Source of the DNA: Treponema sp.
GTDB taxonomy: Bacteria > Spirochaetota > Spirochaetia > Treponematales > Breznakiellaceae
Direction: 5' to 3'
Assembly (NCBI GenBank): GCA_009787835.1
Contig: WQSN01000006.1
Span: 23,538-87,537, forward strand
DNA: 64,000 nucleotides
Part shown: positions 1 to 64,000 of the stretch, one piece after another
How the letters are laid out: every line of letters begins with the position of its first letter
Numbering within the stretch: the stretch's first letter is position 1
Position numbers and translations under genes: made by a program
Notes under the pieces: model-generated
Seen by the model: only the letters and a program-made list of their open reading frames with translations
Database searches by the model: none
What the model was told of the DNA's origin: nothing

Positions 1-2
1 CG

Positions 3-137
3 CATCACGCCGGTCTTGCATTAAATCTCAGATTCTTTGAATTGAACCTGAGAGCGTCGCTTCGCTCCTCGGATTTTAAATCTTCTTTTGACGCGCAGGG
101 CTTTGGTTTTAATGCAGGAGTGCGATTCGGATTCTAA
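3..137 (+). CDS. C-terminal fragment of a probable outer-membrane beta-barrel protein (5' part outside the window)
   Basis: Frame-3 reading HHAGLALNLRFFELNLRASLRSSDFKSSFDAQGFGFNAGVRFGF* has alternating hydrophobic residues and a C-terminal Phe typical of barrel proteins; terminator hairpin follows. Confidence 0.5.
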   Translation, partial: HHAGLALNLRFFELNLRASLRSSDFKSSFDAQGFGFNAGVRFGF

Positions 138-164
138 AAATATCCACTGGCAGACAGAATAGAG

Positions 165-198
165 CAGCAGCGGCGGAAAGCCGCTGCTGTTTTTTTTA
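165..198 (+). terminator. Rho-independent terminator
   Basis: CAGCAGCGGC-GGAAA-GCCGCTGCTG, perfect 10-bp stem followed by T8. Confidence 0.9.
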
Positions 199-247
199 TG
201 TCTTGTTTTTTGCTCTCTCATGTTAAAGATAATTTCATTTCAACAGG

Positions 248-276
248 TTGACCTCTATGTGTTCAATCTTTATTCT
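248..276 (+). promoter_or_regulatory. Predicted sigma70-type promoter, leaderless for the rhomboid gene
   Basis: TTGACC-17-TATTCT then ATTAAC then ATG at 283. Confidence 0.55.
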
Positions 277-282
277 ATTAAC

Positions 283-921
283 ATGAACATAATTAGGCAG
301 CCGTTTAAATACCGGAATTACGGTACTGTATACTGGTTAATAGGAATAAACATTCTCGTTTACGCGGTGATGCAGATTTTTGGAGCCAATTTCCGCAATA
401 CGCTGATTATACGAATGGCCATGATACCTCTGGCCGTGACCAATGGATGGGTGTGGACATTTATTACATATATGTTTTTACACGGAAGCATAAGCCATAT
501 TCTGTTTAACATGCTGGGTCTTTTTATTTTTGGCATCCATGTTGAAAAGCAGATGGGCAGCCGTGAATTTCTTCTTTATTATTTAATGACAGGCATTCTG
601 GCCGGAATCTTTTCATTCGGCGTTTATTACGTTACGCGCAATTATTGGGTGGCGCTTATGGGCGCGTCCGGCGCGCTCTTTGCCGTGCAGCTTGCGTATG
701 CTGTGTTTTTCCCCAATTCCATTATTTATATTTGGGGTATACTTCCCCTGCGCGCACCTGTAATGGTGCTGGGTTTTACCGCGCTTGAACTTGTCTTTTC
801 ATTTACAGGACGCAGCAGCGGGGTAGCGCATCTGACCCATCTTGCCGGTTTTGGTTTTGGATGGCTTTATTTTCTGCTGCGCTTCGGCGTAAATCCGTGG
901 CGGCGGCTTACTGGGCGTTAA
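283..921 (+). CDS. Rhomboid-family intramembrane serine protease
   Basis: Multi-TM; HGSISHILFNMLGLFIFG, GASGALFA and HLAGFGFGW motifs; start moved from 220 to 283 because the predicted promoter lies between them. Confidence 0.88.
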   Translation: MNIIRQPFKYRNYGTVYWLIGINILVYAVMQIFGANFRNTLIIRMAMIPLAVTNGWVWTFITYMFLHGSISHILFNMLGLFIFGIHVEKQMGSREFLLYYLMTGILAGIFSFGVYYVTRNYWVALMGASGALFAVQLAYAVFFPNSIIYIWGILPLRAPVMVLGFTALELVFSFTGRSSGVAHLTHLAGFGFGWLYFLLRFGVNPWRRLTGR

Positions 922-2013
922 ATGAAAGATAAAAAAGTTGTCGGTATCCTTTTCGGTGGTAAATCCGCGGAGCATGAAATTTCTCTATTGTCCGCGAAAA
1001 ATGTCTATGAAGCAATCGACAGGACCCTTTTTGAACCTGTTCTTTTCGGCATTGACAAACGCGGGCGCTGGCATCTTTTTGATGCCGAACAATTTTTGTT
1101 AAACGCTGATAATCCTTCCCTTGTCAGTTTAAATTCAGGCGGTAAACCTGTTATTTATAAAACAGAAAATATCGGAATGCTTTCCACAGACAGCGCGGGT
1201 AATGTTCCGCTTGATGTTGTTTTTCCAATTCTGCACGGGCCTTTCGGCGAGGACGGCACAATTCAGGGCTTGCTGAAATTGGCGGATATTCCCTTTGTCG
1301 GGCCCGGCGTTCTTGGCTCCGCAATCGGCATGGATAAGGACGCGATGAAAAGGCTGTTACGCGACAGCGGCATTCCGGCTGGTAAATTTATTTCGCTGAA
1401 AAGCCACGAAAAGACGCCTTCTTTTGAAGATATTGCAGCCGCTCTCGGAAAACCTTTTTTTATCAAGCCCGCGAACATGGGATCATCTGTCGGGATTAAC
1501 AAAGTCTATAACAGGGAAGAATACTCAGATGCGTTATGTGACGCTTTTCAGTATGATACAAAAATCATCATTGAAGAATACATTCAGGGACGCGAGATTG
1601 AATGCGCCGTGCTTGGTAATGAAGAGCCGGCCGCTTCCGTACCTGGTGAAATTATTCCCTCCCATGAATTTTATTCTTATGACGCAAAGTATCTGGATGA
1701 AAAAGGCGCGTCACTTGTAATACCCGCGAAACTTGACGATAAAACAATCAGGCGTATTCAGGACATGGCTGTAAAGGTTTTTCAGACGCTCTGCTGCGAA
1801 GGTCTTTCACGCGTGGACTTTTTTCTGAAAGACTCAGGCGATCTGATTGTCAACGAGATTAACACCATGCCCGGCTTTACCAGGATAAGCATGTTTCCCA
1901 AAATGTGGGAAGCAAGCGGCGTTTCCTACACGGAACTTATTACGCGCCTGATTACTCTCGCTCTCAGCCGGTTTGAAAAAGAAAGACATTTAAAGACAAG
2001 CGTTGCAGGATAA
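922..2013 (+). CDS. ddl: D-alanine--D-alanine ligase
   Basis: GGKSAEHEISLLSA N-terminus, ATP-grasp FIKPANMGSSVGI, EINTMPGFT. Confidence 0.95.
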   Translation: MKDKKVVGILFGGKSAEHEISLLSAKNVYEAIDRTLFEPVLFGIDKRGRWHLFDAEQFLLNADNPSLVSLNSGGKPVIYKTENIGMLSTDSAGNVPLDVVFPILHGPFGEDGTIQGLLKLADIPFVGPGVLGSAIGMDKDAMKRLLRDSGIPAGKFISLKSHEKTPSFEDIAAALGKPFFIKPANMGSSVGINKVYNREEYSDALCDAFQYDTKIIIEEYIQGREIECAVLGNEEPAASVPGEIIPSHEFYSYDAKYLDEKGASLVIPAKLDDKTIRRIQDMAVKVFQTLCCEGLSRVDFFLKDSGDLIVNEINTMPGFTRISMFPKMWEASGVSYTELITRLITLALSRFEKERHLKTSVAG

Positions 2014-2017
2014 AAAA

Positions 2018-2494
2018 ATGAAATGCTTTTATTATTACCGTTTTCCGTTATGTAAAATCGGCATAGCTGAAGAAGACGGCGCCATTTGCAGTGTTTTTTT
2101 TGACGGCGGGAGAATATCGGATTTTTTCAGGAAGAACGGCATTGGTGAAAATGAAACTCCGCTGATTAAAAAAGCGGCGGATCAGTTAGGTGAATATTTT
2201 GACTGTAAACGAAAAACTTTTGATTTGCCTCTGGCTCCGGGGGGAACCGCGTTTCAGATGACGGTATGGAACGCGCTTCAGATGATTCCTTACGGACAGA
2301 CATGCAGTTACGGACAATTGGCCGCCGTGATTGGAAACCCAAAGGCATGCCGCGCTGTCGGCATGGCGAATAACCGCAACCCGATTTCGGTTATTATCCC
2401 CTGCCACCGCGTAATCGGCAGCGACAAAAGCCTGACAGGCTACGCAGGCGGACTTGATTTAAAAGAAAAATTATTAATGCTGGAAAGGAATTAG
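2018..2494 (+). CDS. ogt: Methylated-DNA--protein-cysteine methyltransferase
   Basis: NPISVIIPCHRVIGSDKSLTGYAGGLDLKEKLLMLE; track start 2003, AGGA precedes ATG at 2018. Confidence 0.92.
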   Translation: MKCFYYYRFPLCKIGIAEEDGAICSVFFDGGRISDFFRKNGIGENETPLIKKAADQLGEYFDCKRKTFDLPLAPGGTAFQMTVWNALQMIPYGQTCSYGQLAAVIGNPKACRAVGMANNRNPISVIIPCHRVIGSDKSLTGYAGGLDLKEKLLMLERN

Positions 2495-2515
2495 TAAAAA
2501 AAAGCGGCGTGTATT

Positions 2516-4285
2516 TTATTCGTGCTGAGCGGCTAACGCTAATATAGCAACAAAAAGAATCAGCGTAATTGCAGCCAGAAAGATTATCAGAGCGGCGGTA
2601 AAACCAAAACTTAATATCAGTAAAATTCCCAGATTATTCAGAAACGCGCGGTATATGAAAACAAGTCCGTAAAAGACTACCGGTAAAATCAGAAGCAGCA
2701 GTGGAAACAGAAAACGCGGATTTGTTTTTGTGCGGAAACGCCAGCCTATTATTATTACAATGGCCGCCATGGGAAGGAAAAATAATACCGAGCCAAGGCG
2801 GTTCAATATTTCCGCTTCAAATATCTGGCTGATATATCCTGTCGCGCCGAGTATTTTGGAGGCTGTGTACAGTTCATCAATCTGAAGATTGGGCAGCCCC
2901 CGGCGCACATTTGAAAGGAGTAAAAAATCCTCGATGCTTATATCAAGAATTACTCCAGTTGGCGTTTTATCTCCTATCAGCCATTCATCCTGCCAACTGT
3001 TATTTTTGTCATACCGGCTGAGAGCGTGAGTTAAAATAATTATTTGCTGTTTTCCGTTTATTATATAGGGCAGGAGTTTCGCGTAATCGGCTCTCATGCT
3101 GACAACCGGACGCGAGAGCAGATCAAATTCCATGTACTCAAGTCCCATTCCGTAGGCAATATCAGGCGAAGTTGAAAGATTTTTAAAGCGGATAACAGCC
3201 CTTCCGCCGTGGCCTGGCAGGGAAAACAGCGCGCCTGTAAGTATCTCTCCAAGCGTTAATTCCATTTCGTCAATAAAAAACGCGTATTCTTTTGTTCTCT
3301 GCTCGCTTGCGGCAAGGAAGCGCGATACATCGGGATCATCGGGAGTCTGAGCCAGCAGCTCCTGAAAAATATAATAGGCGCTTATAAAATCGCCTGAGTT
3401 CATCGCCTGATAACCTGAAAGTTTCAGATTGAAAAGCGCGTAAAGACGCTCTTCCCTCATGTTGGGCGACTGAGAATCGATCATGTTCCACGCTTCGCTC
3501 GCGAGCCTTGCCGCGTTAGCCGCTTCAGGGCTGCCGTCCAGAGCGAGCCTTTCGCCTGTAGTGGCGAGCCAGTGCGCGTCAAAATAGCGTTTTTCGGCGA
3601 ATGCTTTTTCGCTCAGCGCGATTGCTGATGTTGCGTTTAACGATTGACCGTCTCCGGACAGCGGGGTTATTTCAGCGCTTCGCCATTCCCTTGACAGCGC
3701 TTCACGCGCTTCAGATTTTTCATAAATCTCATCGTACTGTTCCCTGTCAAGACCAATCTCAATATCCAGTTTTAAATTGTTTAACTCGGGACTGTTGGGC
3801 CAGACCTGTTCGCAAATTCCTATAAACTGTGAAGCCTCCTGCCACTCGCCCGCCTTGCTTCTGATCTGTGCCTGCTCTTTTGCAAGATGATACAGTTCTC
3901 CCTTAAAGTGAATATTTTCTTCAGAATTTTTTACCAAGGGAAGAGCAAGAAAAAAAAACGCACCGTAAATTACCGCGCAGATTATCGCGGTTATCAGCGA
4001 TGAAAGCAGGCGGTTAAACAGCGCCTGGGAAAAACTGGGCTGTTTGTCTTCGGTGGAATGCGAAACCAGCCCGAAAGGAATGACAAGGGCGGAAAACGCC
4101 AGTGCCGGAAACAGGTTAAAAAATTCCAGCGCGCCCTGTATCAGCCGCCATTGGCCTGAAAAAATCAATAGCGGCGGCTGCGAGCCGGGAAAAATAAAAC
4201 GAAAAGTTATAATAAGTAAACCTGATATAAATATATAAATCAGGCAAATCATTTGCGGGGTGCGCAGTTTATTAAAGTTCATCAT
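2516..4285 (-). CDS. Multi-TM membrane protein of unknown function
   Basis: 589-aa ORF, TM segments at both ends around a TPR-like soluble region; overlaps the upstream ORF by 14 nt. Confidence 0.75.
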   Translation of the reverse strand: MMNFNKLRTPQMICLIYIFISGLLIITFRFIFPGSQPPLLIFSGQWRLIQGALEFFNLFPALAFSALVIPFGLVSHSTEDKQPSFSQALFNRLLSSLITAIICAVIYGAFFFLALPLVKNSEENIHFKGELYHLAKEQAQIRSKAGEWQEASQFIGICEQVWPNSPELNNLKLDIEIGLDREQYDEIYEKSEAREALSREWRSAEITPLSGDGQSLNATSAIALSEKAFAEKRYFDAHWLATTGERLALDGSPEAANAARLASEAWNMIDSQSPNMREERLYALFNLKLSGYQAMNSGDFISAYYIFQELLAQTPDDPDVSRFLAASEQRTKEYAFFIDEMELTLGEILTGALFSLPGHGGRAVIRFKNLSTSPDIAYGMGLEYMEFDLLSRPVVSMRADYAKLLPYIINGKQQIIILTHALSRYDKNNSWQDEWLIGDKTPTGVILDISIEDFLLLSNVRRGLPNLQIDELYTASKILGATGYISQIFEAEILNRLGSVLFFLPMAAIVIIIGWRFRTKTNPRFLFPLLLLILPVVFYGLVFIYRAFLNNLGILLILSFGFTAALIIFLAAITLILFVAILALAAQHE

Positions 4286-5192
4286 GATTACCGCGCTTTT
4301 TTGCCATATAAACCAGAATGGTGTATAAATGCACCATCAATCCAAGGACGGCGAATATTATGGGAACCACCAGAGAAGATGGAATCATGTTTTTTAAAAA
4401 CGTACTGAACAGTTCCTGCATTTCAGGAGAATTAAAAAAACCTGCTGCGGCAAGAATTCCGCGGAATGCGAGGATGCCAAGAAAAAGATTCGCAAGCGGC
4501 CACACACTGAATTCTAAAATAAAACCAAGCGAACACAATAAAAAAACAAGAGAGCCGGCGTAGATTAAATATGGCGTTATTCCTTCGTTGAATCTCTGTT
4601 CAAGCTGTTGCGCGTTAAGCCTGACATCAATTGCGAGATTTTTTATATACCACGGCGAGTTATCTGTAAATGGAATGGGAGGAAAATTTATCTGTGCGTT
4701 GGCGGTTGATTCCTGAAAAAATAATGGCCGGTCTGGCATTGCAGTTACCCGCGGTCCGAGCGGCTGCGCGGATCCATTCAGTAAAATTACCGCTGTTTCA
4801 TTTCTGTTTATTGAATTGGACAGGATCAATCCGCTTTCACCCAACTGCCTGCCTGTAATCTGCGCGGGCGGCACATGTCTCCAGTGATACAGGGCGAATG
4901 AAACGCCAAAGTTAAAACCGATTGACAGGATCATCATACATAATACTGTTACCGGAGCGAAGCACCGGTTCCTTGCGGCGTAACATAAAGTTATAACGAC
5001 AGACAAATACATCGCAAGCGATAATGCCCAGTGCGCGGCGTTTATCAGTATTGTCAGGAATGTCTCGGGTTTTTGCGGCAGAACCCGTATCCAATCGACT
5101 CTCAGAGTCAGGTACCGGAAACCAGTGGCCGCAAGGAAAACCAGAACAAAACTGAGACTAAAAAAAAGCGCCAGCCTGGCAAGATTCCTCAC
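4272..5192 (-). CDS. Multi-TM membrane protein of unknown function (GTG start)
   Basis: 306-aa ORF with several TM segments, overlapping and co-oriented with 2516..4285. Confidence 0.75.
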   Translation of the reverse strand: MRNLARLALFFSLSFVLVFLAATGFRYLTLRVDWIRVLPQKPETFLTILINAAHWALSLAMYLSVVITLCYAARNRCFAPVTVLCMMILSIGFNFGVSFALYHWRHVPPAQITGRQLGESGLILSNSINRNETAVILLNGSAQPLGPRVTAMPDRPLFFQESTANAQINFPPIPFTDNSPWYIKNLAIDVRLNAQQLEQRFNEGITPYLIYAGSLVFLLCSLGFILEFSVWPLANLFLGILAFRGILAAAGFFNSPEMQELFSTFLKNMIPSSLVVPIIFAVLGLMVHLYTILVYMAKKRGNHDEL

Positions 5193-5277
5193 TCTTTCAG
5201 ATTAACATAAAAAAAACCTGCGCGCAATAGCATGAATGTTATTAGTGAGCCCTCTATCCACTGCCTGTTAATTAAGT

Positions 5278-5283
5278 TATTAT
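5278..5283 (+). promoter_or_regulatory. Predicted -10 element 6 nt before the ATG of the MoxR gene
   Basis: TATTAT-AAATTC-ATG(5290); -35 weak; no Shine-Dalgarno. Confidence 0.4.
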
Positions 5284-5289
5284 AAATTC

Positions 5290-6315
5290 ATGGATTCCCA
5301 AATTAAGCAGTCAATTGAATCGCTGATAAATAATATCAGGCGGCTGATATCAGTTGATGAAAAAAAACTGGAATATATTATCGCATCTCAGATAGCGGGC
5401 GGTCATGTGATCCTGGCGGATTCTCACGGGGTTGGAAAAACCTCTCTTGCGCGCGCGCTGGCTCAGTCCATACGCTGGCGTCCTGAGGATCTGGCGGCGA
5501 TTGCCGGCGCTGGTTCAGGAGACGGCGGCATCGCTTCAGGCGAAGCTAAAATGGAAGGTTTTAGCCGCATTCAGTGCACTGTTGATCTTCTGCCGCAGGA
5601 TATTCTGGGCTATAACCGTTTTATCGGCCATTCCGGCGAATTGATTTTTAACAAGGGACCCATCTTCGCGCATTTTGTGTTATGCGACGAGATTAACCTG
5701 CTAACTCCCAAAACCCAGGGAAGTTTTTTCCAGGTGATGGAAGAGCAGAGCGTAACCATCGAAGGCAAGCTTTACCGTTTAAAAGATCCTTTTTTTATTA
5801 TTGCCACTATGAATTTAAAGGGCGTTCACCTGTTTCCGCTTCCCGTGCCGCAGCTTGATCGTTTTATGATTCGCATCTCCCTTGGTTATCCGTCCGAAAA
5901 AGATGAAACAGAAATTATTAACCGGCACGGCAGGATAGACGCGTGGGACAGTTTTCAGAGCGTTATTGACAGCGCCGATTTGATCCGCTGGAGAAAAATG
6001 GTTGACGATGTGCAGATGCATGATGATGTAACCGCGTATATTGTAAACTGTGTCAGGCAAACAAGAACGCATCCGGATATTGAAACTCCCGCGAGTCCGA
6101 GAGCCGGCGTGCGCATTTCGCGTCTGGCAAAGTCATTGGCTCTCTGCCGCGGCATGGATTATGCAGGCGTTGACATAATAAAAGAAATTTTTATACACGC
6201 CATGGCTCACCGCATTGTCACCCGCGATCCTTCCATACCGCCGGAAGCGCCGCTTAAAAGTATTTTAAATTCGGTTCCTGTTGAACCGAAACGCGCTGAT
6301 CAATTGAACAAATGA
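5290..6315 (+). CDS. MoxR-family AAA+ ATPase
   Basis: Walker A ADSHGVGKTSLAR, Walker B FVLCDEIN, sensor ATMNLKG; followed by a DUF58 gene. Confidence 0.93.
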   Translation: MDSQIKQSIESLINNIRRLISVDEKKLEYIIASQIAGGHVILADSHGVGKTSLARALAQSIRWRPEDLAAIAGAGSGDGGIASGEAKMEGFSRIQCTVDLLPQDILGYNRFIGHSGELIFNKGPIFAHFVLCDEINLLTPKTQGSFFQVMEEQSVTIEGKLYRLKDPFFIIATMNLKGVHLFPLPVPQLDRFMIRISLGYPSEKDETEIINRHGRIDAWDSFQSVIDSADLIRWRKMVDDVQMHDDVTAYIVNCVRQTRTHPDIETPASPRAGVRISRLAKSLALCRGMDYAGVDIIKEIFIHAMAHRIVTRDPSIPPEAPLKSILNSVPVEPKRADQLNK

Positions 6316-7655
6316 TCGGACAGGGAAAAGCTTCGGATAAAACCATATCCCGGACATGGCGGATTAAGCCTGTATTCACGCCGGCAGGCGCTGCTGTTCT
6401 GGTTACTGCTCTGGTTATTTTAATCCGCTCCCTTTCCGCGCGCAACTCATACGAAATTGTAATCTCATGCGCCGTCCTGCTTTTGCTTTTTTTTACGGGT
6501 ATCTTCGGCGCGTGGAAGTCTCGGAAATTTGAATCCTTTGAAACCGGCTGGAAACCGCCGTTTCCCATGACAGCTAACGCGCGCGAAGATTCCATTGTAT
6601 CAGGCCTTGACGCGCCTGTTCCGCTTTTTTTCCGTCTGCATTTTATTATCCGCGGGCGTTTTTTCCCATCGGGCACAGGCAGCGGCTGCCCTGTGCTGGC
6701 CGAAACTTCGGTTCCGCGCGGACAGACTCACGCGCGCCTTCTCCTTGATTTTCCGATGTCTGGCGTATTTCACGGAGAAGGCTTTTGTATGTTACGCGAC
6801 ATTTTCGGTTTCTATTCCTTTTCCTGCGGAATAACCCGGCGCAGAACTGTGAAGATAAGAAGCGCTCCGTGCTTCAGGAAAAGTTACAGTATAAACGCGC
6901 AGTCGGGCGCGGAAGACAAACGCAATAAACAAACAACCAGCGAAGAGCGTTATTACATGAGGGAATATACTCCAGGCGACCGTTTCCGGGATATAAACTG
7001 GAAAAGCTCAGAAAAGATTGATGCATTAATTACGCGCATATCGCCTGACAATCAGGAAAAGGTAAGCCGGATAGAGGTTTATTTCCGCAATTACGGACCT
7101 GCCAGTATTAATACCGGAAAACAAAGGAAAAAGAACAGGGAGCGCAGTGAGTCTATTCAGGCTCTTTGGCTTCTGGATCGGGCGAAGGCGCGGCTTTCGC
7201 ATTTTTTAAGAAGCGTTATGGAGCAGAATTCATCCTTTGTTTTCAGCGTTCGTACTGCGCAAGGCGTCCGGGAAATTGAGGATCAGGATGACCTTGACGA
7301 GTTTCTGGAAGAGCTTTCCGGTATCGCTTTTTCTCCGCCGAAAAATGAAGGAGCGGCGCCTGCAGTTTCACAAGGTGATCTTTACGTTTTTTCAACTGCA
7401 TGTGATTTTGGATTGTACAGTTTTCTGGTTGCGTGTAACCCGCGTCCAGTTTCCCTTTACATGATTCAGCCCGCAGAGAAGAGAATAAAGGGCAGCAATA
7501 TAAGCGTAAACACTGATATGGAAACTTTATATATCAGGGATTTTATTCAGAAAGGCTGCGTTCCATTTCCGGCGTACTTTAAAAGGAAAACAGTTAAACC
7601 GTCGGGAGCTCACGCCAACAGGACAGAGATAATGTACGCGGAGACGAGAATATGA
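6312..7655 (+). CDS. DUF58-domain protein
   Basis: Two N-terminal TM segments and the REYTPGDRFRDINWKSSEK motif; 4-nt overlap with the MoxR gene. Confidence 0.88.
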   Translation: MIGQGKASDKTISRTWRIKPVFTPAGAAVLVTALVILIRSLSARNSYEIVISCAVLLLLFFTGIFGAWKSRKFESFETGWKPPFPMTANAREDSIVSGLDAPVPLFFRLHFIIRGRFFPSGTGSGCPVLAETSVPRGQTHARLLLDFPMSGVFHGEGFCMLRDIFGFYSFSCGITRRRTVKIRSAPCFRKSYSINAQSGAEDKRNKQTTSEERYYMREYTPGDRFRDINWKSSEKIDALITRISPDNQEKVSRIEVYFRNYGPASINTGKQRKKNRERSESIQALWLLDRAKARLSHFLRSVMEQNSSFVFSVRTAQGVREIEDQDDLDEFLEELSGIAFSPPKNEGAAPAVSQGDLYVFSTACDFGLYSFLVACNPRPVSLYMIQPAEKRIKGSNISVNTDMETLYIRDFIQKGCVPFPAYFKRKTVKPSGAHANRTEIMYAETRI

Positions 7656-10000
7656 ATAAGCTCGGGAAGAAGGCGATCATTCTTTTTATCCTGCGGTTGT
7701 TTTTTTATTTCAGCGTAACGGGGCTTGTGCTTATACATCCGGGTATTTCCGTTTCCTTTGACCGAATCGGTACATTGCAGTGGTTTATTATTGTCCCAAT
7801 TCAGATTTTAATAGCATTTCTTCCGTCATTCAGTTTTCGCAGCAGATGCATTGTCGCATTGCTTACGCTGGCTTTGCTTTCGGTATTAGCTGGAGGATTC
7901 AGCTCCGGAGCTTTGGAGCCGTTTCTTTCCGGCCTTGCCGCTTTTATACTTACATATCTTTTATTTCATCATCCGCGCTGGGCGAAAATCGCGGCGCTGG
8001 AGCCGTTTTTTCTGGCATGGATATGCCTGCGCCTGCTTTCGCTGTCACGCTCCGGCGAAGACGCCGCAGGGCAGAGCATTGAGTTAACACAATTTATTTT
8101 AATCTGGACAATAGTAGTTTTTCTTTTACACAGCGTTGTGGTATATTTTTGCCTTTACCCGCAAAGTTCAGGCGCGGCATGGAAGGAAGGAACGCTTTTC
8201 GCTCTTGTCTCTGCTCTCGCGCTGGCTTTAGTGCTTTTTGTTTTACCCGCCGATTTTGTGCGAAATACCGTGATTGAAAATCTTATCCCTGAGCGGATAC
8301 CGGAAAGAATTCGATCCGATTCTGAACATGGTATGCCGCAGGAAACAGAAGGAAGGAGAAACGGACGCAGAACCATTCCGCTTGACGGTAAGGGAGGCCA
8401 GCCTGGATTGCGCGGTATTTCGGAACACAGCTGGCAAAATAAAACAGGACGCGGCAGCGGAAACGGAAACTCGGAAGATAACCGGCAGTATATGGTGATG
8501 ATAGTAGCATCGGACAGGGAACCTGTGTATATGGGCAGTTCCTTTAACGGCCAGCTTGATCCTGTAAAAGGATTTCTTGCAAGCGATGATGAACCGCTGA
8601 ACCGTCTTGCCTATCAGCGTTTTTTTGTTACATGGTTTAACAATGAGCCGAACTTTGACACGGGCAGGCGGCGGCAGGAAGTTTTTTCCCTTTCTACATT
8701 ATCTCAAAAATATCTGCCGTACCGCCCCTTGTCAATTGATCCTACAATACTCAGCGAAGGTTCCGGACCTCTCCGCTACATTCATCAGGTTGTTTCAGGC
8801 ACTCATTACGGAGATCCCCTCAGGCTCATTGGCACTGTTACGCGTCATTTAAGCGATACCGAAAAAAGCGCTCTTGCTCCCTATCTGGAACTTTCCCTGG
8901 AAAAGGGCGACATGGATGCCTTTGACGCTTACCTGAACAGCGCCATAAATTATTGGCAGGTAAACCGTGAAGAGATTATCCTGAACGACGATTATCTAAA
9001 AGGAATTTTCAGTAATTCTCCCAATGCGTATTTTGCCGGAAATTCCTATCTGGAAAAAATTCTTGCGATACTGATAAGCTTTTCAAAATATCAGTATAAC
9101 CTCAGTTACAATGACGATTATTCCATCGCGTCATTAAAAGAATTTCTTTTTAAATCAGCGGAAGGTGACTGCGTGGAATTTTCCAATACTCTGGCACTGC
9201 TCGGCAGGCTTGCGGGTATCCCGTCGCGGGTTGTGACAGGTTATCTGGCGGCTGAAAACCTTCAGACTCCGGCGCATCTGCGCGGCCTTTTTACGCTCCG
9301 CAATCAGATTAAAGTTCTGCAGGAATACCCGTTTGAAAACCTGTTCATGGTTACCAATCTTCACAGTCATTCATGGACGCAGTTTTATATCCCCGGCTAC
9401 GGATGGCTTGATTTTGAGGCGACATCATTTTCCATTCCGCCTGTAGGCATGGGCGATTTTAATACCTGGGATGTTGTAATTCCCATCATTGATGATGAAA
9501 AAGTTTTTTCCGCCGTTCGGAAATTTCCATGGCAGGCAGTTTTCAGGACCGCTTGCGTTCTGGCCGCTTTCCTGCTGTTAGGTGCATACGCCCTGCGCTA
9601 CGGCCGCGAACTGGTTTTGTTTCTTGGAACACGAAACGGCGGAAGAGAAGGAGCCCGCTCTCTGTACCTTCTTCTCCTCGCGCGCCTTGCAGCGGACGGT
9701 AAACCAATAAAACCTGCGTCAAAAACAGCTCACGAATATCATGAATTGTTTTTTGCAAAATACGCGAAAAAATCCAAATCGGAATATTCAATAAATGAAA
9801 AAGAATGCCCCGCCCTAAAAGCTTTTGCCGGCATTTACTCGGAACTGCGCTGGCGGCAATTTACGGACGCATCTCAAATGGAAGAACGATTCCAACAGCT
9901 TACACAGGAGTATCATAACATACTTAACTCCACCCGCCGCCGCGACCCGTTACACGCCATAAAACGCGTCTTCAGTTTAAGGGGGCTCGCATACCTATGA
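7652..10000 (+). CDS. Transglutaminase-like domain membrane protein (TgpA-like architecture)
   Basis: Multi-TM N-terminus, catalytic signature GDCVEFSNTLALLGRLAGIPSRVVTGY, HSHSWTQFYIPGYGWLDFEAT. Confidence 0.9.
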   Translation: MNKLGKKAIILFILRLFFYFSVTGLVLIHPGISVSFDRIGTLQWFIIVPIQILIAFLPSFSFRSRCIVALLTLALLSVLAGGFSSGALEPFLSGLAAFILTYLLFHHPRWAKIAALEPFFLAWICLRLLSLSRSGEDAAGQSIELTQFILIWTIVVFLLHSVVVYFCLYPQSSGAAWKEGTLFALVSALALALVLFVLPADFVRNTVIENLIPERIPERIRSDSEHGMPQETEGRRNGRRTIPLDGKGGQPGLRGISEHSWQNKTGRGSGNGNSEDNRQYMVMIVASDREPVYMGSSFNGQLDPVKGFLASDDEPLNRLAYQRFFVTWFNNEPNFDTGRRRQEVFSLSTLSQKYLPYRPLSIDPTILSEGSGPLRYIHQVVSGTHYGDPLRLIGTVTRHLSDTEKSALAPYLELSLEKGDMDAFDAYLNSAINYWQVNREEIILNDDYLKGIFSNSPNAYFAGNSYLEKILAILISFSKYQYNLSYNDDYSIASLKEFLFKSAEGDCVEFSNTLALLGRLAGIPSRVVTGYLAAENLQTPAHLRGLFTLRNQIKVLQEYPFENLFMVTNLHSHSWTQFYIPGYGWLDFEATSFSIPPVGMGDFNTWDVVIPIIDDEKVFSAVRKFPWQAVFRTACVLAAFLLLGAYALRYGRELVLFLGTRNGGREGARSLYLLLLARLAADGKPIKPASKTAHEYHELFFAKYAKKSKSEYSINEKECPALKAFAGIYSELRWRQFTDASQMEERFQQLTQEYHNILNSTRRRDPLHAIKRVFSLRGLAYL

Positions 10001-11241
10001 TGGAGAGAACAGGCATTATTATTAAAAAACCGCATATATTTCCGTTATTGGTAATATCTATTTTTTTTACGCTAAACGCCTGTTCGCGTAACACAGACTG
10101 GGTGCAGTTCCGCGGCGAGGGCGGGCGCGGCGTCAGCTCATCGCGCATTTCTCCGCCGCTGGGCCTGCGCTGGAAGATCAAACTTCAGGAAAGCGATGAA
10201 AAAATACGCTCTCTTAATCCGCCTGTAGTAATCGGCGACACAATCTATTTTGGTTCTGATGACGGCAACTTCTACGCGCTGGATGTGGAAAGCGGCTACA
10301 TGCGCTGGGTGTTTAAAAGCGGTGCGGAGATCAATTCAATTCCCTACGCTGACAGGGATCAGGTGTACTTTGGAAGCAAAGACGGCAAACTCTACGCGCT
10401 GTCACGCGACACCGGGCAGGAGATATGGAATTTTCCAATCAGGAGCCAGATCAATTCGCAGGTGCAGCGTTACGGTGATTACATAATCTTTGTAGGAGAC
10501 GCTGACGCGATTTATTTTCTTTCTCCCGAAGGCGAGGAACAATTTAGAATTGACAATCCCGGCTGGTACAACTATACATTCCTGATGGCGGATGATGTTA
10601 TGTATTTCGGTACAGGTCCGGTAGTTGAGCTAATCGGCCCTTATGATATCAACAAGAGGGATTTTTTATGGTTCTTGTCATATCATGAAATCGCTGCTAC
10701 CTGGTATTCCTTTTCGGCGGTTCGCGGAGATTTGATTTATTTTGGAACCGCGGATCCTTACGGAGGATTGTATCTGGGTTTCTATGCCTTTAACCGTCAT
10801 ACGGGAGAAATGGTATGGGAGCAAATTCACGAAGGAATTCTGGATAACCAGGATTATGAAATGATGTGGTATCTTTTTCTGCGAAATGTTGAACTGCTTG
10901 ATTTCATGGCTCCCACAATATGGAAAGATTTGGTTATTTTCACCGGAGGCGACTGCGCCGCTCGCGCTTTTAACGCGGAAACAGGCGTTCTTCGCTGGGA
11001 AAAAATTTTTGATACTCCTGTAAGTTCGGCTCCAACAATCGCAGCGGGACGCGTGTACTTCGGTCTTCTTGGCGGTGATTTTACTCCGCCTAAACTGGTG
11101 TGTATTTCCGCGAAGGACGGTAGCCTGTTATGGGAAATGGAAACTGAAGGTTCAATTTTATCCGCGCCTGTTATCGCCGGTAAAAGAATTATATTTGGCA
11201 CTGATGAAAGCGTATTCTATGTGCTGGAACAGGTATTTTAA
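9997..11241 (+). CDS. PQQ-like beta-propeller lipoprotein
   Basis: Lipobox-like LNAC; repeats such as YFGSDDGNFYALDVESGYMRWVF and YFGSKDGKLYALSRDTGQEIWNF. Confidence 0.85.
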   Translation: MMERTGIIIKKPHIFPLLVISIFFTLNACSRNTDWVQFRGEGGRGVSSSRISPPLGLRWKIKLQESDEKIRSLNPPVVIGDTIYFGSDDGNFYALDVESGYMRWVFKSGAEINSIPYADRDQVYFGSKDGKLYALSRDTGQEIWNFPIRSQINSQVQRYGDYIIFVGDADAIYFLSPEGEEQFRIDNPGWYNYTFLMADDVMYFGTGPVVELIGPYDINKRDFLWFLSYHEIAATWYSFSAVRGDLIYFGTADPYGGLYLGFYAFNRHTGEMVWEQIHEGILDNQDYEMMWYLFLRNVELLDFMAPTIWKDLVIFTGGDCAARAFNAETGVLRWEKIFDTPVSSAPTIAAGRVYFGLLGGDFTPPKLVCISAKDGSLLWEMETEGSILSAPVIAGKRIIFGTDESVFYVLEQVF

Positions 11242-11265
11242 GTTAGTATAAGAGGTTTTAATTAA

Positions 11266-12525
11266 ATGAGCGATTCATTACTTTCCGTCTTTAAAAAATT
11301 AAAGGGCAATCCGCGCGCGTGCGTATATACAGAACCTTTATGGGGCCTTTCCATGAATCTTTGTATGCCGTATTTATCGGTATATATGCTGGCTTTGGGG
11401 CTGAACGATTCACGGATAGGCTTTATTACAACAATCTGCATGTTGTCTCAGTTTTTATTTTCCTTTTTGAGCGGCCCGATAACCGATAAAATAGGCAGAA
11501 GAAAAGCGACCGCGATTTTTGATGTGTTTGGATGGTGTATTCCGGCCCTTATCTGGTGGCGTGCGGAAAATTTCTGGTTTTTTCTCGTTGCGGCGATTAT
11601 TAACGGCTCTAACGGAGTAACTGCGAATTCCTGGACATGCCTGTTGATCGAAGACGCGGAAAAAAAGCAGATAACAAGAATATTTTCCCTTACTACAGCA
11701 TTCGGGCAGCTATCTGCCGTCTTCGCTCCCATCACTGCGGTTTTAATTTCCAGGCTGACACTTATTCCTGCGATAAAAATTTTGTTTTTAAATGGTTTTA
11801 TTTTAATGGCTGTAAAAGTAATCATTCTTTATCTGGCATCCAAAGAAACTGAAATCGGAAAAATAAGGCTTGATGAAACAAAAGGAAAAAATATTTTTCA
11901 GCTTTCAGGCGGTTACGGCGAAGTAATTAAAATGATCCTTCAGTCCCGCGGCATGATTTTTTCAATTGTAATCGCGGCATTTAGCTGGATAGTCGGGGCA
12001 ATTAACAATACCTTCTGGCAGATTTTGGTAACCAAAAAACTCCTTGTTTCCGAAGCGCTGCTTCCCCTTTTTAATATATTTAAATCAGTTCTGGCTATTA
12101 TATTTTTATTCTTTGTTATTCCGAAACTTCTCAAGGGAATATTAAAGCTTCCCCTTGTTTTCGCCTTTACATCTTATTTCTTGGGACAGTTTCTGTTAAT
12201 CATGATTCCCGCCGAAGGAATAATTAAATATCCCCTTATTTTATTGTCGCTTGTGTTTGACGGCTTTGCCGTCGGAGCCCTAACCATGCTCGGCGAATCT
12301 TTAATAAATATTCATTTGGTTCCGGGCGAACGGGCAAGAATACTGGCAATTCGTTTCATGTTTATCATGCTGGTAACATCTCCGTTTGGATGGATTGGAG
12401 GCATACTTTCCGATATATCCAGGAATCTCCCCTTTATACTGAACATCGCGATACTTGTAACAGGCATTGTGATAACAATGGTTTACTACCGCAAAAGCAA
12501 CGATCATTCAGCGGAGCATACATAA
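11266..12525 (+). CDS. Major facilitator superfamily transporter
   Basis: About 12 hydrophobic segments; GPITDKIGRRKA loop motif. Confidence 0.85.
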   Translation: MSDSLLSVFKKLKGNPRACVYTEPLWGLSMNLCMPYLSVYMLALGLNDSRIGFITTICMLSQFLFSFLSGPITDKIGRRKATAIFDVFGWCIPALIWWRAENFWFFLVAAIINGSNGVTANSWTCLLIEDAEKKQITRIFSLTTAFGQLSAVFAPITAVLISRLTLIPAIKILFLNGFILMAVKVIILYLASKETEIGKIRLDETKGKNIFQLSGGYGEVIKMILQSRGMIFSIVIAAFSWIVGAINNTFWQILVTKKLLVSEALLPLFNIFKSVLAIIFLFFVIPKLLKGILKLPLVFAFTSYFLGQFLLIMIPAEGIIKYPLILLSLVFDGFAVGALTMLGESLINIHLVPGERARILAIRFMFIMLVTSPFGWIGGILSDISRNLPFILNIAILVTGIVITMVYYRKSNDHSAEHT

Positions 12526-12566
12526 ATAATGTTTATTGATGTCTATCAATTTTATGTATTATTTGA

Positions 12567-12572
12567 TATGAT
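12567..12572 (+). promoter_or_regulatory. Predicted -10 element 6 nt before the LUD-domain gene
   Basis: TATGAT-TAATGT-ATG(12579); no Shine-Dalgarno. Confidence 0.4.
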
Positions 12573-12578
12573 TAATGT

Positions 12579-13220
12579 ATGAGAACACTATCAGAACAAA
12601 GATATTCCAAACTGGGACCAATTGTCGTTAGGGCGCTGTCAGCGCATGGTTTCGGCGCTCATTATTTTGATGAATGCGGCGATGCGGTAGAAAAGGTTTT
12701 TTCTTTAATTCCCAAAGATCACCATGTTTCATGGGGCGGCTCGCTGACGCTGGTTGACCTGGGCATTCAGGAACGGCTGGAAAAAGATGGTTATTACCTT
12801 CTGGACAGGGACAAAGGAGCCACCTCCCAGGAGCGGCATGAAATAATGCGCCGCGCTCTTTTATGCGACACTTTTCTTACAGGGACAAACGCCGTAAGCG
12901 GAGAAGGTCAGCTTGTTAATATCGACGGAAACGGCAATCGTGTAGCCGCGATAATATTCGGTCCCAAACAGGTAATTGTTGTCGCAGGCATGAATAAAGT
13001 CGTTCAGACTCATAAAGACGCAATTAACCGCGCGAAAACAATCGCGGCTCCGCTTAACATTCAACGTTTCCCCAACCTGGAAACTCCATGCAGTGAAACC
13101 GGAACCTGTACAAACTGTCTTAGCCCCGATTCAATCTGCTCACACATTGTCACAACAAGATTCTGCAAACCAGCGGGACGGATAAAGGTTATTTTGATTG
13201 GCAAAGATTTAGGTTTATAG
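12579..13220 (+). CDS. LUD-domain (LutC/YkgG-like) lactate-utilization-type protein
   Basis: VSWGGSLTLVDLGI, FLTGTNAVSGEGQLVNIDGNGNRVAAIIFGPKQVIVVAG. Confidence 0.85.
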   Translation: MRTLSEQRYSKLGPIVVRALSAHGFGAHYFDECGDAVEKVFSLIPKDHHVSWGGSLTLVDLGIQERLEKDGYYLLDRDKGATSQERHEIMRRALLCDTFLTGTNAVSGEGQLVNIDGNGNRVAAIIFGPKQVIVVAGMNKVVQTHKDAINRAKTIAAPLNIQRFPNLETPCSETGTCTNCLSPDSICSHIVTTRFCKPAGRIKVILIGKDLGL

Positions 13221-13245
13221 CGGCATTTATATTTAAGGTTTGTGA

Positions 13246-13425
13246 CTAATTCCTGGATAAATTTTTAATAATATTTCTGGCAAGATTTTCTTCAATGTCG
13301 GAGTGCCGGGGAACCTGTTCAATTTCTCCTGTTCCAGGAATTACATAAATATCATGTTTGCCGCCGTGACGGACAAAAACAGCTCCGTGTTTTCGTAATT
13401 CTTTAAGCAGGAGATTCCGTTTCAT
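13246..13425 (-). CDS. hicA: HicA-family toxin (not in the supplied ORF track)
   Basis: 59-aa reading MKRNLLLKELRKHGAVFVRHGGKHDIYVIPGTGEIEQVPRHSDIEENLARNIIKNLSRN* with the G-x-H-x-I/V-y pattern of HicA; ATGA overlap with hicB. Confidence 0.87.
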   Translation of the reverse strand: MKRNLLLKELRKHGAVFVRHGGKHDIYVIPGTGEIEQVPRHSDIEENLARNIIKNLSRN

Positions 13426-13625
13426 GCCGGGATTCGCAGTACACCTGATTTCTTGATTGGTTTTTTCCCGTTTCTCGCTTCTTCCTGAAAATTTATATAC
13501 AAGTCCATCAGCATTTCCTCTAATTCAGGAATGTTTTTTCCCTGTGTCCAATGATCCGGATAATCATTAAGATAACCTACTAACCAGTTATCCTCTCCTT
13601 CCCAATAGGTATACGGCATTTCCAT
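13422..13625 (-). CDS. hicB: HicB-family antitoxin
   Basis: MEMPYTYWEGEDNWLVGYLNDYPDHWTQGKNIPELEEMLMDLY, HicB-like N-terminal fold pattern; overlaps hicA. Confidence 0.75.
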   Translation of the reverse strand: MEMPYTYWEGEDNWLVGYLNDYPDHWTQGKNIPELEEMLMDLYINFQEEARNGKKPIKKSGVLRIPA

Positions 13626-13686
13626 ATAATTCCTCTTATCTCATTCTATCAGGAATAAGCAATGCAGTAAAGTTTTAATATTTTAG

Positions 13687-13713
13687 CCCGGTTCTGTGTG
13701 TAACAGAACCGGG
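13687..13713 (-). terminator. Terminator-like hairpin downstream of the hsp20 gene
   Basis: CCCGGTTCTGT-GTGTA-ACAGAACCGGG, perfect 11-bp stem; poor T-tract. Confidence 0.5.
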
Positions 13714-13723
13714 TAATTACTGT

Positions 13724-14185
13724 TTAAGCCGCGTTAATTTGAATTGTTCGTTTCTGCGCTTCCGCCCGTTTTTTAATTTGCATGTTAAGAATGCCATTTT
13801 TAAAGGCGGCGCTTACCGCTTGCGGGTCCGCGTTTTCCGGCAGCTTAAAGGAGCGGCTGAAGGAGCTGATCCTCCGTTCCTTTAGTATGTAGGTTCCGTG
13901 ATTCCCGGCATTAGATTTTTCTTCACCTGTGTCTTCCTGTTTGGAAGTGATTGTCAGGTTTGAGCCGTCTACATGGACATCAATGCTTTTTTCATCGAAA
14001 CCGGGTAAATCCATGTCAAGAATGTACGCGTCTTCTGTTTCCCTTATGTCCATAGCGGGCGCGTAGCCAAAAAGCTGAGTTGCGGGAGCCAGTACTGAGT
14101 CTCCAAAGAATGACTCAAAGTAGCGGTCAAAATCGCTGAGAGCGTTTTGAATGGAGTTGGGGTGATACATGGTCAAAGTTTTCAT
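13724..14185 (-). CDS. Small heat-shock protein (Hsp20/alpha-crystallin)
   Basis: PAMDIRETEDAYILDMDLPGFDEKSIDVHVDGSNLTI ... SAAFKNGILNMQIKK; start at MKTLTMYHP behind GAGGAAAA. Confidence 0.92.
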   Translation of the reverse strand: MKTLTMYHPNSIQNALSDFDRYFESFFGDSVLAPATQLFGYAPAMDIRETEDAYILDMDLPGFDEKSIDVHVDGSNLTITSKQEDTGEEKSNAGNHGTYILKERRISSFSRSFKLPENADPQAVSAAFKNGILNMQIKKRAEAQKRTIQINAA

Positions 14186-14422
14186 AACTTTTCCTCTTTG
14201 TCCGGCGGGATACTGGAACTGTTCTGGAACTTCGTTCCTGAAACTTCGTTCTCTGCGGAATTTATAGCTCAACGAACCATCCCCCTTTTCGGCGGGTTAT
14301 TCCGCTTGTCCTCGTCGACACTTATATATTAGCAAAAACCATGCCAATTATTGATGAATTTCCGCTTATTAATTAAAATGTATGTTTATTTTATTATTTT
14401 TAAGGCTTGTTAGAGGTTAAAT

Positions 14423-14464
14423 GTACTAAATTCGCATGGTACTTTTGTCTCTGACACCTTCCAA
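14423..14464. repeat. Candidate REP-like intergenic hairpin element
   Basis: GTACTAAATTCGCATGGTACTTTTGTCTCTGACACCTTCC; complementary strand contains GGTGTCAGAGACAAAAGTACC with inner GTC-AGA-GAC and outer GGT/ACC pairing. Confidence 0.25.
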
Positions 14465-14666
14465 ATAAATCTTGAGTATTCATTTTCAATAATTATTTGG
14501 AATATTTGCAGATTATTTGGTTTTTTTTAATGAGTATCAGGTTAGGTTTATTAGGTTTTAGGTTATTTTGATACAACGGGAAAAAATTTGATATTTTTTG
14601 TGTCAATTTGATACAGATTTTATCTGGTGACTGGATTATTAGTTAGTTTTGATACACTTATGCTAT

Positions 14667-14857
14667 TTAACCATTTGCGGACGTGGTTTTTACGGAATGC
14701 ACTATTTTGTCACCGTGAGCGCCGGTTATTTCTTCTTTGCGGGGATTTATTGCCAGGTCCATTGCTTCAAGAGGTATAGCTCCCAGCAATGCTTCTTCCG
14801 CATTGGGCAGAACAATAGCTTCACAAATTGCGCTGCTGCGGTTCGTATTACACCCAT
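14667..14857 (-). pseudogene. Decayed remnant of a retropepsin-like (clan AA) aspartic protease gene
   Basis: Minus strand reads ..CEAIVLPNAEEALLGAIPLEAMDLAINPRKEEITGAHGDKIVHSVK.. as an open frame with no in-frame start and no D-T/S-G active site; a possible N-terminus MGVIRT lies in another frame. Confidence 0.55.
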
Positions 14858-14921
14858 TTTTTCCCCTATAATGATAAAATAATATTAGACTTATTTTAAG
14901 TCAAGAAAATAGAGAATCCCA

Positions 14922-15758
14922 ATGAATAATAAAAAAAAGATTTCCATTATAAACCCCTTTAACGCTCCTGTGTATCATGAAAAAATTGTTTCCAGCACCA
15001 TGGATGTTTCCAGGCGGCTCGCGGCTTCAGGTGAAACGCATGGAACAGTTATCGCCGCGGATTTTCAGGATGCGGGGCGGGGACGCGTTCCTGGAAGAAC
15101 ATGGGAGATGGATAGTGATACCAGCCTTCCTTTTACCATCCTGCTGCGTTATCCGCGTATCGAAGAAATTCCGCAACTGCTTACATTGCGCGCGGGATTG
15201 GCTGTATCTCTGGCGATTGAAGATTTCGCTCCTTCATTAAAGAACATAGTTTTAATAAAGTGGCCGAATGATATTATTATTAATGCCAGAAAAGCAGCGG
15301 GAATTCTTTGTGAAGCTGACGGCGGTAATGTGCATCTCGGTATTGGGGTAAATATCACGCAAAAAGAGTTTCCTTCTCATCTGGCGGAAAAAGCGGTTAG
15401 TCTCGCTATTGCCGCAGGAATTGAAATTACTGATAATGAACGTTTTTCATTGCTGGAAAAAATCCTTATGCGGCTTTACGATGAACTTGAACCTGTAGCG
15501 CCAATAATACGCGGAGATTCTTCTCTTGATAAAACGGATGACAATAAGACGTTGATATCCCGTATTGAACAACGGCTGTTTAAAAAAGACGAACAGGTTG
15601 TATTTATTAGCGGTGCGGCGGATAACGGTAAAGAAATTAAAGGCCGGCTTGCAGGTATCGGGGAGGGCGGAGAACTTTTAATTGAGCCAGCCGGCGAAGC
15701 GGGAGTGTGTTCTTTTATTACCGGTGAATTGAGGTTGTTCCAAAACCCGGCTGGTTGA
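14922..15758 (+). CDS. birA: Biotin--[acetyl-CoA-carboxylase] ligase
   Basis: SSTMDVSRRLA, DAGRGRVPGRTWE, IKWPNDIIINARKAAGILCE, GIGVNI. Confidence 0.92.
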   Translation: MNNKKKISIINPFNAPVYHEKIVSSTMDVSRRLAASGETHGTVIAADFQDAGRGRVPGRTWEMDSDTSLPFTILLRYPRIEEIPQLLTLRAGLAVSLAIEDFAPSLKNIVLIKWPNDIIINARKAAGILCEADGGNVHLGIGVNITQKEFPSHLAEKAVSLAIAAGIEITDNERFSLLEKILMRLYDELEPVAPIIRGDSSLDKTDDNKTLISRIEQRLFKKDEQVVFISGAADNGKEIKGRLAGIGEGGELLIEPAGEAGVCSFITGELRLFQNPAG

Positions 15759-15772
15759 GGAACAACCTCAGT

Positions 15773-15800
15773 TTTACAATAATTTTTTTTAGTGTATAAT
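15773..15800 (+). promoter_or_regulatory. Predicted sigma70-type promoter, leaderless
   Basis: TTTACA-16-TATAAT-TTATCCA-ATG(15808). Confidence 0.6.
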
Positions 15801-15807
15801 TTATCCA

Positions 15808-17514
15808 ATGTTTCAAATTTTAAAAAAGTGCATCCTTCTGCTCCTGATTGCCGTTCCTGTTTTCGCTCAAAGCAATGCTGAAGAAAATGAGCCTTTCTGG
15901 CGTCAGGCTTTGGGCGGCTTTGTCCTGTCTTTGCCGGATGTTCAGGTGCAATCGGCGGTTGTCGCGCTGGACGGCGGAAATATCAGAGCGTATTCTACAG
16001 CCGGAACGCCGATGTGGAATTATTACGCACGAGGGCGCATCAGCCCTTTTGTTACGCGATCCCGGGAAGGCACTTCGTATTTTTCAAGAACAAACGGCAC
16101 ATTGATAGCTGTTAACCGCGCGGGAAGGGAATTGTGGCAGTATAATCTTGGCAGTCCCCTGTGCGCGAAAGTAATTCCCGGCTGGGACTCAAGAATTTTC
16201 GCGCCAACGGATAAAAAAATATTTTGTTTAACAGCTTCCGGCAATCTGCTGTGGACCAGAAATTTTGAATCATCTTTTTCTGTTGCCCCTAAACTGGATA
16301 AAACCGGAGGGATATTATTCGCTCTTGAAAATAATGACATTTATCATATTGATCCGTTCGGCAAGGTATCCAGAAGGGTTTTGCAAAAACCCCCCATAGC
16401 GCTTTTGTCTGTTGAGTCTCCGCATGAAACAGGCTCAGGCAGCGCTAGCCCTGAATACCGGATTATTACCGTGTATACAGACGGAACCATGGAATTAATT
16501 CAATATGAAAACATATCTGTATCCGCCCATGGCGGAACGTTATCAGCGCCAATACCCAGGCTGCCTTCAACTCCAGTAGCGGCAATCAGCAGGGGAAACA
16601 AGATTGCGGCTGTTTCAGATGACGGAACAATTACTTTTATATCACTGGAAGAAAACAGGATAATCTGGAGCGGCGACAGCCACATTAAGGAAGTAATTAA
16701 TAAAGGCAGAAAACCGGAACTTGAAGCGGAAATGCTTTTTGATGAGAGGGGAGTATATGTGTTAAGCAAAGACGGAGCCAGCGGCTTTACGCATGACGGC
16801 AGAAGGCTTTGGTTTTCTTTTTTATATAACGCCGCGGCCATACCTGCTTTTGGAAATGACGGAGTGCTTTATTCAGGAGGGCTTGACTGGATACTGTATG
16901 CTTATAAAATTGAAGACCGTATTCTGCCGGATAATTTCAGCATTTACGGCCCTGTTCCCGAAGGCGCTTACGGAACAGGCCATTTTAACCGCAGTTATAT
17001 TCCCGGCATTCCTTATTTTGAATTTGAAATAAAACCCAGGCTTGATCAAATTGAATCAGGCATAAAAGCCGGCATGGTAGGTGAAAATGAACTTGCCTGG
17101 ATATCATTTTTAATGTCTGTGGCTGACAGCAAATCGCCTATTCAGCACCGTGTCAGCGCTGTGCGGCTGCTGGGACAAATCGGCTCGCAGGAAACCATTC
17201 CATGGTTTGTATACCTGTTCCGTAAGGAAGCGGATCCGGCGGTAAAAGCCACAATTGCCGCGGCTATCGGCTCAATCGGCGTTGATCCTGACGGTGTCGC
17301 GATTGATCTATTTTTTAATAGTATTGGTCCTGTCCAAGGTATGCACGATTCCCAGGTACTTACCGCGATAGCCGCCGCTACAGGCGCACTTTGCCGTTTT
17401 TCCGGTCCTCCGTTAAGCCTGACCGGCATACGAATACTTTTAATGCTTTCAACTGATATCCGGCCGATTATGGTCAGCCGTCAGGCCAAAAGAGAGTTAG
17501 CGTCTCTCAGGTGA
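15808..17514 (+). CDS. PQQ-like beta-propeller protein with C-terminal HEAT-like repeats
   Basis: Signal peptide ending VFAQ; propeller-type repeats; C-terminal VSAVRLLGQIGSQETIPWFVYLFRKEADPAVKATIAAAIGSIG. Confidence 0.8.
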   Translation: MFQILKKCILLLLIAVPVFAQSNAEENEPFWRQALGGFVLSLPDVQVQSAVVALDGGNIRAYSTAGTPMWNYYARGRISPFVTRSREGTSYFSRTNGTLIAVNRAGRELWQYNLGSPLCAKVIPGWDSRIFAPTDKKIFCLTASGNLLWTRNFESSFSVAPKLDKTGGILFALENNDIYHIDPFGKVSRRVLQKPPIALLSVESPHETGSGSASPEYRIITVYTDGTMELIQYENISVSAHGGTLSAPIPRLPSTPVAAISRGNKIAAVSDDGTITFISLEENRIIWSGDSHIKEVINKGRKPELEAEMLFDERGVYVLSKDGASGFTHDGRRLWFSFLYNAAAIPAFGNDGVLYSGGLDWILYAYKIEDRILPDNFSIYGPVPEGAYGTGHFNRSYIPGIPYFEFEIKPRLDQIESGIKAGMVGENELAWISFLMSVADSKSPIQHRVSAVRLLGQIGSQETIPWFVYLFRKEADPAVKATIAAAIGSIGVDPDGVAIDLFFNSIGPVQGMHDSQVLTAIAAATGALCRFSGPPLSLTGIRILLMLSTDIRPIMVSRQAKRELASLR

Positions 17515-17926
17515 AATTATACATATTGAGAATGTGCTCTTTTCCCGGAAGCCTGTAAACATCAAAATCTTTATCAAGACTGATAATTTTTTTTATGCCG
17601 GTTTTTTCCGCAGTTATAACTAACGTTGCGTCGGCGAAATCCATTGGAACATCAGCGTATTTTTGCGTTAATTCCATAAGACGGGGCATATCATGCTGAT
17701 TAATATCGCTGATTATTACTCCTTTATACATTACCCACTCATAAAAATTCAGTTGAGCGTTAACATTAAAATCCAGCATGTGGGAGACTTCAGTAAAAAC
17801 CGCAAGGGTGCTTATGTAGCGGTATTCATGTTTACTGAAGAAGTCCAGTATGCCCTTGTGATGATTATCATCACTGTCAAATAAAGCAATAAAAGGGCCT
17901 GCGTCAATAAGAATTCTGTCTGTCAC
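17507..17926 (-). CDS. PIN-domain toxin (VapC-like)
   Basis: ILIDAGPFIALFDSDDNHH, DFADATLVITAEKTGIKKIISLDKDFDVYR. Confidence 0.9.
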   Translation of the reverse strand: MTDRILIDAGPFIALFDSDDNHHKGILDFFSKHEYRYISTLAVFTEVSHMLDFNVNAQLNFYEWVMYKGVIISDINQHDMPRLMELTQKYADVPMDFADATLVITAEKTGIKKIISLDKDFDVYRLPGKEHILNMYNFT

Positions 17927-18221
17927 GAAGCTTCTCTTTTAAGCGTTGTTTGTATGTCTCAGACAGATCGCCTTTACCTGAGCCATATTTACCAAAATAA
18001 GGCAGACCCATGGAATAGGAATCTATTTCATTTTCTTCACGGTCACAGTACATTTCCAGAGATTCTTTTATAATTTCGGACTTTGTTTTGTTTTTAATTT
18101 TGGACAGCGCGATTAATCTGTTCCTGGTTTCCGCCGGGAGCCTTACAGTGGTAATTTTTTCGTTCAATGCAAAATTATTACCTGCGAAATTATTACTTGA
18201 ATAAATATTGCTTGTTCTCAT
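17904..18221 (-). CDS. Ribbon-helix-helix antitoxin (VapB/CopG-like)
   Basis: ITTVRLPAETRNRLIALSKIKNKTKSEIIKESLEMY; overlaps the PIN gene. Confidence 0.85.
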   Translation of the reverse strand: MRTSNIYSSNNFAGNNFALNEKITTVRLPAETRNRLIALSKIKNKTKSEIIKESLEMYCDREENEIDSYSMGLPYFGKYGSGKGDLSETYKQRLKEKLRDRQNSY

Positions 18222-18237
18222 ATTACAGAGTGTAATA
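18221..18237. promoter_or_regulatory. Palindromic operator candidate of the VapBC-like pair
   Basis: TATTACA-GAG-TGTAATA, perfect 7-bp arms abutting the antitoxin ATG and overlapping the predicted -10. Confidence 0.55.
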
Positions 18238-18384
18238 CATGTTTAAAAAAATGTCAAGAAGAATTTTTTATTTATAGCACATTTTTCGCAAAACGTTAAA
18301 ATTACCCGGTATTTTGCGCATTTTCATTGCTATTCACTATTCCAATAAAGTGTACTATAATTTAGTAATCAGGAGCATAGCCAA

Positions 18385-20043
18385 ATGAAGATATCAGGAT
18401 TTGCTTTATCAGGATACAGTTTAATATTAGCAGTAATGGTTCTTGCGGGAACTGCCGCTGCCGGTTATGCGCAGGTTAATCAGGATGAATTACAGCAGGA
18501 TCTTCCGCCGGTTGTTTTTATTAATTATGAAGGCCCTCATGTGCGAATCGATACAAGGGAACAAATACGGCAGATTGGAGTTGTTTTAGGCAATCAGATA
18601 CCCGAAATTAATTTGGGTGCTTCATCAGTTTCCGGCGGATTTACAGATCAAGAGAGGGCGCAGTATTCATCCATAATTCAAGCGGGAGCGAGAAACCGCT
18701 ACTTTGTAATTCATTGTCTAACTGGTAACAGAGACGGAAAAATAGACGCTGATATTTTTGGTCTTGGAGTTGATGTAGGTGTTGATCATATACGGAACCT
18801 GCGTACCATAATTCAGGGGTACCTGCAGGCCGCCTATAACTACAGTGAAAGGGATGCTTCCCTGCTGGCGCAGTATATCACCATTTATAATGCCGTATAT
18901 CGCGGTAATTGGGATTATTTTTCCAATCGTTACGCTCAAATGGTTTTGGATAATCTTATCAGCGACAGAACCGGTCTTTCCATCCGATACGATGAATGGC
19001 CGGGAAGAACATTAATGCTCATTCCCATCGGGTATGGCGGCTTAAGTTCAGTTGATACTTCCGTTATTACAGACAGCCTGGTTATTGAAGAACTCAGAAG
19101 AGAGGAAGATCGCGGTATACCTCTGCGGATGGAAATTGTAGAGCTTAAAGAACGTGAAGCGGAAGAGGCGGAGCAAGCTGCCCAGGCTGAGCGTGAAGCG
19201 ATTAGGCAGGAAGAAAGGGAAATCGCTGAAGAAAGAATGGAAGCCGCTCAGGAAAGACAGGAAATTCAACAGGAAAGACAGCAGGTGCAACAGGAGCAGC
19301 AAGCGGGAACAATCACGCCGGAACAGGCCAGGGAGACAGAGCAGGAGCTTGACAGAAGAGAACAGGCAGTAGAGCAAAGAGAACAGGAAATTGAAAGACG
19401 TGAAGAAGTTGTAGAACAGCGCCGCGAAGAAGCGCAGAGGCTTGAAGAGTTCGCACAGGAAAAAGCGGAAGAAGCCCAGCAGGATCGTGAAGAAATTGCC
19501 CGCGATCAGCAGGAAGGAATTATAAATCAAAATATCGCGAGAACCGAATCAGTTCCTGAAAGCGGAATTATCGGCGTAACAATTGAAAGGCAAAGCCCGA
19601 CAATTCTCGGCAGGCTCATTCTCAGTACTGCTTCGGGGAGAGAACTCAGACGCTCTGCCTCGGCTTCTATCCATGTCAGAACAATCACTTTTACCGGAGG
19701 AAGAATCATCGCAATCGCGGGTGAAAATACAGGCAGCAGCACGGTACGCCTTGTCGAAATAGACCAGAATAATCTTGAGATATTAAGACAGGGTAATGAT
19801 GATATTATGACAGGCAGCCTGATTTGGGTAAACACAGGCGATCTTTACGCTATTACGGTTAACTCTGGCGACAATAGCTGCTATCTTGGCCGCTTTGACG
19901 CAAACCTAACTTTGCAGGCAAAATCCAGCGTCAGGGTGCATCCAAACGCGTCTGTATTAGTTCAGCAGGGTTATCTTATGACCCAGCGCGATAATGGCTC
20001 AGTTTTATTACTTAATCCCGCTAATTTAACGGAAAGCCGATAA
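18385..20043 (+). CDS. P83/100-family spirochetal antigen-like protein
   Basis: Signal peptide; PPVVFINYEGPHVRIDTREQIRQIGVVLG, long E/Q/R-rich coiled coil, C-terminal beta-rich domain. Confidence 0.8.
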   Translation: MKISGFALSGYSLILAVMVLAGTAAAGYAQVNQDELQQDLPPVVFINYEGPHVRIDTREQIRQIGVVLGNQIPEINLGASSVSGGFTDQERAQYSSIIQAGARNRYFVIHCLTGNRDGKIDADIFGLGVDVGVDHIRNLRTIIQGYLQAAYNYSERDASLLAQYITIYNAVYRGNWDYFSNRYAQMVLDNLISDRTGLSIRYDEWPGRTLMLIPIGYGGLSSVDTSVITDSLVIEELRREEDRGIPLRMEIVELKEREAEEAEQAAQAEREAIRQEEREIAEERMEAAQERQEIQQERQQVQQEQQAGTITPEQARETEQELDRREQAVEQREQEIERREEVVEQRREEAQRLEEFAQEKAEEAQQDREEIARDQQEGIINQNIARTESVPESGIIGVTIERQSPTILGRLILSTASGRELRRSASASIHVRTITFTGGRIIAIAGENTGSSTVRLVEIDQNNLEILRQGNDDIMTGSLIWVNTGDLYAITVNSGDNSCYLGRFDANLTLQAKSSVRVHPNASVLVQQGYLMTQRDNGSVLLLNPANLTESR

Positions 20044-20086
20044 GCTGTCACGACATTAAATGTTTTTTTGCAGTTCAGATAAATCT

Positions 20087-20680
20087 CTATTTCCCGTAGA
20101 TATGATCAAAACCGTGTAATAGTTCTTCGGCTTTTTCCCGGCAGCTTCCGCAGACTGTGCCGATTTTGGTCGCCTGCTGTAATTGATCCCAGGAGCGGGC
20201 GCCGTTTTTAAACGCGTTTTCAATGTCCCTGTCTGTGATGCCCAGGCAATGACAGATAACATTTGTTTCTTCCTTTAATAAACCCTGCCTGCCGGTTTTT
20301 GCAAGATAATCGTCAATTGCGGCGCGCAGGGCTTTGTCACCTAACACAGAACAGTGAATTTTAAAACTTGGTAATCCTCCCAGCTTGGCGACAAGATCTT
20401 CCGGTTTTATTTTATAGGCGTCTTCAATCTTCATTCCCTTTATTGTTTCGGAAAGCATGCTGGTAGAAGCGATTGCGCTTGCGCAGCCGTATGTTTTCCA
20501 GCGGACATCGGTTATAACATCATCTTTTATTCTTAACAGCATCATCATTTCATCGCCGCACTTTATGTTTCCGGTCTGGCCTTTGGCGTCAGGTGCGAAT
20601 TCTTTTTCATCTTCCAGAAGCGCGTTCCTCGGATTTGTAAAGTGTTCTTTAACCGTATCTGAATATAGCCAATCGGACAT
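20087..20680 (-). CDS. nifU: Fe-S cluster scaffold (NifU/IscU N-terminal domain plus BFD-like [2Fe-2S] domain)
   Basis: TYGCASAIASTSMLSETIKG, KIHCSVLG, ICHCLGITDRDIENA, GTVCGSCREKA. Confidence 0.9.
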   Translation of the reverse strand: MSDWLYSDTVKEHFTNPRNALLEDEKEFAPDAKGQTGNIKCGDEMMMLLRIKDDVITDVRWKTYGCASAIASTSMLSETIKGMKIEDAYKIKPEDLVAKLGGLPSFKIHCSVLGDKALRAAIDDYLAKTGRQGLLKEETNVICHCLGITDRDIENAFKNGARSWDQLQQATKIGTVCGSCREKAEELLHGFDHIYGK

Positions 20681-20698
20681 AATTTCCCTTATTATTTA

Positions 20699-21889
20699 TC
20701 ATGCGGACAATGTTGACATCGCCCTTAACCGCGCGATAATCGGCGGAAGCGTTTCAATTATATAATCAATATCGTATTCTGTAAGCCCCCACCCAAGGCT
20801 GAACCGGATTGAACCGTGCGCAAGCTCATGTTCAAGACCGGTTGCCAAAAGCACATGGGAAGGCTCCAGGCTTCCCGACGCACATGCCGAACCTGTGCTT
20901 GCCTCAATTCCCTGCATATCCATGGACAGGAGAATAGACTCGCCCTCTGCGCCGGGAAAGGAAATATTCAGTGTATTCGGCAGTATGTCTTTTGGGTGGC
21001 CGTTTATTTTTATGTCAGGAATATTTTTCTCAAGCCCCCGGCGCAGCCTGTCGCGAAGAGCGGTAATATAAATGCCGTATTTTTCTATATTTTCTGCGGC
21101 GGCTTCCGCAGCTTTTCCGAACCCAAATATGCCGGTATTATTGTATGTCCCTGCCCGTAAACTGTCTTCCTGATGGCCGCCGTGTATCAGCGGGAACAGC
21201 GGTGCGTCTTTTTTTTGATAAAGAGCGCCTACTCCTTTTGGACCATATATCTTGTGAGATGAAATTGTCAGGTAATCAACTCCCATCTCATTTGCATTAA
21301 GGGTTATTTTTCCGGCAGCCTGAACCGCGTCAATATGCATTAACGCGCCTGCGCTCTTTACCTGTGCGGTTATTTCCCAAATATCCTGCACTGTGCCGAT
21401 TTCATTGTTAGCTGCCATTACAGAAACAAAAAGCGTTTTATCGCTTAATGCGTCTTTCAGCGCGTCCATTTTTAATTTGCCGTATTCATCAACCGGAAGA
21501 ATTTTTACATTAAAGCCTTCTTTTTGCAAATACAGTGCTGAATTTAATACGCACGGATGCTCAATCGCTGTGGTTAATATCTCATTGCGCGCATTAACCT
21601 GTGAATTCTGAACGGGAGATTCGGCGAGACGGCGCATGGTATTAAAAACCATGTTATTGGCTTCCGACCCGCCCGAGGTAAAGATTATTGTTCCGTTTTC
21701 CGCGCCGATTAATTTACTGACTGCCTGGCGCGCCTGTTCCACCCTGGCGTGCGCCAGTCTGCCTCTTGCGTGCATGCTGGAAGCGTTCCCGAATACTTCC
21801 AAATCTTTAATCATCGCTGTTTTTACTTCAGGCGTCAGCGGAGTTGTCGCATTGTAATCAATATAAACTTTCCTTATTTTCTCGCTCAT
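20699..21889 (-). CDS. nifS: Cysteine desulfurase
   Basis: YIDYNATTPL, ISSHKIYGPKGVGALY, STGSACASGSLEPSHVLLA. Confidence 0.95.
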   Translation of the reverse strand: MSEKIRKVYIDYNATTPLTPEVKTAMIKDLEVFGNASSMHARGRLAHARVEQARQAVSKLIGAENGTIIFTSGGSEANNMVFNTMRRLAESPVQNSQVNARNEILTTAIEHPCVLNSALYLQKEGFNVKILPVDEYGKLKMDALKDALSDKTLFVSVMAANNEIGTVQDIWEITAQVKSAGALMHIDAVQAAGKITLNANEMGVDYLTISSHKIYGPKGVGALYQKKDAPLFPLIHGGHQEDSLRAGTYNNTGIFGFGKAAEAAAENIEKYGIYITALRDRLRRGLEKNIPDIKINGHPKDILPNTLNISFPGAEGESILLSMDMQGIEASTGSACASGSLEPSHVLLATGLEHELAHGSIRFSLGWGLTEYDIDYIIETLPPIIARLRAMSTLSA

Positions 21890-21964
21890 ATTGGCTTAAT
21901 TTTAGCAGATAAAAAATAAATAATGAAGAACCCGCGGACAGCGTGATCGCATGAGAAGAATTAA

Positions 21965-22765
21965 TTATGTTTTTTCTTTTAGTTCTTTTTTTACTTCTTC
22001 CAGCCGTTTGTTTAACGCCGCTATCGTTCTTTCCAGCCTTGTTTTTTCCTTTTCCAGCATATTAAGCGGATCTTCTTCCTTTTCCTTGCCGCGCACCTGT
22101 ATCTTTACCGTATCAGGACTCTTTCCCCTGATTAGCGCTGTTTCGGCTGCTTTACGCTCATCTCCGTCACGGATACCTGCAAGGAAGCGCATATTGTCGG
22201 CGCCTACTTCCGGATCGATGTCATATTCGAACATTTTAATAGCTGTATTGGCCGCAGCTCTTGGAATGCGCAGCATCCGGTCAACATAATCTTCAAAACG
22301 AACTCCTATACTTGTGCAAAGCTCATGGGCCTTCAGCAGATGTTTACCCATCTCCTTTACAAGTGCGCCGTTGTTTTTCAGGAATTTGCCGCGTATAACT
22401 TCGGTCAATTTTAATAGTTCAGGCGAAGCGGAAAAAACATCATTATAAATTTTTTTAACTTCGGCTTTTTCCAGCAGTGCGTGGAATATCGCCCAGAATT
22501 CACAATTGTGCGCGCGCGGAGAGAGAGAGCCGCCTCTGGAACACGCGTGCAAGTGGTGGGCGTATTCGTGAATGGCCGTGTAAAGCAGCAGATTCTGCCC
22601 TGTTTCATCCGGCTGGAAATTACGGTTGTGGATTATTATTTCCCTTGACTGCGGCTTGTAAAGGCCGTTTACTTTTTTGCTTTTTTTTCCTGAAAATACA
22701 AGCGAGAACTCTATAGGCGCATCTTCGATAATTAACAGTTTTTCTTTTACTTTATCCTGATTCAT
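21965..22765 (-). CDS. Putative zinc metallopeptidase-like protein with C-terminal coiled coil
   Basis: LLLYTAIHEYAHHLHA (HExxH-like) and HNCEFWAIFHALLEKAE. Confidence 0.6.
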   Translation of the reverse strand: MNQDKVKEKLLIIEDAPIEFSLVFSGKKSKKVNGLYKPQSREIIIHNRNFQPDETGQNLLLYTAIHEYAHHLHACSRGGSLSPRAHNCEFWAIFHALLEKAEVKKIYNDVFSASPELLKLTEVIRGKFLKNNGALVKEMGKHLLKAHELCTSIGVRFEDYVDRMLRIPRAAANTAIKMFEYDIDPEVGADNMRFLAGIRDGDERKAAETALIRGKSPDTVKIQVRGKEKEEDPLNMLEKEKTRLERTIAALNKRLEEVKKELKEKT

Positions 22766-22773
22766 TTACACTC

Positions 22774-23517
22774 CTATATGTACTCTTCAATTTTTTCCAG
22801 GGCGAGCGCGGCGGCGGCTACGCAGGCTGTTTCCGTGCGCAGCGCCCGGCTTCCCATGGACAGCCGCAAAAAGCCCGCCTGCTCAAATAAATTCCGCTCT
22901 CTGTCAGACCAGCCTCTTTCGGGGCCAACTGCCAATACCGCAGGCCGGCTTGTCGGGCCAAGGTGAAAGAAAGAGCCTTCGGGGCGTATATTATCCAGCG
23001 CCAGCAGGAATGGAATGCGTTTATCGCCGGTTGTTTCCCACGGCCGATCTGACAGCCATTTATCCAATGAGTCATGAATGGTTATTGAAGGTATTAATGT
23101 ATCGCGCGCCTGAATCGCCCCTTCGATTACTGCCGTATGAGCGCCGCCATCGCTGAATAGTTTTGTGTCACGGTAGCTTTTTTCTCCAAGATCTGTCCCG
23201 GCAAAATCTATGGCGGACACTCCAATGTTGGAGAGATCCCGCAAAAGGCGGCGTATCTGGATTGGTCGCACAAAGGCGGCCAGGATTCGAATCGGCAAAC
23301 GTTTTCCGGGCGGCTCACTGACCTGCAAGGAAACAAATATTGAACCGTCGAAATTGATTTTTTCTATTTTACCTGTCCCCTTCATACCGCCGATGATTCC
23401 GGCTTCAAATGTGTCGCCGGCTTTTTTATGCAGTACTTTTATCAGGTGAATTGTTCTTTCATCGCGTCTTGAAAGATTGCGTCCCAGTTCATATTCTTCA
23501 AATAAAATAATGTTCAC
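22774..23517 (-). CDS. rsmE: 16S rRNA (uracil1498-N3)-methyltransferase (GTG start)
   Basis: SPOUT-type AVGPERGWSDRERNLFEQAGFLRLSMGSRALRTETA. Confidence 0.9.
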   Translation of the reverse strand: MNIILFEEYELGRNLSRRDERTIHLIKVLHKKAGDTFEAGIIGGMKGTGKIEKINFDGSIFVSLQVSEPPGKRLPIRILAAFVRPIQIRRLLRDLSNIGVSAIDFAGTDLGEKSYRDTKLFSDGGAHTAVIEGAIQARDTLIPSITIHDSLDKWLSDRPWETTGDKRIPFLLALDNIRPEGSFFHLGPTSRPAVLAVGPERGWSDRERNLFEQAGFLRLSMGSRALRTETACVAAAALALEKIEEYI

Positions 23518-23523
23518 AGGATC

Positions 23524-23529
23524 AGTATA
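23524..23529 (-). promoter_or_regulatory. Predicted -10 element 6 nt before the GTG start of rsmE
   Basis: Minus strand TATACT-GATCCT-GTG(23517); -35 weak. Confidence 0.4.
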
Positions 23530-23577
23530 TTAAAAAATTACGCGAACTGAAACCGGGTATGTGCGGATAAAAGGGAC

Positions 23578-25683
23578 TTAATCGAAATTGAATTCTTTAC
23601 TGTCAATATTAATTTTATCGCGCACATCATTGGATACAAGTGCGCGTTTTCTATATTGAGTTGTTTTTGATACAAGGATTTTCGCGCGGACAGCGGGGCG
23701 GCCGTTAACGGTAAAACCTGTTTCAGGCGACCAGGAAAAAGTACATTCGCCCGTATCCATTCCGAAACACCAATGGGAAGCTTTTTCATTGCGTAAAAGT
23801 CCCCTGATCATCGCGTAGGCTTTATTCACGGGATCATCGGCGCTGTTGTTCAGCGGAGAGCCGAAACAGGCGAAAATTGTGTCTTTCTCATACCCTGTGA
23901 CAACAGCGTCGGCGTTAAAAATAAATTCTTTCGCCGCGGAGAAAAATATTTTCTGCGCGCTGCCTGCCTCGTCCGGATTTTCCTGATCTTCCTCCGTCAG
24001 CAGTTTAATGTCTTTAATCGCGACTACTGCGGCTTTCTTTACGACAACTTCAGACGGCTGCGGTTTTCCTGAACATATTAAATTCTGCAGTACATCGCCT
24101 GAAACAACCGCGCCGTAAGCGGAACGGAAAAGATGCGCCCTGCGTACAAGGCATATAAGCCTGCATAAAAAAATAACTAGGGTTCCCGCGGCCGACGCTC
24201 CAAGAACAATTACAGGATCAATCCAGTATCCATTAATTATAAAGCTCCAGCCGAAAGCAGCAGCGGCAAGCGCGCCGCAGTTAAGCCCGGAGATCAGCAG
24301 GAGAGCGGGCCTGAGCCTGAATATAATCAGTAAAATGACAAACGCCGCGGCGGCGGACCAGAATAGCGCATAACGGTCATTCGCGTGTTTTATATGGCTG
24401 CCTGTAATCAAAGCGTTTGCGAGAAGAGCCGAATATTCGGTGCTGCCCCTCGTGCCAATTATGCAGAATGATGATGAAAGTTCGTCCGCAAGTCTTGAGT
24501 GCAGGCGCACCAGTTCGCTGTGCTGTTCCCGCATCGTGTTAAAAGACGCGATAATTTTATTACGCGTTTCTGTCAGCATCGCAAGCTCTTCTTCGTTCAA
24601 CGCTTCTTCATCCGCTATGACTTCCTCGTAGCCTCTTATCAGAATCATTTCCGCGGGACCGAAAAGATAATCTTCCAGGCTTCTGAAAAATATGGAACGC
24701 GCGTTTTTCCATGCGGCGCGTTTTTCATTATCCGGCGCCCTTAAAAGTTCCTGGCGGAGATCCGCCGCATAATCATCAAGGTAAAGGGGTGAATATTCAG
24801 GCAGTGTCTGTGACAGTGCGCCAAGTTCATTGGCTTCCTTCAGCAGATTGCGCATAACGCGCCACGCTTCTTCGTATTCGCGGAAAATTGTGATGTTTAT
24901 TCTGCGAAAGCCGCCGCCCTGTCCTCCCGTTATGATATTGCCGTTTTTGTCCAGCGGGATTTCAATATCATTTCCGTCGTATCCGCGCAGCAGAAGAACC
25001 AGCCCTTCCTCGGCGTGATTTATTTCAGCGCCTGCGTAACGCTGTTTTATAATGCGGTATACTGGGTGTTCCAATGATGATTCAGGTTCTACCGGCTGAA
25101 CGCGCCTGAGTATTCCGTCGCTGTCAAATAAAGGTTCTGTTCCCGCTTCAAGATAATTTCCGAATACGGAAATGGAACGTATCAGATCTTCATCTCTTTC
25201 GATTAAGGCGGAAAGAAGGCGTTCCTTGCTTTGTTCCGTCAGCCCAACCAGACTGTCAACATAAAACGGCGCGTCCACAGGCGATACCAATCCTGACCGG
25301 ATAGCGTCGAACAGGTTGCGGATATTACCGCCTAACAGATCGTATTCATCTGAGAAACGCATGCGAATTTCGCTTTCACTTCCTGTATTGAGAGAAGAAG
25401 AGCCTGTAACTCTGGCGGTAACAATTAAATATGATGCGTCCAGTTCTGTCATGGCCATTAGTACATTAAAAATATCGCCGCTTTCAACAAATTCATCTGT
25501 ATTAATTATTAAAATTTCCCGCGCTACAGACGGCGTCTGACGCTGGCTCAGGAAAAAATCGTAGATGGGCCCCAATTTAGGTCCGGAAACCAAAAAATTA
25601 ATTAAAAACGCTGTTCCTATGGCGCAAAAAAAACCGCCAAGGAGGAAAATAACCGACTTTTTAAAAGAAATCATTACCGGCAT
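23578..25683 (-). CDS. CHASE2-like sensor protein with class III nucleotide-cyclase-like C-terminus
   Basis: Single N-terminal TM, ILIINTDEFVESGDIFNVLMAMTEL and GGNIRNLF regions, further TM segments, then VVAIKDIKLL ... YEKDTIFACFGSP ... GMDTGE cyclase-like motifs. Confidence 0.7.
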   Translation of the reverse strand: MPVMISFKKSVIFLLGGFFCAIGTAFLINFLVSGPKLGPIYDFFLSQRQTPSVAREILIINTDEFVESGDIFNVLMAMTELDASYLIVTARVTGSSSLNTGSESEIRMRFSDEYDLLGGNIRNLFDAIRSGLVSPVDAPFYVDSLVGLTEQSKERLLSALIERDEDLIRSISVFGNYLEAGTEPLFDSDGILRRVQPVEPESSLEHPVYRIIKQRYAGAEINHAEEGLVLLLRGYDGNDIEIPLDKNGNIITGGQGGGFRRINITIFREYEEAWRVMRNLLKEANELGALSQTLPEYSPLYLDDYAADLRQELLRAPDNEKRAAWKNARSIFFRSLEDYLFGPAEMILIRGYEEVIADEEALNEEELAMLTETRNKIIASFNTMREQHSELVRLHSRLADELSSSFCIIGTRGSTEYSALLANALITGSHIKHANDRYALFWSAAAAFVILLIIFRLRPALLLISGLNCGALAAAAFGWSFIINGYWIDPVIVLGASAAGTLVIFLCRLICLVRRAHLFRSAYGAVVSGDVLQNLICSGKPQPSEVVVKKAAVVAIKDIKLLTEEDQENPDEAGSAQKIFFSAAKEFIFNADAVVTGYEKDTIFACFGSPLNNSADDPVNKAYAMIRGLLRNEKASHWCFGMDTGECTFSWSPETGFTVNGRPAVRAKILVSKTTQYRKRALVSNDVRDKINIDSKEFNFD

Positions 25684-25837
25684 CTATGATATAAATTTCG
25701 GCATAATTTTCAAAAACGGTAAGAGGTCAGTAGCCAAAGGTACTGGAAGCTTCGCTTTTCCGCGCTGAAATAATTTTTTTTTAGCTTGAGTAAAGCAAAA
25801 CGGCATCTTCGCGCCATATATGGGTGGAGGTTATATT

Positions 25838-26839
25838 ATGAAAAAATTTCGTTTTGCCCTGTTGGGCATGGTTGTCATTCTTTACCTTCTTTATTCCTGT
25901 TCACATGAAGAAAAAGATCACGCGGAACAGGCGGTAACCGGAGAAGAAGTAATGGATGATGAAGCAGCTAATGAAGAGGAAACGCCGGGAGAAGGAACGG
26001 AGGAACATTCCGGCGCAGAAAATGAGATCTCATCGCAGGAAGATGATGAGCTGGAACCGGATGATGAAGAGTATACAGAGCCATCAGATCATTCATCATC
26101 AAATGAGGGTAATCCTGGTGGCGATGGCGCTTCTTCGGATAATAAGCCGGATGAAGACAGGGATCCCTATTCAGCGGAGGAGGATACAATGATTTTGAAT
26201 TTACTGATCAATGAATTGCGCATCACATACTCTAAACCAAAAGTTGAGTATATTGAATTCAAAATTATTTCTTCCGGTAATCTGGGCGGAGTGCGGGTAT
26301 TCGCGGCGAGTAACCATAATAATCCCCTGCTTTATGAATTCGCTCCTGTGGATGTAAAGAAAGGCGATTATATTACGCTCCATCTTCGCACACCGGACGC
26401 GGCGCTGTGTGTTAATGAATACGGTAGTAATTTGGCCGAATCAGGCGGTGAAGACTCTTCCATAAACGCGCGGGATTTCTGGGTTCCGGGAAGCGTAAAA
26501 CTTCTTCGTGATACAGATATAATTTATGCGCTGGCTCAGGATGATAGTGTATTGGACGCGGTATTAATAACGAATAAACCGGATTTAATGTGGTCTGAAA
26601 TATCAAAACAGGATTATTATTCTGAAATTGTTGAATCTTTATTTAACCATGACGCGTGGAAATCCGCGGATGGAAATATGCCCGCTCCCGCGGATGCAGT
26701 TAACAGCTCAAAAACAACTTCGACTCAGACTATATGCCGTGATGAAACAATAAAAGACACCAATACCGCGTCTGACTGGTATATTGCCGCAAGAAGCAGC
26801 TCCACACCGGGGCAGAGAAACAATCCAAAAAGACTTTAA
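25838..26839 (+). CDS. Lipoprotein with acidic linker and lamin-tail-domain-like C-terminal domain
   Basis: Lipobox LLYSC; E/D-rich residues; INELRITYSKPKVEYIEFKIISSGNLGGVRVFAASNHN ... SSSTPGQRNNP pattern. Confidence 0.6.
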   Translation: MKKFRFALLGMVVILYLLYSCSHEEKDHAEQAVTGEEVMDDEAANEEETPGEGTEEHSGAENEISSQEDDELEPDDEEYTEPSDHSSSNEGNPGGDGASSDNKPDEDRDPYSAEEDTMILNLLINELRITYSKPKVEYIEFKIISSGNLGGVRVFAASNHNNPLLYEFAPVDVKKGDYITLHLRTPDAALCVNEYGSNLAESGGEDSSINARDFWVPGSVKLLRDTDIIYALAQDDSVLDAVLITNKPDLMWSEISKQDYYSEIVESLFNHDAWKSADGNMPAPADAVNSSKTTSTQTICRDETIKDTNTASDWYIAARSSSTPGQRNNPKRL

Positions 26840-26989
26840 TTTTTTGTGCGAACCGGAATTATTCATTTTGTATTTATTTTTTTTTATATTTATATCAAGG
26901 AGTCTGGTTAAATAAACTCAGCTCTGCCGCGCGGATACTCAATTTTTCCGGTTCGCAGCGGCTCACTGGAATTTTTCCCATTTATTCAC

Positions 26990-26995
26990 TAAAAT
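26990..26995 (+). promoter_or_regulatory. Predicted -10 element 6 nt before murG
   Basis: TAAAAT-ATCAAC-ATG(27002); no Shine-Dalgarno; -35 weak. Confidence 0.35.
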
Positions 26996-27001
26996 ATCAA
27001 C

Positions 27002-28132
27002 ATGGTTAACATCGCTTTTACCGGGGGAGGGACAGGAGGGCATATTTTCCCCGGTTTGGCAGTAGCGGCGGAATTAAAAAAAATGTTAACAGATCAGGAT
27101 TTCAGGCTTTTCTGGATAGGTTCCGCGTCAGGTATGGATCGCGGAATTGTAGAAGATGCGGGCATAGAGTTTTTCGGCATTCCATCGGGTAAATTAAGAC
27201 GTTACTTTTCATTAAGAACCATTATGGATTTTTTCAGGGTCATCGCGGGATTTTTCGCGGCGCGTAAAATCCTTAAAAAGCAAAAGGCATTTCTGCTTTT
27301 TTCCAAAGGCGGGTTTGTCAGCGTGCCTCCGTGCGCTGCCGCATCTTCGCTTAAAATTCCTGTTTTTACCCATGAATCAGATTTTAGTCCCGGGCTTGCG
27401 ACAAGGCTCAACGCGCGTTCCGCGCTGCGCTCGGGCGGCAGAATATTTACAGCATATAATGAAACGGGCGGCTTTTTTCCTGAGGCTGTCCGTGATCACA
27501 TAACGGTATGCGGCAATCCTGTGCGCGCTGTTTTCCGTTCCGCTGACGCCGTGAAGGGCAGAGCTTTTCTGGGATTGGATAATGCGCATAACAGTGAAGG
27601 AGAGCGTATTCTGCTGGTTCTTGGCGGCAGTCAGGGAGCGCGTGAAATAAACGAACTCATTCGCGCCGCTTTACCGGAATTGATAAAACATTATATTGTA
27701 GCGCATCAAACCGGTCCCAATCTGTCATGGGATTTGCCTGCTTCTGAACGGTACAAACCTTTTCCGTTTTTCAGGGAGGAGATGCCCCATGTTATGGCAG
27801 CGGCGGAACTGATACTCGGCAGAAGTGGCGCGGGCATTTGGGAATGGGCTGTCGCAGGCAAACCAATGATTCTTGTGCCATTGTGCGGTTCCGGTACAAG
27901 AGGCGATCAGATTGAAAACGCAAGATTTTTTTATCAGGCGGGAGCTGCAATTGTTTTGCATCAAAGCGTACAGGCTGGCGAAGAAGCAAGTCCTCAAGCG
28001 CTGATACGGGCTGTAAATTCACTTGCGGTAGATTCAGAAAAACGGACAAAAATGGCATGTTCTTCATCAAAGATTGGGGAACGCGACGGCGCGAAGCTGA
28101 TAGCCTGTGTCCTGACCGAAGCAATTAAATAA
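27002..28132 (+). CDS. murG: UDP-GlcNAc--undecaprenyl-pyrophosphoryl-MurNAc-pentapeptide GlcNAc transferase
   Basis: FTGGGTGGHIFPGLAVA, VLGGSQGAREINE, LGRSGAGIWEWAVAGKPMILVPL. Confidence 0.95.
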   Translation: MVNIAFTGGGTGGHIFPGLAVAAELKKMLTDQDFRLFWIGSASGMDRGIVEDAGIEFFGIPSGKLRRYFSLRTIMDFFRVIAGFFAARKILKKQKAFLLFSKGGFVSVPPCAAASSLKIPVFTHESDFSPGLATRLNARSALRSGGRIFTAYNETGGFFPEAVRDHITVCGNPVRAVFRSADAVKGRAFLGLDNAHNSEGERILLVLGGSQGAREINELIRAALPELIKHYIVAHQTGPNLSWDLPASERYKPFPFFREEMPHVMAAAELILGRSGAGIWEWAVAGKPMILVPLCGSGTRGDQIENARFFYQAGAAIVLHQSVQAGEEASPQALIRAVNSLAVDSEKRTKMACSSSKIGERDGAKLIACVLTEAIK

Positions 28133-28151
28133 TTATATCAAGAGGAGAAAA

Positions 28152-28628
28152 ATGAATTTTGCGGTTATTGATTTTATTTTAATAGCATTGATAGGACTCT
28201 TTATTATCCGCTGTTATCTGAAAGGTTTTATCAGCGAGATTTTATCAATGGCGGCGATTGTGCTTGGCATTCTGTCGTCATTGTTCTTTTACAAAAACGG
28301 AGCGGATTTTTTAAGGGAAAGGTTCTGGCCGGAATTAAAAGCAATACCGGAAATTTTAAGCTTTGTCGCTTTATTTATTATAGTATTTGCAGTAGTAAAA
28401 CTTCTTGAAATCATGCTTAAAGGAATTATTACCGGGATTAAACTTGGCGGCGCGGACCGTTTCCTTGGAATAATTTTCGGACTGGCGGAAGGGATAGCGG
28501 TTGTCAGTCTGATTCTGTTCATCCTCAGGATTCAGCCGCTTTTTGATCCATCTCCGATATTAACGGACAGTTTCTTCGCGGATTTGCTTTTACCCCTGAT
28601 TACCGGAACGGAGGCTTCCGGTGTTTGA
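28152..28628 (+). CDS. cvpA: CvpA-family membrane protein
   Basis: NFAVIDFILIALIGLFIIRCYLKGFISEILSMAAIVLG, four TM segments. Confidence 0.85.
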   Translation: MNFAVIDFILIALIGLFIIRCYLKGFISEILSMAAIVLGILSSLFFYKNGADFLRERFWPELKAIPEILSFVALFIIVFAVVKLLEIMLKGIITGIKLGGADRFLGIIFGLAEGIAVVSLILFILRIQPLFDPSPILTDSFFADLLLPLITGTEASGV

Positions 28629-29973
28629 AAACATCATTGAACAGGCCGCTGCCCTTCAGTTGCAGGAAGATATTCTTTCCCGCCGGCTTGCTCCGTCAAT
28701 GCTGTTCTTCGGCCCATCAGAATCGGGAAAAAGCAGCGCGGCACTGGAACTCGCGCGCATTCTTTCCTGCGAAGAAGACGCTTCCTGGAAATGTTACTGC
28801 CCTTCCTGTGAAAGCCACCGTTATCTGCAACACAGCGATTTATTAATTCTGGGTTCCCGTCCTTTTTCTGCGGAAATTTCCGCCTGCTGTTCCGCGTTTT
28901 TGCGCAGCCCGGCAAGCTCAGGCGCAAAAATACTTTTTATCCGCTCTTTGCGCAAACTCCAGATTCGCTTCTCCGCTGTTCTGCTGGAGGATGATCCAAA
29001 ACTTGGAAAAGTCTCTCCTTTGCTGCAGGCGCTTGAGGAAGGATTAAACGGGTTCTGGACAGCCGGCGCAGACATAACCGGAAATGCGCTGGAAAAATTA
29101 TGCGGCTCATTGGTTAAAGACGCGCTTTCCCTGGCAGATGCGGGGTTAAGCGGCAATATTCCCATTGGACACATAAGGCGCGCCGCTTACTGGTGCAGGC
29201 TTGCGCCTAACGGCAGGCGCAAAACCCTGTTAATAGAGAACGCGGAAAACATGAGGGACGACGCGTGCAATTCGCTTTTAAAATTGCTTGAAGAGCCGCC
29301 CGATACTGTTACCATTGTTCTAACATCGCAGAGGCGCGAAGCTGTTATTCCTACAATTTTATCGCGCCTGCGGCCTTATCGTTTCCTGAAAAGAAGCGCG
29401 GAAAGCGAGAAAGAAGTTCTGCGCAGGGTGTTCCAGGAAACATCAGGCGCGAATTACCCAAAAACGGAAGGCTCGTTAATCAGCGCTTACCTTGACTCCT
29501 TTATGACAGGCAGCGCGGAAAAACTGTATCCCCTTGCCGCATGGTTTATCGTTTCCATCGCGCGTATAACCGCGGCGGAGCTTAAAAAAAACGGATCTGA
29601 CATTCCATGGATTATAAACTCTCTCGGAGAACGTTATGCGCAAGCCGCGCCTCCGCAGCTTATGGAATTAAAATCCATAAAGATTCAGGTTGTTGTTAAA
29701 ACGGTTATTGCGGAAAGCGGTAATTTTGAAGACGGATCATTTCCGCGGTTCCTGAATATCTGTCTGGGATTAATCGCGGATGCCGCGCGTAAATCAGGAG
29801 ACCCGGGGTTTATTGCGTATAACGATATATTGAAAAGGCACATAAGCGAAGCCGAAACCGCGACAGGCGTTTTAAATCAGGGCATAACACTTGCATTGGA
29901 AGCGCTTGTATATAAAATAAAAACCGCTATTCCAAAAATAACCGCGGCAGGCGCTTTTTACGCCAGGGGATGA
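28621..29973 (+). CDS. DNA polymerase III delta'-like (clamp loader) ATPase
   Basis: FFGPSESGKSSAALELARIL, CPSCESH, LLIENAENMRDDACNSLLKLLEEPPDTVTIVLTSQRREAVIPTILSRLRPYRF. Confidence 0.85.
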   Translation: MFENIIEQAAALQLQEDILSRRLAPSMLFFGPSESGKSSAALELARILSCEEDASWKCYCPSCESHRYLQHSDLLILGSRPFSAEISACCSAFLRSPASSGAKILFIRSLRKLQIRFSAVLLEDDPKLGKVSPLLQALEEGLNGFWTAGADITGNALEKLCGSLVKDALSLADAGLSGNIPIGHIRRAAYWCRLAPNGRRKTLLIENAENMRDDACNSLLKLLEEPPDTVTIVLTSQRREAVIPTILSRLRPYRFLKRSAESEKEVLRRVFQETSGANYPKTEGSLISAYLDSFMTGSAEKLYPLAAWFIVSIARITAAELKKNGSDIPWIINSLGERYAQAAPPQLMELKSIKIQVVVKTVIAESGNFEDGSFPRFLNICLGLIADAARKSGDPGFIAYNDILKRHISEAETATGVLNQGITLALEALVYKIKTAIPKITAAGAFYARG

Positions 29974-29974
29974 T

Positions 29975-31141
29975 ATGGTTGATTTCTACCGGCGGGCGCT
30001 GAAAAAACTTGATAAGCTTGACACTGAACAGCGCCGCGAACTTTTGGTTTCCGCCGTTACCGAAATCAGCCTTTTTGAGAATGTGCTGGATTCCATAGAC
30101 AAGGGCATTATTGTCTGCGATGTTGAATATAATCTTATAATGGCCAATAAATGCGCCCAGAGGCTTATACCCATGAACTGTACGGAGGGCATTAAATTAA
30201 ACGCCGCAATCAGGGATGAACTGCTTGTAGAGACTTTCAGAGACATACTGCTGAACAGGGAAAGGGTAACAGACAGGGAAGTGGATGTCGAATATCAAGG
30301 GCGCAGCAGGCTGCTTTCCGTTAATGTGGTTCCGCTAGTTCATGATCGTCACATAACGGGTACCCTCATTTACATGGAAGATATTACAGAAAAGCGCAGG
30401 GTGGAGTCCCGCCTGCGAAGAGCCGAAAACCTCGCGAGTCTGACCACTCTAGCCGCAGGCGTTGCGCATGAAATTAAAAATCCCCTTGGTTCCATTTCCA
30501 TTCATCTTCAGCTTTTGCAGAAGACTCTGGCTAAGAAAAATAAATCATCAGATAAAGCGATGGACAAGTATTTTGACGTGCTGAAGGAAGAGGTATACAG
30601 GCTTAACCGCATTGTTGTGGATTTCCTTTTTGCTGTGCGCCCGATGGCTCTTGAACTGCGCGAGGGCGACATTAATGCGCTTGTGACAAAGATAGTGGAA
30701 TTTGTGCGTCTGGAAATGGAACAGTCGCATATTCTGTGCCTCCTTGAACTTGATGAAAACCTGCCGAAGGTTTTAATGGATGAACGTTATATGAAACAGG
30801 CCATTCTGAATCTTGTTACAAACGCGCGCGCCGCGATGCCTGACGGCGGCGTTTTTACAATCGCTACAAACCGCATGGAGAACGAAATACAGATTTTAAT
30901 CTGCGATACCGGAATTGGAATTAGCAGGGAAAACCTTGTAAAGATATTTGATCCGTATTTTACCACAAAGGAAACGGGCACAGGGCTGGGCCTTACCCAG
31001 GTTTATAAAATAATCAGGGAACATCAGGGTGAAATATCAGTTGACGCCGCTCCGGGAGAAGGCACTGAATTTGAAATTATTCTGCCCGTGCCGCGCAGGG
31101 AAACGCGCATGATTGCGTTTAACGAAGGAGACCTAAAATGA
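29975..31141 (+). CDS. PAS-domain sensor histidine kinase (NtrB-like)
   Basis: LAAGVAHEIKNPLGSISIHLQLL, NLVTNARAAMPDGG, DTGIGISRENLVKIFDPYFTTKETGTGLGL. Confidence 0.93.
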   Translation: MVDFYRRALKKLDKLDTEQRRELLVSAVTEISLFENVLDSIDKGIIVCDVEYNLIMANKCAQRLIPMNCTEGIKLNAAIRDELLVETFRDILLNRERVTDREVDVEYQGRSRLLSVNVVPLVHDRHITGTLIYMEDITEKRRVESRLRRAENLASLTTLAAGVAHEIKNPLGSISIHLQLLQKTLAKKNKSSDKAMDKYFDVLKEEVYRLNRIVVDFLFAVRPMALELREGDINALVTKIVEFVRLEMEQSHILCLLELDENLPKVLMDERYMKQAILNLVTNARAAMPDGGVFTIATNRMENEIQILICDTGIGISRENLVKIFDPYFTTKETGTGLGLTQVYKIIREHQGEISVDAAPGEGTEFEIILPVPRRETRMIAFNEGDLK

Positions 31142-32499
31142 ATTTCCGCCTTCTTATAATTGATGATGAGAAAAATATCCGCGAAGGTCTGGCAGAATCG
31201 CTTAACATGGACGGTTACGATGTGGTATGCGCGGCGGACGGCGATGAGGGATGGGAACGTTTCTGCAGCGGTGATATTGATCTTGTAATTTCCGACTTGA
31301 AAATGCCGGGACTGGGCGGAGACGAGCTGATGCGCAGGATACTCGCTCAGGCGCCGGGGTTCCCTGTGATCATTCTTACCGGTCACGGTTCTGTGGAAAG
31401 CGCTGTAGCTGCGATGAGGGACGGCGCATGGGATTTCCTTACAAAACCTGTTGAGCTTGATCATCTTTCGCTCATTGTTAAGCGCGCTCTTGAAAACCGC
31501 GAACTTGTTTTTCAGCACCGCAGAATGGTAGAAGAGCTTGAAAGACAGAAACAGTTTAAATCAATTATAGGCAATTCGCGCGGCATCCGTGAAAATTTTG
31601 ACATCATGAACAGGGCTGCGCCTTCAAAAGCTTCAATACTGATTACAGGCGAATCGGGGGTGGGCAAGGAACTGGTCGCGAACGCGATACATGAACTTTC
31701 TCCGCGAAAAGACAAGCCGCTTGTTAAGGTACACTGCGCCGCTTTATCCTCTACGCTTCTTGAAAGCGAACTTTTCGGCCATGAAAAGGGAGCGTTTACC
31801 GGCGCAATATCGCGCAGAAGGGGACGCTTTGAACTTGCTTCGGGCGGAACGCTTTTTTTGGACGAAATTGGAGAAATTGATCAAAACATACAAATAAAAC
31901 TGCTCAGGGTGCTTCAGGAAAAAAACTTTGAAAGGGTTGGAGGAGAACAGACTGTTGAAACCGATGTGCGCATCTTAACAGCTACCAACAGGGATTTAAA
32001 AGCTGAAATTGAAAAGGGCAATTTCCGCGAAGACCTGTACTTCCGTCTGAATGTGGTTAACATACATGTTCCTCCGTTACGCGAAAGAAAAGACGATATT
32101 CCTGTTTTGGCCGCCGCTTTTATGAAGGAGTTTGCCCATGAAAACGGAAAAACAATCGAAGGCATACACGAAAAAGCGCGATCTCTTTTTTACGCCTACG
32201 ACTGGCCGGGTAATATCCGCGAACTGCGCAACTGCATGGAAAGCGCAGTTGTCATGTGCCGCTCCAGCATAATTACTGTTGACGATCTGCCTCCCGCCCT
32301 TCGCAACAAAGACGGTGAAGAATGGATTTCAATCAGGCTTGGATCGAGCATGAATGAATGTGAGAAAATAATTATCCGCGACACTCTTTCGCATAACAGG
32401 GGAAACAAGAGCAAAACCGCTGAAACGCTTGAAATAGGACGCAAGACGCTGATACGAAAACTTTCAGAATATGAACTAGACATACAGGAAGAACAATAG
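31138..32499 (+). CDS. Sigma-54-dependent response regulator (NtrC-like)
   Basis: Receiver DLVISDLKMPG; GESGVGKELVANAIHELS; GAFTGA; C-terminal HTH NRGNKSKTAETLEIGRKTLIRKL. Confidence 0.95.
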   Translation: MNFRLLIIDDEKNIREGLAESLNMDGYDVVCAADGDEGWERFCSGDIDLVISDLKMPGLGGDELMRRILAQAPGFPVIILTGHGSVESAVAAMRDGAWDFLTKPVELDHLSLIVKRALENRELVFQHRRMVEELERQKQFKSIIGNSRGIRENFDIMNRAAPSKASILITGESGVGKELVANAIHELSPRKDKPLVKVHCAALSSTLLESELFGHEKGAFTGAISRRRGRFELASGGTLFLDEIGEIDQNIQIKLLRVLQEKNFERVGGEQTVETDVRILTATNRDLKAEIEKGNFREDLYFRLNVVNIHVPPLRERKDDIPVLAAAFMKEFAHENGKTIEGIHEKARSLFYAYDWPGNIRELRNCMESAVVMCRSSIITVDDLPPALRNKDGEEWISIRLGSSMNECEKIIIRDTLSHNRGNKSKTAETLEIGRKTLIRKLSEYELDIQEEQ

Positions 32500-32563
32500 A
32501 GGTGATTCCCGTTAAGGACACCGGAAACCATTTAGACCTCTTAAAATCCCAGAAATTATTTAT

Positions 32564-33079
32564 TTAGGGCCAAAGACTGCCTGCGGTCCGTTCATCTGTT
32601 CTCTGCCAGTACTGGCTGCGTCCGATGCCAAGACCGATCTCACCGCGCATTTCCAGAGTGTCGGCCTGGAAGTTTCTGCTGCCTGCTCTGGTTCCTGCCT
32701 GGTGGAAAATTATTCTGCAATTGTAGTCATTGCCGTCTTCGGGATTTATAATCCTGCCGCCTGTCCATTCGCCGTTCCTGTTGTTTTTAGTAAGCCCGAA
32801 AATCCAGGGAGTTCCGGCGACCGGCATTGTGTTTACTTTGCCGGAAACAGGGAAACCTCGGTAACTTTCCCTGCATTTATCGGCTATAACACCGCGGGGT
32901 TCTGTCGCTACGGACATAATCTTTCCATAAAGCTGGCTGTTTTCCAGGTAAATATGCCAGCCAGCTGTGACTTTTCCCGTTTTTTCATCAACGCTCAGCC
33001 AGAATCCTTCTACAGGTTCTGCGGAAAAACATAAACCGCAAACGGAAACGGCAAGAAATAAAGCAATGATTATTTTCAT
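32564..33079 (-). CDS. DUF2147-family secreted protein
   Basis: Signal peptide; EGFWLSVDEKTGKVTAGWHIYLENSQLYGKIMSV ... GRIINPEDGNDYNCRI. Confidence 0.75.
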   Translation of the reverse strand: MKIIIALFLAVSVCGLCFSAEPVEGFWLSVDEKTGKVTAGWHIYLENSQLYGKIMSVATEPRGVIADKCRESYRGFPVSGKVNTMPVAGTPWIFGLTKNNRNGEWTGGRIINPEDGNDYNCRIIFHQAGTRAGSRNFQADTLEMRGEIGLGIGRSQYWQRTDERTAGSLWP

Positions 33080-33158
33080 AAAATTTCTCCAGTTTGATTT
33101 TTTCAGTAAGACTGTTCTTTACAAGTATGGTACTCTGTACCTACTTTATTGACAAGTG

Positions 33159-33164
33159 TATAAT
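33159..33164 (+). promoter_or_regulatory. Predicted -10 element 6 nt before galM
   Basis: TATAAT-GTTCCC-ATG(33171); no Shine-Dalgarno; -35 weak. Confidence 0.45.
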
Positions 33165-33170
33165 GTTCCC

Positions 33171-34202
33171 ATGAAAATCGAAGAAGAAAAATTCGGGATG
33201 CTCTGTAACGGGAAAAAGGTAAAACTGTTTACGCTCAGCGCCGGCGACTTAAAAATTTCCATGATAAATTACGGCGCGACATGGACCAGCCTTGTAATAC
33301 CTTCCCGCAAGGGTGGAAGGGATGATGTGCTTTTGGGATATTCAGGTTTGGACGGCTATTTAAGCGATACAAAATTTTTTGGAGTTACTGTAGGCCGCTT
33401 CGCCAACCGCATCGGAGGCGCGTCTTTTTCATTGAACGGAAAAACTTATCACCTTAACGCAAATGATAATAAAAATAATCTTCATTCAGGATGGAGAGGT
33501 TTTGACAAGCAGATATGGAAAGCTGAAACTTATAAGGAAGATGACGGCGTGTATGTGCGCTTTGAGCTTGAAAGCCCTGACGGCGACTGCGGTTTTCCCG
33601 GTAATCTGAAAGCCGTAGTCAGTTACGGACTGACTAAATCGCATGAGCTGATAGCCGATTATCATGTTCAGGTTGATGTGCCGTGTCCCGTAAACCTTAC
33701 CAATCACGCGTATTTTAATTTAGCCGGAGAAGGGAAAGGCACTGTTCTCTCTCACGAAGTTACTTTGTATTCATCAACTTATGTTGAAGTTGATGATAAA
33801 GCCATTCCTACAGGCCGGTTAAATTCTGTCAAGGATACCGATTTCGATTTTCTGACAAACAGGGAAATCTGCTGCGGCGCTGTAGAAAAATTTTCAGGTT
33901 ATGATCACTGTTTTGTCGTGGACGGCCAGCCGGGTAAACTGCGCAACTGCGCCGATGTTTATGAACCGGGTTCCGGCAGATCCATGAGGATTTTTACAAC
34001 TCAGCCGGGTGTTCAGTTCTATACGGGAAATTTTCTTGACGGAAGCGCGGGCAAACAGGGATCACGTTATATTAAACATTCCGGTTTCTGTCTTGAGACC
34101 CAGCATTTTCCTGATACTCCAAATCAAAATGAATTTCCTTCGTGCATTTTTGGTCCGGATAAGGATTATCACGAAAAGACAGTATTTTCATTCGGGTTTT
34201 AA
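33171..34202 (+). CDS. galM: Aldose 1-epimerase
   Basis: GVTVGRFANRIGGASFSLNGKTYHLNANDNKNNLHSG, NLTNHAYFNLAG, GVQFYTGNFLDG; start moved from 33156 to 33171. Confidence 0.93.
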   Translation: MKIEEEKFGMLCNGKKVKLFTLSAGDLKISMINYGATWTSLVIPSRKGGRDDVLLGYSGLDGYLSDTKFFGVTVGRFANRIGGASFSLNGKTYHLNANDNKNNLHSGWRGFDKQIWKAETYKEDDGVYVRFELESPDGDCGFPGNLKAVVSYGLTKSHELIADYHVQVDVPCPVNLTNHAYFNLAGEGKGTVLSHEVTLYSSTYVEVDDKAIPTGRLNSVKDTDFDFLTNREICCGAVEKFSGYDHCFVVDGQPGKLRNCADVYEPGSGRSMRIFTTQPGVQFYTGNFLDGSAGKQGSRYIKHSGFCLETQHFPDTPNQNEFPSCIFGPDKDYHEKTVFSFGF

Positions 34203-34278
34203 TTGTTTCAGAACAACCTGTTAAATGCACGCATTATAAACACAGACATGCCGGCATAAATTTTATTTGGAAAAAATA

Positions 34279-34316
34279 TAACAAAAAATTATATTACTTT
34301 AATCCCTTGTTAATGG
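34279..34316 (+). promoter_or_regulatory. Putative response-regulator box upstream of the ABC exporter pair (copy 1)
   Basis: TAACAAAAAATTATATTACTTTAATCCCTTGTTAATGG; 33/38 identical to 40118..40155; TTAAT repeats 11 bp apart. Confidence 0.65.
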
Positions 34317-34368
34317 TATTCTTCTGTAATTGTATTTATTTTAAAACGATCATTAGGAGACAATTTCC

Positions 34369-36129
34369 ATGCTGAAGATTTTTAAATATCTTAAACCCAT
34401 AGAGTGGCTTATGGCGGGCGCCGGTTTGCTTTTTATTTTAACGCAGGTCTGGCTTGATTTAAAATCGCCCGAGTACATGGAGCGCATTACAATCCTTGTG
34501 CAAACGCCCGGCAGCGCTTTAAGCGAAATATGGCTCGCCGGAGCGATGATGCTTCTTTGCACATTGGGCAGTCTGGCCGCGACAATCATCGTCGGTTATT
34601 TCGCAGCTGTCATCGGCGCGAGGTTTTCAAGACGGCTCAGAAGCATGCTTTTTAATAAAGTGGAATCATTCTCCATGGAGGAAATTAGCAATTTTTCCAC
34701 TGACAGCCTTATTACGCGCTCCACAAACGATGTGGTGCAGATTCAAATGCTTGTTACAATGGGACTGCAGCTTATTGTAAAAGCGCCTGTCACTGCAGTT
34801 TGGGCGATTACCAAAATCGCGGGGAGAGGTTATGAATGGACAGCGGCAACGGGCGCAGCTGTGGCGGTTATAATTGTGATGGTCTGCTTCCTGATGATTT
34901 TCGTTATGCCAAAATTTAAAAAAATGCAGATGTTAATCGACAACATGAACCGCGTTACCCGAGAAAATCTTACAGGGCTCAGGGTTGTAAGAGCGTATAA
35001 CGCCGAGAATTATCAGGAAGAAAAATTCGAGCGCGCAAACAATGATCTTACGGGGACTCAGCTTTACACCAGCCGCGCGATGGCGTTCATGATGCCTGTA
35101 ATGGGATTTATCATGAGCGGAATAACGCTGGCCATTTACTGGATAGGCGCGCATCTGATTGACGCGGCGCAGGCAATGGACAGGCTGCCACTCTTTTCCA
35201 ACATGGTGGTTTTTTCCAGTTACGCTGTGTATGTGATCATGTCATTTATGATGCTTGTGATGATATTTATCATGCTCCCGCGCGCAAGCGTATCCGCCAA
35301 ACGCGTCTGCGAAGTGCTTGACGCCAAACCTTCCATCCTGGACGGCGTCAGATCCGAAGGACTGAGCGGAATGAAGGGCGAAGTTACATTTAAAAATGTA
35401 AGTTTTAAATACCCCAACGCCGCGGAGAATATGCTGGAAGATATAAGTTTTACGGTAAAGCAGGGACAGACTATCGCCTTTATCGGCTCCACAGGAAGCG
35501 GCAAGTCAACCCTGATAAATCTTGTTCCGCGTTTTTATGACGCGACTGACGGCGAGATTCTGGTTAACGGAGTAAATGTACGCGAGTACACGCAGGAGGC
35601 TCTTCATAACAAAATAGGTTATGTGCCGCAAAAAGCGGTGCTGTTTAAGGGTACAGTTTCGTCTAACATCGCGTACGGCGATAACGGAAGCGATGATTTT
35701 TGTGAAGAGGACATTAAAAAAGCCGCCGCTGTCGCGCAGGCCTGCGCGTTTGTGGAAGACATGGAAAACGGTTATCAGGCGCATGTCGCGCAGGGCGGCG
35801 CGAATGTTTCAGGCGGTCAGAAGCAGCGCCTGTCAATCGCCCGCGCGATCTGCCGAAAACCTGAGATTTATATATTTGACGATTCTTTTTCCGCGCTGGA
35901 TTATAAAACAGACAGGATTCTGCGCAGCGAGCTGAAAAAAGAAACTGCGGGCATTACCAGCATGATTGTAGCGCAGCGCATCGGAACCATAATGGACGCC
36001 GATCAAATTATTGTGCTTGACGAGGGCAGGATTGCCGGACGCGGCCGTCACAGGGAACTTCTGCAAAGCTGCGAAGTGTACAGGCAGATCGCAATGAGCC
36101 AATTGAGCGAGGAGGAACTAGCATCATGA
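34369..36129 (+). CDS. ABC exporter, fused permease-ATPase, subunit 1
   Basis: TM region plus IGSTGSGKSTLINLVPRFYD and VSGGQKQRLSIARAI. Confidence 0.93.
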   Translation: MLKIFKYLKPIEWLMAGAGLLFILTQVWLDLKSPEYMERITILVQTPGSALSEIWLAGAMMLLCTLGSLAATIIVGYFAAVIGARFSRRLRSMLFNKVESFSMEEISNFSTDSLITRSTNDVVQIQMLVTMGLQLIVKAPVTAVWAITKIAGRGYEWTAATGAAVAVIIVMVCFLMIFVMPKFKKMQMLIDNMNRVTRENLTGLRVVRAYNAENYQEEKFERANNDLTGTQLYTSRAMAFMMPVMGFIMSGITLAIYWIGAHLIDAAQAMDRLPLFSNMVVFSSYAVYVIMSFMMLVMIFIMLPRASVSAKRVCEVLDAKPSILDGVRSEGLSGMKGEVTFKNVSFKYPNAAENMLEDISFTVKQGQTIAFIGSTGSGKSTLINLVPRFYDATDGEILVNGVNVREYTQEALHNKIGYVPQKAVLFKGTVSSNIAYGDNGSDDFCEEDIKKAAAVAQACAFVEDMENGYQAHVAQGGANVSGGQKQRLSIARAICRKPEIYIFDDSFSALDYKTDRILRSELKKETAGITSMIVAQRIGTIMDADQIIVLDEGRIAGRGRHRELLQSCEVYRQIAMSQLSEEELAS

Positions 36130-37943
36130 GCGAACAGAGACCGCGCAGAAGAATGGGCCATCCAGGCCCCATGGGCGCTTTTGAAAAACCCAGGGACTTT
36201 AAGGGAACATGGAAGAAATTAATCACGTACTGCAAAAGATATATGCCTGTGATAATTGTATCGCTCTTTCTTGCGGGCATGGGAACAGTACTGCAGATCA
36301 TCGGGCCTGACATGCTGAAGGATATCACAAATGAAATAATGAAAGGCTTGCCCGCATCAGGCGCTATTGACATGAACGAGGTCGCGCGTATTGGGTTTAT
36401 TCTTGCCGCCTTCTATTCAGCCGCGCTGCTTTTAAATTTTATCCAGGGTTACATGATGGCGACCGTTACGCAAAATATCGGAAGAAACATGCGCACGGGT
36501 ATTTCCGCAAAAATCAACAGACTGCCCTTAAAGTATTTTGACAGGGTGAGCCACGGGGATATTTTAAGCCGCGTGACAAATGATGTGGATACGATAGGGC
36601 AGACAATGAATCAAAGCATCGGATCGCTTGTAACTTCCATAACGATGTTTCTGGGCGCCGCCGTTATGATGTTTTACAACAACTGGATAATGGCGTTAAC
36701 CGCAATTGGCGCGAGCGTTATGGGATTCGCCTGCATGGCGGGCATAATGAAAAAATCACAAAAATATTTTACGCGGCAGCAGAAGGATCTGGGAGAAGCC
36801 AACGGCCATGTGGAAGAAGTATATTCAGGCCACAATGTAGTTAAAGCGTATAACGGCAGGAAGGAAGCAAGGCGCGTATTTGAAAAAGTTAACAACAGCC
36901 TTTATGATTCAGGCTGGAAAAGCCAGTTCATGTCGTCGCTCATGATGCCGCTTATGCATTTTATCGGCAACTTCGGCTATGTGGCTGTCTGCGTGGCTGG
37001 AGCGGCCCTTGCAATGAGCGGAGCGATTACATTCGGAGTGATTGTCGCGTTCATGATCTACATACGCCTGTTTACTCAACCGCTCTCGCAGCTTGCACAG
37101 GTGTTTCAGAACCTGCAAAGAACAGCCGCCGCCGGCGAGCGCGTATTTGAATTTTTTGACGAGAGCGAAATGGAAGATGAGAGTCAGAAGACAATGCGGC
37201 TTGCCAATATAAAGGGCGATATTGAGTTCCGCAATGCAAGGTTTGGGTATGTTCCTGAAAAAACCATCATTCATAATTTTTCCGCCAGCATTAAAGCCGG
37301 GCAGAAGGTCGCCATTGTAGGACCCACAGGCGCCGGTAAAACAACAATTGTTAACCTGCTAATGCGTTTTTATGAGCTTAACGGCGGCGAAATTCTGTTA
37401 GACGGCATTCCGGTCAGCCGGACGCCGAGGGAGAATGTGCATGAACAATTCTGCATGGTGCTGCAGGATACATGGCTGTTTGAAGGTACAATCAGGGAAA
37501 ATGTCGTTTATTGTAAACAGGGTGTGACAGATGAACAGGTAGAGACCGCCTGCAAAGCCGTAGGGCTGCATCGTTTTATCAGAACTTTGCCGCAGGGTTA
37601 TGACACGCATCTCAATGACAAGGCAAATCTTTCGCAGGGGCAGAAGCAGCTTTTGACAATTGCCCGCGCAATGATTCAAAACGCGCCGATGTTAATCCTG
37701 GACGAAGCGACAAGTTCTGTTGATACGCGCACCGAGCATCTCATTCAGAAAGCGATGGATAAGATAACCATTAGCCGCACATCATTTGTTATTGCTCACC
37801 GCCTGTCTACAATCAGAAACGCGGATTTAATTCTTGTAATGAAAGACGGAGATATTATCGAAAGCGGCAGCCACAGGGAACTGTTGAATAAGGGCGGCTT
37901 CTACCATGAACTCTACAACAGCCAGTTTGAAGGCGCAGCGTGA
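36126..37943 (+). CDS. ABC exporter, fused permease-ATPase, subunit 2
   Basis: TM region plus VGPTGAGKTTIVNLLMRFYE and LSQGQKQLLTIARAM; 4-nt overlap with subunit 1. Confidence 0.93.
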   Translation: MSEQRPRRRMGHPGPMGAFEKPRDFKGTWKKLITYCKRYMPVIIVSLFLAGMGTVLQIIGPDMLKDITNEIMKGLPASGAIDMNEVARIGFILAAFYSAALLLNFIQGYMMATVTQNIGRNMRTGISAKINRLPLKYFDRVSHGDILSRVTNDVDTIGQTMNQSIGSLVTSITMFLGAAVMMFYNNWIMALTAIGASVMGFACMAGIMKKSQKYFTRQQKDLGEANGHVEEVYSGHNVVKAYNGRKEARRVFEKVNNSLYDSGWKSQFMSSLMMPLMHFIGNFGYVAVCVAGAALAMSGAITFGVIVAFMIYIRLFTQPLSQLAQVFQNLQRTAAAGERVFEFFDESEMEDESQKTMRLANIKGDIEFRNARFGYVPEKTIIHNFSASIKAGQKVAIVGPTGAGKTTIVNLLMRFYELNGGEILLDGIPVSRTPRENVHEQFCMVLQDTWLFEGTIRENVVYCKQGVTDEQVETACKAVGLHRFIRTLPQGYDTHLNDKANLSQGQKQLLTIARAMIQNAPMLILDEATSSVDTRTEHLIQKAMDKITISRTSFVIAHRLSTIRNADLILVMKDGDIIESGSHRELLNKGGFYHELYNSQFEGAA

Positions 37944-37949
37944 CAATAT

Positions 37950-39335
37950 CTAGCGGATAACAGGAATTGTGATGATAAAATTTGTTCCGTTCCCTTTTTC
38001 CGATACCGCGGAAATGGACCAGCCGTGGTAATCTACAACCCATTTGACTACCGATAAACCCAGGCCCATGCCCTGTTCCCGCCGGGAAGAAGAGCCCCTG
38101 TAGAACATCTCAAAAATATGGGGAAGATCTTCGCTTTCCAGTCCCGGCCCATTATCGCTTACGGTAAGTTCTATTGTCTTATCATAAACATCATCCGGGT
38201 CTGCCTGCGATGAGCGAAGGTTTCCTTCCTTAAAAGCGCCAATCAGGCGGATAACGGATCCATTTGGCGTATAACGTACCGCGTTGTGAATTAAATTTTC
38301 AAAAGCGCGGAAGGCGATCTTTTCGTCCATTTGAATGAAAATATTTTCAGGCAGGTTTATTTCATGTATCAGCGTATGCTGAAGAAGTTCAACGTCATTT
38401 TTTAAAATTTTTACCAGGTTATGCAGAAAGACAGACAGGCTAATGTGTTCAAGTTTTGTCCGCCATTCTCCGGTTTCCATGCGCACATAGTTGATAAGAT
38501 CATTTATCATGTTCTCCAGCTGATCCGTCTTGGCGGTGATGATCTCAACAGCTTCCGCGCGGGAGGCTGCATCGGATGCGATGCCGTCTTCAATCGCTTC
38601 GGCATATCCCTTGATCAGCGCCAGGGGCGTTTTTAAATCGTGCGTAATCCCCATTATAAAACGCGAACGCCTCAGTTCATCCTCTTTCAAGGCGTCGCGC
38701 ATTTTGTTTAACGATTTGGTAAGGGAAATAATTTCATTGCTGCCCTTTACTTCAATTTTATAATCCAGCTCCCCTTCGGCTATACGGCGGGTTGCTATTT
38801 CCAAAACCTTTACAGAGCGCGTAATGTTCCGAGTGATGACAATGGACATGCAGATGGAAAAGACCGTTAATAAGCCATTGAGGACAATGATAACAATGGC
38901 GGGGATAAAGATTGGAAGCAGCCTGTTTCTGTCCGGCCTGTCATATAAATTGACAAGTATGTAGCCTTCAATTTCCTCCCTGCCCAGTGAGTAAAATGAA
39001 AACTGTTTATCTCCCAATAACGGCAGTATATCTTCCCATTCCGTAATGACCCCGGAGCTGAAGGCCGGGATATCAGAATACAGAACAAGAAAATTTTCGT
39101 TAAAAATCACGACATCGCCGATGATCCTGTAACGTCTTGCGTAGTTCATCATGGAGTCCCATGTATTGGCATTAAGGTTTTCCTGAAGCAGAACTGAAAT
39201 ATCTTCATAAGCCGGTAAGCCCGATGTATCTTCTCCGTCAATAAACTGGCGGTGAATAGCCGATGCAAGAATTATTAGCAGCGGAACCGCCACAATGCCC
39301 GCGATTAAAAGCCTTGCCTGCGTTTGTATTTTCAT
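37950..39335 (-). CDS. Sensor histidine kinase with HAMP domain
   Basis: RRIAEGELDYKIEVKGSNEIISLTKSLNKM, ITHDLKTPLALIKGYAEAIEDG, GMGLGLSVVKWVVDYHG. Confidence 0.94.
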   Translation of the reverse strand: MKIQTQARLLIAGIVAVPLLIILASAIHRQFIDGEDTSGLPAYEDISVLLQENLNANTWDSMMNYARRYRIIGDVVIFNENFLVLYSDIPAFSSGVITEWEDILPLLGDKQFSFYSLGREEIEGYILVNLYDRPDRNRLLPIFIPAIVIIVLNGLLTVFSICMSIVITRNITRSVKVLEIATRRIAEGELDYKIEVKGSNEIISLTKSLNKMRDALKEDELRRSRFIMGITHDLKTPLALIKGYAEAIEDGIASDAASRAEAVEIITAKTDQLENMINDLINYVRMETGEWRTKLEHISLSVFLHNLVKILKNDVELLQHTLIHEINLPENIFIQMDEKIAFRAFENLIHNAVRYTPNGSVIRLIGAFKEGNLRSSQADPDDVYDKTIELTVSDNGPGLESEDLPHIFEMFYRGSSSRREQGMGLGLSVVKWVVDYHGWSISAVSEKGNGTNFIITIPVIR

Positions 39336-39346
39336 GCAGCCTTCTG

Positions 39347-40066
39347 CTACGCGCCAGCGTTTAAGCGGTAGCCCATGCCGTGAACTGTTTCAATATATAC
39401 CGGATTTACAGGATCATCTTCCATTTTCCTGCGCAGCCGCTGGATATAAACGGCTACAGTGGTAAGATCGCCGAAAGTATTTTTCCAGACGCCGTTATAA
39501 ATGGTTTCCACATCCATTGGTTTACCGGGGTGTTCTGTGAGCCAGGCAAGACAGCCGTACTCCCTGGCTGACAGGGGAATCCTCTTTCCGTTTTTTTTAA
39601 GAATGCATGAATCATAATCCAAAACAAACGGACCGAACCTGAAAAACTCTTCCGCGCTTTTTTCCATGGTCTGTAAACCGGCGTATGCCGTGGCGTTTAA
39701 CGTATTGACGCGGCGAAATACCGCCCTGACGCGTGCGACAAGAACTTTGGGAGAAAATGGTTTTGTTATGTATTCATCTGCGCCAATCCCAAGGCCGCTT
39801 ATCTGGTCCTCATCGCTGTCCCGCGCGGAAACTATCAGTACGGGAACGTCATTTTTTTTCCTGAAACCCTGTAAAAATTCAAAACCGTCCATGCCGGGCA
39901 GATTTATATCCAGAATGACAAGTTCAGGTTTCCATCCTTCAATGACTGAAAAACCTTCTTCCGCGCTCTGTACGGCGCGCGCCTCGAAACCTTCCCTGGT
40001 CAGGTAAAGAGTAACCAGGGCGGAAAGCTCTTTTACGTCTTCTATGATTAAAATTTTCCCCTGCAT
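39347..40066 (-). CDS. OmpR-family response regulator
   Basis: ILIIEDVKELSALVTLYL, LVILDINLPGMDG, winged-helix VYIQRLRRKMEDDPVNPVYIETVHGMGYRL; start likely MQGKILIIED. Confidence 0.94.
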   Translation of the reverse strand: MQGKILIIEDVKELSALVTLYLTREGFEARAVQSAEEGFSVIEGWKPELVILDINLPGMDGFEFLQGFRKKNDVPVLIVSARDSDEDQISGLGIGADEYITKPFSPKVLVARVRAVFRRVNTLNATAYAGLQTMEKSAEEFFRFGPFVLDYDSCILKKNGKRIPLSAREYGCLAWLTEHPGKPMDVETIYNGVWKNTFGDLTTVAVYIQRLRRKMEDDPVNPVYIETVHGMGYRLNAGA

Positions 40067-40117
40067 GGTAAAATTATATTTTACAGTTATTTTTGCCGCA
40101 ACAAAAAAAATCAAAAA

Positions 40118-40155
40118 TAACAAAAAATTATATTTTATTAATCTCCTGTTAATGG
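40118..40155 (+). promoter_or_regulatory. Putative response-regulator box upstream of the MacA/MacB-like operon (copy 2)
   Basis: TAACAAAAAATTATATTTTATTAATCTCCTGTTAATGG; lies between the divergent regulator gene and the efflux operon. Confidence 0.65.
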
Positions 40156-40203
40156 CATTTCACTTCCGCTGTCATTATCATGTAAAATCCAGGGAGTATA
40201 TTT

Positions 40204-41529
40204 ATGAAGAAAATCAGCAAAAAGAACAGGATATGGATTATTATACCTGCCGCGCTGGCCATAATTTTTGTGTGTCTGGCGTTTTTAAACGCGGCCTCAG
40301 GCGGCAAGGCGGCGGCTGTAAGCTGTATTGAGTTATATCCTTCAGATCTAATCAACAGCATCAGCATAAAGGGAATAGTGGAAAGCGCTGAAAAAAACAA
40401 TGTCTATTCCAGCCTTGGCCATCCGGTTAAAAAATTAAATGTTGAGGTTGGCGACTGGGTAGCCAGAGGCCGGATATTATGCGAGTTAAATACCGAGGAT
40501 TTGGAAAATAATTTAGCGCAGCAGAAAGCGCAGCTGAACTCGTCCGTGCAGAGCATGAGGCAGCAGATTCAAATATCGGCCGTAAATCTTGAAAGCGCGC
40601 AGAAGAAATACGATGACGCGTTAAAGGATTCGGAAAACGGCACAACGCTTGATCTGGACATGAAAAAAAACGCGTACAAAAACAATCAGGAGCTGTTTGA
40701 ACGGGGATTTATTTCGGGAAATGAATTATCACAGTCGGAAGTCGCATATACTAGCGCCCTGAATAATTATAACGGATTACTGGAACAGGCGAAAGACGCG
40801 CTTAAGACCGCGCAGATTAATTACAACAACGCGATTGCAGCTAACACTGATACGCAGGAACTTGTAATAAAAAATCTGGAAAAACATCTCCGAGATTCTG
40901 TCATCAGGGCGCCTGTATCAGGCACTGTTACCGCAGTTTACGCCAGGGAAGGAGCATCGGGGTCGGGTCTGTTATTTGTCATTGAGGATACGGAGAATTT
41001 GATAATAAAAACCACCATAAAGGAATATGACATAAGCAATGTCAAAACAGGCATGTATGTAATTATTAAATCCGATTCAACCGGAAGCTCTGTTTACGAA
41101 GGCATTGTCAGTAAAATAGCCCCGACCGCGGTAAAAGACATGAGCGGGGAGACGGCTTCAAAGTCCGATGTTGAATTTGAGGCACAGGTCTATATTACAT
41201 CAAGAGAAACAGATCTAAAAATAGGAATGAACGCGAGATTAAATGTAATACTGGAAGAGAAGAAACATGTGTATTGTGTTCCCTATGACGCGGTTATGAC
41301 AACAGCTAACGGTGAAAATTATATTTTCACAGCGCAGGATAACGGGCAGAACAAACAAACCGCGAAGCAGATAAATGTAACAACAGGGCTTGAAACGGAT
41401 TTTTATGTTGAAATTTTCAGCGCAGAGCTGTTTGACGGAATGAAAGCCATAAGCGATGTTTCCTCTGTCCGTGACGGGATGCTGATAAATATTAACACGG
41501 GAGGTTCGAGCCGTGGACAGCGTAATTAA
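40204..41529 (+). CDS. MacA-like periplasmic adaptor (HlyD family)
   Basis: N-terminal TM, coiled-coil hairpin, VIRAPVSGTVTAVYAREG. Confidence 0.88.
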   Translation: MKKISKKNRIWIIIPAALAIIFVCLAFLNAASGGKAAAVSCIELYPSDLINSISIKGIVESAEKNNVYSSLGHPVKKLNVEVGDWVARGRILCELNTEDLENNLAQQKAQLNSSVQSMRQQIQISAVNLESAQKKYDDALKDSENGTTLDLDMKKNAYKNNQELFERGFISGNELSQSEVAYTSALNNYNGLLEQAKDALKTAQINYNNAIAANTDTQELVIKNLEKHLRDSVIRAPVSGTVTAVYAREGASGSGLLFVIEDTENLIIKTTIKEYDISNVKTGMYVIIKSDSTGSSVYEGIVSKIAPTAVKDMSGETASKSDVEFEAQVYITSRETDLKIGMNARLNVILEEKKHVYCVPYDAVMTTANGENYIFTAQDNGQNKQTAKQINVTTGLETDFYVEIFSAELFDGMKAISDVSSVRDGMLININTGGSSRGQRN

Positions 41530-42220
41530 TATGAAAGATATTATTAAATCCTTTTTTATCGGCACGCCCAATGAGCTTCATGCCCTGAAAAAGATCAATA
41601 TAAACATAAAAAAAGGTGAATTTGTTTCCGTTGTCGGCCAATCCGGTTCGGGAAAATCAACGCTGATGAATATTATAGGAGCGCTGGACAGACCGACTTC
41701 AGGAGAGTATAAACTGGACGACGCTGATATTTGCCGGTTAGGCGACAATGAGCTCTCTGACATCCGCAATCAGAAAATCGGTTTTGTGTTTCAGACATTT
41801 AATTTGATTCCGAGGAGCAACGCGCTGAGGAATGTCGAGATTCCCATGCTTTACAACGGGGTAGGCGCATCCAAACGGGTAAAGCGCGCGAAAGAACTTT
41901 TGGATATGGTTGGAATGTGCGATAGGATGAATCATCTGCCAAATGAATTATCTGGAGGACAGAAACAGCGCGTCGCGATTGCGAGATCAATGGCCAACAA
42001 TCCATCCATCATACTCGCGGATGAGCCGACAGGAGCGTTAGACTCGCAGACAGGCAGGATGGTTATGGATATTTTCCACAAGCTTCATAAGGAAGAGGGC
42101 AAAACAATTATTTTAATTACACATAACGCTGAACTGGCGGGCGAAACTGAAAGAATAATAACAATTAAAGACGGAGAGATAGTTACAGAATGCGCGTCTT
42201 CGCAGCAGGAGAGAATGTAG
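41513..42220 (+). CDS. MacB/LolD-type ABC transporter ATPase
   Basis: VGQSGSGKSTLMNIIGALDRPTSGEY, LSGGQKQRVAIARSMANNPSIILADEPTGALDS. Confidence 0.95.
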   Translation: MDSVINMKDIIKSFFIGTPNELHALKKININIKKGEFVSVVGQSGSGKSTLMNIIGALDRPTSGEYKLDDADICRLGDNELSDIRNQKIGFVFQTFNLIPRSNALRNVEIPMLYNGVGASKRVKRAKELLDMVGMCDRMNHLPNELSGGQKQRVAIARSMANNPSIILADEPTGALDSQTGRMVMDIFHKLHKEEGKTIILITHNAELAGETERIITIKDGEIVTECASSQQERM

Positions 42221-42221
42221 C

Positions 42222-43499
42222 ATGTTTTTACTGGAAAACATTCAGCTTGCTCTTGAAGGCCTTAAAACAAATAAAATGCGCGCGTTACTCACCATGCTTG
42301 GCATTATAATCGGCATCGGCTCTGTAATAGCGATTGTAACAGTCGGCGATTCAATGACAGCTTCTGTGTCAACATCCATGCAGAGCCTTGGCGCTACGAA
42401 TATCATGGTAATGCTGCAGCGAAAAGATTCTGATTCAATGCGCGGTTCCCAGATGGCAGGCGGGAATATTTCCGCGGAGGATTTAATTTCCGATGAGATG
42501 ATTGAAAATTATTTAAGAAGGTATGAGCGCAGCATTACGGCGATTGGGTTATCAGGCTCCGGCGGTTCCGCAAAAGCGCAGGATAACAGGCTTTACGCCA
42601 ATGTTACAATAACCGGCGCAAATGAAGGATACAGCCTTGTCAATAATATTAATGTAATTGAAGGCCGTTTCCTGCGGGAAGGCGATATAAAGTCGAACCG
42701 TTATGTGGCGGTAGTATCAGATAAACTTGTAAAAAACATGTTTCGCGCAAATGAAAGTCCGCTTGGAAAGGAAATAAAAATCAACTCCGACAACAGCATG
42801 CAGACATACACGATTGTAGGCGTTTATAAACATGAAGATTCAATTTCAATGGGGCCGATGGGAGGCGCTTCATCATCTGAAAAAGACATCAGGACAAATT
42901 TGTATATACCTATAACCACCTGCAAAATAATCAATTCAATGGAAGCAGGATATCAATCAATAACTGTTATGGCAGGAGCTGATACAGATTCGCGGAAATT
43001 TACCAATGATACAAGGAATTTTTTTAATACCTACTATGCCAATAATGCACGATATGAAATTAACGCAATCAGCATGGAAGCCATGATGTCTACCATGACA
43101 AGCATGCTTGGGACACTGAGTATCGCAGTGGCTGTTATAGCTGGCATTTCCTTATTGGTCGGAGGCGTCGGCGTTATGAATATTATGCTGGTTTCCGTAA
43201 CTGAACGGACAAGGGAAATCGGGACAAGAAAAGCGTTAGGCGCAAGAAATTCCGCCATTCGCGCTCAGTTCATAGTTGAAGCTGTTATTATATGCGCCAT
43301 CGGCGGTCTTATAGGAATACTTACAGGCGTAGGTCTGGGATACATTGGTTCGGTTTTGTTGGGCAGTCCGGGGCTGCCGTCAATATTTATCATTGTCGTC
43401 GCTGTTCTGTTCTCAATGGTTATCGGCGTATTTTTCGGATACTATCCCGCGAATAAGGCGTCAAAACTTGATCCCATAGAAGCGCTGCGATATGAATAG
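42222..43499 (+). CDS. MacB-type ABC transporter permease
   Basis: NKMRALLTMLGIIIGIGSVIAI, GGVGVMNIMLVSVTERTREIGTRKALGARN. Confidence 0.94.
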   Translation: MFLLENIQLALEGLKTNKMRALLTMLGIIIGIGSVIAIVTVGDSMTASVSTSMQSLGATNIMVMLQRKDSDSMRGSQMAGGNISAEDLISDEMIENYLRRYERSITAIGLSGSGGSAKAQDNRLYANVTITGANEGYSLVNNINVIEGRFLREGDIKSNRYVAVVSDKLVKNMFRANESPLGKEIKINSDNSMQTYTIVGVYKHEDSISMGPMGGASSSEKDIRTNLYIPITTCKIINSMEAGYQSITVMAGADTDSRKFTNDTRNFFNTYYANNARYEINAISMEAMMSTMTSMLGTLSIAVAVIAGISLLVGGVGVMNIMLVSVTERTREIGTRKALGARNSAIRAQFIVEAVIICAIGGLIGILTGVGLGYIGSVLLGSPGLPSIFIIVVAVLFSMVIGVFFGYYPANKASKLDPIEALRYE

Positions 43500-43574
43500 C
43501 GAAGTGAGCTAAAAGCTGTGTGTCAATCGCCTGTTTTCAGTAATTGACACCGGCAGACTTTTACATAATTTCCA

Positions 43575-43850
43575 TTACGCGGTTTTTTCAAATGTGGGAA
43601 GATTATTATTATAAAGCACATTTCCCCTGAGTTCAAACGGCCCGTCAATTTTGCTGATAAATATCTGACCGCCTGTGACAGTATATGTCAGCGGATATTT
43701 TTTCGGCTGTGAGGTGAAAATGCAGTTTCTTTGATCCACAAATTCAACCGTAAACCGGTCGCCAAATGATTTTCTCCAGCTGGTCCATTTGGTTCCAATG
43801 AGCTGCTCGTGTTTAAAAGCCGTTTTTTCCATTGATAATTCTGTATTCAT
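43575..43850 (-). CDS. Small protein of unknown function
   Basis: 91-aa ORF preceded by GGAGG; lipocalin-like short beta pattern only. Confidence 0.6.
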   Translation of the reverse strand: MNTELSMEKTAFKHEQLIGTKWTSWRKSFGDRFTVEFVDQRNCIFTSQPKKYPLTYTVTGGQIFISKIDGPFELRGNVLYNNNLPTFEKTA

Positions 43851-43990
43851 ATATCCTCCGTTTAGAATTAATTTAGTATCTATTTATAATCTAAGAAGAT
43901 TTGGCTTATGAGGCAAGTTTTTTTTATGTTACGGGAAGATATTGCGGCAGATAACCATGATTTAATTTATGGCTATCTGCCGCCTGAGGG

Positions 43991-45370
43991 TTATTTATTC
44001 ATTGGGATGTCAGGGATCGACGCAAAACCGCGCTGAAGATCTGCATCGCCTGGGATCTGATCGCTCATGGTTTTGTTGTTGTATGCCTGGTAAGCTGTCA
44101 TGTCGAAGAAGCCGGTTCCGCTTAAACCGAAAAGAATTACTTTTTTCTCGCCTTTCTTTTTGCATTCAAGAGCCTCGTCAATCGCGGCTTTGATTGCGTG
44201 AGATGATTCGGGCGCGGGCAGAATGCCTTCCACCTTCATGAATTGTATCGCGGCGCTGAATACATCGGTCTGTACTTCTGAACGGGCTTCCAGATAACCG
44301 TCTTTATAAAGTTTAGACAGAACGGAATTCATGCCGTGATAGCGCAGACCTCCGGCATGATTTGCGGACGGAATGAAGCCGTTGCCCAAAGTCATCATTT
44401 TTATCAGCGGAGTGGTTTTTGCAGTATCGCCGAAATCATAGGCAAAACGTCCGCGCGTAAATGACGGGCAGGAAGCTGGTTCAACAGCGATGAAGCGGGT
44501 GTTTGAATTACCGCTGAGTTTCTCTCCCATAAACGGCGCGATAAGTCCGCCCAAATTTGATCCGCCGCCCGCGCAGCCTATGATGATATCCGGTTTAACT
44601 CCGTATTTGTCCAGAGCTATCTTTGTTTCCTGTCCGATTATCGACTGATGGAGCAGTACATGATTTAATACGCTTCCAAGCACATAACGGCATTTATCAG
44701 TTTTTACCGCAGTCTCAATCGCTTCTGAAATTGCGCAGCCCAATGAGCCGCCGGTATTCGGATCGTCAGCGAGGATTTTTTTTCCTGACTCTGTTGTGTT
44801 GGAAGGAGAAGCGACAACTTTTGCGCCGTACGCTTCCATCAGCGCTTTGCGGTAAGGTTTTTGCTCCGAGCTGACTTTTACCATGTATACAATCAAATCC
44901 AGTCCGTAAAAACCGCAGGACATCGCCATAGCCGTGCCCCATTGACCCGCGCCTGTCTCTGTTGTCAGGGAAGTCAATCCCTCTTTTTTCGCATAATACC
45001 CCTGAGGTCCTGCCGAATTAAGTTTATGGGAACCGGAAGTGTTGGTTCCTTCAAACTTGTAATAAATTTCCGCGGGCGTATCCAGCATTCTTTCAAGATA
45101 ATAAGCGCGGATCACTGCGGATGGTCTGTACGCGCGGTAAAAATCCTGAATATCATCCGGAATTGGAATTAAACGGGTGGTATCGTCAAGCTCCTGTTCA
45201 ATTACGCCCCTGCAAAATACAGGCGCAAGATCATCGGCGGTAACAGGTTTCAGTGTTCCGGGGTGCAGTATGGGATCCGGCTTGTTTTTCATATCCGCCC
45301 TCAGGTTGTACCAAAATTTCGGCATTTCATCTTCTGTAAGGTAGATTCTTGTTGGAATTTTATTATTCAT
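43991..45370 (-). CDS. trpB: TrpB2-type tryptophan synthase beta chain-like PLP enzyme
   Basis: YYKFEGTNTSGSHKLNSAGPQGYYAKKEG, TETGAGQWGTAMA, GCAGGGSNLGGL; start at MNNKIPTR behind GGAG. Confidence 0.9.
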   Translation of the reverse strand: MNNKIPTRIYLTEDEMPKFWYNLRADMKNKPDPILHPGTLKPVTADDLAPVFCRGVIEQELDDTTRLIPIPDDIQDFYRAYRPSAVIRAYYLERMLDTPAEIYYKFEGTNTSGSHKLNSAGPQGYYAKKEGLTSLTTETGAGQWGTAMAMSCGFYGLDLIVYMVKVSSEQKPYRKALMEAYGAKVVASPSNTTESGKKILADDPNTGGSLGCAISEAIETAVKTDKCRYVLGSVLNHVLLHQSIIGQETKIALDKYGVKPDIIIGCAGGGSNLGGLIAPFMGEKLSGNSNTRFIAVEPASCPSFTRGRFAYDFGDTAKTTPLIKMMTLGNGFIPSANHAGGLRYHGMNSVLSKLYKDGYLEARSEVQTDVFSAAIQFMKVEGILPAPESSHAIKAAIDEALECKKKGEKKVILFGLSGTGFFDMTAYQAYNNKTMSDQIPGDADLQRGFASIPDIPMNK

Positions 45371-45484
45371 TTCTTTCTCCATTAAATTTAATTTTGACAA
45401 ATTTATATTTGCCTTATGACTTAACCAAGTCTTTCTCTTAAAATGCTGTGCAGCATTGTTATAATTTATATTGATTTAGATGTT

Positions 45485-45556
45485 TGCCGTTGGACCGGCA
45501 ATAGGTATTTATATTAGAGTTGGCCGCGCTGCGGCCATTCCCACGCCGCACGTTTA
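45485..45556 (-). promoter_or_regulatory. Candidate attenuator with mutually exclusive hairpins in the trpB leader
   Basis: Minus strand TGCGGC-GTGGGAATG-GCCGCA competes with TGGCCGC-AGC-GCGGCCA; downstream TTGCCG-GTCCAA-CGGCAA. Confidence 0.5.
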
Positions 45557-45612
45557 CTGGAGGATGTTCCGGAATTTTTAATTTTTTTCTCTGTAAAAAA
45601 TCTGATAGTCAT
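45514..45612 (-). CDS. Candidate Trp leader peptide (not in the supplied ORF track)
   Basis: MTIRFFTEKKIKNSGTSSSKRAAWEWPQRGQL*, TGG-GAA-TGG codons; starts about 13 nt after the predicted TSS and ends about 143 nt before trpB. Confidence 0.6.
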   Translation of the reverse strand: MTIRFFTEKKIKNSGTSSSKRAAWEWPQRGQL

Positions 45613-45631
45613 GAATTTTCCCGTGAATAAT

Positions 45632-45660
45632 ATATTACGATTTTTAATTAAAATTGTCAA
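45632..45660 (-). promoter_or_regulatory. Predicted sigma70 promoter of the trpB leader transcript
   Basis: Minus strand TTGACA-17-TAATAT. Confidence 0.75.
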
Positions 45661-45687
45661 GCGGTTTTTCATTAATTTAAGATGATT

Positions 45688-46536
45688 CTACAATTCTTCA
45701 GATAACATTAATTTATTACCCCAAATATGCAGTGCAATTCCGAATGCTACTGAAACGTTTAATGAAGCTTTTGCGCCGTAACTGGGGATTGATACCCTGC
45801 CAAGTGAAGCGTCTGCGGCATCTAAAGCGTGCGGACTTACTCCCAGTTCTTCAGAACCGGCGATTAAAAGGCCGGAGCGGGGGAAAGGAAATTCTGAAAT
45901 TGAGATGCCTCCGGTTTCCAGGGCGAAAACAGGGTATGGCAGCGTGGCGGATGACGCAGTAAAAAGTTCCTGCCGCTCCCATGGGACGGAATCCACGCAG
46001 CCCATTGCTGTCCTTTCTGCGCGTCTGTGGCGCGGGTCGGCGCAGAATGGAGACAGGATAATTTTTTCCACGCCGAAACTTTCTGCGGTGCGGAACATTG
46101 CGCCGACATTAAACGGAGAGCGTATATCTTCGAGGTATACAAACATGCCTTCGAAAACGCGCCGCTTTAAAGGATCCAGGCAGCCGCCGGCGCAGGTGAA
46201 ATCCCAGTCCGCCTGATCGCGGCTTGTTTCAGATAACAGAATATGTTTTACGCTGTTTAAAGCCCGCCGAAACCTGGAAATGTCACAATTGTTATAAGAT
46301 GCCGCCTGTTCAAAAACAAACACCGCATCATTAAAAACATTCCTGGCCTCGGGCTGAAAAAGCCCGTCTTCCGCAAGCAGTCTGGCGGCGTCCTTAAAAA
46401 AGCAAATTTCTGAGGCGGTAAAAATATTTACATTATGCTGCGCCGCGATGCGGTTTTCAACAAACGTAAAAAATTTCGCTATCTTTCGCAGCTTCTGTGT
46501 CCTTGGAAGCTTATCAAGTTTATAAAGGGGAATCAT
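45688..46536 (-). CDS. SpoU/TrmH-family RNA 2'-O-methyltransferase
   Basis: VYLEDIRSPFNVGAMFRTAESFGVEKIILS, LLIAGSEELGVSPHAL, SLNVSVAFGIALHIW. Confidence 0.9.
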   Translation of the reverse strand: MIPLYKLDKLPRTQKLRKIAKFFTFVENRIAAQHNVNIFTASEICFFKDAARLLAEDGLFQPEARNVFNDAVFVFEQAASYNNCDISRFRRALNSVKHILLSETSRDQADWDFTCAGGCLDPLKRRVFEGMFVYLEDIRSPFNVGAMFRTAESFGVEKIILSPFCADPRHRRAERTAMGCVDSVPWERQELFTASSATLPYPVFALETGGISISEFPFPRSGLLIAGSEELGVSPHALDAADASLGRVSIPSYGAKASLNVSVAFGIALHIWGNKLMLSEEL

Positions 46537-46544
46537 TTAAAAAT

Positions 46545-46874
46545 TCATGCGCTTTTTGTGACATTTAACAATTGTTCTATTTGCTGCATGACATAATCCT
46601 GGAACTTTGGCGGCAGTTCGTTAAATAATCCAACCATACGCTGCAGTTTTTCTCCGGGAGTTCTGAAAAACATTTCGCCTTCGCCGGTTTTCAGCCATTT
46701 TTCGTTAACGCCGAATGTCAGTGATATCAAATGTATTATCCGTTCGTTTACTCTCCTGTGTTCGCATTCCAGCTCCGCGATATACCCATTGCTTATATAA
46801 ATTGCTCTTGCGAATTCAACCTGTGACATATTTAAAGTCTGCCTCAAGCGCCTTATACGTTTACTGATTGTCAT
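46545..46874 (-). CDS. XRE-family HTH transcriptional regulator
   Basis: KRIRRLRQTLNMSQVEFARAIYISNGYIAELECEHRRVNERIIHLISLTFGVNEKWL. Confidence 0.93.
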   Translation of the reverse strand: MTISKRIRRLRQTLNMSQVEFARAIYISNGYIAELECEHRRVNERIIHLISLTFGVNEKWLKTGEGEMFFRTPGEKLQRMVGLFNELPPKFQDYVMQQIEQLLNVTKSA

Positions 46875-46880
46875 ATTTGA

Positions 46881-46909
46881 ATCATATTACATCGGGACTC
46901 ACTATGCAA
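46881..46909 (-). promoter_or_regulatory. Predicted sigma70 promoter of the XRE gene, leaderless
   Basis: Minus strand TTGCAT-17-TATGAT-TCAAAT-ATG(46874). Confidence 0.6.
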
Positions 46910-46992
46910 GGTTATATTTTACAATTTGAGTATGAACATTATTTTATAATATTGCGGTTATTTCAATAAATTGAAGTATTAGTAATAATGTA

Positions 46993-47022
46993 TTTACAAT
47001 TCTTATTAAAATAATATATTAT
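46993..47022 (+). promoter_or_regulatory. Predicted sigma70 promoter of the 54-aa ORF
   Basis: TTTACA-18-TATTAT. Confidence 0.55.
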
Positions 47023-47074
47023 ACTCACATACAGAGCGGGATGCGGTGACTTCGGTTCCCTGCGGAGGAGCAGT

Positions 47075-47239
47075 ATGATTCAGGAAGAGAAACTAAAAAA
47101 AGTATGCAGCGACTTCTCGTTACTCAGTGAGCAGCAGCAGGACTATATCCTTGGCATTATCCAGGCGCTTCTTTTTGCCAGAACTGTGAACAGTCAATCT
47201 GCGTCTGAAGAACACGAAACCATACCATCTGACGAATAA
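47075..47239 (+). CDS. 54-aa protein resembling the C-terminal segment of the divergent XRE regulator (not in the ORF track)
   Basis: MIQEEKLKKVCSDFSLLSEQQQDYILGIIQALLFARTVNSQSASEEHETIPSDE*; GGAGGAG Shine-Dalgarno. Confidence 0.7.
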   Translation: MIQEEKLKKVCSDFSLLSEQQQDYILGIIQALLFARTVNSQSASEEHETIPSDE

Positions 47240-47258
47240 ACGCCATCCAATGGCGCGG

Positions 47259-47287
47259 TTGCTGATTTAACTTTAATAATTTACAAT
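47259..47287 (+). promoter_or_regulatory. Predicted sigma70 promoter, leaderless
   Basis: TTGCTG-17-TACAAT-AAACAAC-ATG(47295). Confidence 0.5.
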
Positions 47288-47294
47288 AAACAAC

Positions 47295-49931
47295 ATGAGC
47301 AGGGAGAGCAGCAAAAAACCAAAACGATTATTAAAATTTTTGATAATTTTTGCTGGTGTTCTTGTATTCATAACGCTTACATGGGCTGCCCTTTCCCTGA
47401 TTGGACGGGTCAGCGCGGATTCCATTATTTATAATACCGCAACTTTCCGTCTCAGCGTATCCAATCCATTGGATCTGCTGGAAAGAATTTTATCCCATGA
47501 ATCTTTGCATGAAATTTCCGCCGTACCTGCGCTGGCTCAGGCTGTTTCGGTTATTGAGAATTTAAATGAAAATCCCCTCCTTAAAAACCGGCTGCTGCGC
47601 GCTGCCGCGCGGGGAAATCTGGAGTTTGCGCTTTTATCAACAGGTTCGATGCAGGCCGCTTTAGACATGGGTTTTCTCTCGCCGCTTTTGCGCATCCTGC
47701 CCGTTATTTCCGGTTTTATCAATGTTCCCAATCTGTACTATGTGAAAGCCGGTAAAAATTCCCGTTTTGAATACCGCGCGCAGGGAAAGACATTTTTCAT
47801 CGGCCGCTGCCGTAATCTGCTTTATTTCACCGACAACTCCTCTATTTTTGAATTACGCGCGAATATTCAGGCAAGTACAGCCGCATTCAGAAATATCAAT
47901 CCTTCAGGTTATGACGCGGTTATGACTCTTTCTCCTGATTTTATCAGGGGATTGCTGGCTGAACAGGATGAAGTAATAGCGGAGGTTTTGAACAATATCG
48001 GAATTGATTCCGCAATAGAAGCCGGTCTTTCCGTATTTCCCAAAAAACTGGAATTGCATTTAACGGCTCCCCTTTCATCGCGTCAGGCCGCATTGAAACG
48101 CCTGCTTGAACAGCGTTCCGGCGCGTCAGACATTACAGAGCGCCTTCCTTCAGAATCCCAATACGCGACAGTTCTGTCCGCAGGAACGCTGGCCGAACTT
48201 TACCAGGCTTCGCTTGTTTTTACTCCGGGTTTGGATGAAACCATAAGGCGCGCGGATGCTTCTTCCCGCAGACTGTTCGGACTTACTCTGGATGATCTGC
48301 TTTTTTCCTGGTCAGGGAAAGAATTCGCCGTCTTCGGAATGGAAGGCCGTCCCTCTCCTGTCTATGCAGTTCAAATCACGGATGAGCGAAAACGCCAGGA
48401 AGTTTTTAACCGGGCGTTCAGATCCATTTTAATTAATGAGAGCGCCGCCTTGAATCTTGACGGAGTCAGAATTCCGCGTATTGAGATTCCGGATTTCATT
48501 CAGTCACTGCTGCGCTACTGGGATCTAATTCTGCCTTCGCCCTATTACTATATTTACGGAGACTGTTTGCTTGCATCCGAATCCGCGCAAACCCTTCTTT
48601 CTGCGTTACGTGCAATCCAGAGAAATGATGTGCTGCCAAAAACCGCCGCGTGGAGGAATATCGCGGGAGGTAAAACAGACGCAAGCGCGTTCAGCCTGTA
48701 CTATTCGCTGGATGTGTCCATGCCTTTCTTCCTGCGCGGAAACACAATTTTAAGCGGATTTTTGAGCGTATACAGGCAGGGACTGGCGCGTGTAAGCATT
48801 AACAGGGGCCTTGTTGAAGTTTCACTGTCTTTAATTCCAGGTTCAGGAAACGGCGTGACTCCTGTAAAGGGTTATCCCCTGGAAACCGGTGGAAGACCTT
48901 CGAATCAAATTTACGGCGGCGGCGGCCGCGTGTTTTTTACGCAGGGCAGCGCTGCAATTTCCGTTGATATGTCAGATAACTCCATTCATGAACTGACAGG
49001 TCAGGGGCAGCTTTGGATTGTTCCCGCTTTTGATGATAACGCATGGGTGGTAAGCGACCGTGGACGCGTTACGCTTGTCAGCGGAAATATGGAAGCGGCG
49101 CAGGGTTTTCCTCTGCTTACGGGCTTGAGGCTATCATCTTCTCCTGTGTCGTATAACGGCAGGCTTTACCTCTGCGATGAGGACGGAGATGTGCACATTA
49201 TTGACGCGGACGGCAGGCGCAGCAAATGGGAAACCTCATTTTTTTCGGCTCTCCGCTCTCCTCCTTCCTTTATTACAATTGAAACGGGGAGAGGCGCTTC
49301 TGTATCCTACGCGGCTGTATACCCAAAGAGCTTTTTCGGCGAAATCTGGCTTCTTGACGCGGACGGCAGATCTCTGCCCGGCTGGCCCGCGCCCATTTCC
49401 GGTTTTTCGGGGCATGATGATTTAAACGCTGACTCAGGCATCGGTTTCGGCTCCCCGCTGTTATTTGCGCATAACAATCTTGTGTATGCGGCTTTTGTCA
49501 GCCAGGCGGGGGAGCTATCGGTTTATGATGTAAATGCGTTCCCCATGGCGTCGTTTCCGTTGATTATTGACGGTATATTTTACCAGCAGCCCGTATTTGA
49601 CGGCGAATATCTGTGGCTTATTTCAGCTAACGGAACTCTGTTTCGCGCAAGCCTTTCGGGCGAAGTTCTGTCCCAGCAGATCGCGAATTTTTCCGTAATG
49701 GAAGAAGGTTATATTACAGTCTTTGACTGCAATGGCGATAAAATTCCGGAAATTTTTATCACAGGCGAAGGCAACACGCTGTACGCGTTTTCACGTAACT
49801 TCCGTTCGCTGGAGGGTTTTCCGCTGCCTGTATGGGGTAAACCGCTGTTTATTGAAGCGCAAAACTCAAAAAAAGCTGAAATTTTCGGCATGGGAATGGA
49901 TATGCGGCTTTACCGGTGGCGGTTCAGATAG
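47295..49931 (+). CDS. Membrane-anchored protein with C-terminal beta-propeller-like repeats
   Basis: N-terminal TM; LYLCDEDGDVHIIDADGRRSKW and EIWLLDADGRSLPGWPAP repeats. Confidence 0.7.
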   Translation: MSRESSKKPKRLLKFLIIFAGVLVFITLTWAALSLIGRVSADSIIYNTATFRLSVSNPLDLLERILSHESLHEISAVPALAQAVSVIENLNENPLLKNRLLRAAARGNLEFALLSTGSMQAALDMGFLSPLLRILPVISGFINVPNLYYVKAGKNSRFEYRAQGKTFFIGRCRNLLYFTDNSSIFELRANIQASTAAFRNINPSGYDAVMTLSPDFIRGLLAEQDEVIAEVLNNIGIDSAIEAGLSVFPKKLELHLTAPLSSRQAALKRLLEQRSGASDITERLPSESQYATVLSAGTLAELYQASLVFTPGLDETIRRADASSRRLFGLTLDDLLFSWSGKEFAVFGMEGRPSPVYAVQITDERKRQEVFNRAFRSILINESAALNLDGVRIPRIEIPDFIQSLLRYWDLILPSPYYYIYGDCLLASESAQTLLSALRAIQRNDVLPKTAAWRNIAGGKTDASAFSLYYSLDVSMPFFLRGNTILSGFLSVYRQGLARVSINRGLVEVSLSLIPGSGNGVTPVKGYPLETGGRPSNQIYGGGGRVFFTQGSAAISVDMSDNSIHELTGQGQLWIVPAFDDNAWVVSDRGRVTLVSGNMEAAQGFPLLTGLRLSSSPVSYNGRLYLCDEDGDVHIIDADGRRSKWETSFFSALRSPPSFITIETGRGASVSYAAVYPKSFFGEIWLLDADGRSLPGWPAPISGFSGHDDLNADSGIGFGSPLLFAHNNLVYAAFVSQAGELSVYDVNAFPMASFPLIIDGIFYQQPVFDGEYLWLISANGTLFRASLSGEVLSQQIANFSVMEEGYITVFDCNGDKIPEIFITGEGNTLYAFSRNFRSLEGFPLPVWGKPLFIEAQNSKKAEIFGMGMDMRLYRWRFR

Positions 49932-49940
49932 GAGTTTTCA

Positions 49941-51095
49941 ATGATTAAAAAGCACATAACGATCCTGCTGATGTTAATTACAGCGGCAGTGATTTCATCC
50001 TGCACTACATTAAAACAGCAGCAGCAGCAGCGCGAAGATATAGTAATTGATATCGTCCATATAGAACAGGCGCAGGACAATCTTGCGGAACTGGTTGAAA
50101 TGATCGTACCCCTTGAGGCTCTGGGAGGAACAGAGGCTCGCAGGAGACAGGATGAATTGTCTCAGGCAAGGCGGATGATAAGCGAACTGGAAAAAAAACC
50201 TTCCGCCGACATTAATTATTCCGGTGAACTTATGGCATGGTCAGGCAGGCTCGCCATTTTGGAAGGAAGGTACAGTGAAGCGCAGAGATTGTACCGTCAG
50301 TCTCAGGCGGCGTCTCCGCAAAATATTCCTTCTGTTATTTTGGGTATCCGTCTTGAAGGAGACCCTGAAAAAAGGCTTGAACTTGTTAATAATGAATTAG
50401 TGAAAACCGGTAATCAGGCAAGCGGATTTGGAGAGCTGCAAATTGAAAGAGGCCGCTCTCTTGCGGAATTAAACCGTTTTGCCGAGGCGGCAGGCGCTTT
50501 TGATACCGCGTTTACTTCCGGAATTGTCAGCATTTATCAGAAAAGTTATGAAACTGGCCGCAACCGCGCCTGGGAACTGCGCAATAGCACAGACGCGGCC
50601 GCGGGAACAATGGGACTTTTGGTACAGGAAGGCGTTAGCTGGAAAGACTGCATATCCATTGTAAACAATGAGACTCAGCTTCTGCGTTTCATAAGCGGCG
50701 GCAGAGACATTACCGACGCTGAATTTTTTAACCGTCTTCTTGACCGCGCTTTTATTCCCTATACGCAGAACATCAACGAAAACGAATGGCCTGCCGCGAA
50801 ACCCCGCGCGGATGAAATTGTTACACGATCAGGAGCCGCCTGGTTTGCCTGGCATTTATACGCGGAATCAAGGGCGAACCGCGGCCTTCTGTCCCGTTAT
50901 TCCGCGCGTTACACGACAATGACAAACCCGCGCAGCCCGATAGCGGATGTCCCGCTGCTTTCGCCTTTCTTTGATTCAATACTGGGCTGCGTAGAGACTG
51001 AGCTGATGTCTTTGCCTGACGGCAGAAATTTTAATCCTGCGCCGCCAATACACGGCGCTGAACTGCTCGCCATTTTTAGGCGAATAGCCAATTAA
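49941..51095 (+). CDS. Lipoprotein with TPR-like helical repeats
   Basis: Lipobox ISSC; LAILEGRYSEAQRLYRQSQAASP and ELNRFAEAAGAFDTAF. Confidence 0.65.
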   Translation: MIKKHITILLMLITAAVISSCTTLKQQQQQREDIVIDIVHIEQAQDNLAELVEMIVPLEALGGTEARRRQDELSQARRMISELEKKPSADINYSGELMAWSGRLAILEGRYSEAQRLYRQSQAASPQNIPSVILGIRLEGDPEKRLELVNNELVKTGNQASGFGELQIERGRSLAELNRFAEAAGAFDTAFTSGIVSIYQKSYETGRNRAWELRNSTDAAAGTMGLLVQEGVSWKDCISIVNNETQLLRFISGGRDITDAEFFNRLLDRAFIPYTQNINENEWPAAKPRADEIVTRSGAAWFAWHLYAESRANRGLLSRYSARYTTMTNPRSPIADVPLLSPFFDSILGCVETELMSLPDGRNFNPAPPIHGAELLAIFRRIAN

Positions 51096-51105
51096 AACTG
51101 TTCGA

Positions 51106-53703
51106 TTATGAGCTGAAAATAATGCCGTCCAAAGCGGCATCAGCGGTGACAGTATTGCCTTCGCGGATAATGCCGGCGATCACCTTTTTTGCCAGCGGGT
51201 TTTCCAAATCGTTCTGTATTGTTCTTTTTAACGGACGCGCGCCGAACTGCGGATCGTATCCGCGCTCTGCAAGCAGGGATTTTGCCGCATCTGTTACTGT
51301 TAGCGTGATCTTGCGTTCAGACAGAAGCCGAGTGAGCCTCGCAAGCTGAATATCAACTATTTTACCGATTTCACTTCTGCCAAGCCTGTTAAAAATTACG
51401 GTTTCATCAATGCGGTTTAAAAATTCCGGCCTGAAACTCTGTTTAAGAAGTTCAAGAAGCTTGTCGCGTAACGCTGAATGCAGCGCCGCTTCAGGCGTCT
51501 TTGCTTCCAGGATCATGTCAGATCCCAGATTACTGGTCATAATGATGATTACATTTTTAAAATCGACAACTTTTCCCTGTCCGTCTGTCAGCCGGCCGTC
51601 ATCGAGTATTTGCAGAAATACATTGAATACTTCAGGATGCGCTTTTTCAATTTCATCAAAAAGGATCACGCTGTAGGGTCTGCGCCTGACAGCTTCTGTA
51701 AGCTGGCCGCCCTGTTCATAACCGACATATCCCGGAGGCGCGCCGATTAATCTGCTTACCGAATGTTTTTCTCCGTATTCGCTCATGTCGATTCTGGTAA
51801 GGGCTTTTTCGTCATTAAAAAGAAAATCAGCCAATGTTTTTGCGAGTTCTGTTTTGCCGACGCCAGTAGGTCCCAGGAAAAGAAACGATCCCAAAGGCCG
51901 CGCGGCATCGGAAAGTCCTGCCTTGTTGCGCCTGATTGCGTCGGAAACAGCCGCTAGAGCGTCATCCTGACCGACAACCCGTTTTTCAAGAACTTTTTCC
52001 AGGTCCAGGTATTTTTGCAGTTCGCCCGACAGCATTTTTGAAACGGGAATGCCTGTCCATGCTGAAACTACGCCTGCGATATCCTCTTCGCTTACCTCTT
52101 CACGTAACAGTGCGGCTCCTGATGCATTTTCTCTCTTTTTTTCCATTTGATCCGTCAGCAAGGCAAGCTGTTTTTCCGCTTCGGGAATTTTTCCGTGCTT
52201 GACTTCCGCTGCTTTTGAAAGATCTCCTTCACGTTCATAACGCGTTTCTTCAATTTTTAATTCTTCAATCTGCTGTTTAAGTTGACGGATTTTCTGAATA
52301 TCAATTTTTTCGCTTTCCCATCGGGCTTTCATCGCGTCACGCTCTGCGCCAAGGTCGGCGATTTCCTTTTCAAGTTTTGTCAGGCGATCTTTTGACGCCG
52401 GATCTTCTTCGCGCGACAGAGCCTGTTTTTCAATGGAAAGCTGTAAAAGTTTTCGTTCCAGTTTATCAAGTTCTGTCGGGCGGCTATCCAGTTCCATTTT
52501 AAGGCGGCTAGCGGCTTCATCAACAAGATCAATCGCTTTGTCAGGCAGAAAGCGGCTTGTAATATAACGGCTGGATAAACTTGCGGCCGCCACAAGCGCC
52601 TCATCCTTGATTCTCACGCCGTGATGAACTTCATAACGTTCCTTAAGCCCGCGCAGAATCGCGATAGTGTCTTCTACCGAAGGTTCTGCCGTGTATACCT
52701 GCTGGAAACGCCGTTCAAGAGCCGCGTCCTTTTCAATATGCTTACGGTATTCATCCAATGTTGTCGCGCCGATACATCGAAGCTCTCCGCGCGCGAGAGC
52801 GGGTTTTAGCAGATTGGAAGCGTCAGTAGCGCCTTCTGCGGCTCCTGCTCCCACAAGCGTATGAAGTTCATCAATGAAGAGAATGATCTTTCCGTCTTCC
52901 GCCTGCACTTCATGAATCACAGCTTTCAGGCGTTCCTCAAATTCCCCCCGGAATTTCGCTCCCGCGACCAGCGCGCCCAGATCCAGCGCCAGTAATTTTT
53001 TTCCCTTTAACCCTTCCGGTACATCGCCTGCGACAATCCGCCGCGCGAGTCCTTCGACAATTGCGGTTTTTCCCACGCCGGGTTCACCGATAAGCACCGG
53101 GTTGTTCTTTGTACGGCGGGAAAGCACCTGCATACACCTGCGGATCTCTTCGTCCCGCCCGATAACCGGATCAAGTTTTTCCTGACGCGCCAGCGCTGTT
53201 AAATCGCGGCAATAGCGATCCAGAACCTGATATTTTTCCTCCGGGCTTTGATCTGTTACGCGGGAATTTCCCCTGACCTGTTTTAACGCGTCAAGAATCG
53301 CGTTCTTGCTGATGCCGTGTTTTTTTAACAGATCCGACGCTTTGCCTTCGCCTGCGGCAATGGCGATTAAAATGTGCTCTGTAGAGACATACTCGTCTTT
53401 TAACGCCGAAGCTTCTACCTCGGCTTTTGCCAGTATCTTTGACAGCGCGGGAGAAAAAAAGATCTGCGCCGCCTCGCCGTAAATTTTCAGCGCCTGTTTT
53501 ACCAGCACCTTTATATCGGCGCACAGGGCGTCAACATCGCCGCCAATCCTTTCGATAATGGGCGGAACAATCCCGTTTTCCTGGCGAAGCAGCGTCAATA
53601 AAAGATGTTCGCTGTCAATTTGCGAATGATCGTTTTTCTGCGCAATGGCGGTAGCTTCACTCAGAGCTTCCTGCGCCTTAATTGTAAATTTGCTGTAATC
53701 CAT
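51106..53703 (-). CDS. clpB: ATP-dependent chaperone ClpB
   Basis: Two AAA+ modules [15 protein letters not shown] and [15 protein letters not shown]; middle coiled coil. Confidence 0.97.
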
Positions 53704-53938
53704 TGTATTTTCCCCTGTTAATAAAGATAATAATGTTTATAAAAAATCTCAATATTTAAATAAATGCTTCACAAGTCTTTAATAATAAATATTACTTATT
53801 CTGGACTAATTGCCGGAATAATGATATATTATATCTGTTCTGAAATTTTTGCTGAACAACTCCGCTGTTGAACTCACTTTCGCGGATGTTATGGCATTTT
53901 ATGGAGCTGTCGGGTTATTATATGATTAGGAGGAAAAA

Positions 53939-54334
53939 ATGAATTACAAAAAAATAATTATGGGAATGTTATTGATAACATTTGTTTTTATTATGATATT
54001 ATCCGGCTGCAGCGCAGAACCAAGCGCTCCGCCTGTATATACAATCTATTATAAAACTTTTAACTTTTCCCCTTCTGACAGCAACTTCGGATACCTGGAG
54101 GATAAATACTATCGCAGGATTTATCTTACATCATTCGGGTTTGATTGGGAAAAAACCAATAACTTTCAGGAATATACCCCGGTTGAATGGACTAATGAGC
54201 AGATATACAGTTATCTGATAGGTTTGGGTTTTGGCAGTGATGAAGCCAGTTATGAAACAGCATGGCTTACCGAGGTATCCCACGGTATGCTCGGAGTCAG
54301 AGATCAAACAAGACTTTATATCATTTTGAAATAA
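53939..54334 (+). CDS. Small lipoprotein of unknown function
   Basis: Lipobox LSGC; AGGAGG Shine-Dalgarno. Confidence 0.6.
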   Translation: MNYKKIIMGMLLITFVFIMILSGCSAEPSAPPVYTIYYKTFNFSPSDSNFGYLEDKYYRRIYLTSFGFDWEKTNNFQEYTPVEWTNEQIYSYLIGLGFGSDEASYETAWLTEVSHGMLGVRDQTRLYIILK

Positions 54335-54344
54335 TTAAGTTAAT

Positions 54345-55004
54345 ATGAAATTAACCATGTCAAAAGACGTTCAGGATAGGATAGAGAGGGAAGGTATTAT
54401 CGCTGTTCTGGAAATTGAATCCGAGCAGAACGCGGTTCCGCTGGCGAAGGCGCTTTTGGAAGGCGGGGTTACTGTTATTGAACTGGCTTTACGCACGCAG
54501 GCAGCGCTCCCTTCAATTGTACAAATCGCGCAGGAAGTTCCGCAAATGTATATGGGGATTGGAACAATAATTGAAAAGGGGCAGGCTGAAACGGTAAAAA
54601 AACTTGGCGTCCGTTTCGGCGTATCTCCGGGACTTAATCCTGAAATTGTAAAGGAAGCTATCGCGGTGGATTTGCCGTTTGCACCGGGAATCGCGACGCC
54701 CAGCGAGCTTGATCTGGCCATAACGCTTGGATGCCGCCTTGTTAAATTTTTTCCGGCGGAAGGCATGGGCGGATTGGCGTTTTTAAAAAATATAAACGGC
54801 CCATACAATCATTTAGGCGTTAAATACATCCCCCTTGGCGGCATTACTCCGGAGAATTTGCATGGTTACGCGCGATTCAAGCCTGTGCTGGCAATCGGCG
54901 GTAGCTGGATAGCAGCCAAGGAACTTATTAACGCGCAAAATTGGAAAGAAATAACCAGAAGGGCAAAAGAGGCCAGGGGTATCTGGCAAAGTTACCGATC
55001 ATAA
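54345..55004 (+). CDS. eda: KDPG/KHG aldolase
   Basis: EREGIIAVLEIESEQNAVPLAKALLEGGVTVIELALRT, VKFFPAEGMGG, PLGGITPENLHGY. Confidence 0.94.
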   Translation: MKLTMSKDVQDRIEREGIIAVLEIESEQNAVPLAKALLEGGVTVIELALRTQAALPSIVQIAQEVPQMYMGIGTIIEKGQAETVKKLGVRFGVSPGLNPEIVKEAIAVDLPFAPGIATPSELDLAITLGCRLVKFFPAEGMGGLAFLKNINGPYNHLGVKYIPLGGITPENLHGYARFKPVLAIGGSWIAAKELINAQNWKEITRRAKEARGIWQSYRS

Positions 55005-55159
55005 AACCAAAATCCAATCAACAACCTCGCCTCAAGTAATATACTCGATCTGCAGGAAAATCACTCCTAAGGGGTAATTAATTTCTGAAACATTTTCTTT
55101 ACGGGAAATTAACCATGAATTTGGTCTTTAATAGTGATACTTTAACTATAAAATGAATT

Positions 55160-55165
55160 TATAAT
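55160..55165 (+). promoter_or_regulatory. Predicted -10 element of the candidate ncRNA
   Basis: Exact TATAAT, 7 nt before G55173, the first base of the closing stem; -35 weak. Confidence 0.5.
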
Positions 55166-55172
55166 GAATAAA

Positions 55173-55308
55173 GCAGGCTGCGTAAATCTCTGGCAGGGGC
55201 ATTCGGCGTGGATCGCGTATAATGCCACACCAAAGTGTGCGTTGTAGACGGTCACGGCCGTTTATGACCCTGACAGTGATTTGCGCAGTCTGCGTTTAAT
55301 TTTTTTTT
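55173..55308 (+). ncRNA. Candidate structured small RNA of unknown class
   Basis: GCAGGCTGCGTAAATC pairs with GATTTGCGCAGTCTGC over 16 consecutive bp (with G-T wobbles); inner CTGGCAG/CTGACAG, GGCATT/AATGCC, CACAC/GTGTG and GGTCA/TGACC helices; T-tract at 55300..55308. Confidence 0.6.
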
Positions 55309-55366
55309 AGATAAATGTAATAATGATATGTTTTAATTTGTACAGACTGCTTTTGCTGCTATGCAA

Positions 55367-55413
55367 AAAAAAGACCTGATCTCCTGAGCATTGCTCATAA
55401 TCAGGCCTTTTTT
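55367..55413 (-). terminator. Bidirectional-type terminator downstream of ppdK
   Basis: AAAAAAGACCTGAT ... ATCAGGCCTTTTTT, one mismatch, with inner GAGC-ATT-GCTC. Confidence 0.75.
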
Positions 55414-55447
55414 ATAAAATATTTTTATATAACCAAAAAACCTTATT

Positions 55448-55876
55448 TTATAGAACTGGTTTCTTGGGCGTAGCAGCCGGCTTCTTCACTGCTGGTTTCT
55501 TCGCGGCTGCCGGTTTCTTTGCGGCTGCGGCTTTCTTCACTGCAGGTTTCTTTGCGGCTGCTGGTTTTTTCGCTGCTGCTTTCTTAACCACAGGTTTCTT
55601 CGCAACTGGTTTTTTCGCTCCAACTGCTTTCTTTACACCGGGTTTCTTCGCTGCAGGCTTCTTCGCTGCCGCAGTTTTCTTCGCTGCGGGTTTTTTTACG
55701 GCTGCGGTTTTCTTACCTTCCGCAGTTTTCTTTGCTACGGGTTTTTTTACCGCAGGCTTTGCAGATGTTACTGCCATTTTTTTGTCCCCCTTTGCAGGTT
55801 TTTTTCCGCCATTCACCTTGGCAGAGACGGGTTGACCAGTCTTCGCAGGTTCCCCTCCCTTTTTTTTATTGACTAT
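55448..55876 (-). other. Lys/Ala/Pro-rich histone-H1-like C-terminal extension of PpdK (142 aa)
   Basis: IVNKKKGGEPAKTGQPVSAKVNGGKKPAKGDKKMAVTSAKPAVKKPVAKK...KKPAATPKKPVL. Confidence 0.85.
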
Positions 55877-58543
55877 TTTATTTCCGGAATTGTTTATAAC
55901 CGCTTGCGCGCCTGCAAGACGCGCTAACGGTACCCGAAATGGTGAACATGATACATAGCTGAGGCCCGATCTATAACAGAAATCTATAGATGCAGGATCT
56001 CCGCCGTGCTCTCCGCAGATCCCAATCTTGAGATCCGGCTTTGTTTTTCGTCCTTCTTCAATAGCGTGTTCTACTAACGCTCCGACTCCGTTTTGATCTA
56101 TTGTCTGGAATGGTTCATCATCCAGAATATTTTTCTGCAGATAAATCGGCAGGAATGACGCGACATCATCCCGGCTGAAACCAAATGTCATCTGCGTAAG
56201 ATCATTGGTTCCAAAACTGAAGAAGTCTGCAAACTCCGCAATGTTTCCTGCGCGAATTGCCGCACGTGGAACTTCGATCATCGTTCCTATAGATATCGGC
56301 ACATTTACCCCTGCTGCTTTAAATATTCTTTCAAGAATCTTTTCTGTTCTTGGACGAAGGACTTTAAGTTCTCTCGGTGTGACAACAAGGGGGATCATTA
56401 TTTCAGGATGCACCGGAATCTTTTGCTTTGCGCATTCAACTGCGGCAAGAGCGATTGCTTCAACCTGCATGTCATAAATTTCAGGATATGTAATGGCTAA
56501 ACGGCAGCCGCGATGACCCAGCATCGGATTGCTTTCAATAAGAGTGCCGATTTTTGCGGTTAACTTTGCCGGATCAATATTCAGGTGAGATGCGAGTTCA
56601 TCAATTTCTTCTTTTATGTGAGGTACAAATTCATGAAGCGGCGGATCCAGAAGCCTGATTGTTACAGGGCGTCCTTCCATTGCTTTGAAAATTCCCAGGA
56701 AATCTTTTTGCTGCAGGGGAAGAATTTTTTTAAGCTGTTTCTTCCGTTCTTCTTCGGTATCCGCTACAATCATTGCGCGGAAGTGAATAAGTTTTTCTTT
56801 GTCAAAAAACATGTGCTCTGTGCGGCAAAGTCCGATGCCCTGCGCGCCGAAATCAAACGCGCGTTTCGCGTCTTCCGGCTGATCCGCGTTGGTTCTGACA
56901 TTAAATCCTTTAATCTTTCCGCGGACTGAAGCTGCGCGCACACTGTCGCACCACTCAAGGAAATTTTCCATATCATCGGAGAATGTCGGCGCGACAAGAG
57001 GCAGTTTTCCGTCGTATACATCGCCTGAAGAACCGTCGATGGTGATCCAGTCGCCTTCTTTATAAGTTTTACCGCCGATTTCAACATTACCGCCCGCCAT
57101 TACAATTACGCTCTTCGCTCCTGCGACACACGGAGTGCCCATGCCGCGCGCGACTACTGCCGCGTGGCTTGTCATGCCGCCTTTTGATGTAAGAATACCC
57201 TGCGATACAACCATTCCGCCGATATCTTCAGGGCTTGTTTCCTTGCGAACCAGCATTACCTTCTCGCCTCTTTCGTGCCAGGCTTCCGCGTCTTTCGCGG
57301 AAAAAATAATTCTTCCTGTAGCAGCGCCCGGAGACGCGTTCAATCCTCTTGTAAGCGATTTCGCCTGTTTTCTCGCCTGCGCGTCGATCATCGGATGAAG
57401 CAGCTGATCAAGATGGCCTGGTGTTACGCGCAATATCGCGGTATTTTTATCGATTAAACCTTCGGCTACCATATCTACAGCACATTTTACCGCCGCAGTT
57501 CCGGCGCGTTTGCCGTTACGTGTCTGCAGTATGTACAGAATTCCCTGTTGTACCGTAAATTCCATGTCCTGCATGTCTCTGAAATGTTTTTCAAGTTTAT
57601 TTTTAATTCCGATTAACTGTTTATAGATGACGGGATTCTTTTTTTCAAGAGTGGAAATTCTTTCCGGCGTTCTGATACCGGCGACAACATCTTCTCCCTG
57701 CGCGTTCATTAAATATTCACCGTAGAATTCATTAACGCCTGTGCTTGGATCGCGGCTGAAACAAACGCCCGTTCCGGAATCATCGCCGAAATTTCCGAAC
57801 ACCATTGATTGAATATTTACCGCAGTTCCTAAAAGACCGCGGATATCATTAATCTGTCTGTATTTAATCGCCCTTTCATTCATCCATGAACCAAAGACAG
57901 CGTTAATGGAACCCCAAAGCTGTTCAAGCGGTTCCTGAGGAAAATCTTTTCCGGTATGTTTTTTTACAATTACTTTGTAGTCACTGACAAGTTTTTCCAA
58001 ATCCGCGGCTGAAAGAGCGGTATCAAGTTCTACTTTTTTATTTTTTTTAATTACATCAAGGGCTTCTTCAAAATGATCATGATCTACGCCCATTACAACA
58101 TCACCGTACATCTGAATAAATCTTCTGTACGCATCCCACGCAAAACGCGGGTTGCCAGTTTTATTTGCAAGTCCTTTAACAGATTTATCGCTCATCCCAA
58201 GATTAAGGATTGTATCCATCATGCCAGGCATGGATACTGCCGCGCCGGATCGCACAGAAACCAAAAGCGGATCATTCGGATCGCCAAGTTTCTTTTTCAT
58301 TACCGATTCAAGTTTTTTAAGACCGGCTTCCACTTCTTCTTTAATACCTGCAGGATATTTTTCCTTGTTCTCATAATAAGAAGCGCAGACGCCCGTAGAA
58401 ATTGTAAAGCCCGGTGGAACAGGAATTCCAAGATTGGTCATCTCGGCAAGATTTGCGCCTTTGCCTCCCAATTCATTTTTCATTTTTGCATCTCCTTCAG
58501 CTTTTCCGTTGCCGAAGAAATATACATTTTTTTGTTTAGCCAT
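55448..58543 (-). CDS. ppdK: Pyruvate, phosphate dikinase with C-terminal histone-H1-like tail
   Basis: GGKGANLAEMTNLGIPVPPGFTIST, GGMTSHAAVVARGMGTPCVAG, GICGEHGGDPASIDFC; start at MAKQKNVYFFGNG behind GGAGG. Confidence 0.95.
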   Translation of the reverse strand: MAKQKNVYFFGNGKAEGDAKMKNELGGKGANLAEMTNLGIPVPPGFTISTGVCASYYENKEKYPAGIKEEVEAGLKKLESVMKKKLGDPNDPLLVSVRSGAAVSMPGMMDTILNLGMSDKSVKGLANKTGNPRFAWDAYRRFIQMYGDVVMGVDHDHFEEALDVIKKNKKVELDTALSAADLEKLVSDYKVIVKKHTGKDFPQEPLEQLWGSINAVFGSWMNERAIKYRQINDIRGLLGTAVNIQSMVFGNFGDDSGTGVCFSRDPSTGVNEFYGEYLMNAQGEDVVAGIRTPERISTLEKKNPVIYKQLIGIKNKLEKHFRDMQDMEFTVQQGILYILQTRNGKRAGTAAVKCAVDMVAEGLIDKNTAILRVTPGHLDQLLHPMIDAQARKQAKSLTRGLNASPGAATGRIIFSAKDAEAWHERGEKVMLVRKETSPEDIGGMVVSQGILTSKGGMTSHAAVVARGMGTPCVAGAKSVIVMAGGNVEIGGKTYKEGDWITIDGSSGDVYDGKLPLVAPTFSDDMENFLEWCDSVRAASVRGKIKGFNVRTNADQPEDAKRAFDFGAQGIGLCRTEHMFFDKEKLIHFRAMIVADTEEERKKQLKKILPLQQKDFLGIFKAMEGRPVTIRLLDPPLHEFVPHIKEEIDELASHLNIDPAKLTAKIGTLIESNPMLGHRGCRLAITYPEIYDMQVEAIALAAVECAKQKIPVHPEIMIPLVVTPRELKVLRPRTEKILERIFKAAGVNVPISIGTMIEVPRAAIRAGNIAEFADFFSFGTNDLTQMTFGFSRDDVASFLPIYLQKNILDDEPFQTIDQNGVGALVEHAIEEGRKTKPDLKIGICGEHGGDPASIDFCYRSGLSYVSCSPFRVPLARLAGAQAVINNSGNKIVNKKKGGEPAKTGQPVSAKVNGGKKPAKGDKKMAVTSAKPAVKKPVAKKTAEGKKTAAVKKPAAKKTAAAKKPAAKKPGVKKAVGAKKPVAKKPVVKKAAAKKPAAAKKPAVKKAAAAKKPAAAKKPAVKKPAATPKKPVL

Positions 58544-58577
58544 TATTTTTCCTCCATTAGGTTTCATGAATTAATAT

Positions 58578-58606
58578 AATATAACAACTTGGAAAATTTT
58601 TATCAA
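58578..58606 (-). promoter_or_regulatory. Predicted sigma70 promoter of ppdK
   Basis: Minus strand TTGATA-17-TATATT. Confidence 0.55.
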
Positions 58607-58617
58607 GTCGTTATGAT
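58589..58617 (+). promoter_or_regulatory. Predicted sigma70 promoter of the hrpA-like gene, leaderless
   Basis: TTGGAA-17-TATGAT-ATTATT-ATG(58624). Confidence 0.55.
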
Positions 58618-58623
58618 ATTATT

Positions 58624-61134
58624 ATGAACTATATTGACCTTCCTGTCCATAGAAATCAAGAAAAAATTTTAATCGCGCTTGAAAATAATCAGGCGCTTGT
58701 AGTGGAGAGTCCTACAGGTTCAGGAAAAACAACACAACTGCCTGTAATACTTTATGAAGCCGGATACGCGCGGAGCGGAATCATCGGAGTGACGCAGCCC
58801 AGAAGAATCGCGGCGGTGTCTGTCAGTGAATTCATCGCGCGTCAAACAGAAACACGCATACCAGGATTGATCGGATACAAGATGCGCTTCGCAGATCAGA
58901 CCAATCATGAAACAAAAATAAAAATTATGACCGATGGAATTCTTTTACAGGAGATGAAACTCGATCCATGGCTTTCAAAATACAGTGTATTAGTCGTTGA
59001 TGAAGCGCATGAAAGGAGTCTTAACATAGATTTTGTTCTTGGTTTACTCAAACGCGTAATGGAAAACCGCCGCGATTTCAAAGTGATAATATCATCCGCG
59101 ACAATTAACGCGGAAGTTTTTTCTGAATACTTCAGCGAATGTCCCATCGTAAAAATTGACGCGCAGCGTTTCCCTGTTACATTGATCTATGATCCTGTTA
59201 TTGAAGCGAATAATGACGCGTTTGAGGCTATTTTGAATAAAATTGAGGCAATTATAACCCGTTTTATCAGTGAAAACAGAGAAGGCGATATACTGGTATT
59301 TTTATCAGGAGAAAAAATGATCAAGGACTGCATGAATCGCCTCGCGTTAAGTTCAGTCGGAAATTATCTGCATCTTCTTCCGTTATACGGAAGGCTTGGC
59401 AAGGAAGAACAGGAAAGAGTCTTTGAAAACGCGCCAAAAGGTAAAACAAAAGTTGTTATCTCGACAAATATCGCTGAAACATCGGTTACAATAGACGGAA
59501 TCACCGCGGTAATTGATTCAGGATTGGCGAAATTAAACTGGTACAACCCGCGCACATTTACTTCTAGTCTTATTGAAGCACCGGTATCAAAAGCATCCGC
59601 CAATCAGCGCAAGGGACGAGCAGGACGCACGCGCGAAGGAACATGTTACAGGTTATATACCCGCAAGGATTTTGAGAATCGATCTCTGTTCACCACTGAA
59701 GAAATCTTCCGCACTGATTTATCAGAAGTTATTTTACGAATGGCGGATCTTGGCATAACAAATTTTGAAGACTTTGATTTCATCGCTGCTCCTGAAAAAG
59801 CAGGTCTTATCGGCGGAGTAGAAACATTAAATCTGCTTGAAGCGCTTGAACCTGATCGCAGTTTATCAAATACCGGCAAATTGATGACGGAATTTCCTCT
59901 CGCGCCGCGCCAATCGCGTATAATTGTTGAAGCAATACTGCGTTATCCCGGCGTTATACAGGAAACTATCATTGCCGCCGCGTTTTTATCAACACAGAGT
60001 CCTTATATATTGCCGCCGGGAGAAGAAACTGACGCGCGTCAGGCGCATCACCGTTTCCGCGATGACTCTGGTGATTTTGTTTCGTATCTTAAACTGTTTA
60101 AATCCTATAATGATTCAACCAATAAAATAAAATTTTGTGAAAAAAATTATCTTGATGACCGCGCGATGGCGGAAATTGTAAATGTAACGGCGCAGTTGGA
60201 AGAAATTCTCTCTTCAATGAAGATTCCGGTGTATAGAAGAGCGCAATTGATTACGGGAAGCGAAATTGATGATTATTTATGCTGCATCGGACGCGGATTG
60301 ATTCAATTTGTCTGCGTTAAGGAAGGACGCGGGAAGATCGGCACATACCGTACATTAACAGCGGATAAAATTATTATTCATCCCGGATCTGTAATGTTCC
60401 GCAATGATCCGCCGTTCATTGTAGCCGGAGAAATAGTGCGCACATCAAGAATGTACGCGATGTCGGTGTCTCCGCTTTCAAGATCCGTGCTGGAGCGGAT
60501 AAGACCGGGATTTTTCGCCGAGTATGACCCGCGTTCCGAAAGAACAGGCGAATCAAAACATATCAGACTGAAAAGGGCGAGAGATTTTACGAATAATATT
60601 AAAATCTCGGGCGAAGTTTTTGAAATTATCACCGCCAAAGGAAAGAAAACAGTATTGCTTCCATGGGAAAAACTTGTAAGTATTCGCGATAAAATTTCCA
60701 CTGACACTGTTTACAGAGGATTAAAAGGAAAAATTATAGTAAACAATCAATACGGACTGCTCGCGGGAGAAAAACTTGAACTTATCCTTTCACTCACGCC
60801 TGTTCTGGATGTGGAAGGCGCATTTACACGAGCATGGCCCAGAAAAGGAACATTTAACATCACGGAAGATTTTGCAGCGTTATTGGATTACATGGATGAT
60901 CTTGTAAAGCCTGTCGTATGGAAAAGAGGCTCAAAAGATTTGGGATTCCTAGGTCTGTTTACAGACGGCGCTGGAAATTTCTGGCTGCGGGCGTCACGCG
61001 GCTTCTATACAAGCGTAAATGAAAGCCTCTCCAGTCTTGAATCGCTGATTGATGAACTGGGCGATGAAATTGATATCATGCATAAACATATTGTAAATCA
61101 ATGTTATCGCAGATTATCAGATTATTTAGGATAA
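58624..61134 (+). CDS. hrpA: DEAH-box ATP-dependent RNA helicase (HrpA-like)
   Basis: ESPTGSGKTTQLPVIL, DEAHERSLNIDF, SSATINAEVF, QRKGRAGRTREGTCYRLY. Confidence 0.9.
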   Translation: MNYIDLPVHRNQEKILIALENNQALVVESPTGSGKTTQLPVILYEAGYARSGIIGVTQPRRIAAVSVSEFIARQTETRIPGLIGYKMRFADQTNHETKIKIMTDGILLQEMKLDPWLSKYSVLVVDEAHERSLNIDFVLGLLKRVMENRRDFKVIISSATINAEVFSEYFSECPIVKIDAQRFPVTLIYDPVIEANNDAFEAILNKIEAIITRFISENREGDILVFLSGEKMIKDCMNRLALSSVGNYLHLLPLYGRLGKEEQERVFENAPKGKTKVVISTNIAETSVTIDGITAVIDSGLAKLNWYNPRTFTSSLIEAPVSKASANQRKGRAGRTREGTCYRLYTRKDFENRSLFTTEEIFRTDLSEVILRMADLGITNFEDFDFIAAPEKAGLIGGVETLNLLEALEPDRSLSNTGKLMTEFPLAPRQSRIIVEAILRYPGVIQETIIAAAFLSTQSPYILPPGEETDARQAHHRFRDDSGDFVSYLKLFKSYNDSTNKIKFCEKNYLDDRAMAEIVNVTAQLEEILSSMKIPVYRRAQLITGSEIDDYLCCIGRGLIQFVCVKEGRGKIGTYRTLTADKIIIHPGSVMFRNDPPFIVAGEIVRTSRMYAMSVSPLSRSVLERIRPGFFAEYDPRSERTGESKHIRLKRARDFTNNIKISGEVFEIITAKGKKTVLLPWEKLVSIRDKISTDTVYRGLKGKIIVNNQYGLLAGEKLELILSLTPVLDVEGAFTRAWPRKGTFNITEDFAALLDYMDDLVKPVVWKRGSKDLGFLGLFTDGAGNFWLRASRGFYTSVNESLSSLESLIDELGDEIDIMHKHIVNQCYRRLSDYLG

Positions 61135-61161
61135 TAGCCGCGTCGATCAGTTAAAAAAAGT

Positions 61162-62355
61162 TTAAACATCCGCTTCGTAATTTATGCCTGCTACATCGAA
61201 GCCGTGCAGTTCAAGAAAATCGTGTTTAAAACCAGCGATGTCTGTTTCTGTAAATACATTTTCCGGCGTGACGATTTTCATTCTTTCCGTTACTGCTTTC
61301 TGGACATCATCGCGCATTTCAAGGTCATCAATGCGGATTCGCCCTTCGCTGTCTGTGGGAACCTGTCCGTCCGGCGTGTAGAGGCGGTCGCGGAAGAGCC
61401 TGACAATTTGTTCAATGCAGCCTTCGTGGAGATTCATCCGTTTCATCTCCTTAAAGAGGCATGAAATATAAAACGGAATGATCGGAATTACCGCGCTTGA
61501 TCGCGTAACGAGCGCCTTGTTTACGGAAATCCATGCGCCGCGGATTTTTTTTTGTGCGGAAAACTTTTCATTTATTTCACGGCAGACGCGCTCAAGGTCT
61601 TCTTTTGCCCTGCCTATGGTTCCGTTTTTATATATAGCCCATGATAATTCAGGACCAATGTAGGTATACGCAATAGCGCGTGTTTGCAGCGACAGAAGCC
61701 CTTCACTGTCAAGCGCGTCCATCCACATCTGCCAGTCTTCGCCGCCCATTACCTTTACCGTATTATTAATTTCATCTTCTGTAGCCGCTCCCGCTTCCGC
61801 AATACTGAATGTTCCGTCCATCATGTTAAGCGTTTTTCCGGAATACGGAGCGCCGATCGGTTTGATAACAGATTTATACATATAACGGGTTTTAGGATCA
61901 GTTCTTACGGGAGATGCAAGCGAATAAACTAGTAAATCAATTTTTGCTGGGATTCCCGCTTTGGCTGCGGCCTGCCTGACAGCTTCAGCGGTTTTTGTTT
62001 TAACTTCATCTGAATATGCGTCGCCGTTAAGCGTTACGGATATAAGTTTTTCTTTTACAGCTTCGCGATCAAAAGTTTCGTTATTGTAAAAACCAGGAGT
62101 ACCGTAGCGTTTTTCTGTTGGTTCATTTTCCAGAGACAGACCTACAGTAACGGCTTTATATCCGAAGCCCGCGCAAATACGGCTCGCAAGCCCGTAACCG
62201 TTGGAACATCCGATAACCAGCGCGAGTTTTGGCGGATTATTTTCTGGCGATAAATTTTTTTTCGCGTAATCAATCTGTTTTTGCACGCTTGCCGCACACC
62301 CGTCAGGATGAGCGTTCAGACACAGGTTATTGCGAATCATTGGTTTAACAGGCAT
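61162..62355 (-). CDS. fabV: Trans-2-enoyl-CoA/ACP reductase (FabV/TER family)
   Basis: VIGCSNGYGLASRICAGFGYKAVTVGLSLE, YSLASPVRTDPKTR, AYTYIGPELSWAIYKNGTIGRAKEDLE; start MPVKPMIRNN forms TAATG with the fabZ stop. Confidence 0.95.
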   Translation of the reverse strand: MPVKPMIRNNLCLNAHPDGCAASVQKQIDYAKKNLSPENNPPKLALVIGCSNGYGLASRICAGFGYKAVTVGLSLENEPTEKRYGTPGFYNNETFDREAVKEKLISVTLNGDAYSDEVKTKTAEAVRQAAAKAGIPAKIDLLVYSLASPVRTDPKTRYMYKSVIKPIGAPYSGKTLNMMDGTFSIAEAGAATEDEINNTVKVMGGEDWQMWMDALDSEGLLSLQTRAIAYTYIGPELSWAIYKNGTIGRAKEDLERVCREINEKFSAQKKIRGAWISVNKALVTRSSAVIPIIPFYISCLFKEMKRMNLHEGCIEQIVRLFRDRLYTPDGQVPTDSEGRIRIDDLEMRDDVQKAVTERMKIVTPENVFTETDIAGFKHDFLELHGFDVAGINYEADV

Positions 62356-62792
62356 TATAGTTTCTCCGCGATTAGACACATCCATTCGGCTTCTGCGGCA
62401 AGTTCATCGCCGACATACGCTCTGCCTCTTTGCTTGATCACTTTTTGCGTGATCTTCAGATTTTCAATTTCACTGCGCACTTCTTCGCCGGGACGAACCT
62501 GGCGGCGGAATTTTACCTTGTCAATTGTAGCGAGGAAAAACAGATTACCGCCGCCAATGATTCCCTGTTTGCGTATGCCTGCTCCGCCGGACTGAGCCAT
62601 TGTTTCAATCAATACCACGCCCGGCACAACAGGGTAACCCGGAAAATGTCCCTTAAAGAAAAATTCGTTTTCAGTAAATATATGTTTCGCGGTGATTTTT
62701 TCTTCGCTTGCTTCGATAATTTCATCCACAAACAGAAAAGGTTCTCTGTGCGGCAGCAGGTTCTCAATTTCGTTACTCATTTGGTTCCTCAC
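62355..62792 (-). CDS. fabZ: 3-hydroxyacyl-ACP dehydratase
   Basis: LLPHREPFLFVDEI, FFKGHFPGYPVVPGVVLIETMAQSGG. Confidence 0.95.
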   Translation of the reverse strand: MRNQMSNEIENLLPHREPFLFVDEIIEASEEKITAKHIFTENEFFFKGHFPGYPVVPGVVLIETMAQSGGAGIRKQGIIGGGNLFFLATIDKVKFRRQVRPGEEVRSEIENLKITQKVIKQRGRAYVGDELAAEAEWMCLIAEKL

Positions 62793-64000
62793 TGATATTT
62801 CTTCAATATTACTACGCCGTTATGTCCGCCGAAACCAAGCGAACCCGATGCCGCGATATTTATTTCGCCGTACTGCGCTTTGTTGGGAACATAATCAAGG
62901 TCGCATTCAGGATCGGGATTGTCCAGATTGATGGTTGGCGGATAAAAACCGTCTCGTATCGCGAGAATACAGGCGATGGCTTCGATTGCTCCGGCTGCGG
63001 CGATGCAGTGGCCGTGCATGCTCTTGGTGCTGGAAATCTTCATCTTGTAAGCGTGATCGCCAAAGGCGATTTTAAGCATCTTTGTTTCTGTGGGGTCGTT
63101 AATCTCCGTTGATGTGCCGTGAGCGTTATAATACTGAATGTCTTCCGGTTTAAGGCCGGCATCTTCAATTGCGAGTTTAACAGCCGCAGCGCCGCTTGCT
63201 CCTGAAGGATCGGGAGACGTTATGTGAAAAGCGTCTGCTGTCGCGCCGTATCCTGCAAGCTCCGCCAATATTTTTACGCCGCGTTTTTTCGCGTGTTCTT
63301 CGCTTTCAAGGATCAGAACGCCGGAACCTTCAGCTATCACAAAACCGTCACGGTCTGCATCAAACGGACGTGATGCCTTTTCCGGCTCTCCCGCCCGTTT
63401 TGTAGAAAGCGCTTTGAGCATTTGAAAACCCCCGACAGCGAATGGAACGATTGTCGCTTCCGTGCCGCCCGCAATGACCACATCACAGCGTCCGTTGCGG
63501 ATAAGATCAAGCGCCTGTCCCAGCGCGTCAGTACCGGCCGCGCACGCAGTGATCTGGGTATAAGCGGGACCTTTTGCGCCGTAAATCATTGAGACATTGC
63601 CAGCGGCTTCGTTCGGGATCATCATGGGAACTGTAAGCGGCAGCATTCTCTTGGGACCGTCGTTAAAAAGTTTTTTATGCGATTCGCTGACAACTTCAAA
63701 TCCGCCGATACCGTTACCCAGCACTATGCCTGTTTTCATCGGATCGCTTTTAACGGGCCGCTTGCCGTCCGCTGCGGCTTCGTCAATAAGACCGGCCTGG
63801 GTAAGAGCCTGCGCCGCCGCTGCTACGGCAAACTGGGTAAAGCGGCACATTTTACGCGCTTCTTTCTTGTCCATCCAGAGGCTGGGATCAAAATTTTTGA
63901 TCTCTCCGGCGATCTTTACGTCAAATTCAGTTGTATCAAAAGAGGTAATAGGCCCAATTCCGCTTTTTCCGGCCTTAAGCGACGCGCAAAAATCTTCAAC
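62789..64000 (-). CDS. fabF: 3-oxoacyl-ACP synthase II (N-terminus beyond the window edge)
   Basis: ITACAAGTDALGQALDLIRNG, YNAHGTSTEINDPTETKM, SLGFGGHNGVVILKKY; frame stays open upstream of the track start to 64000 (VEDFCASLKAGKSGIGPITSFDTTEFDVKIAGEIKNFDPSLWMDKKE). Confidence 0.95.
   Translation of the reverse strand, partial: VEDFCASLKAGKSGIGPITSFDTTEFDVKIAGEIKNFDPSLWMDKKEARKMCRFTQFAVAAAAQALTQAGLIDEAAADGKRPVKSDPMKTGIVLGNGIGGFEVVSESHKKLFNDGPKRMLPLTVPMMIPNEAAGNVSMIYGAKGPAYTQITACAAGTDALGQALDLIRNGRCDVVIAGGTEATIVPFAVGGFQMLKALSTKRAGEPEKASRPFDADRDGFVIAEGSGVLILESEEHAKKRGVKILAELAGYGATADAFHITSPDPSGASGAAAVKLAIEDAGLKPEDIQYYNAHGTSTEINDPTETKMLKIAFGDHAYKMKISSTKSMHGHCIAAAGAIEAIACILAIRDGFYPPTINLDNPDPECDLDYVPNKAQYGEINIAASGSLGFGGHNGVVILKKYQ

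Follow-up and report, generated by a model that had tools for sequence, protein, structure and literature searches.

Introduction

Small dispersed repeats of bacteria are usually defined by their ends. REP and REPIN sequences are intergenic hairpin repeats processed as single strands by a Y1 (RAYT) transposase, and ERIC elements are imperfect palindromes with insertion variants. ERIC/IRU has been described as a 127-bp intergenic repeat present in many copies, whose transcripts form long stem-loops, while CIR of Caulobacter and Brucella is built of two hairpin arms and a linker (PMC2229807). The BOX, RUP and SPRITE elements of pneumococcus are likewise small dispersed repeats with a strong predicted RNA fold (PMC3049150). 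The present analysis concerns a segment between eda and ppdK in a 64,000-nucleotide stretch of DNA from Treponema sp. (the window), which an earlier note had put forward as an orphan structured RNA. With a probability of about 0.7, it is a truncated copy of a clade-specific, non-autonomous, dispersed small hairpin repeat family of the general kind of ERIC, BOX, RUP and Correia.

Results

The 121-nt segment at 55173-55293 (plus strand) forms a long imperfect hairpin and is one copy of a dispersed repeat family, as indicated by its fold, its own-genome copies and a covariance model score of 155.2 bits. Its fold is genuine: the minimum free energy (MFE) is -72.2 kcal/mol, whereas shuffled sequences average -39.95 (z -9.35) and none of 200 folds as well, and the complementary strand folds far worse (-50.5 kcal/mol). 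Much of the earlier description proved accurate: sequence and folding bear out ends paired over 16 consecutive base pairs, wobbles included; an exact TATAAT (55160-55165, plus strand) does stand 7 nt ahead of the stem and nine T follow the segment (55300-55308, plus strand); and there is no open reading frame of at least 40 aa overlapping 55173-55293, in keeping with the claim that it holds no convincing one. It had also been described as multibranched, which is wrong, since the MFE and centroid structures of 55173-55293 coincide in a single unbranched imperfect hairpin with internal loops. The failure to match a known RNA family was reproduced, as a scan of the 64-kb window against Rfam 15 returned 0 matches at the gathering threshold, HEARO included, and a permissive scan of 54900-55500 gave nothing near a gathering score.

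The sequence is far from an orphan. BLAST with 55150-55310 as query gave 42 matches in its own genome, and a covariance model (R1, built from A1, a plain MAFFT alignment of 19 copies) marked 32 distinct places, each palindromic hit being counted once and a few possibly being assembly duplicates at contig ends, so that both BLAST and the covariance model put the family at about 30 copies in this genome. Twenty of 40 genus genomes carry R1 matches (1-26 per carrier, both strands counted), and under stricter filters matches were found in 11 of 199 genomes of the order, all of them in one family (f1) and distributed over 5 genera. The exact conserved-core (apex) pattern was found in 37 stretches among 85,462 species genomes, all in metagenome-assembled genomes (MAGs) of Treponema/Spirochaetaceae except for one contig. 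That contig (L161) is binned as Bacteroidales and holds a single occurrence, reflecting either transfer or mis-binning. Phage and plasmid collections gave no match to the repeat. The family is restricted to one clade, that of termite-gut Treponema relatives; the termite-gut origin of the carrier MAGs is presumed from isolate codes and general knowledge. Copies are mostly intergenic and their number varies between related genomes. This multicopy nature had gone unnoticed in the earlier note, and the family, which has no match in Rfam, is previously uncatalogued.

The flanking signals are not features of the family, and a dedicated promoter and terminator find no support. Across 45 copies, an upstream TATAAT with at most one mismatch was found at 30, against 27 of 45 in a mirror control, and T5 runs numbered 9 against 10. 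The TATAAT of the window lies in an AT-rich flank without a -35 partner and is not a promoter of the whole family, the region having 1 promoter-like site against a mean of 1.8 in its shuffles, and the T9 tract is local sequence outside the repeat. It is distinctly improbable that the copies are small regulatory RNAs that are transcribed independently, every copy having a promoter and terminator of its own, and that act in trans through the apex. A strong strand-specific fold, a conserved unpaired apex and the TATAAT and T9 beside the window copy would suit such RNAs; however, the promoter and T-tract signals do not exceed the mirror control in the 45 copies, copies lie in either orientation relative to neighbouring genes, the locus is not conserved, and no family dominates among 148 neighbouring proteins (neighbours are diverse and span 200 families).

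The genes eda and ppdK, which flank the window copy, are convergent, and copies in general occupy convergent, tandem and divergent gaps, the convergent class being about twice the divergent (an approximate figure, as the reading frames were called mechanically). BOX, RUP and SPRITE are also over-represented between convergent genes (PMC3049150). A bidirectional terminator, or an mRNA 3'-end stem-loop, between eda and ppdK would accommodate the convergent gap, the stem and the T9 tract, as well as the frequency of convergent gaps in the family, and the T9 tract could make this copy terminator-like. However, tandem and divergent gaps also hold many copies, T-tracts are not enriched, and a separate compact hairpin between A and T tracts is already present at about 55365-55412, which makes this account improbable; termination at the window copy may be a local side effect and not the reason for which the family exists.

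Nor is the locus conserved. Thirty ppdK loci were read, that of the present genome and 29 of other congeners, several of them shortened by contig ends, and a copy near ppdK was found in the present genome and in one other (G062), where its orientation is reversed. As eda was not found at any other congener ppdK locus retrieved, the idea of a conserved RNA gene in the eda-ppdK interval fails, and the segment cannot be regarded as an orthologous gene of this region. Identity of congeners at ppdK is about 80% or lower and synteny is lost there, so that no empty site can be read. At its C terminus the ppdK product (55448-58567 in the window) has a long tail rich in lysine, alanine and proline, with weak similarity to the histone H1-like HC2 (33.5 bits, under the curated cut-off of 40).

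What the copies share is the apex. A consensus of 62 copies from several genera defines an apical core, cGG.GTg.a...GccAcgCCAaAGcgTgCGT...gccAC..CC (55204-55260, plus strand), in which GccAcgCCAaAGcgTgCGT is the best-conserved part; within it the apical hairpin GCCACACCAAAGTGTGCGT (55224-55242, plus strand; consensus GCCAcgCCARAGcgTGCGT), with its CCARAG-type apex, is the most conserved segment, and the apex motif is found in 101 of 110 copies when these are read in the chosen orientation and in 0 in the reverse. The ends differ by lineage and share no sharp boundary. In one congener with ten copies (G022), the apical core is common to all while the outer stems differ: the mid and apical helices are 79% identical, whereas the outer stem is 94% paired at a pairwise identity of just 49%, the flanks standing at 30%. 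Two-sided changes occur there at 25 of 25 main-stem pairs, and the whole structure holds 95 two-sided cells against 25.4 in shuffles (0 of 500 shuffles), these numbers being slightly affected by one of the 11 alignment rows, the reverse strand of locus L218. Alignments made with the covariance model are fitted to the structure and so biased towards it; the plain MAFFT alignment A1 gave 33 two-sided cells against 13.3 shuffled, with at most 3 in slid controls. The covariation that had been called for in homologous copies is thus present, in A1 and in G022, and it is strand-specific. The family fold consists of a long stem with a conserved bulged hairpin at its tip; it is kept on one strand, whereas the stem sequence varies freely. 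Two-sided changes could also arise from template-directed quasi-palindrome correction without selection; however, such correction by itself would not favour G.U over A.C.

Such a preference was found when each 5' arm was aligned to the reverse complement of its 3' arm with an equal penalty for every mismatch. In 50 dereplicated copies there were 67 G.U against 12 A.C (p about 2e-10), the counts coming from the hairpin repeat family alone and copy orientation being set mainly by the apex motif. A strand-symmetric process predicts equal numbers, so that the ratio marks one strand. Taken together with the two-sided changes, it is most simply read as selection for one strand in folded form, and given the wobble RNA would be favoured over single-stranded DNA. 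Another reading is transcription-linked C-to-T change on the displaced strand, which would imply transcription too.

Comparison with relatives shows the window copy to extend beyond the hairpin. Homology to five other copies (L012, L013, L014, L018 and L027) begins at 55062-55104, so the stretch at 55062-55162 (plus strand), a Type-A left arm comprising a spacer and the final bases of a lost partner hairpin, belongs to the repeat and not to eda. The well-preserved relative L014 lies in a 416-bp own-genome unit whose two hairpins are divergent and whose inverted ends measure 16 bp, and the counterpart of 55062-55162 sits between those two hairpins. On the right, detectable homology ends at 55294-55300 (plus strand), where the outer end AATTATTGAATATTCTGTGGGTCAAGTTTAG of other copies is absent. 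By these alignments the window copy is a truncated repeat (55062-55300), its partner hairpin and the outer ends on both sides being lost. Close pairs in several genomes (G000, G173, G035 and Ncb351) run minus then plus, with their 5' sides facing. In some own-genome copies (e.g., L023, L020 and L024-L026) one fixed internal point is occupied by an insert of about 48 bp (CAAGAGGGGAACCTTCGCCTGTCTG...GGTTGAGGTTT); it also occurs alone elsewhere in this genome and is a small repeat family in its own right, nested in the hairpin repeat. One own-genome copy has a hairpin insert in its apical loop.

In its numerous scattered copies, mainly intergenic, non-coding and about 100-200 bp long, and in its palindromic, strongly folding sequence, the family agrees with an element of MITE or ERIC type. 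Under a classical MITE model, a DDE transposase would act on terminal inverted repeats and the hairpin would be a by-product of a full-length palindrome. This would agree with the dispersed intergenic copies and with the inverted ends found in some lineages, of 15 bp on the 182-bp units of G173 and of 16 bp in the present genome. However, these terminal repeats are lineage-specific and lost in the window copy, conservation is lowest at the ends and extends across genera at the apex, the family ends without a sharp common boundary, and a palindrome acting as DNA alone predicts no G.U excess. No transposase or other gene was spanned by matching own-genome ends in the loci examined. A classical MITE is accordingly somewhat unlikely.

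Searches for a mobilising enzyme gave no general partner. The Y1 transposase (PF01797) had 0 matches in the own genome at E 1e-5 and did not positively co-occur with the repeat across the genus, being present in 7 of 20 carriers and 11 of 20 non-carriers, and a REP/RAYT system was rejected on both grounds. Reverse transcriptase (PF00078) had 0 own-genome matches, on which retroelement-type spread was rejected. IscB and TnpB are not among the 25 commonest families of the 148 neighbouring proteins. Insertion sequences are often lost from MAG assemblies. Genes for PD-(D/E)XK nucleases were observed between copies at two loci, one (PDDEXK_13 / REase-ARP; L110:1752-2732, contig C2 of G003) between two divergent copies and one, a nuclease family transposase gene (PDDEXK_2; L233:398-1354, contig C182 of G021), between two same-direction copies; as general partners both were rejected, because neighbours span 200 families. 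No empty site or autonomous partner was found, and the listed units showed no consistent target duplication, so that mobility is read from copy number and distribution. The family is multicopy, mostly intergenic and not fixed at this locus.

An integron attC site, a recombination site in the form of a strand-specific single-stranded DNA hairpin, resembles the repeat in size, strand specificity and conservation of structure over sequence; sites longer than 100 bp have been proposed for ancestral Treponema integrons (PMC3607928), and the spacing of copies on contig C36 of this genome is cassette-like. However, conservation is apical, the stem base lacks the R''/R' core and the 3' end reads GTTTAAT and not GTTRRRY, most copies are single and dispersed, and the integron integrase profile (TIGR02249) gave 0 of 1 matches over the cut-off in the own genome, a MAG that may be incomplete, the best match being an Xer-like 411-aa protein under that cut-off. 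The attC reading is scarcely credible and was rejected on the R-box, the RYYYAAC / GTTRRRY core being absent at the stem base, and on the integrase. On contig C36 (L059:8830-10460, G000), short lipoprotein-like genes alternate with the hairpin and with a conserved GACAGYCAC...GTCGTTAGCTGC motif at a cassette-array-like spacing of about 1.1 kb, with no integron integrase over the cut-off.

Discussion

The earlier interpretation stands in part: a conserved fold, strand-specific covariation and the lack of a known RNA family are supported, whereas the orphan status, the multibranched shape and the dedicated promoter and terminator are not. A genuine conserved fold had been seen, but a truncated copy of a dispersed repeat was mistaken for an orphan RNA gene, and the case serves as a warning that a lone, well-folded intergenic hairpin is not to be called an RNA gene without a genome-wide check for copies.

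For the dispersed repeat family proposed here, copies may spread in trans by way of some enzyme that would recognise, in RNA or single-stranded DNA form, the conserved apical hairpin; recognition through the apical hairpin is suggested by the conservation of the apex and not of the ends. Where a copy lies inside a transcript, which may happen at the window locus by read-through from eda, it would fold into a strong stem-loop and could thereby shield or terminate the mRNA. It is possible, though rather doubtful, that the family represents a new class of mobile element, with copy-specific stems, which is recognised on one strand by its conserved, structured apical hairpin (a "handle" of RNA or single-stranded DNA) and moved by a novel enzyme. 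What is unusual is the conservation of the apex across genera alongside stems that are rewritten in each copy without loss of pairing, and the wobble asymmetry suggests that selection acts on a single strand in its folded state. This raises a testable question, namely what binds the CCARAG-capped bulged hairpin, and a covariance model for this family is ready for use.

Like ERIC/IRU, the Treponema repeat is intergenic, multicopy and forms a long stem-loop (PMC2229807); however, it belongs to another host clade, and its outer stems differ in each copy while the apex is conserved, the comparison with ERIC being by description. With BOX, RUP and SPRITE it shares small size, dispersion, a strong fold and a preference for convergent gaps (PMC3049150), but it has no boxA-B-C modules. 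The present repeat shows two-sided covariation and an asymmetry of wobbles, whereas the strings "covar" and "compensat" are absent from the main text of PMC3049150. REP and REPIN are hairpin repeats of intergenic regions as well, but the Treponema hairpin is much longer and no Y1 transposase was detected in its own genome. The twin-hairpin units recall CIR in having two arms joined, although in the Treponema family single-hairpin copies are common. As in the integron attC site, a single-strand hairpin keeps its structure while its sequence varies, but here conservation lies at the apex instead of the base.
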